A stretch of 40,181 nucleotides of DNA from assembly GCA_021846505.1 (NCBI GenBank), contig JAJZWV010000035.1, forward strand, positions 1 to 40,181. The letters are read 5' to 3'. The notes beneath the pieces were generated by a model that had not been told where the DNA came from, did no database searches, and worked only from the letters and a program-made list of their open reading frames with translations. Made by a program: the position numbers and the translations under genes. The stretch comes from Bacillota bacterium. GTDB taxonomy: Bacteria; Bacillota; Sulfobacillia; Sulfobacillales; JAIMBI01. This document shows positions 1 through 40,181 of the stretch, in pieces. The first letter of the stretch is position 1; each line of letters starts with the position of its first letter.

Positions 1-1
1 G

Positions 2-127
2 GACATCCGGGCGTGGATCGCGGCGTGGAATGACCATCCCCGGCCCTATGTCTGGGTGAAGACGGCCGACCAAATCCTCGCGGCCCTCGCAAACTATTGC
101 AAGCGAATTAGCAATTCAGGACACTAG
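2..127 (+). CDS. IS630-family transposase, C-terminal fragment (cut by window start)
   Basis: The reading frame entering the window encodes the last 41 residues of a transposase, with the segment WNDHPRPYVWVKTADQIL followed by a short basic tail ending SGH. A WN..P.PF.W.KTAD.IL tail is typical of IS630-family DDE transposases. It would act in cut-and-paste transposition at TA dinucleotides. The catalytic residues lie outside the window. The stop codon TAG (125-127) is made of the target TA plus the first flanking G, so it is supplied by the insertion site. The matching N-terminus of a same-orientation copy begins at 40098. Confidence 0.82.
   Translation, partial: DIRAWIAAWNDHPRPYVWVKTADQILAALANYCKRISNSGH
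104..124 (+). repeat. Right terminal inverted repeat of IS630-type element
   Basis: The 21 bases at 104-124, read on the minus strand, begin GTGTCCTGAATTG and match 18 of 21 positions of the sequence at 40054-40074. That is the relationship expected of the two terminal inverted repeats of one IS type. The repeat is followed by TA (125-126), the target dinucleotide duplicated by IS630/Tc1-type elements. It overlaps the transposase C-terminal coding sequence. Confidence 0.8.
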
Positions 128-256
128 GATGCTGTCCCAGGGGTTGAGGGGGTGAAACGCAAACACCCAGAGCAGCACCCACCCCACTGCAAGCCAGAGA
201 GCCCGGCGTCCTCCCAGGCATCCCTCTATGCTGATGCGCATAGCGCGGCCGATCAC
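125..256 (-). pseudogene. ABC transporter permease, 5' fragment truncated by the IS insertion
   Basis: A GTG start at 256 overlaps the stop of the ABC ATPase gene (GTGA), so this was the next gene of the operon. The surviving 44 codons encode a basic N-terminus followed by one hydrophobic segment (LWLAVGWVLLWVFAF) and then HPLNPWDSI. This looks like the first membrane helix of an ABC-2-type permease. The reading frame runs into the IS630 terminal repeat at the TA of 125-126 and stops inside it. The remainder of the gene should lie on the other side of the IS, outside the window. The permease assignment rests on hydrophobicity and operon position, not on a diagnostic motif. Confidence 0.6.
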
Positions 257-957
257 GGATCCACCCGGCGCGCATCGACCCCCTGCTCGCGTGCCAAGTC
301 CTCGCCGACAGCGGGCATCAGGCGGCCCTCCGCAATTTTGAGCACTCGTGTGCTGACCCGGGACACCTCTTCTAAATAGTGGCTCGCCACGAGGATAGCT
401 GCCCCACGCTCCTGCTGTTCCTGAATGAGGTGGGCCACCAGCGCCACCCCACTTGGGTCCAAGGCGTTGGTCGGCTCGTCCAGCAGGAGGACCGCCGGCG
501 CTTCCATCAGCGCCTGGGCGATGCCCAGCCGCTGGACCATGCCCTGCGAATACAGGCCGACGCGCTTGCGGTCGGCGGGGTCCAGCCCAACGCGCTGCAT
601 CCACTGGCGCACCTCGGAGGCCGAGATGACTTGGCGCAGCGCCGCCAGCATCGAGAGGTTCGTGAGCCCGCTCAGGTGCGGCAGCAGCCCGGGCGGGTCA
701 AACAAGATGCCCAGCCCTGCGGGCACCCCACCTGGCAGGTCCGTCAGCGGGACCCCGCCGACGGCGACCGTGCCCTTAGAGGGCTGTACCAAGCCCGCCA
801 CCATGCGCAGCACCGTCGTTTTGCCGCACCCGTTGGGCCCGATGAGCCCCACCACCTCCCCGGAATGCACGGTGAGGTGAATGTCGCTCACCACCGCTCG
901 GCCCTGATACCGCTTGCTGACCCCTGCCAGCACGATGGCAGGTTCCGCCGTCCCCAT
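253..957 (-). CDS. ABC transporter ATP-binding protein
   Basis: This 234-residue protein is a complete ABC ATPase that would power a membrane exporter or importer from the cytoplasmic face. Visible motifs in order are Walker A GPNGCGKTT (residues about 40-48), a degenerate signature YSQGMVQRL in place of LSGGQ, Walker B LLLDEPTNALD, and an H-loop in VASHYLEE. The start ATG overlaps the permease stop as TAATG, giving translational coupling. The next gene starts inside its own stop codon. The layout (permease, ATPase, second permease) resembles ABC-2 type exporters for lipids, antibiotics or peptides. The substrate cannot be read from the sequence. Since the second permease is broken by the IS, the transporter may be non-functional. 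Confidence 0.9.
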   Translation of the reverse strand: MGTAEPAIVLAGVSKRYQGRAVVSDIHLTVHSGEVVGLIGPNGCGKTTVLRMVAGLVQPSKGTVAVGGVPLTDLPGGVPAGLGILFDPPGLLPHLSGLTNLSMLAALRQVISASEVRQWMQRVGLDPADRKRVGLYSQGMVQRLGIAQALMEAPAVLLLDEPTNALDPSGVALVAHLIQEQQERGAAILVASHYLEEVSRVSTRVLKIAEGRLMPAVGEDLAREQGVDARRVDP

Positions 958-1823
958 TAGCCCACACTCCTTGGCCATTCTTTTCGCCGCACAGCCATCC
1001 ACGCGATGGCCAATACCGGCACGGCGGCAGGGATGGCCCAGTAGAGGGCGAGCGCAGCCCACGACCCCACGGACGGCACCCACGACAGATATTGGCCCGC
1101 ATACACGGAGGGCACCCAGTAGCTCCGCCACAGCGCCTGGCTGACCACGTCGCCCACTATCAGCACCATCATGGGCACCGCCAAGGTCAACAGGGGCTGG
1201 CGCACCCAGATGCCGGCAGCGGTCGACAAGCTGGCCAGGGATACGGCCGCCCACAGCGCCACCAGCACGACCAAGATTACGAACAGGCCGGGTGCCGCCC
1301 AGAAAAAGTGGGGGTGGAACTGCGTGGCGTACGACACACCGTACACCCCCGATATTTTCACGCGGTAGGGCAGCGAAAGGTTGGGGACCCAACTCAGGAG
1401 GCGCGGGAGTGCCAGCGGCAGCGTCGCCGCAAACACGGCCTCCACCACGCCGATAGCAATGCCCATAGCCACCAGGGTCAGCAGCGCGCCGCCCGCCAGC
1501 TTGCCCCAGAGATACCGGGTCCACCCCACCCGGGTGATGGCCACGGCATCCAGGCCCCGGCGCCGGTCAATCGCCAAGCTGTCGCCGCCCGGCAAGGCCG
1601 CCACCACCGGAATGAGGACCGGCCACAGGGCCGTCAGCCATCCCCCCAGCGGCATCTCGCTGGCCGTAAAGAAGTTGACCAGTCGCGGCGTGGGCGGATG
1701 GTACCAAGGCTGGGCATACTGCACCGCTGTCAACAGGAGGAGGCCGACGGTGGCCGCCACCGCCACCCAAAAGCGCCATGAGCGGATGCCCCGCATCCAC
1801 TCCGCCCGGACGACGTGTCCCAT
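957..1823 (-). CDS. ABC-2-type transporter permease
   Basis: A 288-residue polytopic membrane protein. The N-terminus MGHVVRAEWMRGIRSWRFW is a short amphipathic, basic stretch leading into the first transmembrane segment, as in ABC-2 permeases. About six hydrophobic segments follow, including VAVAATVGLLLLTAV, LWPVLIPVVAAL, LLTLVAMGIAIGVVEAVF, LFVILVVLVALWAAV and PAAVPVLAIAWMAV. The start ATG at 1823 is preceded by a good ribosome binding site (AAGGAGG), which excludes the longer upstream reading. Its stop overlaps the ATPase start. It lies 40 bases downstream of a gene for a secreted protein, so the operon may concern export of, or response to, an extracellular peptide. That link is inference. 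Confidence 0.85.
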   Translation of the reverse strand: MGHVVRAEWMRGIRSWRFWVAVAATVGLLLLTAVQYAQPWYHPPTPRLVNFFTASEMPLGGWLTALWPVLIPVVAALPGGDSLAIDRRRGLDAVAITRVGWTRYLWGKLAGGALLTLVAMGIAIGVVEAVFAATLPLALPRLLSWVPNLSLPYRVKISGVYGVSYATQFHPHFFWAAPGLFVILVVLVALWAAVSLASLSTAAGIWVRQPLLTLAVPMMVLIVGDVVSQALWRSYWVPSVYAGQYLSWVPSVGSWAALALYWAIPAAVPVLAIAWMAVRRKEWPRSVG

Positions 1824-1863
1824 CGACCTGACCTCCTTCTCACAGTTCGCGTCAGCGCGAGGC

Positions 1864-2279
1864 TCAGGTTTCCCAGTTTCCGGTGTATTGGGACGTGCCC
1901 TGAAACAAGCCGGTTCCACCCATCAGCTTGATGTGCTCATTAGGGGAGTCAAACACATCAATCCCGTGATAGCCCGTGCCGGGGTCAATCGTCAGCCAAT
2001 ACGCGCCGGGGCGCTGCTCGCCGCTGGCCTTGGCCGCGGTGAAGTTCCCACTGCCAGCACCACTGACCGATGCCACTTCCACGGTCATCGTGGGGCGCCA
2101 TAGTGGCTGGCCGTGCGGGTTTGCTGTGTGCAACCCACGCCACCTCCGCCGCCTACCGTAAACTGGAACGCGTATGGACCGTTCCAGGTTGCGGCAAACG
2201 CGAGGGCGGAGGCACTCACCACCACCGTGGCCGCCGCCGCGGCCGCCGTCGCGTGTCGCTTTAGTCGCGTTCTTCTCAT
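1864..2279 (-). pseudogene. Small secreted protein of unknown function, frameshifted
   Basis: From the ATG at 2279 (GGGAG upstream) the frame encodes a basic N-terminus MRRTRLKRH, an Ala/Val-rich hydrophobic core and an AFA-A signal-peptidase-like site, then WNGPYAFQFTV and a Gly-rich stretch. This frame ends about 64 codons in. A different frame, open to 1864, carries on with a plausible secreted sequence (MTVEVASVSGAGSGNF ... YHGIDVFDSPNEHIKLMGG ... QYTGNWET). A single frameshift near 2110-2120 would join the two into one Sec-exported protein of about 138 residues. I do not recognise the family. It heads the ABC operon. It could be a real frameshift, a sequencing error, or two separate short genes. 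Confidence 0.55.
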
Positions 2280-2672
2280 CCGAATCGTCTCCCTTCCTGT
2301 CCGTGTGTCGGCAAACACCCGATCGGGCTTCTGAGGACCCGGCAGGTGCCCGCCATGACAATCCCACCGTCGGCAGAGGCGCAGTCAGGCAGCGCGTCCT
2401 CCTGGGTTCCGCCGCACCCCCTTGCGTGGCGAGTCTACGAGTCTGAGGACGGTTTTCGTGCGTTTCGCGGCGGATCCCTGCTGCAGGCTACTACGAGGCA
2501 CGCACCGCGACCCGCTGGACGCGACGAGCAGAGCCTCCCGCAGGGCGGCACCCCCAGCCGGCCGGGTCCGCGCAGATCCCACCGCGGATGGCGCGCCGAA
2601 TGGGCCCCAAGGGCGCGTCGGTTCACCCTGATGAATGCGGGAGCATTTCCGCGTGCGCCCGGATAAGGGCAT
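2280..2672. other. Intergenic region without a recognisable gene
   Basis: These 393 bases lie between the start of the secreted-protein gene and the end of the XRE-TPR gene. All frames give Arg/Pro-rich translations typical of GC-rich non-coding DNA. It must hold the promoter of the ABC operon, but no convincing -35/-10 pair is visible. Confidence 0.5.
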
Positions 2673-3797
2673 CTAGCCGGCGCTGGCGCTCGCCTGGGGA
2701 GCAGGGAGCAGGGCGCCGACCGATTCAGGGGCCACCCGCGCGGCGACCCAGGCCGCGGGCAGCGCCTCCCCGTATGAGTCAAACCGAGGAGGTCCGCCTT
2801 CTGTCAGTTCCCTGACCACAGCTTGGGCTGCCGCTATCTGACCGTCCCGATGCAGGCACAGGAGGCGTTCCGCTTGGATGGCCGCCCAATCGCCGCTGCC
2901 GGGCTCCGCGGCGGACAGGGCTTGGCCCAGCCACTGCAGGGCCGCCGCCAGGTCATCCGCCTCCCTGTGCATGGCTCCCACGGCGTAACGGACCCGGGCC
3001 AGCAGGGGAGCGGGCGCTTCGGCGGCGAAGGCCGTGGCCGCTTCGAGCAGGTGCGGTTCCCCCAGCTCCCAGCGGCATACCAGCACGCCCCACCGGGGAT
3101 AAGCCACGCGCTCATCCCCCTGCAGGTTGCCGATTGCGCGCTCGTAATGCGTCTGGGCTTCCGCATAGGCCTCGCGGTCCAGCAGCAAATTGCCGGCCGC
3201 CCAGTGGATGTAGCCTTGAAGTCGGGCGTCGCCCGCTTCGGCCGCAGCCGCCAGGGCGGTCTGGAGCACCGTCAGGGCGGCCTCGAGCCTTCCACAGCGC
3301 GCCAGCGCCAATCCATAGTCATACTCCGCCCGGGCCCGCACGACCGCGCCACCGTGGCCGCGCGCATGGCGCTCCATGGCCTCAAAGTGGCGACATGCGC
3401 CGCCAAAATCTCCGAGAAGATATGCCAGTCGCCCTCGCAGGCGATAAAGGTCGCCGTCATACCGCCCGCGATAGACCGACCGGTTGACCTGCTCCGCGCG
3501 TGCCAGCACCAAGCGCGCCGCATCGCCATCTCCCTGGCTCATCAGGTGGTCACGCATCCCCAGCAAACTGGCGCCGCGCGGCTCCCCATCCATCCACCCG
3601 CCCACCGCTTCGGGTCGGCTGACGGCCAGTGCATCGGTGAGGCGGAGCCACAGGGCCGGCTTGGCGGTCAGCGCTCCGCGTTCCAGGCGGCTGATGGTGG
3701 ATCGGGCCACGCCGACCCGCCGCGCCAAGGCAAACTGCGACAGGCCCTGACGGACGCGCCACTGCAGCAGGTGGGACGCCGCGGAACGCTCCTCCAT
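2673..3797 (-). CDS. XRE-family regulator with C-terminal TPR repeats (RRNPP-like architecture)
   Basis: A 374-residue cytoplasmic regulator. Residues about 10-58 form an XRE/Cro helix-turn-helix (VRQGLSQFALARRVGVARSTISRLERG). The rest is alpha-helical with Ala/Leu-rich TPR-like pairs, for example near AEYDYGLALARCGRLEAALTVLQTAL and IHWAAGNLLLDREAYAEAQTHYERAI. An N-terminal XRE domain fused to TPRs is the layout of RRNPP receptors (PlcR, Rgg-like and relatives) that bind short re-imported peptides. The ATG at 3797 has GGAGG upstream. It is divergent from a small signal-peptide-bearing gene at 3920, and the shared intergenic region holds repeats suited to operators. Other XRE-TPR proteins are not peptide sensors, so the quorum-sensing role is inference; the domain call is firm. 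Confidence 0.85.
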   Translation of the reverse strand: MEERSAASHLLQWRVRQGLSQFALARRVGVARSTISRLERGALTAKPALWLRLTDALAVSRPEAVGGWMDGEPRGASLLGMRDHLMSQGDGDAARLVLARAEQVNRSVYRGRYDGDLYRLRGRLAYLLGDFGGACRHFEAMERHARGHGGAVVRARAEYDYGLALARCGRLEAALTVLQTALAAAAEAGDARLQGYIHWAAGNLLLDREAYAEAQTHYERAIGNLQGDERVAYPRWGVLVCRWELGEPHLLEAATAFAAEAPAPLLARVRYAVGAMHREADDLAAALQWLGQALSAAEPGSGDWAAIQAERLLCLHRDGQIAAAQAVVRELTEGGPPRFDSYGEALPAAWVAARVAPESVGALLPAPQASASAG

Positions 3798-3830
3798 GCC
3801 TTTCCGTCCTCCGTGCCCACAAAACCGCCC

Positions 3831-3883
3831 GTTGCGTATCTCGTCATTCCATGACAGGTTTCACCACTCGAGTTGCGTATCTC
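3831..3883. promoter_or_regulatory. Divergent operator region: paired direct repeats and an inverted repeat
   Basis: GTTGCGTATCTC occurs twice as an exact 12-base direct repeat at 3831-3842 and 3872-3883, 41 bases apart (about four helical turns). Abutting the first copy is a perfect inverted repeat, GTCAT-TCC-ATGAC, at 3843-3855. All lie between the divergent starts of the XRE-TPR gene and the small peptide gene. They are natural candidates for binding sites of that regulator. No clear -10 hexamer can be assigned. Confidence 0.55.
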
Positions 3884-3919
3884 CAGAAGGGTAGCACAAG
3901 CAGCGGGAGGCGTGGCCAG

Positions 3920-4075
3920 GTGAAAAGGCTTTTTGGCGGAAGAGTGCTGGCATGGGTCGCCGCGCTTGCACTCACGTGTGCGGTGGCGGTCCCTGCGCGG
4001 GCTCCAGGAGCTTCGGTGGCGGCGTGGCCGCGGCCCCCCCAGAGTCCGGGTCCAACATGGCCACCCGTCTTGTGA
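3920..4075 (+). CDS. Small secreted peptide, candidate signalling propeptide
   Basis: A 51-codon frame starting at GTG 3920 with GGGAGG about 9 bases upstream. The product has a basic N-terminus (VKRLFGGR), a hydrophobic core (VLAWVAALALTCAVAV), a P-A-R-A signal-peptidase-like site, and a short Pro/Trp-rich tail that ends SPGPTWPPVL. This is the build of exported propeptides processed to short signals. It is divergent from an XRE-TPR regulator, an arrangement known for Rgg/SHP pairs. No homologue is recognised, and the mature form cannot be defined from sequence. It could instead be a chance frame in GC-rich DNA; the ribosome binding site and the well-formed signal peptide argue against that. 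Confidence 0.5.
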   Translation: MKRLFGGRVLAWVAALALTCAVAVPARAPGASVAAWPRPPQSPGPTWPPVL

Positions 4076-4316
4076 TCGCCAGGAGACCGTGAAGACCCGT
4101 CGGCCGCGGGGATTTCACGCGGGCTGGTCACGCCGGGCAAGCGGCCGCCTGAAGCGCCGGCGAGGACTTCAACGGCACTGGCTATGCCAACATGGCCGGC
4201 GGGAGAGACCGCGATGGGTGCGCAGCCAGCCGCTCCGCCAGGCTGATGGCTCGTGATCGCCTGGACTGGAGGGCGAGCGACTTCGCGCCCGCGCGTGTAT
4301 CCGGTACAGTGTGGGC

Positions 4317-5405
4317 ATGAGCAAGCCACCCCGCATCGCGATTTTAGTCAGAAAGCTGTCAGGGCGGGGCGGGATGGAAGCCGTCATCCGCACGGTGGCG
4401 GCGGCCGCCGCGGCCGAGGCCGACCCTGCGCGCGTGGAGGTGTGGTGCCTCGGCGTGCCGCTGCGCGCTGAGTGGCTGGACGGCCTCCCCCATCGGGTGG
4501 CCAACATTGACCAGGGGACGGGGCGCCGGTTCCAACTGGGCGCCAAGCGGTGGCTGTATGCCCGAGCGCTCGCGCGGTTTCTTCGCCAATCGCCGGTGGA
4601 CGCCCTCTTGGCCACGGACCCCGTCTTTGTCAAAGCGGGGCTGGCCGCCGCTGGCCAGGGACCTGTTCGCCCGCGGGTATTTTCCTGGCCCCACTTCTCC
4701 CTCGATCGCCTGGCGAATGTGCCCTGGCTGGCCGAGGCTGACGGGCACCTGGCGCTGGGCACGCAGATTGCGGAGCAGATCCAGCGCGTAAACCCGCGGG
4801 TGGCGCCCACGGTGGTAGGCAACCCGCTGCCGGCCAGCCCGGAGGGCTTCCCGCTGGTGCCGCCGCCCCACGGCCCCGCACGCTTTCTCTATGTGGGCCG
4901 CCTGCAGAACCATCAGAAGCGGGTAGACCTGCTGCTGGAGGCATTGGCCATCCATCGGGCGCAGGATTGGTCGCTGGAGGTGTTCGGCGATGGGCCGGAT
5001 CGCGCGTCGCTTGAGGCGCAGGCCGAGCGCCTGGGGATAGCGCGCCACGTCCGGTGGCACGGGTGGCTGAGCGACCCGTGGGCTCAGGTGGAGGCGGCCA
5101 CGGCGCTGGTGCTGCCGTCGGACTTTGAAGGGTTTCCCATGGCGCTGTTAGAATCGCTGGTGCGCGGGGTCCCGGTCATCGCCACCGACTGCCTGGCCGG
5201 CCCGCGCGACATCGTGGCGCCGGGCACCAACGGCTGGCTGGTGCCGCCCCACGATGCCGGCGCGCTGTCCGAAGCCCTCCAGCGCTTTCTGGTGTCGCCC
5301 GCCGGGCAGCTGACCTCCCCGCCGGCCGACCGCCGCCGCGACATCCTGGACCGCTTTGAACCCGGCGTGGTGTGGCGTCGCATGCGCGACGCGTTGTTTG
5401 CCTGA
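4317..5405 (+). CDS. Glycosyltransferase family 4 protein
   Basis: A 362-residue GT-B fold glycosyltransferase, which would transfer a sugar from a nucleotide-sugar donor to a cell-surface polymer or lipid. The N-terminal half contains the glycine-rich LVRKLSGRGGMEAVIR acceptor-side motif. The C-terminal half has FLYVGRLQNHQKRVDLLLEA and the EX7E region in FEGFPMALLESLVRGVPVIATD, both characteristic of GT4 enzymes, with RfaB/WaaG-like wording. The start could be ATG 4317 or the in-frame GTG 4311. Neither has a Shine-Dalgarno sequence. A TACAGT at 4304-4309 with TTCGCG 16 bases upstream would put the transcript start almost at the ATG, so leaderless expression is possible. No other polysaccharide gene is nearby, so the substrate is unknown. 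Confidence 0.88.
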   Translation: MSKPPRIAILVRKLSGRGGMEAVIRTVAAAAAAEADPARVEVWCLGVPLRAEWLDGLPHRVANIDQGTGRRFQLGAKRWLYARALARFLRQSPVDALLATDPVFVKAGLAAAGQGPVRPRVFSWPHFSLDRLANVPWLAEADGHLALGTQIAEQIQRVNPRVAPTVVGNPLPASPEGFPLVPPPHGPARFLYVGRLQNHQKRVDLLLEALAIHRAQDWSLEVFGDGPDRASLEAQAERLGIARHVRWHGWLSDPWAQVEAATALVLPSDFEGFPMALLESLVRGVPVIATDCLAGPRDIVAPGTNGWLVPPHDAGALSEALQRFLVSPAGQLTSPPADRRRDILDRFEPGVVWRRMRDALFA

Positions 5406-5470
5406 GCGCCGCACCCCACGCGGCTGCAGAGAACACCCGAGGAGAGGAGCGGGCGCCCTTGGCCGCATCG

Positions 5471-6286
5471 ATGGGGGAATCCCTCGGCTGGGTATTGCAT
5501 GCGCGCGCCGCACACTACGAGGGGACCGGAGTCGGCAGCACGTCCGTCAAGTCTTTTTCGGGTCCTGCCCAATATGACTTGGGGGGCCGCTCCGTCGTAG
5601 TAGACGCGGGCCACTACCTGTCTTGAACGCGGGCGAGCCGTATCGCATCAGCATTGGGCCTGGCGGCGGCGGGCTCGCCCTCGCTGTGGCGTCGTTCTGC
5701 GTATTTTTCGCGGCGGACGCGCGCCCGAGGTCCACATGCAGAGCCGCCCGATGTGCCACGACGACCTGGTTCCCCCCACCCTTGACGCCTTTCGCCGCCA
5801 CTACCCCGGCCACCGCCAGGATCCGCTGTGGGTGGACCAAGCGCTGGCCGCCCTGATGGACGGCGTGCTCGCGGCTCACACCCCACCGAGCGCCAGATGG
5901 CGGGCCTCGCCGCCGCCCAGCCAGCCACCCGCCAGGAAGTGTACCGGCGCCTGCTCATGGTACAGGACTATCTCCATGCGCACTGCACCGAGCACTTATC
6001 CCTGGGCGAGCCGGCCCAGGTGGCGGCGCTGTCGCCCAACCGCCTCATCCAGTACGGCCGCCAGGCGTTTGGGGTGACCCCCTGGCAGGACGTGCGCCGG
6101 CAGCGGCTGGCGGAAGCGCGGCGCCGGCTGCGGGCTCACCCGGACCCCCCATCACCGTGCTGGCGGCTGGATCTGGGATGGGCAAGCGCGTCGGCCTTCA
6201 GCACCGCCTATCGGGCTTGCTATGGCGTGCCGCCCCGGGTGGAGCGGACAAGGGACCAAGCCGGTGATTTTAAGCAAGACGGCTAG
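5471..6286 (+). pseudogene. AraC-family transcriptional regulator, broken by several frameshifts
   Basis: Conceptual translation across frames reconstructs one protein. Frame one (from ATG 5471) gives an N-terminal sensing domain (HARAAHYEGTGVGSTSVKSF, then YDLGGRSVVVDAGHYL). A shift near 5622 continues it as LNAGEPYRISIGPGGG. Another shift near 5735 gives MCHDDLVPPTLDAFRRHYPG. A third near 5885 gives the first helix-turn-helix (LSLGEPAQVAALSPNRLIQ) and the linker FGVTPWQDVRRQRLAEARR. Two compensating shifts around the C-run near 6147 precede the second helix-turn-helix (LGWASASAFSTAYR..YGVPP), diagnostic of AraC/XylS proteins. At least five indels are needed, so this is a decayed gene and not a single sequencing error. 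Confidence 0.75.
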
Positions 6287-6355
6287 CGTCCGGCCCGGTA
6301 TCCTGGCCGCAGGTCCCCGCTGCTTTTACTTGATACCCCCAAAGGAGTGACGGCC

Positions 6356-6733
6356 GTGTCCGCTCCCATTCGCAAGCTGGGCTAGGTGGCCCTGCCCACC
6401 CATGACCTCGCTAGTGCCATCGCGTTTTACCGCGACGTATTGGAACTGCCCTTCATCTGGAGCAACGCCCACCTGGCCTTCTTCCAGCTGGGTGCGACCC
6501 GCCTCTTGCTGGAAGTCCCCGAGTCCGAGGCGTTTGACCATCCGGGCTCGGTGCTGTACTTCGACGTCGAGGACATCGAGGCGGCCGTCCCCGCTCTCGA
6601 AGCCCGCGGCGCCGTGTTTGAGGATGATCCCCACATCGTGGGCGACCTGGGCCAGGTATCGGTCTGGATGGCCTTCTTTCGCGATCCCGCGGGCAACCTG
6701 CTGGCGCTGCCGTGTGAGCGCCCGCACCGCTGA
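6356..6733 (+). pseudogene. VOC/glyoxalase-like protein with in-frame amber codon at position 10
   Basis: A GTG at 6356 with an ideal ribosome binding site (AAAGGAG, 6341-6347) opens MSAPIRKLG, then TAG (6383-6385), then an uninterrupted domain beginning VALPTHDLASAIAFYRDVL. The rest is a standard single VOC unit (vicinal oxygen chelate fold) ending with WMAFFRDPAGNLLALPCE, about 125 codons in all. A CAG glutamine is expected at the TAG position. Either this is a nonsense mutation, or translation restarts at the GTG just after the TAG (6386), which would lose only the first strand but has no ribosome binding site. The substrate is unknown. A second, more degraded copy lies at 7455-7722. Confidence 0.75.
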
Positions 6734-6743
6734 GCGAGCCTCC

Positions 6744-6952
6744 CCAGCGCCCGCCCGATTCCAATCTGGCCGCGCACACTGGTCCGTTTCCAACGTGTGG
6801 ATGAGGGACTTTGGGCCATGGTGCCCACCGCTGCTGCCGCCAGGCCCCATGCGCAGGGCCTGCGGCCGCAAGTCCACGTCATCGCACACGACCACCCGCT
6901 GGTCCGCGCCAATTCGATGGCAGCGGCAAAAGGGGCGACGGCGTCGCCCGAA
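6744..6952 (-). pseudogene. Degenerate internal fragment of a second pth gene
   Basis: Read on the minus strand, this stretch encodes fragments such as HRIGADQRVVVCDDVDLRPQ and GGHHGPKSLIHTLETDQCA. These closely match the intact peptidyl-tRNA hydrolase at 7930-8496 (HRIGADQLVVVCDDLDLPAQ and GGHNGLKSLIHTLGTDQFA). The DNA is alignable at roughly 80 percent by eye with 8085-8286. Neither end of pth is present, and no start or stop is usable. It follows the VOC gene directly, so VOC plus pth-fragment here mirrors VOC-fragment plus pth downstream. Confidence 0.75.
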
Positions 6953-6989
6953 AGGCGTGGCCCGCGCTCCGCGTGTAAACTGTATCTGC

Positions 6990-7002
6990 CTAGAGTGTCT
7001 AG
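6990..7002 (+). promoter_or_regulatory. Perfect inverted repeat upstream of the antitoxin gene
   Basis: CTAGA-GTG-TCTAG is a perfect 5-base inverted repeat 20 bases upstream of the Phd-type start codon, between an AT-richer stretch (GTAAACTGTATCT, possible -10 region) and the ribosome binding site GGAAGGAG. Phd-family antitoxins autoregulate by binding short palindromes in this position, so it is a candidate operator. Confidence 0.4.
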
Positions 7003-7021
7003 CCTGGAAGGAGCCAACGCC

Positions 7022-7183
7022 GTGAAGAGTCATTGGTAGGTACAGGAAGCCAAGAATAAGTTGAGTCAAGTGATACAGCAAGCGGAGCAAGGGCTGCAAA
7101 CCATCACCGTGCGCGACAAGCCCGCGGTGGTCGTGATGGCCGTGCGTGAATACCAGCGCCTCACACGCCCACAAACCCGTTGA
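7022..7183 (+). pseudogene. Phd/YefM-type antitoxin with in-frame amber codon at position 6
   Basis: From GTG 7022, with GGAAGGAG 9 bases upstream, the frame reads MKSHW, then TAG (7037-7039), then VQEAKNKLSQVIQQAEQGLQTITVRDKP and further to 7183, 54 codons in total. VQEAK..LS.V...A..G.Q.IT.R..PA.VV is the classic Phd/YefM antitoxin N-terminal domain, which binds operator DNA and neutralises a partner toxin through its C-terminus. The expected residue at the TAG is glutamine (W-Q-V-Q-E-A). No intact toxin follows. A PIN-type toxin remnant lies immediately downstream on the opposite strand. The gene is probably inactive. Confidence 0.7.
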
Positions 7184-7284
7184 AGCCATTCTCGCAGGAC
7201 CCTCTGGCGCTCCGCGTCGCCAGGCATGCTGATGCCCTTCTGTATTTCGCCCATCGTGATGACGCTCAGATAGAGCGTCGACAC
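7184..7284 (-). pseudogene. PIN-domain (VapC-type) toxin fragment, inverted relative to the antitoxin
   Basis: The minus-strand frame contains LYLSVITMGEIQKGI followed by a charged stretch ending REWLQ. LSV.T.GEI..GI...........L..WL is a hallmark segment in the first half of VapC-like PIN-domain RNases. The N-terminal first acidic motif (D-T-N) is missing, as is everything after WLQ. Normally the toxin gene follows the antitoxin on the same strand, but here the fragment abuts the antitoxin end-to-end in opposite orientation. A local inversion followed by decay is the simplest explanation. Confidence 0.55.
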
Positions 7285-7454
7285 AGCTCTAACTGGGCAC
7301 CCAGGCGCTCTTTCATCCCTGCCACGGGCCGGCACGGCCATGGGCGTCTCCTTACGGTTGCCCCCCGCTCCGCGCCGGACCGCCATGACATTAGCGCGGC
7401 GGGCGCCCTGAGATGTGCGGAAGAGATACGGTGCGAACGGGAGGGCCAATCCGT

Positions 7455-7722
7455 CGTCGCGGGCGCGGCCCGCCTCTTGCAGGAAGTCCCCGCGTCCGAG
7501 GCGTTATGCCATCCCGGCTCGGTGCCGTACTTCGACGTCGAGGACATGGGCGGCCATCCCCGCTCTTAAAGCCCGCGGCACCGTATTTGAGGATGATCCG
7601 CACATGGTGGGCGACCTGGGCCAGGTATCGGTCTGGATGGGGTTTCTCACGATCCCGCGGGCAACCTGCTGGCGCTGCCGTGTGAGCGCCCGCACCGCTG
7701 AGCGAGCCTCCCCAGCGCCCAG
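7455..7722 (+). pseudogene. Second, frameshifted copy of the VOC gene (3' half)
   Basis: Pieces in two frames (ARLLQEVPASEALCHPGSVPYFDVEDM, then LKARGTVFEDDPHMVGDLGQVSVWMG) match the upstream VOC protein almost residue for residue. The DNA stays closely alignable through the shared stop codon and the trailer GAGCGAGCCTCCCCAGCGCC (6735-6754 and 7703-7722). The 5' half is absent and at least two frameshifts are present. With the pth fragment at 6744-6952 it defines a tandem segmental duplication with a period of about 1 kb. Confidence 0.75.
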
Positions 7723-7929
7723 CCGGGCCCGTAGGGACCGCCGGTCGTGACCCGACCTGCAGGGGGCGTAGTGAGGGGGCCGCGGCCCTAAGGGCGCGAG
7801 GTCACGCCCGCTCCTGGCCTGGCTTCGCCATCATGGTGGTGGGAGGAGTGGTGGTCGTCCACCATCTCGGTATCATCGCCGCCGGGGTGCTGCTGGTGGC
7901 CGCCCCCCCTGATCCAGGCGTGGCGGCCG

Positions 7930-8496
7930 CTAGCCGTTAAAGCGGTTCATGGCCGCCTCCACGCCTTCCGCCAGCATGACGCCGAGGGCTTGGCTGGCGG
8001 CCGCGACGGCGCTGTCCCAGTCCTGGTCTTTCGGCAGCCGCGCCAGCACCCAGTCGATGGCCCCCATCCCAGGCTCCGTGGGCCGGCCGATGCCCACGCG
8101 CAGCCGAGCAAACTGGTCGGTGCCCAGCGTGTGGATCAGGGACTTTAAGCCGTTGTGTCCGCCGCTGCCGCCGCCCGGCCGAATGCGCAGCGCCTGCGCC
8201 GGCAAGTCCAAGTCGTCGCACACCACCACCAGCTGGTCCGCGCCAATCCGGTGGTCGTGGCAAAAGGGGCCGACGGCATCCCCGGACAGATTCATGAAGG
8301 TGAGCGGCTTCAAGAAGTACACGCTGGCGGCTTGGGCCACCTGCGCCTGGCCCCGCGTCTTTTGAAAGCGCAGGCCCAGGTGCTGGACGTGGTAGTCCAG
8401 CACCATGAAGCCCAAGTTGTGATGCGTGTGCTGGTAAGCCCGCCCGGGATTGCCCAGGCCCACCACCAGCCGCACCGGCGCGCGCACGTCACTCAA
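7930..8496 (-). CDS. pth: Peptidyl-tRNA hydrolase
   Basis: This 188-residue cytosolic enzyme cleaves the ester bond of peptidyl-tRNA released by stalled ribosomes. Family signatures are clear: VVGLGNPGRAYQHTHHNLGF near the N-terminus with the catalytic His, FLKPLTFMNLSGDAV, and CDDLDLPAQALRIRPGGGSGGHNGLKS. The length is usual for the family. A TTG at 8496 overlaps the prs stop; a GTG at 8487 is an equally plausible start. It is the last gene of glmU-prs-pth, the Bacillus order (there spoVC). The gene that normally follows (fin, mfd) is missing, replaced by the duplicated and decayed region. Confidence 0.96.
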   Translation of the reverse strand: MSDVRAPVRLVVGLGNPGRAYQHTHHNLGFMVLDYHVQHLGLRFQKTRGQAQVAQAASVYFLKPLTFMNLSGDAVGPFCHDHRIGADQLVVVCDDLDLPAQALRIRPGGGSGGHNGLKSLIHTLGTDQFARLRVGIGRPTEPGMGAIDWVLARLPKDQDWDSAVAAASQALGVMLAEGVEAAMNRFNG

Positions 8497-9460
8497 ACAG
8501 GCGCGAGACCGACAAGTGCTCGTGCACGCGGCGAATGGCCTCCCCCAGCAGGGGCGCCACCGTCACCACCTGCGTCTGCCGCGGAGCATTGGCCACGGGA
8601 ATCGTGTCGGTCACCACCACCGCCCGGATGGGCGCGTGGCCCAGCGTGTCGGCCACCGCGCCAGAAAACACCGCATGCGTGGCGCACACGTACACCGATT
8701 TCGCGCCCAGCTCCAGCACAGCCTCGGCCGCCTTCGCAATCGTGCCGCCGGTGTCAATCTGGTCATCGACGAACACCACGTTTTTGCCCGACACGCGCCC
8801 CACCACGTTGACCACCTCGGCCACGCTGGGCTCTGGGCGCCGCTTGTCGATAAAGCCCAGCGGGCACTCCAGCTGCTTCGCCAGCTGGCGCGCCCGCTGC
8901 ATGCCGCCGACATCGGGCGAAAACACCATCACGTTGTCCAAGTTTTGCTCTCGCATATGTTCAGCCAGGGTGCGGTTGCCAAACAGGTTGTCCACCGGGA
9001 TGTCGAAAAATCCCTGCAGCTGCGGCGCGTGCAAATCGAGGGTCAGCACGCGGTCGGCCCCCGCCACCGTCAGGAGGTTGGCCACCAATTTGGCGGAAAT
9101 CGGCTCGCGCGAGCGAGTCTTGCGGTCCTGCCGGGCGTATCCGAAAAACGGCATCACCGCGGTAATGCGGTTCGCTGAGGACCGCCGGCAGGCGTCAATC
9201 ATCAGGAGCAGCTCCATCAGGTTGTCGTTGACCGGCGGGCAGGTGGGCTGCACGATAAACACGTCCGTGCCGCGCACGTTGTCTTCAATGTTGACGCGGA
9301 TTTCCCCGTTGGGAAACTTGCCGATGTCGGCTTTGGCCAACTCGATGCCCAGATACTGCGCCAAGCGCTCCGCCAGCGCAGGGTTGGCCGAGCCGGGCAG
9401 CAACTTTAACTCTCCCTCCGCTAGTGACGCCACGCTGCTGATTGGTCCCCTTTCTGTCAT
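8489..9460 (-). CDS. prs: Ribose-phosphate pyrophosphokinase (PRPP synthetase)
   Basis: A 323-residue enzyme making phosphoribosyl pyrophosphate from ribose 5-phosphate and ATP for purine, pyrimidine, His, Trp and NAD synthesis. Visible are the ATP-binding region PFFGYARQDRKTRSREPISAK, the metal/flexible loop LDLHAPQLQGFFDIPVDNL, and the PRPP-binding loop VFVDDQIDTGGT. It aligns over its whole length with class I Prs, with a few extra N-terminal residues. The ATG at 9460 has only a weak ribosome binding site. A GTG at 9427 lies 12 bases after AAAGGGGA and is an alternative start. It sits between glmU and pth and its stop overlaps the pth start. Confidence 0.97.
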   Translation of the reverse strand: MTERGPISSVASLAEGELKLLPGSANPALAERLAQYLGIELAKADIGKFPNGEIRVNIEDNVRGTDVFIVQPTCPPVNDNLMELLLMIDACRRSSANRITAVMPFFGYARQDRKTRSREPISAKLVANLLTVAGADRVLTLDLHAPQLQGFFDIPVDNLFGNRTLAEHMREQNLDNVMVFSPDVGGMQRARQLAKQLECPLGFIDKRRPEPSVAEVVNVVGRVSGKNVVFVDDQIDTGGTIAKAAEAVLELGAKSVYVCATHAVFSGAVADTLGHAPIRAVVVTDTIPVANAPRQTQVVTVAPLLGEAIRRVHEHLSVSRLFE

Positions 9461-9476
9461 GTCCCAACGGCCGCGC

Positions 9477-10850
9477 CTACCGGCGCAATTTGCCCACTAG
9501 GCCGCGGTGCCGCGCCCAGTCGGGCTTGTTTTCCTGGCGGCTCCGCGCGATGGCCAGGGCGTCGGCGGGCACATTGTGGGTCACCGTGGACCCCGCTGCG
9601 ACGTACGCGCCTCGTCCAATCTCCACCGGGGCGACCAAGTTGGCGTTGCAGCCCACAAATGCATCGTCGCCGATAAACGAGTGGTGCTTCTGCTCGCCAT
9701 CGTAGTTGACGATGACCGCCCCCGCGCCAATGTTCACGTGGCTGCCGATGCTCACATCTCCCAAGTAGCAGTGGTGGCCGGCCTTCGACCCGAGCCCCAT
9801 CCGCGCGTTTTTCAGCTCGACGTAGTTGCCCACGTGCACGTCGCGCTCCAGGTATGTGCCGGCTCGGCAGTGGCTGAACGGGCCTACCCGGACGTGCGCG
9901 TCCAAGTGGCTCTGCTCCACCACCGACTGGCGGATGACCGTGTGGTCACCCACCTGGCTGTCCACCACCTCGGCGTGGGGCCCAATTTCCGCCTGCTCCC
10001 CCACCACCGTGCGGCCGCGCAGCCACGTGCCCGGGTAGAGGATGGTGTCCATGCCGACCTCCACCCCCGCGTCTACATAGGTGGTGGCCGGGTCAATGAT
10101 GGTCACCCCGGCCCGCATGAGGCGCGCGAGCGTCAGCTCGCGCTGCACCGCCTCCAGCTGCGCCAGCTGGACGCGGGTATTGGCCCCCCAAAATCGGCGG
10201 GCATCCGGCGCTACCAGCGTGTCCACGCGCCGGCCGCTGGCCAGCAGCGGGCCCAGGGCCTCGGGGAGGTACTGCTCGCCGTCATGCGCCGGCAGGTCTG
10301 CCAGCACCGCCGCCAGCGCCGCCCGATCCCAAAGCCCCACCCCGGTGTTGACTTCGGTGAGGGCCCGCTCGGCGGGCCCGCAGTCCCGCTCTTCGCACAC
10401 CCGCGCCACTCCGCCGTCGGGGCCCCGCACAATGCGTCCGTAGCCGGTGGGATCGTCGGCCGCCACCGTCACCAGCATCGCGGCCAATTCCGACGGCACC
10501 GGCGCGGCCAGCAGTGCCTCCAGCACGTCGGCCGGCACCAGCGGCGCGTCGCCATACAGCACTAACACCCGATCCAGCGATGCGGGGAGTGCGTCCAGCG
10601 CGCGGGCCACCGCCTCCGCGGTGCCCCGGCGCTCGGGCTGCACCACCACCGCCGCGCGGTCGCCCACCAAGGCTTCCACCGCGTCGGCCGCGGGCCCCAC
10701 CACCACCACCCGCGCATCGGCGGAAAGCCCTTCGGTGGCCCTCAGCACATGCTCCAGCATCGGCACCCCGCCGACAGCATGCAACACTTTGGGGCGATGC
10801 GACTGCATGCGCTGCCCCTCGCCCGCCGCCAGCACGATTACTGCCGTCAC
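9477..10850 (-). CDS. glmU: Bifunctional UDP-GlcNAc pyrophosphorylase / glucosamine-1-phosphate acetyltransferase
   Basis: A 457-residue cytosolic enzyme making UDP-GlcNAc for peptidoglycan and wall polymers. The N-terminal uridylyltransferase domain has VLAAGEGQRMQSHRPKVLHAV (a G-x-G-x-R-M loop) and VLYGDAPLV. The C-terminal half is a left-handed beta-helix of hexapeptide repeats, with the acetyltransferase region around ELKNARMGLGSKAGHHCYLGD and VNYDGEQKHHSFIGDDAFVG. The length matches the family. It is 78 bases downstream of spoVG and 16 bases upstream of prs, the standard Firmicutes arrangement. Confidence 0.97.
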   Translation of the reverse strand: MTAVIVLAAGEGQRMQSHRPKVLHAVGGVPMLEHVLRATEGLSADARVVVVGPAADAVEALVGDRAAVVVQPERRGTAEAVARALDALPASLDRVLVLYGDAPLVPADVLEALLAAPVPSELAAMLVTVAADDPTGYGRIVRGPDGGVARVCEERDCGPAERALTEVNTGVGLWDRAALAAVLADLPAHDGEQYLPEALGPLLASGRRVDTLVAPDARRFWGANTRVQLAQLEAVQRELTLARLMRAGVTIIDPATTYVDAGVEVGMDTILYPGTWLRGRTVVGEQAEIGPHAEVVDSQVGDHTVIRQSVVEQSHLDAHVRVGPFSHCRAGTYLERDVHVGNYVELKNARMGLGSKAGHHCYLGDVSIGSHVNIGAGAVIVNYDGEQKHHSFIGDDAFVGCNANLVAPVEIGRGAYVAAGSTVTHNVPADALAIARSRQENKPDWARHRGLVGKLRR

Positions 10851-10928
10851 GCTATCGCCTCCGGTTCATGCTACGGCCGACATCTTGTCCGTGCCCTAGC
10901 ATATCAAACTGAAGCGGCGGGCCGCCGC

Positions 10929-11189
10929 TCAGGCTTCCTGCACCGCCTGAAACCGCTCCAGCACCGCGCGCTGGATCCGCTCCCGCGCGCCCGGCGTGAT
11001 CGGATGCGCCACATCGCGAAACGCCCCATCAGCGCCGCGGCGGCTGGGCATGGCCACAAACAAGCCGCGCGGGCCTTCCACCACCTTCACGTCATGCACC
11101 ACAAACTCATTGTCCAGGGTCACAGACGCCACTGCGCGCATGCTGCCGCCCTTGGTCAGCCGGCGGAAGCGCACCTCCGTAATCTCCAT
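10929..11189 (-). CDS. spoVG: Septation/sporulation regulator SpoVG
   Basis: An 86-residue RNA/DNA-binding protein. The sequence [11 protein letters not shown], then [19 protein letters not shown] and [10 protein letters not shown], and [16 protein letters not shown] are SpoVG landmarks, and the length is typical. The ATG at 11189 has a strong ribosome binding site (GAGGAGGGA). In spore formers SpoVG affects asymmetric septation and many regulons; in Listeria and Staphylococcus it acts as a global RNA-binding regulator. The 145-base gap upstream of it presumably carries its own promoter; no canonical hexamers are certain. Its position between the purR cluster and glmU is conserved. Confidence 0.96.
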
Positions 11190-11334
11190 GCCGGTCCCTC
11201 CTCGCGAAACATCGCTAAGACGGCTGGTGCCAGCCTGTCGTCTGCGTCGAGAAGGGACGTTTCGCCGGCGGTCCCGTGCCGATCCTGCTGATTGTCGAAA
11301 CTTTGGTCACGATTGCCCGTGCTTGCTCGGTGCG

Positions 11335-12585
11335 TTACGTCAGCACTTGCACAGAATGCCCAGCATCCGCCATTCGCGCCAGCAAGTCATCGGCATGCTC
11401 CTGATTCCGGGTCTCAATCACCATCCGAATTTCGACATCGGTCGGGTGCTGGCCAGGGTGCCAGCGCTGGTGCTCCACGGTCAAGACATTGGCGTGGGAC
11501 TCCGCCACCAGCCGCAAGAGGCCCGCCAGCTGGCCGGGGCGGTCGCCCACGGTGGTGGTGAGGTGCAGCTGCCGCCCCTCTTCCACCAATCCCTTCTCGA
11601 CCAGCCGCGACAGGAGGCTCACATCGATATTGCCCCCCGACACCACGACCCCTATTCGGTCCGCCCTGAGCGGGACTTTGTTGGTCAGAATGGCGGCCAT
11701 GGCCGCCGCCCCGGCGCCTTCCACCACCAGCTTGGTGCGCTCCAAAAACAGCAGGATGGCCCGGCTGATGTCGTGATCGCCCACCGTGACCAATTCATCG
11801 ACGTATTGCTCGATGAGCTGGAATGTCAGCGCCCCCGGCCGCTTCACGGCAATGCCGTCCGCAATGGTATGGGCCTCGGGCGTCGCCACCACCCGGCCGG
11901 CGCGATGCGACTCCACCATTGCGGCCGCGCCTTCCGCCTGCACCCCAATCACCCGGATGCGGGGGTTTTGGCTTTTCACCGCCACCGCAATGCCGCCGAT
12001 GAGCCCGCCGCCGCCGATGGGCACCACCACCGCGTCCAAGTTGGGCCGCACATCCAGCATCTCCAGCCCCACGGTGCCCTGGCCGGCAATCACCCAGGGA
12101 TCCTCGAAGGCATGAATCAGCACCGCCCCCGTGGCTTGCGAAATCGCCACCGCCCGGGCAAACGCATCGTCGAAGGTTTCTCCCGTGAGCTCCACGCGGG
12201 CGCCATACCCGCGCGTCGCCACCACTTTGGTCATCGACGCCATTTCCGGCATCACGATGGTGGCGGCGGTGCCCACCAGCGTGGCGGCCAAAGCCACCCC
12301 CTGCGCGTGGTTGCCCGCGGAGGCGGCCACCACCCCGCGGTCCAGCTCCTCCCGCGTCATTTGGCGCATGCGGTTGTACGCCCCCCGGAGCTTGAAGGAG
12401 CCGGCGCGCTGCAAGTTTTCGAGCTTTAAAAACACCCGGGCGGCCACTTCGCTGTTTAGATAGTTGGATTCCTGCAGCGGGGTCACGTACGTGATGCCTT
12501 TTAGGGCCTCGCGCGCCCGCTGCACATCTTCCAAGCTCACGGGACTTGCGCCGGCGCCGGCCGGCGTGCTGGGTGCCATCGACAT
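11335..12585 (-). CDS. ilvA: Threonine ammonia-lyase (threonine dehydratase) with C-terminal ACT domain
   Basis: A 416-residue PLP enzyme that deaminates threonine (and serine) to 2-oxobutanoate, feeding isoleucine synthesis. The PLP lysine lies in SFKLRGAYNRM, the phosphate-binding Gly loop in VPIGGGGLIGG, and the substrate loop in AASAGNHAQGVA. The last 75 residues (LTTTVGDRPGQLAGLLRLVAE ...) form a single ACT domain, as in the short 400-residue class, so allosteric control by amino acids is likely. The start ATG at 12585 has GAGAGGAGGA upstream and excludes a longer reading. It occupies the slot between purR and spoVG where Bacillus has ridA (yabJ). The reactive enamine made by this enzyme is the substrate of RidA. 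Confidence 0.93.
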   Translation of the reverse strand: MSMAPSTPAGAGASPVSLEDVQRAREALKGITYVTPLQESNYLNSEVAARVFLKLENLQRAGSFKLRGAYNRMRQMTREELDRGVVAASAGNHAQGVALAATLVGTAATIVMPEMASMTKVVATRGYGARVELTGETFDDAFARAVAISQATGAVLIHAFEDPWVIAGQGTVGLEMLDVRPNLDAVVVPIGGGGLIGGIAVAVKSQNPRIRVIGVQAEGAAAMVESHRAGRVVATPEAHTIADGIAVKRPGALTFQLIEQYVDELVTVGDHDISRAILLFLERTKLVVEGAGAAAMAAILTNKVPLRADRIGVVVSGGNIDVSLLSRLVEKGLVEEGRQLHLTTTVGDRPGQLAGLLRLVAESHANVLTVEHQRWHPGQHPTDVEIRMVIETRNQEHADDLLARMADAGHSVQVLT

Positions 12586-12607
12586 CCCGATCCTCCTCTC
12601 TCGCCAG

Positions 12608-12625
12608 CGTGAGCCCGTGCTCACG
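12608..12625 (-). other. Intercistronic hairpin between purR and ilvA
   Basis: CGTGAGC-CCGT-GCTCACG is a perfect 7-base-pair stem with a 4-base loop, in the 43-base gap between purR and ilvA. There is no T-tract, so it is not an intrinsic terminator. It could stabilise mRNA or set relative expression. Confidence 0.4.
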
Positions 12626-12628
12626 ACA

Positions 12629-13471
12629 TCACCGCGCTGCAGGGTCGGTCGACTGTTGGGCGGGCGCGCCGGCCGCCAGCCGGGCGGCGACCCAGGGTGT
12701 GGGCGCGACCGAGGATTCCTCCCATCGGAGGCAGGCGGCCACATCCGCCACCAACTTGGCGGCGGGGCTCGCGGTGGCCACCAGCACGCCGACGCCCACC
12801 ACCTCCGCATCAAATTCGTGCAGCAAATCGGTGGCGGCGCGGGCGGTGCCGCCCGCCTTCAAAAAATCGTCCACAAACAGCACGCGGGCGCCGCGGACCG
12901 GGGCGCGCCGCGCCAGGGACATCGACTGAATCCGATGCGATGACCCCGAAAGATAGTTGATCGAAAGGCTGGAGCCTTCCGACAGGCGGTTGTCCCGCCG
13001 AATCAGCACCACCGGGATGGATAGGGCGCGGCTGACGGCCAGCGCCAGCGGAATGCCCTTGGTTTCGACCGTGGCCACGAGCCCCGCGCTGCGGCCCGCG
13101 AGCCGCTCCGCCAGCAGAGCCCCTAGGGGATCCACCAGCTCCGGCCGAAACAGCAGGTCCGTCATGTACAGAAACCCAGGGCCTGTCATCCGGTCGGGCT
13201 CGTCCAGAGCTTGCACCCACACCTCAAGCGCCGCCCGCACTTGATTGACGTCTAACCCTTCCACGAACCGCACTCCACCACCCACTCCAACTTGCGTATG
13301 GATCTCGCCGAGCCCCGCCTCACTCAGCACATCGCGAACAAGGGCCAAGTCTTCTGACAGCGTGGACTTGGCCACCTGCAGGGCGTCGGCCATCTCTGAG
13401 AGCAGCGGGACTGGGCCCGGCCGCGTGACCATGCGCGTCAGCGCCACCAGCCGCCGCAGCCGATCACGCAT
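12629..13471 (-). CDS. purR: Pur operon repressor PurR (Firmicutes type)
   Basis: A 280-residue DNA-binding regulator that senses PRPP and represses purine genes. It has an N-terminal winged helix (MRDRLRRLVALTRMV ... SEMADALQVAKSTLSEDLALVR) fused to a type I phosphoribosyltransferase-like domain with the PRPP loop VLFVDDFLKAGGTARAATDLL. That fusion is specific to Firmicutes PurR. The ATG at 13471 overlaps the end of the upstream nucleotidyltransferase gene by eight bases; the longer reading frame is not needed. Its neighbour relationship with prs, which makes PRPP, is conserved. Confidence 0.95.
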   Translation of the reverse strand: MRDRLRRLVALTRMVTRPGPVPLLSEMADALQVAKSTLSEDLALVRDVLSEAGLGEIHTQVGVGGGVRFVEGLDVNQVRAALEVWVQALDEPDRMTGPGFLYMTDLLFRPELVDPLGALLAERLAGRSAGLVATVETKGIPLALAVSRALSIPVVLIRRDNRLSEGSSLSINYLSGSSHRIQSMSLARRAPVRGARVLFVDDFLKAGGTARAATDLLHEFDAEVVGVGVLVATASPAAKLVADVAACLRWEESSVAPTPWVAARLAAGAPAQQSTDPAAR

Positions 13472-14291
13472 GCGGCAGCACCGGCGCCTTCGGTGCCACG
13501 TGGCGCCGCACAAGCTCCAAGTCGCTCAGCTTGTCCACATCGACGCCCGCGTCGGCGTGGGGAAACACCAGCCCCACACCGCGCACGGCCAGCAGGCGGC
13601 CGGCCACCCGCTCCACCTCCGCCAGCTTCAGCCGGCGCAGCAAGTAGCGGACCAGCACACCCCAGCCAATGTCGCCGGCCAGCTTACCCGGGGACTTGCG
13701 GTGAGCCAGCAGGCGCTCCGCATGGGCGCGGAGGGCGGTGAGGGCTGCGGGCCGCACCCAAAAGAGGTTGCCGCCCGTGAACACGCCTTCCTGCAGCCGA
13801 AAATAGGTGCGGTGCACTTCGGGGTACTCCTGTTCGACGATGGCGCGCGGAATCAAGGGATAGACGATGTCGACGCCCCCGGCGGCCGCATCGGCGGCGG
13901 CCGCCGCCTCCGCAAACTCGCGCACCGTCGCTGGCGCCAGCAGCGGAATATCGCCGGTGACCACGAGGGCCGGATCGGAGCTGGCCAGCGCCGCCAAACC
14001 AATGTCTAAATTTTCCCATAGCGTGTCACGAGGCGCCAGCACCGTGACCGGACAGTCGCTGTCCAGCGGCGCCCGGCGCTCCCAATCCGGTCCCACCACG
14101 TGCACCGCCCGCACGACCCCACTGGCCGCCAGCGCCTCCAGCACGTAGCCCACCATCGGCTGCCCGGCAATGGGCAGCAGCGCTTCCCACGGCTCCGGGC
14201 CTGCGGCCGCCAGGGTGCCTTTAGTCCGCTGGCCCGCCAGCACGATGGCTTCCAGCTTCGGCACACTCGGCATGTTCGGCATCTCTGGCAT
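13464..14291 (-). CDS. MobA-like nucleotidyltransferase family protein of unknown specificity
   Basis: A 275-residue protein with a nucleotidyltransferase N-terminal signature: AIVLAGQRTKGTLAAAGPEPWEALLPIAGQPMV, resembling the LAGG-x-GxR...K.l..i.g.P motif but lacking the consensus Arg-Met. A metal-binding Asp lies in ALVVTGDIPLL. The C-terminal part includes FTGGNLFWVRP and FPHADAGVDVDKLSDL. That ending (G-x-D-x-D-x-x-D-L) is typical of NTP_transf_3 proteins. The ATG at 14291 has a GGGGGGAGG ribosome binding site and overlaps ispE by 71 bases. Such a gene between ispE and purR also occurs in some other Firmicutes. The product could be a nucleotide sugar or an activated cofactor. Confidence 0.82.
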   Translation of the reverse strand: MPEMPNMPSVPKLEAIVLAGQRTKGTLAAAGPEPWEALLPIAGQPMVGYVLEALAASGVVRAVHVVGPDWERRAPLDSDCPVTVLAPRDTLWENLDIGLAALASSDPALVVTGDIPLLAPATVREFAEAAAAADAAAGGVDIVYPLIPRAIVEQEYPEVHRTYFRLQEGVFTGGNLFWVRPAALTALRAHAERLLAHRKSPGKLAGDIGWGVLVRYLLRRLKLAEVERVAGRLLAVRGVGLVFPHADAGVDVDKLSDLELVRRHVAPKAPVLPHA

Positions 14292-15186
14292 CGTTCGCCG
14301 ACGCCTCCCCCCACCACACGAACGGCACCCCGTCTGCCCGCCAAGCCCTGCCCACCGCGGCGGCTTCCCGCTCGTCAGCACACACAGCCACAAAGGCGGA
14401 CCCGCTGCCGGTCATGGCCGTGCGCGCTCTCGGCGCGTGCCGCAACAGCCGCGCACGAAAATCGGCCACCTCTGGCTTGACCGCCACCGCAGCCTCCTCC
14501 AGTTGATTGCCCACCTGCGAGGGTACCATGCCGCGCCGAAGGGCGTCTACGACCGCGCCCGCCCGCGGGGGCTCGGTCGTACCCACCCGATCAAAGGCGG
14601 CATAGACGTCTGATGTCGCCAGCGCGAAGCCGGGATGGGCCACCGCCACCCACAGCGCCGCCGCCCCATCAATCGGCAGAAGCTGCTCGCCGCGGCCGGT
14701 GGCGCGGCAGCGAGCCCAGGGGCTGGCACAAAACACCACATCCGATCCCACCTGGGCGGCCAGGGCCGGCAACTCGGGCCGGATGGCGGGCCACCGATCC
14801 GCGGCCCACCCGAAAATGGCCGCGGCGTCCGCGCTGCCGCCCCCCAGGCCCGCTCCCAGCGGGACCCGCTTGGCCAGCGCCACGCGGACGTCCAGGCGGA
14901 GCCCCAGCCACTGCTCCACCAACTCCAGCGCGCGGGTCGCGAGCGTGTCGGCGGAAAGGTCCGCCCCCGACACCGACACCCGCGGGGAGCCGGGCGCCCC
15001 TCCGGTGCAAATCTCCACGCGGTCCGCCAGGCCGATGCGCTGCAGCACAATATCCACCGCATGCCAGGTCGCGCCGGCGGCCGGCTGCACATCCAGGGCC
15101 AGCGTGACTTTGGCGCGCGCGCACCGACGGATTACAGATTCACGCGGATCCCGCTCGCTCAATGGCCGCCCCCCTCGGGCCAGCAT
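14221..15186 (-). CDS. ispE: 4-(cytidine 5'-diphospho)-2-C-methyl-D-erythritol kinase
   Basis: A GHMP kinase phosphorylating CDP-methylerythritol in the MEP isoprenoid pathway. It begins with the family landmark RAKVTLALDV, has the ATP-binding loop VPLGAGLGGGSADAAAIF, and near the C-terminus MTGSGSAFVAV. The full frame is 321 residues, slightly long because of an acidic tail that overlaps the next gene by 71 bases. The true start may be TTG 15162, which has GAGGGGGG six bases upstream; the ATG at 15186 has only a weak site. ispE next to purR and spoVG is the usual Firmicutes order. Confidence 0.94.
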   Translation of the reverse strand: MLARGGRPLSERDPRESVIRRCARAKVTLALDVQPAAGATWHAVDIVLQRIGLADRVEICTGGAPGSPRVSVSGADLSADTLATRALELVEQWLGLRLDVRVALAKRVPLGAGLGGGSADAAAIFGWAADRWPAIRPELPALAAQVGSDVVFCASPWARCRATGRGEQLLPIDGAAALWVAVAHPGFALATSDVYAAFDRVGTTEPPRAGAVVDALRRGMVPSQVGNQLEEAAVAVKPEVADFRARLLRHAPRARTAMTGSGSAFVAVCADEREAAAVGRAWRADGVPFVWWGEASANDARDAEHAECAEAGSHRAGGPAD

Positions 15187-15224
15187 TCGCCCGCAGGGGG
15201 CGGTTTCCCTTCCTGGCCGGGAGC

Positions 15225-17879
15225 TTAGGGGGCGGCGGGCACCCGCCTGGCCTCCTCGCGCCGCGCCAGCGCCTCTTCAGCGGTGCGAGCCACTATGTCA
15301 TAGCGCTCGTAAAGCACCAGCACCAGCGTGCCGGGCCGCGCGGTGTCAATGGCGTGGCGCACGGCCTGTTCTTCATCCAGCACAATCTCCACGGCCGCAG
15401 GCGGAACGCCCCAGGCTTTCACCGCATACGCCAGCAGGCTGGCTAGCTCTCCGACCTCGCGCCCCCGCCGGTCGGCATCCTCCCGCACCACCACCCGGTC
15501 CGCAAAGCTAGCCACCGCCCCGGCCGTGCGAATCAAATCTTCGTTGCGGCGGTCCCCCGGGAGGCCCAGCACGGCGGTCACGTGGCGCAGCCGCCGGCCC
15601 AGGAGCCGGCGGCAAATGGCCCCCAGCTCCACCACCGCCGGCGCGTTGTGCCCGTAGTCAATCAGGACGGTCAGGTCCCGGCCGGGCATCACCTCCAGCC
15701 GACCCCGATTGACGCCGTGCCCCCCAGCGGGAAATTGCTTGAGCGCCTCCTTGACCAAGCGCGGAGGCAGGCCCAGCGCCAATGCCGCTGCCGCAGCGGC
15801 GGCGGCATTGGCCACATTGACCGTGGCAATCCCGCCAAGCGACGCCGGAAGCCTCTTCACCGACACCAGCCGCCGCTCTTCCGCCCCCAGGGCCGCCGTG
15901 AGAAACCCATGCCGCACAAATACGGCGGATCCGCCTGCCGCGCGGTGGCGCCGCATCCCCGGGGACGTGTCCGGCCCCGCCGTGAACAGCCACACGGCCG
16001 CCCGTGTGCGCTCCGCCATGCCCAGCACCCGCTCGTCGTCGGCGTTGAGCACCACCGCTCCGTCGCGGCGCGCCACCTCGACCGTGAGGGCTTTCAGATG
16101 CACCAAGTCATCGAGGGTTTGGATGCCGTCCTGGCCCAGGTGATCCAGTCCAATGTTGGTCACCACCGCCACGTCGCAGGCGTCAAAGCCCAGTCCCCCC
16201 CGCGCGATGCCGCCGCGGGCCGTTTCCAGCACACACGCCTCCACGCCGGGGTCGTCCAGCAAAAGCCGGGCACTCCACGGGCCGGTGAGGTCGCCGCGCG
16301 CCACGCGCCGATCGCCAATGAAAATGCCGTCGGTGGTGGCCATGCCCGTGCGCCGGCCCGATGCCGACAAAATGCGTGCCAGCATCCGCGTCACCGTCGT
16401 CTTGCCATTGGTTCCTGTGACGCAGGCCACCGGAATCCGCCCCGTGGCGCCGCCGGGAAACAAGTGTGCCACGATCGCGTCGCCCACCGGCCGGGAGGCG
16501 CCCTGGGCCGGTGCCTCGTGCATCCGAAGCCCCGGCGCGGCGTTCACCTCTAAAATCGCTCCGCCCACGTCGGCCAGGCCACCTTCCAGCGACGGGGCCA
16601 CGACATCGACGCCGGCCACATCCAGGCCCAGGGCGCGGGCCGCCCGCACGGCATCGCCGGCCAAGTCTGGGTGGATGGCGTCGGTCACGTCCACGGCTGA
16701 CGCGCCCGTCGACAAATTGGCGGCATGCGCGAGAGGTACCGCCTGACCGGCGGGCAGCACCGTATCGAGGGACCAGTCCTGCTGCCGCAGATGGCGCTCC
16801 AGCCGAGCATCCAGCGGGACCCACGACAGCGCAAACGCATGGCCCCAGCCGCGCCGCGGATCTTGATTGAGCGCGGCCACCAGGGCGCGCACGCTGTCGT
16901 GCCCATTGCCCACCACCACCGGCGGCTCGCGCTTAGCGGCCGCCACCATCCGCGGGCCAACGACCAGCAGCCGATAGTTGTCCCCCGCCACCTGCCGCTC
17001 CACCAGCACCTCTGGTGCCACGGCCAGCGCCTCGTCAAAAGCAGGCGCCAGATCCGCGAGCGCCTCAATATTCATGGCGACGCCTTGGCCCTGACAGGCA
17101 TCATTGGGCTTCACCACGACCGGAGCCCCTAGCTCGGCCAGCGCCTGGGCGGCGTCTTCCAGGGACGCTACCACGCGGCCAGCAGGGACCGGCAGCCCGG
17201 CGTTGGACAGCACGCGCTTCGTTTCCTGCTTGTCCTGCGCGCGCTCGACGGCGATGGCCGGGGCCCGCTCGGTCAGGCTGGCGCGCACGCGCACCTGCGC
17301 GGCGCCCTCGCCCAGTCGCACCAGGCTGTCCTCATCCAGCCGCGCGACCGGAATCCCGCGCCGACGGGCCGCGGCCACAATCGATCGCGTGCTGGGCCCC
17401 CACCGATACCCCGCCAACTCATCGCGCCAGCTGGGCACCTGCTGCGCCACCCACTCCGCCTCGCCCTCCACGAGGCCCCGGACCAGCTCCATCGAGGATT
17501 CCACCGCGCGGCGGCCCGAGCGCTCGGTTTCGGATTCGTACACGACCCGCATCACGGTGTCGGGTGCAGGCCCGCGGGTCCGTGTCTGCCCATACACCAC
17601 ATGCTCGCCCGCCACCGTCAGCAATTCCAGCGCCACATGCTCCACCACATGTCCCAAATAGGTGCCCTCGCAAAGCCGCTCCACAAAGCCGCCGCGATGG
17701 CGGCGGGAGCAAAAGTGCTCGGCCAATCCGGGCAGCACCCGCACCAGCCCGTCCGGCAACCCTTCGATCTGATCGGTGCGGTGCTGCGCGCGCTCTTCCA
17801 AGTCGACCAGCGCCTCCGACACCGGCGAGAGCGCATAAACATTAGGCCCCGGAAAGTACCGGAACTGCACCAGCTTCAT
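15225..17879 (-). CDS. cphA: Cyanophycin synthetase
   Basis: An 884-residue cytosolic enzyme that builds multi-L-arginyl-poly-L-aspartate, a nitrogen and carbon store, by ATP-dependent addition of Asp and Arg. The N-terminal domain (about 1-160) contains FVERLCEGTYLGHVVEHVALEL, typical of CphA. An ATP-grasp domain follows (about 200-480) with PVVVKPNDACQGQGV and AILEVNAAPGLRMH. A Mur-ligase-like domain starts at ACVTGTNGKTTVTRML (about 485) and includes ARGGIARGGLGFD and VLIDYGHNAPAV. The length equals that of CphA1 enzymes. Its ATG overlaps the cphB stop as ATGA, so synthesis and breakdown enzymes are translated together. Confidence 0.95.
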   Translation of the reverse strand: MKLVQFRYFPGPNVYALSPVSEALVDLEERAQHRTDQIEGLPDGLVRVLPGLAEHFCSRRHRGGFVERLCEGTYLGHVVEHVALELLTVAGEHVVYGQTRTRGPAPDTVMRVVYESETERSGRRAVESSMELVRGLVEGEAEWVAQQVPSWRDELAGYRWGPSTRSIVAAARRRGIPVARLDEDSLVRLGEGAAQVRVRASLTERAPAIAVERAQDKQETKRVLSNAGLPVPAGRVVASLEDAAQALAELGAPVVVKPNDACQGQGVAMNIEALADLAPAFDEALAVAPEVLVERQVAGDNYRLLVVGPRMVAAAKREPPVVVGNGHDSVRALVAALNQDPRRGWGHAFALSWVPLDARLERHLRQQDWSLDTVLPAGQAVPLAHAANLSTGASAVDVTDAIHPDLAGDAVRAARALGLDVAGVDVVAPSLEGGLADVGGAILEVNAAPGLRMHEAPAQGASRPVGDAIVAHLFPGGATGRIPVACVTGTNGKTTVTRMLARILSASGRRTGMATTDGIFIGDRRVARGDLTGPWSARLLLDDPGVEACVLETARGGIARGGLGFDACDVAVVTNIGLDHLGQDGIQTLDDLVHLKALTVEVARRDGAVVLNADDERVLGMAERTRAAVWLFTAGPDTSPGMRRHRAAGGSAVFVRHGFLTAALGAEERRLVSVKRLPASLGGIATVNVANAAAAAAAALALGLPPRLVKEALKQFPAGGHGVNRGRLEVMPGRDLTVLIDYGHNAPAVVELGAICRRLLGRRLRHVTAVLGLPGDRRNEDLIRTAGAVASFADRVVVREDADRRGREVGELASLLAYAVKAWGVPPAAVEIVLDEEQAVRHAIDTARPGTLVLVLYERYDIVARTAEEALARREEARRVPAAP

Positions 17880-18802
17880 GACGGCCTCCGCGCCGCGCGC
17901 GGCGGATCGAGTGCGGGCGGCACGGGTTGCCGCGCCGCCCAGCGAAACGCCCACCCGGGCGCCAGCACATGCAGCCGCGCATCGGTCAGCGCGAGCGGCT
18001 CCTGGGGTCGCGACTCGGAGGCGTTGGTATCCGCGATGCGCCACCCGTCCAGCACAGTGACGGTGGCCGCTCCAAGCACCTTGAAGCACCGATCGCGAAA
18101 GTCCACCTCAATAGCGGTATTTTCGTCGATGCCGACCCCCAGGACCGCCGGGTTTTGCGCCACCGCCGACAGCAGGCGGCCAATGCGCCCGCGCTCGGAA
18201 AAGTGCTGGTCCACCACGGCTCCAGGCCAGAGCCCCATCCCCACCGCCAGGTGGACCGTATTGCGGGTGGGCGATTGGTCAGCCGCCCCCTCCACAATCA
18301 TGGTGTCGGTCATCATGGAGGCACCGGCGCTGGTCCCGGCTACCACGAGGCCCGCCCGCTGCCGGGCCACCAGGGCGCGATGAAACAAGGACCCTCCCAG
18401 CGTGCTGGTGATCCGCAGCTGATCGCCCCCGGTGAAAAACACCGCCGTGAGTCCGGCCAGCATTGCGGGCCAGCTGCCCTCCATGGCTTGCGCGCGGGTG
18501 TCCAGCGCGAGCACCTGCACGCTCGCTGCTCCAAGGCGCGTCAGCACATCCACATAGGGGCGCCCGGCCGCGCTGGGCGTCTCAGATGCGGTTGGCACCA
18601 CGGCGATGCGCGCCGCGCGGCGCCCAGCCAAGGCCAGGACGCGCCGGAGAATGACGGCCGCCTGCTCCTTGTCCTCATGGCCGCCGATAATGATCAGCGG
18701 GCCCGGCACGCGCCGCCCGGCAGGCACGCCGGCGCACTGCTGCGGCTCAAGGACACGGGGCGGCCATGACGATAGGGTACGGGGCACTGTTAGGTCGGAC
18801 AT
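17876..18802 (-). CDS. cphB: Cyanophycinase
   Basis: A 308-residue serine peptidase of the S51 family that hydrolyses cyanophycin to beta-Asp-Arg dipeptides. The nucleophile is the serine in VAGTSAGASMM (about residues 155-163), after the substrate-loop sequence FFTGGDQLRI. PLIIIGGHEDKE opens the core domain. The start is set at ATG 18802 although no Shine-Dalgarno sequence precedes it; later in-frame GTG codons are possible. Two strong hairpins end only 18 bases upstream. No signal peptide is evident, so it is probably the intracellular form paired with cphA. Confidence 0.92.
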   Translation of the reverse strand: MSDLTVPRTLSSWPPRVLEPQQCAGVPAGRRVPGPLIIIGGHEDKEQAAVILRRVLALAGRRAARIAVVPTASETPSAAGRPYVDVLTRLGAASVQVLALDTRAQAMEGSWPAMLAGLTAVFFTGGDQLRITSTLGGSLFHRALVARQRAGLVVAGTSAGASMMTDTMIVEGAADQSPTRNTVHLAVGMGLWPGAVVDQHFSERGRIGRLLSAVAQNPAVLGVGIDENTAIEVDFRDRCFKVLGAATVTVLDGWRIADTNASESRPQEPLALTDARLHVLAPGWAFRWAARQPVPPALDPPRAARRPS

Positions 18803-18820
18803 GAGGGATAGTCTTGACGC

Positions 18821-18879
18821 CAAGGGGGCGCTTATGCGCCCCCTTGCCAAAGCCCCCGCGGCCGCCGCAGGGGCTTTGG
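18821..18879 (-). terminator. Two abutting perfect hairpins between veg and cphB
   Basis: Reading the minus strand, the first hairpin (18879-18847) has a 10-base-pair stem CCAAAGCCCC/GGGGCTTTGG around a GC-rich 13-base loop. The second (18846-18821) has an 11-base-pair stem CAAGGGGGCGC/GCGCCCCCTTG around ATAA. They touch without a gap. Neither is followed by a T-tract. The best reading is termination of the veg transcript, but the closeness to the cphB start allows an RNA-level control element. Confidence 0.6.
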
Positions 18880-18918
18880 AATGAGTCCAATCGCCAGTTT
18901 GTGGGCGATCAATCTAGC

Positions 18919-19170
18919 TTAGACGGCTGACCCCGGCAGCTCGTACTCCACGGTTTGGGTCAGCACATCCGCGTACGTGAATGACACGCGCCGCTCCGAA
19001 ATGTTCCCCTCTTCGATCTTGACGACGAACAGTGAGGGGTAGGTCCTTTCCAGCACGCCCTCTTTTTCGTCTATTTTCTTGCGGCCCTTGTTGGCTTTTA
19101 CTCTAATTTTTTCACCTATGTGGCAGTCGAGTTCTCTCCGGATGTCGTCGAGCACGCTTTTGGCCGCCAA
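18919..19170 (-). CDS. veg: Veg family protein (biofilm/sporulation-associated)
   Basis: A small protein of about 83 residues matching Veg along its whole length: LDDIRRELDCHIGEKIRVKANKGRKK, then LERTYPSLFVVKIEE and RRVSFTYADVLTQTVE. Veg promotes biofilm matrix expression in Bacillus by antagonising SinR; it also lies between ksgA and ispE there. The start is uncertain. TTG 19170 best fits the family N-terminus and has GGGAAGGG 12 bases upstream, while a GTG at 19215 would add 15 residues with no ribosome binding site. A strong vegetative promoter lies upstream. Its base composition is less GC-biased (Lys/Glu/Ile-rich) than its neighbours. Confidence 0.93.
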   Translation of the reverse strand: MAAKSVLDDIRRELDCHIGEKIRVKANKGRKKIDEKEGVLERTYPSLFVVKIEEGNISERRVSFTYADVLTQTVEYELPGSAV

Positions 19171-19261
19171 CGCCCCATCACACCCTTCCCACCAGATGCA
19201 AGATGCGGAAGTCACGGTGAGCGTAGCATGTTTGGGGGCTCCCTGTCAATGAGAAACGCCC

Positions 19262-19291
19262 ATTCTATCAACGGCCGCTCTGCCTGGTCAA
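19262..19291 (-). promoter_or_regulatory. Sigma-A-type promoter of veg
   Basis: On the minus strand TTGACC (19291-19286) is separated by 18 bases from TAGAAT (19267-19262), with an A/T-rich stretch (GAAAAAATTTTC) just upstream of the -35, resembling an UP element. The spacing and the hexamers make it the best promoter in the window together with that of metG. The Bacillus veg promoter is likewise known for strength. Confidence 0.75.
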
Positions 19292-19362
19292 GAAAATTTT
19301 TTCCCAACGGCGCCCGGAGCACACAAGCAGAATTTGGGCCCCGCTGGAACTCGCGGGGACCC

Positions 19363-19836
19363 TCACTTGGTGAACCGGTCGGCGACGGTCGAGGCGCCAA
19401 AGGCGTTGGGCTTAATGCGTGCCCGATAGCCGGAGCCGGTGACCATGCCCACAATCTCGCGAATCAGCTCGCGGGTATCGCCGGTGGTGCCCACGTCGAT
19501 GTGGATCTCGACGTCGACGCGCTCGGTAACGTTGGAGGCCTCCAGCAGCTCCGTCACCCGGGCAGCCACCGTGAGCGACAGCGACGTCTCAAACATGACC
19601 TTCTGCCGCAGAGACCGAATCGCGCGGCGCCGCGAGCGGCTGAAGAAGAAGCGGCCCCCTTTGCCCACTCGGCAAATCACAATCGCGGTCACGAAGTAGC
19701 TTTCGTGGCGGGTGTGAGAGTCGCTGCCCACGATGAGCTGGTAGCGGGAGTCGGGGTCCGACTCGATGTAGCCCATGATGGAGCCAAACATCTGCTCCAG
19801 CGACAGTCGCCCCTCGGTGGGGCTTTCAAACCACAT
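19363..19836 (-). CDS. Ribonuclease H-like YkuK family protein
   Basis: A 157-residue protein of the YkuK/DUF458 family, which has a predicted ribonuclease H-like fold. Landmarks are the N-terminal F.SPTEG.LSLEQMFGSI, YQLIVGSDSHTRHESYFVTAIVI with the putative acidic catalytic site, and VEIHIDVGTTGDTRELI. The activity is not established. The ATG at 19836 overlaps the ksgA end by 11 bases, so the two are co-translated. This gene replaces yabG, which lies between ksgA and veg in Bacillus. It is followed by a GC-rich inverted repeat (GGGTCCCCGC ... GCGGGGCCC) that may terminate the operon. Confidence 0.83.
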   Translation of the reverse strand: MWFESPTEGRLSLEQMFGSIMGYIESDPDSRYQLIVGSDSHTRHESYFVTAIVICRVGKGGRFFFSRSRRRAIRSLRQKVMFETSLSLTVAARVTELLEASNVTERVDVEIHIDVGTTGDTRELIREIVGMVTGSGYRARIKPNAFGASTVADRFTK

Positions 19837-20704
19837 CTGGCGCGCCTCCGTTCCCTCCGGTTCGCCGGTCGGCCTCTACGCTCACCACGTGCTGCCACTC
19901 GTCCAGCGACAGCGCCTCCGCCCGCCGGCTGGCGTCAATGCCGCGCGCGGCCAGCTGCTGGGTCCACCACGCGGCATCGCCCCCTAACACACTCAAGGTG
20001 GTGCGCAGCATCTTCCGCCGCTGCCCAAACCCGGCGTGGACCACCTGCGACCACAGCCCCGGGTCGGCGGGGGGACAGGGCGCCGTGGCGGTCAGCTCCA
20101 CTACCGTGGACCACACCCGCGGGCGTGGGAAGAAGGCGCTGGGGGGAATGTCAAACAGGCGCTGGGGCCGGGCCACCGTCCGCACCAGCACCGACGGCAC
20201 ACCGGCGGCCGCCGTGCCTGGCTCAGCCAGCAGGCGGTCGGCCGCTTCTCGCTGCAGCATGAAGACGGCCCGATCCCACGGGGGAGCGCCAGGCTCCCAC
20301 AGCCGCGCGATGAGGGGACCCGTGATGTAGTACGGCAGGCTGCCGGCCAGCGTCACCGGACCGGGGCCCAGGTGCCGCCGCACCAGCTCACCCCAGTCCA
20401 GCTTCAGCGCATCACCCACCACGATGGAGAGGCGGGCGCCCGACCAAGATTGCCCCAGCTGATCCGCCAGGCCACGGTCAATTTCCAGTGCCAGCACCGC
20501 CGCGCCGGCCGCCAGCAGCTGGCCGGTCAGCGTGCCCGGCCCGGGGCCGATTTCCAGCACCCGAGGTGCCGTTCCAGGTGGCACGATAGCCGACACCAGC
20601 CGACCGGTGGCGCCGTCGTCCACCAAAAAGTGCTGGCCGTATCGCTTCAGCGGGGCCAGGCCGCGGCCCCTCAGCCGCGCTTGCAAATCCGCTCGTGCGT
20701 TCAC
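19826..20704 (-). CDS. ksgA: 16S rRNA (adenine(1518)-N6/adenine(1519)-N6)-dimethyltransferase
   Basis: A 292-residue SAM-dependent enzyme dimethylating two adjacent adenosines near the 3' end of 16S rRNA. The N-terminal RYGQHFLVDDGATGRLV and the SAM-binding VLEIGPGPGTLTGQLL are canonical, and the region FFPRPRVWSTVVEL matches the family. The motif IV reads AGSLPYYITGP, where most KsgA proteins have NLPYYIT, so the catalytic-loop Asn is replaced by Ser. The GTG start at 20704 has GAGAGGGGG seven bases upstream. It lies between yabE-like and ykuK-like genes and is probably co-transcribed from metG. Confidence 0.95.
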   Translation of the reverse strand: MNARADLQARLRGRGLAPLKRYGQHFLVDDGATGRLVSAIVPPGTAPRVLEIGPGPGTLTGQLLAAGAAVLALEIDRGLADQLGQSWSGARLSIVVGDALKLDWGELVRRHLGPGPVTLAGSLPYYITGPLIARLWEPGAPPWDRAVFMLQREAADRLLAEPGTAAAGVPSVLVRTVARPQRLFDIPPSAFFPRPRVWSTVVELTATAPCPPADPGLWSQVVHAGFGQRRKMLRTTLSVLGGDAAWWTQQLAARGIDASRRAEALSLDEWQHVVSVEADRRTGGNGGAPDVV

Positions 20705-20755
20705 GGGCCGTCCCCCTCTCCCGGACTCTATTGTGCCAGGGAAAGGCCGGCGGCA

Positions 20756-21754
20756 CTAATTATGTGGCGCGGGCGCCACCACGAAAACCTGCACCGACTG
20801 AACGCCATAGTCCTGGGCCTGCCAGCCCGTGTTGTAGCACAGGTCAATGCGATTGCCCTGAATGGCGCTTCCGGTGTCGGCTGCGATCGCAAAGCCATAG
20901 CCTGGAATGTAGAGCCGCGTCCCCAGAGGGATTACCCGCGGGTCGACCGCCACCACTCCATAGCGGGCCGGGATGCCCAGCGCCGTGATGCCACTGGACC
21001 AGGCGGGGTTGGGCCAATAGGCCGTGGCAATCATGTTAATCTCGCGGCTGAAGTACACCACCCCGCCTCCGCGGTTGATGCGGTTTTGGGTGCCGTATTC
21101 AATCACCCGGGGCTTGGGCGCCGTCGCTACCCGGTTCGCGAGCATTTCCGTGGCGACCACGTGGCGGTCGGCCCACAGCAGGCGCCGCGCCCTCCAGGCG
21201 GTTCCGGCCTGGCCCGCCTGCAGCACCCGCCGATTGCCCACGTACATGGCCGGATCCGGCCGATACTGGGTGCTGTATGCCAGGGGCACCGCCTGCCGCA
21301 CGGTGGAATAGTGGCGGCGGATGACGCGAATGATGGCACCAGCGGCCACACTCTGGCGCCGGGCCGGATCCACGATGTCCAGCGGCCGCAGATGCACATC
21401 CAAGGCCGCCAAAATGGCCCGCACCCGATAGTGGCTCGCCCACGTGGTGTAGCGGTGGTGCTCCGTGACCACGCTCACGCGGATGCCCCGCCAAATGGTG
21501 AGCGGCGCTGTCACCGCGCTGGCCAGGCGGCGACTCAAGCGGTCGTGCCGGCGAACCTTCACGCCTGCCTGCGCGAGCGCCGCCGCCCACGTTTGATGCC
21601 ACGTCCAAAAACTTTTCTCCGTGATTCCCTGGGGACTCGCGATGGTGAGGTTTACGTAATGGGTATCGAGACTCACAAGTCCCATGGCAACGATGGCGGA
21701 CAGGGCCCACGCCGGCTTTCGACGCAGACGCCCCATCCGGGGCCAATGGGCCAC
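20756..21754 (-). CDS. YabE-like cell-wall protein (DUF348, G5 and 3D domains)
   Basis: A 332-residue exported or membrane-anchored protein. The N-terminus has the basic stretch GRLRRKPAW followed by a hydrophobic segment (ALSAIVAMGLVSL). DUF348-like repeats follow (TWAAALAQAGVKV, RAILAALDVHL), then a G5-type region around NRRVLQAGQAGTAWRARRL and RVATAPKPRVIEYGT. The C-terminus is a 3D domain, with VAVDPRVIPLGTRLYIPGYG and AADTGSAIQGNRIDLC carrying the three conserved Asp. 3D domains are lytic transglycosylase-like and YabE/RpfB-like proteins act on peptidoglycan. The GTG at 21754 is preceded by AAAGGAGG; a longer upstream TTG frame is not needed. Confidence 0.9.
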   Translation of the reverse strand: MAHWPRMGRLRRKPAWALSAIVAMGLVSLDTHYVNLTIASPQGITEKSFWTWHQTWAAALAQAGVKVRRHDRLSRRLASAVTAPLTIWRGIRVSVVTEHHRYTTWASHYRVRAILAALDVHLRPLDIVDPARRQSVAAGAIIRVIRRHYSTVRQAVPLAYSTQYRPDPAMYVGNRRVLQAGQAGTAWRARRLLWADRHVVATEMLANRVATAPKPRVIEYGTQNRINRGGGVVYFSREINMIATAYWPNPAWSSGITALGIPARYGVVAVDPRVIPLGTRLYIPGYGFAIAADTGSAIQGNRIDLCYNTGWQAQDYGVQSVQVFVVAPAPHN

Positions 21755-21786
21755 AAGGCTTCCTCCTTTGATTCGGATACCAGATT

Positions 21787-22614
21787 TTAGCAATTATCGG
21801 TCGATCCAACCACCCCCTGGCCGTTAAAGTTTGCGTCGCGGGCGGAAGCGCGCGAAAACGCCTGCAGGGTATTCGCCGCCAGCGCCAAAAATCCTTCTTC
21901 TAGGCTTTGGCCCCTCTCCTGAACGACGCGCACCGCCGTATTTTCCACCCACCGAGGCTCATTGCGACGGCCGCGGTGCGGGACGGGGGCCATATAGGGG
22001 GCGTCGGTTTCCACCAGCAGCCGATTGGCCGGGGCCCACCGCACCACCTCGCGGAGAGCGTCGCCGGAGCGAAACGTCACCGGGCCGGCGAAGCTGAGAT
22101 AAAACCCCAAGTCCAAGAGGGTGCGCGCCTGGTCGCGGCTGCCGGTAAAGCAATGCAGCACGCCCTCTGTCCCCGGCACCTCTCGGATGGCTGCCGCAAC
22201 GTCTGCCCACGCCTCACGGCAGTGAATCGCCACCGGCAGGTGCAGTGAGCGCGCCAGCACCAGCTGGGCGCTCAGCACCTCGCGCTGGGCCGCACGCGGC
22301 GCGAGGTCCCGGTAGTAATCGAGGCCAATTTCCCCGATGGCCACCACGCGCGGATGGCGAGCCCATTCTGCCAGCTGCTCGAGCCAGTCTGCCGGCAGGC
22401 CCTCGGTCTCGTGCGGGTGCACGCCCACCTGTGCCCAGGTGCCCGGCCACCGATCGGCCAGCGCTACCGCCGCCTGAGAGGACTCCAAAGTATAGCCCGG
22501 AATGATGACGCCGATGCCTCGGTCCGCCGCCCGCTGATGCACCGCCTCCCGATCCGCGTCAAACGCGGGATCTTGCAGGTGGCCATGGGTATCCCACAAG
22601 ATGGGCGCGGTCAC
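21787..22614 (-). CDS. tatD: TatD family metal-dependent hydrolase / DNase
   Basis: A 275-residue TIM-barrel metallohydrolase. Metal-binding motifs in order are WDTHGHL, GVHPHETEG, GEIGLDYYR, AIHCREAW, HCFTGS and ETDAPYMAP. TatD proteins have 3'-5' exonuclease activity and are linked to DNA repair and tRNA quality control. The GTG at 22614 overlaps the metG stop (GTGA), which sets the start; upstream extension of the frame is an artefact of the GC-rich antisense of metG. Order metG-tatD-yabE is the Bacillus order (there yabD). Confidence 0.94.
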   Translation of the reverse strand: MTAPILWDTHGHLQDPAFDADREAVHQRAADRGIGVIIPGYTLESSQAAVALADRWPGTWAQVGVHPHETEGLPADWLEQLAEWARHPRVVAIGEIGLDYYRDLAPRAAQREVLSAQLVLARSLHLPVAIHCREAWADVAAAIREVPGTEGVLHCFTGSRDQARTLLDLGFYLSFAGPVTFRSGDALREVVRWAPANRLLVETDAPYMAPVPHRGRRNEPRWVENTAVRVVQERGQSLEEGFLALAANTLQAFSRASARDANFNGQGVVGSTDNC

Positions 22615-24512
22615 TGAACCCGAGCACCGAGGGGCACCGCGTCGAGGGGGCCCACCAGCGCCAGCTGGCCACCCTCCGACGCCGCCAGCACCATGCCCTC
22701 CGAAACAATGCCGCGCAGCGTGACGGACGCCAGATTGGCGACCACCACCACCAAACGCCCCACCAGCGCCTCTGCGTGATAGTGCTGAGCAATCCCCGAC
22801 ACCACCGTCCGGGTGCTGTCGCCCAGCGACAGCGTCAACTTCAGCAGGCGATCCGTGCCCGCCACCCGCTCCGCGGCCTCCACGCGGGCCACCCGGAGGT
22901 CCAGGCGCTGAAATTCGTCGAGGCTCACGGTGGGCGCCTCGGAAACGGCCGCCGGCGCTGGGGCGGCGGCCGAAATTTCTTCTGCCGCCGCCTCCAGCCG
23001 GGGAAACAGCGGCGTTCCCTCGTCCAGGTGATGGCCGACCGGCAGCTTCCCCCACGCCGCTTCCTCCCAGCGAGTCACGCCATCGGCTATGCCCAGCTGG
23101 CGCCGAATGCGGCCCGGGGTGTCCAGCAACAACGGGGACAGCAGCACCGACGCCACCCGGAGCGACTCCAACACGCTGTACAGCACGTTGTCCAGGCGCT
23201 CGCGCGCGCCGGGCTCACGAAAGAGGGCCCAGGGCTGCCGCTCTTCAATGAACTTGTTGGCGGCCCGCACGAGCCGGCCGACGGCTTCGACCGCGCGGTT
23301 CAACTCCACCGCCTCCAAGCTGTCCTCCACCTCGCGGCGCACGTCGGCGGCCACCAGCTCCAGCACCGGCTCCTCAATCCCGGGCCGGAAGGGAGGAACA
23401 AAGCCGTCATTGAACCGGCGCACCATCGCGATGGTGCGGTGCAGGAGATTGCCCAAGTCATTGGCCAAGTCGACGTTGGTGCGGCGCACCAACGCTTCTT
23501 CGGTGTAGGTGCCATCCGCCCCGAACGGCACCTCCCGCAGGAGAAAGTACCGGACCGGGTCCACACCGTACTTGGCCACCAGCTGAATGGGGTCGATGAC
23601 ATGGCCCAGCGACTTGCCGATTTTGGTTTCGCCAATCAAAAGCCAGCCATGGCCAAACACCCGCCGCGGGAGCGGCAAGTCGAGAGCCATCAGCATAATC
23701 GGCCAGGTGACCGCGTGGAACCGCACAATCTCCTTGCCCATCAGCTGCACATCCGGCGGCCAGGCCGCCTGGAAGCGATCGCTGTCCGAGAGGTAGCCCG
23801 CCGCGGTCAGGTAGTTGATGAGGGCATCAAACCACACGTAAATGGTGTGCTCCGGGTCGCCCGGCACGGGAACCCCCCAGCCCACGCCCGCACGCGACAC
23901 CGATAGGTCCTCCAGCCCCTGCTCGATGAAGTTGATCATTTCGTTCAGGCGCGTGGGCGGCTGGACAAAGTCAGGGTGCGCCAAGAGGTGCTGCCGCAGC
24001 CGATCTTGGTAGCGGCTCAGCCGAAAGAAGTAGCTCGGCTGCTGCACCCGCTCCACCGGCCGGCCGCACTCCGGGCAGGCGCCGCCGTGGACGCGAGAGT
24101 CGGGCCAGAACGACTCGTCGGGCAGGCAGTACCATCCCTCGTAGGTCCCAAAGTAAATGTCACCTTGATCCCGGAGCCGCTGGAAGATCGCCTGGACGAC
24201 CGCCACGTGGTCCTCATCAGTGGTGCGAATGAACCGGTCGTGCGAAACGCCCAGCGCGGGCCACAGCTCGTCGCGGATGCGCGCCACCACCCGGTCGACA
24301 AACGCCGGCGGCGCGACCCCCTCGTCGGCCGCCGACCGCTCAATCTTCTGGCCATGCTCGTCCGTCCCGGTCACAAACAGCACGTCTTGACCCTTCAGGC
24401 GATGGTAGCGGGACAAGGCGTCCGCCGCCACCGTGGTGTACGCGTGCCCAATGTGCAGGTCCGCACTGGGATAGTAGATTGGCGTCGTGACATACCAGCA
24501 TGCATCACCCAT
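22611..24512 (-). CDS. metG: Methionyl-tRNA synthetase
   Basis: A 633-residue class I synthetase charging tRNA-Met. The HIGH motif is present in YYPSADLHIGHAYTT. The KMSKS motif is degenerate: TKIGKSLGHV, keeping the two lysines and the serine. A zinc-knuckle-like insertion has C-x2-C in GACPECGRPVE. The C-terminal 110 residues (FQRLDLRVARVEAAERV ... VSEGMVLAA) form a tRNA-binding OB-fold (EMAP/Trbp111 type), as in dimeric bacterial MetG. ATG 24512 has AAAGGGGGGA upstream. Expression is controlled by a T-box leader. It overlaps tatD by four bases. Confidence 0.97.
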   Translation of the reverse strand: MGDACWYVTTPIYYPSADLHIGHAYTTVAADALSRYHRLKGQDVLFVTGTDEHGQKIERSAADEGVAPPAFVDRVVARIRDELWPALGVSHDRFIRTTDEDHVAVVQAIFQRLRDQGDIYFGTYEGWYCLPDESFWPDSRVHGGACPECGRPVERVQQPSYFFRLSRYQDRLRQHLLAHPDFVQPPTRLNEMINFIEQGLEDLSVSRAGVGWGVPVPGDPEHTIYVWFDALINYLTAAGYLSDSDRFQAAWPPDVQLMGKEIVRFHAVTWPIMLMALDLPLPRRVFGHGWLLIGETKIGKSLGHVIDPIQLVAKYGVDPVRYFLLREVPFGADGTYTEEALVRRTNVDLANDLGNLLHRTIAMVRRFNDGFVPPFRPGIEEPVLELVAADVRREVEDSLEAVELNRAVEAVGRLVRAANKFIEERQPWALFREPGARERLDNVLYSVLESLRVASVLLSPLLLDTPGRIRRQLGIADGVTRWEEAAWGKLPVGHHLDEGTPLFPRLEAAAEEISAAAPAPAAVSEAPTVSLDEFQRLDLRVARVEAAERVAGTDRLLKLTLSLGDSTRTVVSGIAQHYHAEALVGRLVVVVANLASVTLRGIVSEGMVLAASEGGQLALVGPLDAVPLGARVQ

Positions 24513-24555
24513 CGCGGTCCCCCCTTTCACCCTCGGCGGCCAGTCCGGCCCGAAC

Positions 24556-24585
24556 AAAAAATCGCCCCTTCTCCCGAAGGGGCGA
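24556..24585 (-). terminator. Intrinsic terminator of the T-box leader
   Basis: On the minus strand a perfect 10-base-pair stem TCGCCCCTTC/GAAGGGGCGA with loop GGGA is followed directly by six T residues. It is the regulated terminator of the T-box switch, ending about 45 bases before the metG start. Confidence 0.88.
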
Positions 24586-24790
24586 AGCCAAGCTTCGCGG
24601 TACCACCCTGTTCACGGGCCCGCACCGCGGGTCCGCCTCTCACCCTCTAACGGTGGTGAGCCGGAAAAACCTACTTTCGTTCGGTCCTCAGCTCAAGGGC
24701 CATCCCGCCGCCAGCAGTGTGTCAGGCTTCCACCCTCCCTGACTCGCTATCCACCCGGTCCGGCGCTCCTCCCCGTCTTCGCCTGTGATA
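24556..24790 (-). ncRNA. T-box riboswitch leader of metG
   Basis: The minus strand carries the T-box consensus AGGGTGGTACCGCG (24609-24596), followed by an intrinsic terminator. Upstream are paired segments expected of stem I, including GTCAGG ... CCTGAC around a G/A-rich loop. T-box leaders bind the uncharged cognate tRNA and then form an antiterminator, so metG would be read through when Met-tRNA is scarce. A possible AUG specifier lies at 24703-24701 within GGGATGGCC, but the specifier loop was not modelled. Confidence 0.9.
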
Positions 24791-24796
24791 GCGGGG

Positions 24797-24825
24797 AGTC
24801 TACCAGCCGGGCCCCGGGGCGTCAA
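24797..24825 (-). promoter_or_regulatory. Sigma-A-type promoter of the metG operon
   Basis: On the minus strand TTGACG (24825-24820), a 17-base spacer and TAGACT (24802-24797) form a near-consensus vegetative promoter. Transcription would start near 24790, at the 5' edge of the T-box leader. Confidence 0.75.
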
Positions 24826-25512
24826 GGGCCGCACATCTCTTGGGCGAATCCGCATGCGAGGTGCGCATCATGCGGGCACTGCCGCGGCGCGGGAGCAGCA
24901 CCCGCGCCCCGACACCCAGTCACGAGGCCGGGACGGGCCCCGGTCGACCCAGCTCCCAGCGGCGACCTTCGGCCCCCGGCGCGGCCGTTCGCCCTCGAGC
25001 CGGCAGTGGTGTGTGCCGCTCTTGCGGATCTCGACGTGCAGGCTGCCGGCGAGGCGGTCAGCTGGCCGCTCCCCCATCCCGGCACAATTCGGCAGTCGTG
25101 GACCTGTGACCCTGTGCGCATCATCCCGAGCTGCTGCAGCGCAAAGCTCCGCCCAAACGCTCCCCCACTTGCCCCCGCACCGTCTCCATCGCCACATAGC
25201 CGGCGTCGCCGCCTTAGGAATTCCCCGCCGACCGCATCACACCCATGCCCGCACCCTGAAGGTCATGTCGAACCGGCTACTGGCCCATCGAGCTCGGCGG
25301 GGCCCGGCGGGGCCCGGCGGCACTCTTGCGTCAAACGTCCCCTGCGCGATGCCGGCCATGCCACTCATCCCGTGTCCTCCGATCGTCTGACTGCCGCGGA
25401 ATCGACAGGCGCACGCGCTCTCACCTCTGCTTCGGAGCGGTCGCCACTTGGCTGCGGCACTTGGCGAGCGCCCGCCCTTCTCCCCGGCGGCCGCGGGCCG
25501 TCGGCGGCGGCG
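24826..25512. other. Long intergenic region, no convincing gene
   Basis: About 690 bases between the metG promoter and the DUF1801-type gene. Open frames exist on both strands, but their translations are Arg/Pro/Ala-rich and show no recognisable domain or ribosome binding site. A short direct repeat of GGGGCCCGGC occurs near 25296-25317. It may be remnant DNA at the boundary between the conserved block and the accessory region. Confidence 0.5.
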
Positions 25513-26001
25513 TCATTCGAGGGCGCCCGAGCCCATCGCCCAGGCAACGAGTGTTGCGATCCGGGCCTCGTCGGGAGCCGTCAGCTGCCGCAGGGCAAAC
25601 GCGGTCGCCCACATGCCGCCATCATCGAGGTGCGCCTGGTCACTAAACCCGAGGGTGGCATACCGCGTCTTAAATTTCTGCGCGGGCTGGAAGAAGCACA
25701 CGACCCGGCCTCCCAGGGTATATGCGGGCATGCCGTACCATGTCGTCGGCGCCAGGGCCGGGGCGGTGGCCAGGATAAGCCTATGCAGCCGCTCGGCCAT
25801 GGCCCGGTCGGGTTCAGACATCTCGGCAATCTTGGCCCGCAGCGCCCGCTCGCCGCCTCCCCGGTGGTTCTTCCGGCGCGCCGCCGACCTAACCTCGTGG
25901 GCGCGGTCCTTCATCGCCGCCCGCTCTTCCTCCGTGAACCCGGTGGATGCGGAGGCATCCTCGGCCGCTTCGCTGCCCGATTCTCTCTTGCGGGCGATCA
26001 T
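25513..26001 (-). CDS. DUF1801 / YdhG-like domain protein
   Basis: A 162-residue soluble protein. The C-terminal two-thirds match the DUF1801 (YdhG/YjbR-like) fold: [39 protein letters not shown], followed by [27 protein letters not shown]. The YGMPAY.....V..F motif is its signature. Members bind small ligands or iron in some reports, but no activity is settled. The N-terminal 60 residues are charged and probably disordered. ATG 26001 has GGAGG five bases upstream; ATG 26031 would add ten residues with a weaker site. It stands alone. Confidence 0.8.
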
Positions 26002-26167
26002 GGCCACCTCCACTTGAGGCATTCTCGGCACCTCTGCAAGTCCGAGACAGTTATAGAGTGATAGCGCGCACCAAACGGCGGTCCAGAGCGGCCCGGCTCA
26101 GCCCGGTCAGTCTCACCGCAGCCGAGGCGCGGCCCGGACGCCCGCACGGGCACACAGGCAAGGCAAG

Positions 26168-27025
26168 TCAGCCCCTGGCTGGCTGGGAAGGTCTTGCCGT
26201 CGTGTCAGCGATCGCCTTGCAAGTTGAGCAAGGAGGCCGAGCCACTCCCGCAGGCACCCGCATGGGCGGCGGGACGCCCAGGCAGGCCGCGAGATGCGGC
26301 AGCCACTCGCGAGCGGGAGCCGGGTCATCATCGACGATATTGAACACCCCCGGCACCGAGCGCTCCACCGCCCGCACCGTGGCCGCCGCCGCGCCGTCCA
26401 CATGTACCCAGGAGGTGTGTCCGGCTCCGCTTCCCACCAGCGGAAACCGCTGGGCTTTCACCATCGCGCGCTCGTGCTGGGCGGCACGCGGACCGTAAAG
26501 GCCGCCGTATCGCACCACCGTCCCGCCGGCCCCGGCGACCGCGTCTTCCAGGTGGCGGACCGCTTCCATGGTCGCATGGGCGGCGGTGCCCACGCACAGG
26601 TCGAGGGGGTCCTTCTCGGTTTTCACCCAGCCGCCCTGGCGGATGCCGTTCCAGCTCGCGTAGCTCTGGGCGACGACGCGGGTGATGCCCGCCGCCACCG
26701 CCGCGGCCAGCAGATAGTCTGTCCCGTCGGTCCGCAGGCGGTTGGTGGCGGCAAACCACCGGTCCATGTGCCTCAGGTCGGGAGGCTGGCCCCCCAGCGC
26801 ACTCATTAAATGCACAATGGCGTCCGGGTACGCTCGCGCGACGGCGTCTGCCATTGCGGCCGGCTCCAAGCCGCTGACCACCACCGCCGCGGCGCCCATC
26901 TGCTCCACCAGCTTCGTCTTAGCGACCCGGGTCGTCGTCGCGGTCACTTGATGGCCGCGAGCAACCATCGCGGGCACCAGCCTTTGCCCCACCGCGCCGC
27001 TGCCGCCCGCCACAAACACGCGCAC
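26168..27025 (-). CDS. NAD-dependent epimerase/dehydratase family protein, possibly C-terminally truncated
   Basis: A 285-residue Rossmann-fold protein of the extended SDR type. The dinucleotide-binding loop is VFVAGGSGAVGQRL (G-x-G-x-x-G). Further landmarks are ADAVARAYPDAIVHLMSAL, the core RVVAQSYASWNG and VVRYGGLYGP, and the C-terminal FNIVDDDPAPAREWLP. These resemble atypical SDRs with unknown substrates. The last 28 residues are Arg/Pro/Cys-rich and do not look like the usual family ending, so a late frameshift or truncation is likely. GTG 27025 has AAGGAGG six bases upstream; ATG 27031 abuts that site and is less likely. Confidence 0.82.
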   Translation of the reverse strand: MRVFVAGGSGAVGQRLVPAMVARGHQVTATTTRVAKTKLVEQMGAAAVVVSGLEPAAMADAVARAYPDAIVHLMSALGGQPPDLRHMDRWFAATNRLRTDGTDYLLAAAVAAGITRVVAQSYASWNGIRQGGWVKTEKDPLDLCVGTAAHATMEAVRHLEDAVAGAGGTVVRYGGLYGPRAAQHERAMVKAQRFPLVGSGAGHTSWVHVDGAAAATVRAVERSVPGVFNIVDDDPAPAREWLPHLAACLGVPPPMRVPAGVARPPCSTCKAIADTTARPSQPARG

Positions 27026-27031
27026 ATCCAT

Positions 27032-27372
27032 CCTCCTTCCACCCCTTCTCCCGGCCTTTCGTCCGGACCCTTGCCAGCATCGGCGACCTTCTTCCCGTCA
27101 GACGAGGTGGCGGCGCCCCCTGTGACATCGCCCCCACGAGGCGGCTTGGGCCAGCGTGGCGGCTGGCAGGGCGGCGGGCGCGCCGCCACCCCTGCTCGAC
27201 ACCCGGCTCTCGGCATGGTAGCCTCACGAGAGAGCGCGGTGGAGCTCGCGCGGGCGCGTCAAGCGCAGACAAGTGGCCACACGGCCCAATGGCTCCTGGG
27301 GGGTGCATGACCTGCCCGGGGGCTTTTGTGATTTGCGAGAAGCGCAGCCCCTGGCAAAAGGGGGACGATGGG
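27032..27372. other. Intergenic region between divergent epimerase and MutS-like genes
   Basis: No gene is supported here. It should contain the divergent promoters of the epimerase-like gene and the MutS-like operon. Several GC-rich inverted stretches are present (for example GGCGGCGGGCGCGCCGCC near 27170-27187), but no clear -35/-10 pair. Confidence 0.45.
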
Positions 27373-28908
27373 GTGCTGAGCATTTTGGACCGCGACCCGT
27401 CGGCTGGCGGCGAGGAGGTAGCCGAACCGCCCTATTTCCGCGATTTGCTGCTGGACCGGGTGGTCGGCGCCATCACCGCCGGCCGGGACGCCTTTCACTT
27501 GCAGGCGTACTTCTATCGTCCGCTTGGGTCGGCACCAGCCGTATTGTATCGGCAAGCGGTGTTCCAAGACCTTGAGCGACTGCCAGTCCGCACGGCTGCG
27601 GAGCGCTTTGCAGCCGCGATGGCAGCGTCCCGCCAGCATCTTGCGCAGGCCGAAGCCCTGCGCGACGAACTCCAGCAGCACCGCTGGTTCCTGGAGGGCA
27701 CGTTGGTGCGGGGCCAAGCCATCGCGGCCCTCGCTCGCGACTGGGCCGCCGCGAACCTCCGGTCGGCGGCGCTGGGATCCGCCCAAGCCTTTCTGAACCA
27801 GCTAGCCCAAAGCCCGGCGGTTCAGACCATGCAGGCTGAAGCGGCCCAGCTGGTCCAGGATTTGGCGTCGGTGTACTATGACGTGCACATTCAAGGCAGC
27901 CGCGTGGCGGTGTTGCCGCACCAAGGGGACAAGGACTTTGGTGCGGCGATCGAGGCGGCCTTCGCCCGATTCCGCCAGGGTCCGGTGGAGCCTTATGCCT
28001 TCCGGAGCCAGCGAGATCCAGAGCTCAACCACGTAGAGGCCCAGATTCTTCACCTGGTCGCCCAGCAGCACACCGAGCTGTTTTCGCGCCTGGAGCAGTT
28101 TCACAGCACGTATGCCACGCTGTGGCCGCCCGACGTCGCGCAGCTGGACCGGGAGCTGCAGTGGTATCTCGCGTGGCGCGAGTACGCGGAGTCGCTAGCC
28201 ACCGCCGGCTTGCCAATCTGCTTTCCGGAGGTGCACCGCGCCCCGGGCCCGATGCAAATCCGCGAAGCCTTTCACCCGGCGCTCCTGGACGTCATGCGGC
28301 CGCCCGACATCGTGTGCAACAGCCTCGACATCACGGAGCCGGAGTGCATCGCGGTGGTGTCGGGACCGAACCAGGGCGGCAAGACGACGTTCGCGCGGCT
28401 ATTTGCCACCGTGCACTACTTGGGACAGCTGGGGGGGCCCATACCAGCCGCTGCCGCCCGGCTCACCCTGTTTGACCACATCTTCACACACTTCCCGCGT
28501 GAGGAGCGGGCCGGCGCCCCATCCAGCCACCTGGAAGAGGAGCTTCGGCGAATGCTGGACATTCTCGGCAGCGCAACGCGCGAAAGCCTGGTGGTCTTAA
28601 ACGAGCCGTTTGGATCCACCACCGCGCAGGACGCCCGCTGGCTGGGCCAACGCGTGCTGGCCCGCCTCGCCGAGATTGGCGCGCGGACCGTCTGCGTCAC
28701 ATTTTTGGACGAGTGGTCGCGGCTGTCGGATGCCACGGTGAGCCTGGTCGCGGTGGCTCGCTCCGCGCGCCGCGGCGAGCCCGCCGAGCGCACCTTTCGC
28801 ATTGTGCGGCGGCCCGCAGACGGCCGAGCGCACGCGGTCGCCCTCGCAGAGCGCCACGGGCTGGGCTATGAGCAGGTGCGCGAGCAGCTGGCTGGCGGCG
28901 GGTCGTGA
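27373..28908 (+). CDS. MutS-like ATPase A (no mismatch-recognition domain)
   Basis: A 511-residue protein with a helical N-terminal lever-like region and a C-terminal MutS-type ABC ATPase domain. Walker A is SGPNQGGKTTF (about residues 331-340). The Walker B region reads SLVVLNEPFGSTT, with Asn in place of the usual Asp before the catalytic Glu. A MutS signature-like stretch precedes it (APSSHLEEELRRMLDIL). The mismatch-reading domain I and the clamp of MutS are absent. GTG 27373 has AAGGGGGA seven bases upstream and fits the family start; an ATG at 27307 would add 22 residues. The stop overlaps the start of a second MutS-like gene, suggesting a heterodimer. The function is unknown. Confidence 0.85.
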   Translation: MLSILDRDPSAGGEEVAEPPYFRDLLLDRVVGAITAGRDAFHLQAYFYRPLGSAPAVLYRQAVFQDLERLPVRTAAERFAAAMAASRQHLAQAEALRDELQQHRWFLEGTLVRGQAIAALARDWAAANLRSAALGSAQAFLNQLAQSPAVQTMQAEAAQLVQDLASVYYDVHIQGSRVAVLPHQGDKDFGAAIEAAFARFRQGPVEPYAFRSQRDPELNHVEAQILHLVAQQHTELFSRLEQFHSTYATLWPPDVAQLDRELQWYLAWREYAESLATAGLPICFPEVHRAPGPMQIREAFHPALLDVMRPPDIVCNSLDITEPECIAVVSGPNQGGKTTFARLFATVHYLGQLGGPIPAAAARLTLFDHIFTHFPREERAGAPSSHLEEELRRMLDILGSATRESLVVLNEPFGSTTAQDARWLGQRVLARLAEIGARTVCVTFLDEWSRLSDATVSLVAVARSARRGEPAERTFRIVRRPADGRAHAVALAERHGLGYEQVREQLAGGGS

Positions 28909-30569
28909 ATGCGCACTTACTGTCTGCCGACCGGGACTTTGACCTGGCGGCTCCGCTGCCGTGGGGGCACGAGGCCCTGGTGCAGGATCTCCAACTCGAG
29001 CCGCTCCTGGAGGTGATGGCTTCCGGCGATCCCCTCCTCGCGCGGGCCGCGCGCCAAGGGCTTTTGGGCGCGGCCGCCGCGGCAGACCCCGCCACCATTC
29101 GCTACCGCCAGCGGGCCTGGGCCGACTGCTGCGCCGAGCCGGCCGCCGTCCAAAAGTGGCACGCGCTGGCCCGCGACGGCGCTCAAGCGGCGCGGCGCGA
29201 GCGCGCCGGCCTCTACACCCGGCGAGCTGACTCTATTGCGCACGCCTCCCGGCGCGCGTTGTCCATCCTGGTGGCTACGCTCGCCGAAATCCGGTCGGTG
29301 GCGGATGCCCATCCGAGCCAGTTCACCTCGCCGGCGTTTGGCGGGCTGGCCAACCGTTTGCAGGAGGATCTCAGCGATGACTATTTGGCGGACGTCACTG
29401 GTCTGCTGCACGCCTTGCAATTTCCCGGCGGAGTCACCATCAGCGCGGGGCTAGGCCCCGGCTTGCAGAGCCGCGAGCCCGTGCTGCGCGGGCCCCGCCC
29501 CCCGATGCACGGCTGGGCGCTGCGGCGCCTGCGCCGCCGGCAGGCCGCGTCCAGCTTCGTGCTGCATCCCCGCGACGATGCGGGGCACCGGATGTTGGGC
29601 GAGTGGCAAAACCGGGGACTCGAAGGCACCGCGCGCGCGCTGGCTCAATCCGTGGATCACATCATCGGGTTCCTGCAGACGCTCGAGGCCGAAACCGGGT
29701 TTTACCTGGCAGCCTTAAACCTCCAGCGCGCACTCGCGGAAAAAGGCCCGCTCTCCATCCCAGAGCCCCGGCCGCTCGGCACGTCCCATCTAGCAGCCCG
29801 GGGGGTATGGGATCCATCGCTGGCTCTGCAGCAAGCGGGCTCGCTGGTGCCCAACTCCGTGCCGGCCGGCACCGCCAACCCCATCGTCATAACGGGCGCG
29901 AACCGCGGTGGAAAATCCACGCTGCTCCGCGCGCTGGGCATTTGCCAGCTCCTAATGCAAGCGGGCTTGTTCGTGCCGGCAGAGCACTTCAGCGCCAGTG
30001 TTGCCATCGGCATCTTGACCCACTTCAAGCGCGAAGAGGACCGAGCGCTGGCCCGCGGGAAGCTGGACGAAGAGCTGGCCCGCCTGCGGGACATTCTCGA
30101 TCACCTGCGCCCACACGCGCTCGTGCTGGCCAACGAGCCGATGCAATCGACCAATGAAGCTGAAGGGGCCGCCATCGGCGGCCAGCTGTTTCGAGCCCTG
30201 GTGGATTCCAAGGTTCGCGTGCTGCTGGTGACGCATCTGCACGATTTGGCCGTTTCCCTCACCAAAGATTGCCCGAGCGCCCTGTCTTTGCGTGCCGGCC
30301 CCCCCGATGGCCCCGACGGGCCGTTTGTCATCCAGCCAGGGGACCCCAAGCCCACCGCGTACGCCGAGGGCCTCTACCGGGCCCTCTTGGGCAATGGGGA
30401 CGGACGCGGGGACGGAGATGTCCTTCAGACGAGCGCGCCGCAGCCGGACATGCTGGGCCAAGATTTCGCTGCGGCCGCAGCCCCTGAGACCCGCACGAGC
30501 GCAGGCTCCAACATCCAGCATGCTCCTGGCTCGCTGGACCGCGCTCCAATCTGGCATGAAGCGGAGTGA
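28905..30569 (+). CDS. MutS-like ATPase B (no mismatch-recognition domain)
   Basis: A 554-residue paralogue of the preceding gene. It starts NAHLLSADRDFDL, has a long helical region, and carries Walker A TGANRGGKSTLLRAL (about residue 330). A signature-like KLDEELARLRDIL precedes Walker B ALVLANEPMQSTN, again with N-E-P instead of D-E. An H-loop-like VLLVTHLHDLA follows. The C-terminal 65 residues are low-complexity and Gly/Asp/Ala-rich. The GTG start overlaps the stop of gene A (GTGA) and its own stop overlaps the following MFS gene in the same way. Such paired MutS-family proteins outside mismatch repair are poorly understood. Confidence 0.85.
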   Translation: MNAHLLSADRDFDLAAPLPWGHEALVQDLQLEPLLEVMASGDPLLARAARQGLLGAAAAADPATIRYRQRAWADCCAEPAAVQKWHALARDGAQAARRERAGLYTRRADSIAHASRRALSILVATLAEIRSVADAHPSQFTSPAFGGLANRLQEDLSDDYLADVTGLLHALQFPGGVTISAGLGPGLQSREPVLRGPRPPMHGWALRRLRRRQAASSFVLHPRDDAGHRMLGEWQNRGLEGTARALAQSVDHIIGFLQTLEAETGFYLAALNLQRALAEKGPLSIPEPRPLGTSHLAARGVWDPSLALQQAGSLVPNSVPAGTANPIVITGANRGGKSTLLRALGICQLLMQAGLFVPAEHFSASVAIGILTHFKREEDRALARGKLDEELARLRDILDHLRPHALVLANEPMQSTNEAEGAAIGGQLFRALVDSKVRVLLVTHLHDLAVSLTKDCPSALSLRAGPPDGPDGPFVIQPGDPKPTAYAEGLYRALLGNGDGRGDGDVLQTSAPQPDMLGQDFAAAAAPETRTSAGSNIQHAPGSLDRAPIWHEAE

Positions 30570-31762
30570 ACGCCTTGAACAGTGCGACCGGCTCATCGAA
30601 ATCCGGGGCTCCCATCTGGCTCACCCCCAGCGTCAAAGGTTTTTCGGGGGCGTCTTTCTTTTCCGACTTTGGCCATGAGCTAGCCACCTCCCTCATTCCC
30701 GGCTTTCTGACGGCGCTGGGCGCCCCTCCGATCGCATTGGGACTGGTCGAGGGCATCTCCCAGCTGGCACAGTCTGGGGCCGGGCTGTGGGGCGGCACGC
30801 TCGCTGACCAAAATCCCCGCCGGCGGCGGTGGGTAGCCGTGGGCTACGCCGCCACGGCGCTAAAAGCCCTGATGGCGCTGGTGTTTTGGTGGCCCTGGAT
30901 CGTCGTCATTCGAACGGTGGCGTGGACGGGCCGCGGCATGCGGGGGCCTATTCGCAACACGCTCCTGAGTGAAGAGGTGCCGCCGGAGGGCCGCGGCAAG
31001 GCGTTTGGGTTTCGAGAGGCATGGGACACCGCCGGGGCCGTGCTGGGGCCGGTGGCGGCGCTTCTGCTCGTGGCGCAGCTGGGGAGCCGCACGCTGCTGG
31101 CCTGGAGCGCCGTCCCCGGCCTGCTCGCCGTGGCGGTGGTGCTGTGGTGGGTGCGCGAGCACCGCCGGCCCACGCCGCCCGCTCACGCCGGCCCCGCCCC
31201 CAGTCCGGCCTACCGGCAGGGACTGTGGGCCCTCTCTCAGTTTCAGGTGGGCTGGGTGGCGCCCACCCTCTTCATCCTGCGCGTGGAGCGCGCGCTGCCC
31301 CACGGCGGCGTCGTCACGGCCATCGGGCTGTACGTGCTGTTCAACATCGCCTATGCCGCGTCGTCGTATCCCGCCGGGGCGCTGGCCGACCGTGTCGGCC
31401 CGGGCCGGCTGCTTCGGGGTGCGGGGCTCTTAGCGGTGTTAACCCTGGCGGGCTTTGCGCTGCCGGGCACGCACGTCGTGCTCTGGGGCGCACTGTTTGC
31501 CGCCGCGGGGGTCGTGACCGCCGCCTGGGAAACCGCCCGCCAGCCGTGGATGCTCGGCCGCATGGACCCCGAGGAGCGCGGGCGGGGCTTTGGCCGCGTG
31601 GAAGCGTCGCTGGGCGTCAGCCAGCTTATCGCCAACATCGCGGTGACGGCCCTGTGGACGGCGGTGGGCCCCCTGTTGGCCTTTGCCCTGGCCGCAGCGC
31701 TGGCGGCGCAGGGCACGGTGCGCCTGTGGGCGGCCACGGCCGCACGGACGCCGGGCCCTTAG
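30566..31762 (+). CDS. MFS transporter
   Basis: A 398-residue major facilitator with about twelve hydrophobic segments. The motif-A-like loop ADQNPRRRRWVAVGY lies between helices 2 and 3, and ALADRVGPGRLLRG is its counterpart in the second half. The first residues (VKGFSGASFFSDFGHELATSLIPGFL) resemble a large family of MFS proteins annotated as multidrug or sugar-like exporters. The GTG start overlaps the MutS-like B stop, so it is the third gene of that operon. Its stop codon overlaps the stop of the convergent SbcC-like gene (31759-31762), with no room for a terminator between them. The substrate is unknown. Confidence 0.88.
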   Translation: MNALNSATGSSKSGAPIWLTPSVKGFSGASFFSDFGHELATSLIPGFLTALGAPPIALGLVEGISQLAQSGAGLWGGTLADQNPRRRRWVAVGYAATALKALMALVFWWPWIVVIRTVAWTGRGMRGPIRNTLLSEEVPPEGRGKAFGFREAWDTAGAVLGPVAALLLVAQLGSRTLLAWSAVPGLLAVAVVLWWVREHRRPTPPAHAGPAPSPAYRQGLWALSQFQVGWVAPTLFILRVERALPHGGVVTAIGLYVLFNIAYAASSYPAGALADRVGPGRLLRGAGLLAVLTLAGFALPGTHVVLWGALFAAAGVVTAAWETARQPWMLGRMDPEERGRGFGRVEASLGVSQLIANIAVTALWTAVGPLLAFALAAALAAQGTVRLWAATAARTPGP

Positions 31763-34425
31763 ACGAGGCGGCCCGCCGGGATTTGGATCCGCTTCGCCCG
31801 GCCGATATCGGCGTACCGGTGGGCACTGCTGGTCAGCACAATGACCTGGCACTCGGCGCCAATGCGGTTCAGCACCACCGCCATGCGCTTGAGCCGGTCC
31901 GGGTCGGTAAATCCCAGCGTGTCATCCAGGATGACCGGCGCGCCCTCCCCCGGCGCCACCAGCTGGGCCGCGGCCAGGCGCTCCAGCAGCTCCATCTGCT
32001 CGCGCGCCCCGGCCGACAGCTGCTGCACCTCTAACGTGATCCCGCCCAGCGTGCGCCGGGCGACCGCGAGCGTGCTGTCGTCGACGTCCACCGCGAGGTC
32101 GGACCCATATACGACTTTGCCCAACTCGGCAATCTTGGCCTCCAGCGGCTGGCGGTAGGCGCGCTGCTGCGCCTCGCGCAGCCGCATCAGGGTTTGGTGC
32201 AGCAGCCGCGCGGCCCCCGCCTGGCGCCGCATCTCGGCCAGCGCCGCCTGGCTTGCGGCCAGCGCCTGCTCGGCAGCGGGCCAGTGCTCATACCACTCGT
32301 CGCGCCCCGCCTGCTCCAAGCGGCCGCGGCACTCGGCCAGCTCGCTGGTGAGCTGGCTCACCTCCTGGTGGGTTCGCTCCACCAGCGCCCGCGCATTGTC
32401 CTCCTCCATCCGCACCGCGTCGGGATTTTGCGCCACGAGCTGGGCGGCCAGGCCCTCGCACTCCTGCACGGCGTGGGCCAGCGCCGCCTCCGCCGCGCCG
32501 AGGGCCTCCGCCAGCGCTTGGTCCGACTGCACGGCCGCCAATTCCTGCAGCTGGGTGCGGACACTGGCCACACTGGCTTCGAGTGCCTGGCGGTCCGCAT
32601 CCCAGCGCTGGCACTCGCGCACCGCGTGGGCCACCGCTTTTTCGGCACCCGCCGCCGCGGCGCTGGCTTGCGCCAGCCGCTCCTCGGCCGCCCGCAGTCC
32701 TTGGCGGGCATGAGCCGCCCGCACGCTGGCGCCATCCCCATCGCGGGGGCGAACAGAGTCCGCCGGCAGTGCGGCCAGATAGGCCGCATGGCCGGCGTGG
32801 AGGGCGCGCAGCCGGTCTTCCAGCTCCGCGGCGGTGTCTCCGGCCAAAAGCTCCTCGGCCCGCTCACGGCTTTGGGCAATCGCGCTATCAAGCTCCGCGG
32901 CCGCCTGGACCGCGCGCTCCGCACTTTCGACATCCCCCAGCTGATGGGCGGCCAGCGCCCCCTGGAGGCGGTCATCGGCGGCCTGGCGCTTCCGGCGCAG
33001 CTCCGACACGCTGGCGCCGGGCCGAATGGTGACCGAAATCCCACCCGGCAGGCCCAACTCCAGGTTGTCCTGCACGGCAGATTCCCAGGGCTGGTGCGCC
33101 ACCAGCGGCTCGGGCCCGCCATTGACCAACAGCGTGGCCGCCGTGGGCGCCAGCACGCTGGCCGTGGGGCTCCCCACCCCCAGCGCCGCCTCTTCTTTAT
33201 AGAGCCGCCGCTGATACTCACGGATGGCCGCCAGATCGTCGGCGGTGATGGTGATGCGGGCGCGCGCCGCTTCGCTGTCGGCCAGGGCCTGCCGCACTTG
33301 GCCCCAGCGCGCGAGCCGCTGGGCCAATGCCTCACCGTCCTGCTGGCTGGCCAAATCCTGCTGGTCGGCCAGCGCCTGATCTTCGGCTAGGCGAGCCGCG
33401 TCGCGGGCCCCTCGGGCGGCCTCGCGCTCACGCTGGCCGTGGGTTTCCTCTGCCTGCGCCGCGGCCCGGGCGGCCTCGGCCCCCGCCAGCTGCTGGTGCA
33501 CGGCGGCCAGCTTCGCTTCGCCGTCCTGCTGCTGGGCGGCCAGCTCGCGCCGGCGATCCGCCTGGGCCCGACGCGCCGTGTGCTCATGGGTCAGCGCCAT
33601 TTGCCGATGGAGCGCCTCCCGGTGGCGAGCTTCCAGCGCCACCACCTGCTTAAGTCGCTCGGCCGCCTGCTGCGCCGCGGATTCGCTAGCCGCCTCCCGC
33701 CGGATGCTGAACTGCCGCTCCGCCTCCAGGGCGGCGAGGCGCTCTTCGTCCGCCTCGGCGCGCGCAATGTGTTCGCGCAGCCCCTGCACCTCGGCCTCCG
33801 CCGCCGCCACCGCGGCGTGTAATGGGGCGAACACGGTGGACTCGCGCCCGGTCTTGGCCGTGTAGTAGCGCTGGTACTCTTTTTCGACCCGCTCCAAGAG
33901 GGTGTCGGACGCCAGGGGCTCGACGCCGCCCGCCTCGCGGTCCAGCGCGGCGCGCAGCGACCGCGATTCCTTCAGCCGCGGCATCTTGTCAGCACCCCGG
34001 GCCTCCATCGGCCGCTGCTGAATTTTGAGGGCGGCCCACAGCGTCATGTCGGCGTGGGTGCGCAGTATGTCTTCGACGCGGTCATGCGCCTCCCGGCCCG
34101 TCCGCTGCTCGGGGTGGGGGGCTGCGATATCCAACTCCGTGGCCGGATTCTTGTGATAGCGCTTGCGGTAGGTGAGCCGAAACGCCCCCACTTCCATGTC
34201 CACCCAAATTTCGGTGGCCACGTCTTCGCCCACCGGCTTGGTGGCTAACACCTCGGCGGCCTTCGACGAATCGGGGTACTTGAGGAGAATGTCGACCGCA
34301 TCCGCCATAGATGACTTGCCGACTTCGTTGGGCCCCTCCAGGATCGTCACGCCCCGGGGCTCTAGGGCCACGGTGCGCTCGCGCACCCCTCGAAAGTTTC
34401 TCACCCCGACTGTCAGCAGACGCAT
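31759..34425 (-). CDS. SbcC/Rad50-like coiled-coil ATPase without a CxxC zinc hook
   Basis: An 888-residue protein with an N-terminal ATPase half (Walker A EGPNEVGKSSM, residues about 30-40), two long Ala/Glu/Gln/Arg-rich coiled coils, and a C-terminal half with the signature QLSAGAREQMELL, Walker B PVILDDTLGFTD and a final VIVLTSS. Between the coils sits a small beta-rich insert (LGLPGGISVTIRPGASVSEL). No C-x-x-C occurs, so the Rad50 zinc hook is missing. The family is found next to SbcD-like nucleases, as here (37 bases apart). The complex likely processes DNA ends. ATG 34425 has AAGGAGG upstream. YhaN-like proteins are an alternative name. Confidence 0.87.
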   Translation of the reverse strand: MRLLTVGVRNFRGVRERTVALEPRGVTILEGPNEVGKSSMADAVDILLKYPDSSKAAEVLATKPVGEDVATEIWVDMEVGAFRLTYRKRYHKNPATELDIAAPHPEQRTGREAHDRVEDILRTHADMTLWAALKIQQRPMEARGADKMPRLKESRSLRAALDREAGGVEPLASDTLLERVEKEYQRYYTAKTGRESTVFAPLHAAVAAAEAEVQGLREHIARAEADEERLAALEAERQFSIRREAASESAAQQAAERLKQVVALEARHREALHRQMALTHEHTARRAQADRRRELAAQQQDGEAKLAAVHQQLAGAEAARAAAQAEETHGQREREAARGARDAARLAEDQALADQQDLASQQDGEALAQRLARWGQVRQALADSEAARARITITADDLAAIREYQRRLYKEEAALGVGSPTASVLAPTAATLLVNGGPEPLVAHQPWESAVQDNLELGLPGGISVTIRPGASVSELRRKRQAADDRLQGALAAHQLGDVESAERAVQAAAELDSAIAQSRERAEELLAGDTAAELEDRLRALHAGHAAYLAALPADSVRPRDGDGASVRAAHARQGLRAAEERLAQASAAAAGAEKAVAHAVRECQRWDADRQALEASVASVRTQLQELAAVQSDQALAEALGAAEAALAHAVQECEGLAAQLVAQNPDAVRMEEDNARALVERTHQEVSQLTSELAECRGRLEQAGRDEWYEHWPAAEQALAASQAALAEMRRQAGAARLLHQTLMRLREAQQRAYRQPLEAKIAELGKVVYGSDLAVDVDDSTLAVARRTLGGITLEVQQLSAGAREQMELLERLAAAQLVAPGEGAPVILDDTLGFTDPDRLKRMAVVLNRIGAECQVIVLTSSAHRYADIGRAKRIQIPAGRLV

Positions 34426-34462
34426 CCATGCTGCCTCCTTCGCCCTGTGCGCCCTTGCAAAC

Positions 34463-35587
34463 CTAAGACGGGCGGGCCAGCCGATACAGCAGCGCCAGCG
34501 CGTCCTGATACCGCTCGGCGTCAGGGCCGTCCCCGCGTGCGCCATCCAACAGCTCCATGAGGGCTTGCCGCTGAAACCCCGACAGTTCAAGATCGGCAAA
34601 GTCCCCACCGTCGGGCAGCACGGCCAGCTGGTCCCGGTGCGTGTGGCGCTCCACGGCCGCAAACAGCTGGCGGGCCTCGTCCAGCGCGGCCTCCACCCGC
34701 GCCCGGTCCAGGACGCCAATGGTGCCGGACAGCGTAAGCTTTACGATGGTGGTGGACTTGGCGGGCAGCCCGGCCAGCCACCGGCGCACTTGCTCCGCGG
34801 CGGTGCCCTGATGCACGGCCAGCACATGCTCCACAAAGCGCCAGGTCCCCACGCGCTGGCGCGCCACCCGCACGCCCCCCGGCTCCAGATCCACGACCAG
34901 CACGTTGCCAGGATCCACCTCGTCGTAGTCCGTGGCTTCCGGTGCCCCGGAGTACCAGATGCGGCCGGTGTCGCCCTGCTGGGTGGTGGAGTGCCGGTCG
35001 CCCAGCGCCACGTAGTGCAGCTCGCCCTCGCGCAGCAGCGCCTCGAGCGGCGCCGCGTCGATGACGGCGGCACTGTCTTGGCTGCCCATGCTCTCAAACT
35101 GGCCGTGGGCCACTATGACCCGAAAGCGGGCCTGACGCGGCGGCAGGTGGGCCAGGCACCGCGCCACTAAATCTTCGGCGGGGCGCTTGGAGGTCCAGGG
35201 CACCCCCACCAGCTCGACGTCGTCGGACACCGGCACGACCGAGGTGTCCGCCAGCACCCGCACCTGCGGCGGGCACAGGCGCTTAAAGTCGGCCGATTGG
35301 TAGACGCTGCCCGGCCCGTAGGGATCATGGTTGCCGGGCAGGAGATACACCGGCACCGGCACGGCGCTCAGCGCATCCAAAGCCCGACCCACCGTGCGGG
35401 GGCTCAGCACGTTGGTTTCAAAGACATCCCCCGCCACCACCACGAAGGCAGCTTGCTGTGCCGCGGCCACCGCGCCCAGGCGGCGGATGACCTGTTCGCG
35501 GGCCTCGCTGAATCGCGCCTGGGCTTCGGCCGATAGGAAGTGCCGCGTCATCCCCAATTGCCAGTCGCTGGTGTGGATAAATCGCAT
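34463..35587 (-). CDS. SbcD/Mre11-like metallophosphoesterase
   Basis: A 374-residue calcineurin-like phosphoesterase, probably the nuclease partner of the downstream SbcC-like ATPase. Metal-binding motifs in order are HTSDWQLG, VVAGDVFE, LPGNHDPYG, IVAHGQ and ALGDRHSTT. The last motif (GDRH) replaces the GHIH of classical SbcD, and GRIWYSGAPEATDYDE follows it. These features mark a subfamily often annotated simply as metallophosphoesterase. The C-terminal 110 residues form the capping or ATPase-interaction domain. The start MRFIHTSDW fits the family. The gene is first in a two-gene operon. Confidence 0.9.
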   Translation of the reverse strand: MRFIHTSDWQLGMTRHFLSAEAQARFSEAREQVIRRLGAVAAAQQAAFVVVAGDVFETNVLSPRTVGRALDALSAVPVPVYLLPGNHDPYGPGSVYQSADFKRLCPPQVRVLADTSVVPVSDDVELVGVPWTSKRPAEDLVARCLAHLPPRQARFRVIVAHGQFESMGSQDSAAVIDAAPLEALLREGELHYVALGDRHSTTQQGDTGRIWYSGAPEATDYDEVDPGNVLVVDLEPGGVRVARQRVGTWRFVEHVLAVHQGTAAEQVRRWLAGLPAKSTTIVKLTLSGTIGVLDRARVEAALDEARQLFAAVERHTHRDQLAVLPDGGDFADLELSGFQRQALMELLDGARGDGPDAERYQDALALLYRLARPS

Positions 35588-35786
35588 GTCCCCTGCCCCC
35601 CCGCCACGTTCCGCCGCGAGACCCCTGCCTTCTCACCGCGTCGCTCCCTGCACGCTCGTGATGCATCCACTTCGACTGCTCCCCCAAAAATCCTGCCGGG
35701 CGTGTCAAAGCGAGGGGCCGCACGCCCCTGCTATGGGCTTCCCGACGGGCTATAAGCGAGCCGCCGCGTGATGGACCGCCAAACCG

Positions 35787-37037
35787 TCACTCCGCCGACG
35801 GCACACCCTGCGCGCGCAACCCTCTAAATCCAACCGCCGTGGCTGCGACCACCAAGCCGGCGGCCAAAAACACCAAGTGCAGCGGCACCAGGCTGGCCAC
35901 CACGCCGACCACCACTGCGCCCACGGGACTCGTAATATTGGTCAAGGCGCTCAACGTACCCACGGCGCGCCCGAGTACCTCTTCCGGAACGGTATCGAGA
36001 ATAACTGCGGTAAGGGTGGCACTGAGCACGCCATTGATAACCCCCCAACCCGCCATGATAACAAGATCGGGCCACAGCACCGGCACCAACGATAGTGCCG
36101 CCATGAACGCTCCCCACAGCACCAGACACCAAATCGCTACGCGGACAACCGCCATCCGCTCTAGCACCCGCGCGCTCATGGCAGACCCCACGACGGCGCC
36201 GATCGCCCCCGCGAATACAAACATGCCGTAGTCGAGTGCGGTGCCATGAAGGACCTGCTTGACCCAGGCCACGTCCATGACAGTAATGCTGACACTCGCC
36301 AATCCGGTGACCATGCCCATAGGTACCAGCCGCCGCAGGAATGGGTCTCCCCACAGCGGGCGCTGGCCTTGGATAAATTCGTGCCAGAAAGCCTTCCAGG
36401 GGTTGGTGTCCACCTCCCTGTCCGGAGGTGGCGCGGGCGCGGGACGCAGGCGGACCATCCCTAGTGAAAAGACAGAGACCGCAAAGGACAGGGCATTGAT
36501 AAGAAAGAGACTGGCCGGACCCAGCGCCCCCATTAGAACACCCCCGAGTGCAGGGGCCACTAGGTCGGCAGACTCGCGCGATGAGGCCTGCAGGCTGTTG
36601 GCCGCATGCAGATCTCCGCGATCCACCACCTGAGGCAAGATGGCAAATAGCGCGGGGGAGAAGCACACCCCCGCCAGGCCCGCGACCGCCACCAGGATCA
36701 CCAGGAGCGGCACCGTGAGGTGACCGCTAACGGCCAAGGCAAATAGCGCGACAGCGACGATCATGCGGATAGCGTCGGCGACCATCATCGTACGCCGCTT
36801 GTTCCAGCGATCAACATATACACCCGAAAATAAAGTGAACATACCCGCCAGCATGCCAACACCTTGCACCAAGCCCAAGTCAACCCGACTATTAGTGAGG
36901 GTCAGCACCACCCAACTTAGCGCGATGGCGTTCATGCCGTTGCCCACCGACGAGACCCACTGCCCGGCGGCTAGAATCCCGATCGAGGGCTTACGGCGCA
37001 CCAGGTGGGCGAGGCTGCTATCTGACTGTGGGGTCAT
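35787..37037 (-). CDS. MFS transporter, presumed lanthipeptide exporter
   Basis: A 416-residue major facilitator of the EntS/MFS_3 type, with about twelve hydrophobic segments. Landmarks are ILAAGQWVSSVGNGMNAIALSWVVL in helix 1, the motif-A loop GVYVDRWNKRRTMMVADAIR, and SLQASSRESADLVAPALGG near helix 5. Its ATG shares one base with the LanKC stop (TAATG), so it is translationally coupled to the lanthipeptide synthetase. It is the only transporter in the operon and so is the natural candidate for export of, or immunity to, the peptide. Most lanthipeptide systems use ABC transporters. The role is inferred from position; the family call is firm. Confidence 0.88.
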   Translation of the reverse strand: MTPQSDSSLAHLVRRKPSIGILAAGQWVSSVGNGMNAIALSWVVLTLTNSRVDLGLVQGVGMLAGMFTLFSGVYVDRWNKRRTMMVADAIRMIVAVALFALAVSGHLTVPLLVILVAVAGLAGVCFSPALFAILPQVVDRGDLHAANSLQASSRESADLVAPALGGVLMGALGPASLFLINALSFAVSVFSLGMVRLRPAPAPPPDREVDTNPWKAFWHEFIQGQRPLWGDPFLRRLVPMGMVTGLASVSITVMDVAWVKQVLHGTALDYGMFVFAGAIGAVVGSAMSARVLERMAVVRVAIWCLVLWGAFMAALSLVPVLWPDLVIMAGWGVINGVLSATLTAVILDTVPEEVLGRAVGTLSALTNITSPVGAVVVGVVASLVPLHLVFLAAGLVVAATAVGFRGLRAQGVPSAE

Positions 37038-39727
37038 TACACAAACCTCTGCGCGTCATCCAGGATCTCGTCAGGAATAAAATTGAAATTATCGGCACCG
37101 GTCGCCACGCGGTGCAAGAACAGGGCAATTCCGGCCGTCCCGGTGCCAAAATCTCCGCTCTCCTTATGCATCAAATCGCCGGGATACCGAGTGCCCGCGG
37201 GAGAAGTCATTCCCAGCGCCATCAACGAGCGGGCACACTCTTCAGCCGCCGCCGCGCATAGCAAGCTCTTCTCGTCGATATATTGTTCGCAATCCAGCAA
37301 AAAATTGCCGAGTCCGGCCAGTCCGGAAAACAATCCCGGATTGGCGGTCAGGACCCGGCGGGTATCTTGTATCATAAGAGGCAGATGCCCGCGCCACGCT
37401 CGCGCGTACCCCGCATGCACAAAACGAACCAGCGCCGTGCCGACGCCAGCTGTGCCTGCATACCAGTACGGCTCGCGCAAGCGAGTATCCCCGGCGTCCT
37501 CCGGGAAGCTGATGGCCTCGGGACCGCGGATAGCGCACTGCAGGTCGTGACTCAGCCCGGCCTCCGCCGCGGCGACAAAATCCGGGCGGCGGCACGCTAT
37601 CCCCGCATATAGCAGAAATAGCGCGATGCCGCTGGCCCCACGGGCATAGCCGACCCGAGCCGCCTTCTCGCCCTCGCGCCGCCAACAGATAACCGATCCC
37701 TCGCGCTGGCCGGTGGATAATAACCAGGTCCCCAACGCGGCCGCTTTGGTACGCATGGGCTCTTGCCCCGTGACCCGCCACAGATGCAGCAGGGATAGGC
37801 CAACGCCCGCCACACCGTAAAAGACATCGGGCGACGCAAAAAGCAGCTCGTGGCGCCATGCGCGCTCGATAAGGTCGCAGGCATCATCGACATAGCCGCC
37901 GTCGGCTAACACCCACGCCATACCCGCCAGTCCGGTATAAAGCCCTGGCGGTACCCGGGCGGTCGTGGCACTGTCCAGCCTCCTCAGGACCCAATCGCGC
38001 AAGGGCGGGGGCGGGGATCCTCCCGTGCGCTGCACGGCATACATCACACCCAAGGCGCCGTGCGCCACGGAAAGCGGGTGCCCCGGCTGGAAATGCGCCG
38101 GAATGAGTCGGCGTGACGAGTAATCGAGAGAATCCAATAGGCCCGCAATGGCCGACGCAGCCCCCTCCCCGGGATCCGCGCCGCGATACGACGGGCGCCG
38201 GACGATCGGGCTGTCCGCCGCCGACAACACCAACAGGGCATGATCCAGTCCAACGGTCTCGGCGCCGAAGCACAGCGCCTCCAAGGCGGAGACCATCGCA
38301 TCCGGGATATCAATGCGCGAAGCCACGCCGACCAACCAGGCTCGCGCCGCTTGTGGGTCCAGCGCGGCAAACTGCGGCTGAAATCCGCACAGCCAGAGGA
38401 GCAAATTCGCCAGGGCAAATCCCTCGTCAGGAACCGCTGACGGGCGATCAAACCCCGGCGTGGCCATCCGACGTCCCGTGGGCTGTCTCGGATCAACAGC
38501 CGATTCCAAGTCCACAAACAACGGCCGCCCATCGGCTTGCAAAAGGATGTTGCTCGGCGACAGGTCCCCCAGCCGCCACCCAGACCGCTGGACCTCTTGG
38601 AGCGCCCCGCCAATCGTGAGTACCACTTGGCGCACGGCTGCGTAATACTCCGCCAGCGCCCTCGGCGTCGCCGTCTCCAACTGGGCGATGGGATGCCGCA
38701 CCGCCGGCACTGCGTCCAACGGCGTGCCCTCCACCCATTGAACAGCCAAGAATTCATGCTCCCACTGGCGAAAATACTCCACGGGCCTCGCCACATAACC
38801 CGTGTCAGCCAGCGCTTGCGCTACGTCCCAGGCGCGCCGCAGACGACTCAGGGCATCTTCAGCCGCGCCGCCCATGGCAACAAACGGCCGAGCTTCTTTG
38901 ATGGCTACCAGGTCACCCGTCCTCTGGTCCCGCGCACGGTACACCCCGCCCGCGTTAGAAAACTGCACCGCCCCCAGCACTTCATAGCGACTATGCAGCA
39001 AGTGTCGGGGGCCGGCGTGCAACTGCGGCCCGACGAACGGAGCCACCGGGTCGGGCGCCCAAGGTCGACTGACAAAGCGCGGCAACCGCTCATCGGGAAC
39101 CAGCTGACCATCTGGACGAACTAAGTACGGAATGGCATCGCCTAGCACGTCCGTTATAGCCAGAGACCGAATGCCGCCGTAGCGGTAATACAGTACCGAG
39201 GAATCTTTGTACCGGCGGTCGGACAGCACGAACGGGCCGTGCAACCCATCCGTCGCAGATTTCAGCCGATCCAACAACTTCCGTAAATGATCAGTATCTG
39301 TTGGATAGACGGTTAAGAACTTTCCCGCGGAACCTCTGTTTTGGTTCTTGGAGTTCATCCACTCGGCCATATATTTATCGCAGGCGAACTTGAAAGGCGC
39401 ATCCATTTCAAAGCATACAAGCGCCGCGCGTTTCAACACTTCTCCAGCATCGGATGGCGATGCCGACAGGTGAATCTTCCAGCCTTGAACAGGCAAGCTC
39501 TGTTGATAGGGAATGCAATGGTACCAAGGGGCCTCTAAGATCACTCGCCAAGATGGCGGGGCCGCCCCGGAGACCATGGTAAAGAAGCCGTCGTCGCGAG
39601 GGATGTACTCATCGGGGAAGACGTAGCGTCGCTCGGCGACGCTCAGTTCTAGCAAACTCGCCACATCCTGGCGATCTGCCCGACTACGCCCTCCATATAC
39701 GCCCACTCCGGGTCCCCCTATTCCCAC
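37037..39727 (-). CDS. Class III lanthipeptide synthetase (LanKC)
   Basis: An 896-residue three-domain enzyme that dehydrates Ser/Thr and forms (methyl)lanthionine or labionin rings. Residues about 30-235 are the phosphoSer lyase domain (QGWKIHLSA, AGKFLTVYPTD, GPFVLSDRRYKDSSVLYYRYGG). Residues about 245-450 are a Ser/Thr kinase domain with VAIKEAR (Lys 277), the catalytic loop RLGDLSPSNIL (Asp 388, Asn 393) and LFVDLES. The rest is a LanC-like barrel (GLYTGLAGMAW, DVFYGVAGVGLSLL, GYARGASGIALFLLY, PYWYAGTAGVGTALV, LFSGLAGLGNFL). The Cys-Cys-His zinc ligands are absent, which marks class III, not class IV. The start is unsettled: GTG 39727, GTG 39706 (AGGGGG upstream) or GTG 39664 (GGAGG further upstream). 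Confidence 0.93.
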   Translation of the reverse strand: MGIGGPGVGVYGGRSRADRQDVASLLELSVAERRYVFPDEYIPRDDGFFTMVSGAAPPSWRVILEAPWYHCIPYQQSLPVQGWKIHLSASPSDAGEVLKRAALVCFEMDAPFKFACDKYMAEWMNSKNQNRGSAGKFLTVYPTDTDHLRKLLDRLKSATDGLHGPFVLSDRRYKDSSVLYYRYGGIRSLAITDVLGDAIPYLVRPDGQLVPDERLPRFVSRPWAPDPVAPFVGPQLHAGPRHLLHSRYEVLGAVQFSNAGGVYRARDQRTGDLVAIKEARPFVAMGGAAEDALSRLRRAWDVAQALADTGYVARPVEYFRQWEHEFLAVQWVEGTPLDAVPAVRHPIAQLETATPRALAEYYAAVRQVVLTIGGALQEVQRSGWRLGDLSPSNILLQADGRPLFVDLESAVDPRQPTGRRMATPGFDRPSAVPDEGFALANLLLWLCGFQPQFAALDPQAARAWLVGVASRIDIPDAMVSALEALCFGAETVGLDHALLVLSAADSPIVRRPSYRGADPGEGAASAIAGLLDSLDYSSRRLIPAHFQPGHPLSVAHGALGVMYAVQRTGGSPPPPLRDWVLRRLDSATTARVPPGLYTGLAGMAWVLADGGYVDDACDLIERAWRHELLFASPDVFYGVAGVGLSLLHLWRVTGQEPMRTKAAALGTWLLSTGQREGSVICWRREGEKAARVGYARGASGIALFLLYAGIACRRPDFVAAAEAGLSHDLQCAIRGPEAISFPEDAGDTRLREPYWYAGTAGVGTALVRFVHAGYARAWRGHLPLMIQDTRRVLTANPGLFSGLAGLGNFLLDCEQYIDEKSLLCAAAAEECARSLMALGMTSPAGTRYPGDLMHKESGDFGTGTAGIALFLHRVATGADNFNFIPDEILDDAQRFV

Positions 39728-39766
39728 ACTTAACGGGAGGCCATGAATACCCGTCTGGCCTTGGCC

Positions 39767-39868
39767 CTATGACACGGAGCAGTTGATGCTGAACGAGCTG
39801 GCAAACTTCTCCCGAAGAGTCGAGCCAACCTCTTCTTCCATGACCTGTAGTTCCAACACCGCGTTCAC
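39767..39868 (-). CDS. Class III lanthipeptide precursor peptide (33 residues)
   Basis: A 33-codon gene, too short for routine gene calling, with an excellent ribosome binding site (GGGAGGTGAT) seven bases before GTG 39868, and its stop 39 bases before the LanKC start. The leader has VLELQ at residues 4-8, the ILELQ-type recognition motif of class III leaders, followed by acidic VMEEE. The C-terminus reads SSFSINCSVS. Ser24, Ser27 and Cys30 are spaced S-x2-S-x2-C, the labionin pattern; SapB has a similar SSLSITTC segment. Ser25, Ser31 and Ser33 could also be dehydrated. An in-frame ATG at 39889 would add seven residues but lies before the ribosome binding site. No protease gene is present, so leader removal must be provided elsewhere. 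Confidence 0.85.
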   Translation of the reverse strand: MNAVLELQVMEEEVGSTLREKFASSFSINCSVS

Positions 39869-39947
39869 GCCATCACCTCCCTTCTTCATGATATTCGGAT
39901 GGATCCCATGGCCTCCCTTGACAAGGATCTTCCCCGAACGTATCCAC

Positions 39948-39975
39948 GGTCAAGCGGTCCATGGGGGGTCCATGG
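39948..39975 (-). promoter_or_regulatory. Tandem 11-base repeats beside a -35-like TTGACC
   Basis: On the minus strand CCATGGACC occurs twice (39975-39967 and 39964-39956), 11 bases apart start to start, immediately followed by GC and TTGACC (39953-39948). The expected -10 position (39930-39925) reads AGATCC, a poor match. Direct repeats one helical turn apart touching a -35 with a weak -10 are a layout used by transcription activators. This is about 80-100 bases upstream of the precursor gene. Confidence 0.45.
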
Positions 39976-40053
39976 GCCCGTGGCGGGGCGCATGTACGCC
40001 ACGCGGGCGGTGGCCGTCCCGTAGCATCCGCATGCGCGATATTTCATGACCTA

Positions 40054-40074
40054 GCGTCCTGAGTTGATAATTCG
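40054..40074 (+). repeat. Left terminal inverted repeat of a second IS630-type element
   Basis: GCGTCCTGAGTTG and the following eight bases match the inverted repeat at 104-124 (minus strand) at 18 of 21 positions. The repeat is preceded by TA at 40052-40053, the expected target dinucleotide. The transposase start codon lies 24 bases inside. Confidence 0.78.
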
Positions 40075-40097
40075 AGATCTATATGGTATACTCGGGT

Positions 40098-40181
40098 ATG
40101 TCTACTACACCTCCGACGAAGTCGCGACGAAGGGGGCGCCCGTTGGCGCCGCTGACCCTGAGCCCCGACGAACGCACCACC
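40098..40181 (+). CDS. IS630-family transposase, N-terminal fragment (cut by window end)
   Basis: From ATG 40098 the frame is open to the window end (28 residues): MSTTPPTKSRRRGRP, then LAPLTLSPDERTT. A basic start followed by L.L...ER..L is the usual beginning of IS630-type transposases, just before their helix-turn-helix. There is no strong ribosome binding site. The element has the same orientation as the copy whose C-terminus opens the window. Confidence 0.72.
   Translation, partial: MSTTPPTKSRRRGRPLAPLTLSPDERTT

Follow-up and report, generated by a model that had tools for sequence, protein, structure and literature searches.

A 33-residue open reading frame near the end of the window (the whole stretch of 40,181 nucleotides that was analysed) almost certainly encodes a class III lanthipeptide precursor that would be processed by the LanKC synthetase encoded next to it. 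The core sequence is new and the type of cluster is already well known. The locus adds a minimal class III cassette, with one precursor, one predicted ring and one MFS exporter, to a Bacillota lineage. The features referred to in the text are as follows:

35588-35786, no strand: junction, in which synteny and DNA similarity with the congeneric genomes G001 and G002 end at 35619 (blastn)
35787-37037, minus strand: MFS exporter of 416 aa (PF05977/PF07690, TIGR00900), whose start codon overlaps the LanKC stop
37037-39727, minus strand: LanKC class III lanthionine synthetase, 896 aa counted from the first GTG (NF038151, PF25816, PF05147)
39767-39868, minus strand: predicted LanA precursor gene of a class III lanthipeptide (translation, NF038154 match, motif set)
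39779-39799, minus strand: core ring motif S24-S-F-S27-I-N-C30 (S-x2-S-x2-C), predicted labionin or lanthionine
39845-39859, minus strand: leader recognition motif V4-L5-E6-L7-Q8, read from the sequence; most related LanKC loci whose precursor can be recognised have the same type
39872-39881, minus strand: Shine-Dalgarno sequence GGGAGGTGAT, with its GGAGG core 7 nt before the precursor GTG
40050-40181, no strand: repeat copy, putative insertion-sequence end, which bounds the cassette and terminates the contig

The precursor gene

The frame runs on the minus strand from a GTG at 39868-39866 to a TAG at 39769-39767 and encodes 33 aa (MNAVLELQVMEEEVGSTLREKFASSFSINCSVS), while the plus-strand translation of the same interval is interrupted by stops. 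The first-pass annotation had described a GTG-started mini-gene with a near-perfect ribosome binding site, and such a gene does exist behind GGGAGGTGAT. Starting at the in-frame ATG at 39889 would lengthen the peptide to 40 aa, but this ATG lies upstream of the Shine-Dalgarno sequence, so that the GTG at 39868 is preferred as the start. The VLELQ leader motif was found exactly as claimed, at residues 4 to 8, and the SSFSINC segment proved correct in its S24-x2-S27-x2-C30 pattern and wrong in its placement at the C-terminus, since Cys30, the sole cysteine and the fourth residue from the end, is followed by the three-residue tail SVS. The Ser/Ser/Cys arrangement agrees, as had been stated, with the SxxSx(2-5)C rule published for class III cores (PMC11251773). 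Untagged, unmodified and with Met1 retained, the peptide has a calculated monoisotopic mass of 3633.74 Da.

Profile searches place the peptide in the same class. It reaches 23.4 bits with the NCBIfam class III lanthipeptide model NF038154.3, barely above the cut-off of 22, and stays below the cut-offs of NF038159 (24.5 bits, cut-off 30) and of the SapB/AmfS model NF033212 (13.5 bits, cut-off 25). As the LanKC also exceeds the cut-off of its own model, NF038151, the earlier reading of a class III precursor with an LxLQ leader adjoining a LanKC holds, and annotation software based on NCBIfam would probably detect the precursor. When the whole genome was searched with NF038154 in six frames, the sole match up to E=10 was the precursor locus itself, at 17.7 bits, a score probably lowered because the open frame extends upstream. 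In a complementary test, a small ORF had to combine a Shine-Dalgarno sequence with [VILMF]xLQ close to its beginning and with [ST]xx[ST]x(2-5)C. The window contains a single such ORF, and 100 shuffles of its entire sequence that preserved dinucleotides contain none; when the Shine-Dalgarno requirement was dropped, the shuffles gave 0.08 per 40 kb. Plasmids yielded no match when the precursor was the only query.

The LanKC synthetase

Directly downstream of the mini-gene, as first reported, lies a complete LanKC gene, at a distance of 40-60 nt. The GTG at 39706, with AGGGGG upstream, is more likely to be the true start. The enzyme scores 646 bits with NF038151 (cut-off 575) versus 496 bits with the class IV (LanL) model NF038150, below its cut-off of 650. 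Its RamC_N (PF25816) and LANC_like (PF05147) domains are above their cut-offs, and the Pfam Pkinase model by itself gives 14.3 bits against a cut-off of 31.7.

The lyase residues K84, H86, K113, K127, K136, D170, R182 and R214, whose equivalence was read off an alignment to ThurKC, match all eight residues named for that enzyme (PMC10604976). Together with the kinase residues K277, D388, N393 and D406, the lyase catalytic residues are invariant in an alignment of the LanKC with three relatives. In the cyclase, neither Cys nor His occupies the sites of the NisC zinc ligands, as in other class III cyclases (PMC10604976).

In sequence, the enzyme is distant from the characterised LanKCs. A search of genome contigs with the LanKC as a single sequence returned no relative, and an alignment query returned 246, of which 80 LanKC loci were kept and fetched and to which plasmid and genome loci were added. 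No close orthologue was found among them, the best full-length identity being about 35%, and a maximum-likelihood tree built from 46 LanKCs shows the enzyme as a long lone branch without a supported sister.

Proposed pathway and type of ring

From the precursor, enzyme, exporter, gene order, catalytic residues and motifs observed, a pathway can be proposed whose chemistry, ring type and leader proteolysis are modelled on established class III biosynthesis (PMC10604976, PMC11251773, PMC7268733). The VLELQ leader helix would dock on the LanKC, the kinase domain would add phosphate to core serines and the lyase domain would eliminate it to leave dehydroalanines. The zinc-free cyclase domain could then catalyse Michael addition of the only thiol, that of Cys30, to one dehydroalanine, giving a lanthionine, or a labionin from Ser24, Ser27 and Cys30 if the resulting enolate attacks a second dehydroalanine. 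The leader would be removed by a protease encoded elsewhere, and the MFS protein would export the product or protect the producer. None of the analyses made here points to the surfactant-like or antimicrobial activity suggested at first, or to a signalling role.

Within the same pathway, a simple lanthionine between Cys30 and Ser24 or another core serine, with some serines left as dehydroalanine, has somewhat less than an even chance. Depending on the peptide, class III Ser/Ser/Cys motifs yield either lanthionine or labionin (PMC7268733, PMC11251773), so that the sequence does not decide; against the simple ring, the motif conforms to the labionin rule, and labionin is what ThurKC makes, the synthetase of solved structure nearest in sequence. 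The precursor would in this regard be a small and tractable substrate for asking which of the two products S-x2-S-x2-C yields. We consider it unlikely that the LanKC joins Cys30, Ser24 and Ser27 as a labionin with a two-residue inner ring or as an uncharacterised crosslink, in a product whose role would be new to the lineage; an uncommon crosslink is thinkable because the enzyme is a lone deep branch. Crosslinks of the Noursin type, through His, were discarded as the precursor contains no His.

Layout and surroundings of the cassette

The genes are tightly spaced, with overlapping LanKC and MFS genes, and the MFS protein likely serves export or self-protection. The genes that follow it, sbcD- and sbcC-like, are unrelated. 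A scan of the minus strand upstream of the precursor found no sigma-70-like promoter. In the spacer between precursor and LanKC no terminator was found and folding was no better than that of shuffles (z +1.2), for which reasons no attenuator is claimed. Some 300 nt upstream of where the precursor begins the contig comes to its end, and further cassette genes may therefore be missing.

No protease gene was found within the cassette, and class III clusters commonly lack one of their own. The genome has a side-by-side pair of M16 peptidases on contig C96, and unclustered M16B pairs that remove class III leaders have been described in Firmicutes (PMC8960859). This pair is a lead only, because Bacillus subtilis and other control genomes match the family too.

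Elsewhere in the window, the region of about 6-25 kb carries purR, ispE-like, glmU-like, prs, pth, metS and tatD genes. This gene set, together with the phylum-mate G218, whose locus is the Firmicutes MAG UBA5286, suggests that the host belongs to Bacillota. Two neighbouring genes at 27289-30569, which overlap, encode proteins of 539 and 554 aa that contain MutS domain V and are similar to MutS ATPases and to those of the KamC type (lysine aminomutase reactivase).

Origin of the cassette

The cassette was probably gained by horizontal acquisition. This reading is based on its lower GC content (62%, versus about 69% over the window's initial 34 kb), on the absence of a complete LanKC from the 41 other genomes of the host's order, and on the break of synteny at 35619. 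GC3 in the cassette is likewise lower, at 0.69-0.73, than the 0.81-0.85 of four other genes in the window, and among the 42 genomes of the order that of the window alone has a LanKC that exceeds the model cut-off. A clean insertion into the locus of the congeners was considered and set aside, since the gene that lies beyond sbcD in G001 and G002 sits here inside contig C34; the locus is thus rearranged and only a break of synteny is claimed. At the other end, the repeat at 40050-40181 has at least 10 further copies in the genome with 98-99% identity, mostly at contig ends; the repeat holds an ORF start (MSTTPPTKSRRRGRPLAPLTLSPDERTT) that suggests an insertion sequence breaking the assembly.

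A LanKC without the N-terminal lyase region was also observed in the same order, behind a transposase-like ORF (locus L104, G038:C156, 2090-4120); it is followed by an MFS gene with 27% identity to that of the window, and no precursor was recognised there. That truncated gene, the only other LanKC of the order, would fit a view of the present cassette as a decaying remnant with no product, as would its probable acquisition, its AT-richer composition and the adjoining repeat. We hold this to be quite improbable, given that the three genes are intact and that catalytic residues and ribosome binding site are retained.

The proximity of the contig end raises another doubt, namely that the LanKC operon leader contains this ORF by chance and that the true precursor lies beyond the end of the contig. 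About 180 nt separate the precursor start from the beginning of the repeat, with which the contig stops, and relatives in Deinococcus have five or six tandem precursors. Such a chance frame is nevertheless very improbable in view of the NF038154 match, with no second one anywhere in the genome, and of the perfect Shine-Dalgarno sequence combined with LxLQ and SxxSxxC, seen in none of the 100 shuffles. A lipolanthine/avionin pathway, in which the C-terminal Cys of a single-Cys class III peptide is oxidatively decarboxylated, would agree with the single Cys and the LanKC and can practically be discounted, because Cys30 is not terminal but followed by SVS, and no LanD flavoprotein decarboxylase was found among the scanned main ORFs of the window.

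Related loci

The 33-residue frame is thus best regarded as a true class III precursor, and its features can be compared with those of related loci, where recognisable precursors mostly carry an N-terminal xxVLxLQ or xLLDLQ leader. Spacing before the Cys was tallied at 35 loci, hand-picked without near-duplicates, including that of the window and allowing Ser or Thr at the first position; some loci had more than one spacing and some none. A spacing of two residues between the second Ser and the Cys was seen at 13 loci, one of three residues at 16 and one of four at 4. S-x2-S-x2-C occurs too in Deinococcus sp. QL22 and in Firmicutes bacterium UBA5286 (phylum-mate G218). Loss of the pattern in homologous loci, named at the outset as the observation that would count against the claim, was not what we saw: xxVLxLQ is kept and S-x2-S-x2-C often is, in homologues that are distant.

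The traits presented at first as unusual turned out to be ordinary. A two-residue spacing is shared by those 13 of 35 loci with a recognisable precursor, and precursors as short as 33 aa are already annotated on a Deinococcus plasmid. These have one Cys as well, and 179 single-cysteine lanthipeptides have been predicted (PMC11251773), so that a single ring is no exception either. Nor is there support for regarding such peptides as alien to bacteria of this kind, since Firmicutes/Bacillota are among the known sources of class III lanthipeptides (PMC8960859, PMC10604976). Elsewhere, 2377 class III clusters were reported and 55% of class III precursors were unannotated (PMC7268733).

Several further loci deserve mention in their own right. 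Streptomyces precursors of 30-31 aa (L052, L053, L064, L075, L084; about 3078-3468) have the Cys before the serines (GNCISVLSVVE), an order that fits the 'reverse labionin' idea of PMC11251773. LanKC loci of WOR-3 (Caldifarciminota; L044, 4162-4842) come with precursors that are unusual, with abundant S/T, Y and H and a single Cys close to the C-terminus. In a phylum-mate (L106, G322:C55, 2967-5159), the LanKC is split by an in-frame TGA, with an ABC transporter alongside, and is possibly a pseudogene.

Comparison with known systems

The closest plasmid relative is found on plasmid P4 of Deinococcus gobiensis I-0 (WP_014686943 and WP_193352043), with a LanKC about 35% identical. Its precursors (MKRVLQLQTLQASNPAPAEWSTVSNHCGSHQLA), of 33 aa with one Cys, are annotated as class III lanthipeptides and share with that of the window the xxVLxLQ leader, the S-x2-S-x2-C pattern and the same NCBIfam model. 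They differ in the core motif, which is WSTVSNHC instead of SSFSINC, and in their setting, since P4 has six tandem precursors, an ABC transporter and a LuxR-type regulator, whereas the window has one precursor and an MFS exporter. The six precursor genes lie upstream of the D. gobiensis LanKC at 2930-3801 of locus L020, and the PLSDB table has only two of them.

A second likeness is to a Candidatus Bipolaricaulota precursor of 34 aa (MKVLSLQRMTVRQDPGFAAASWTSSFSACCSKAM, locus L034), whose SSFSxxCS core resembles SSFSINCS and whose LanKC is 33% identical to that of the window. This precursor differs in having a CC pair and in its best model, NF038160. The near-identical locus L018 has an ABC transporter ORF.

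Among characterised systems, ThurA/ThurKC of Bacillus thuringiensis (PMC10604976; PDB 8SAM/8SAO/8SAP) shares the LanKC architecture, the eight named lyase residues and the metal-free cyclase, although the cyclase half is only weakly similar; ThurA cores undergo 11 dehydrations, and the comparison made here concerns the synthetase. The SapB/AmfS-type morphogens of Streptomyces share with the window the class III route and an LxLQ-type leader, but they have two rings of the Sx2Sx3C type, and the precursor described here falls below the cut-off of their model.
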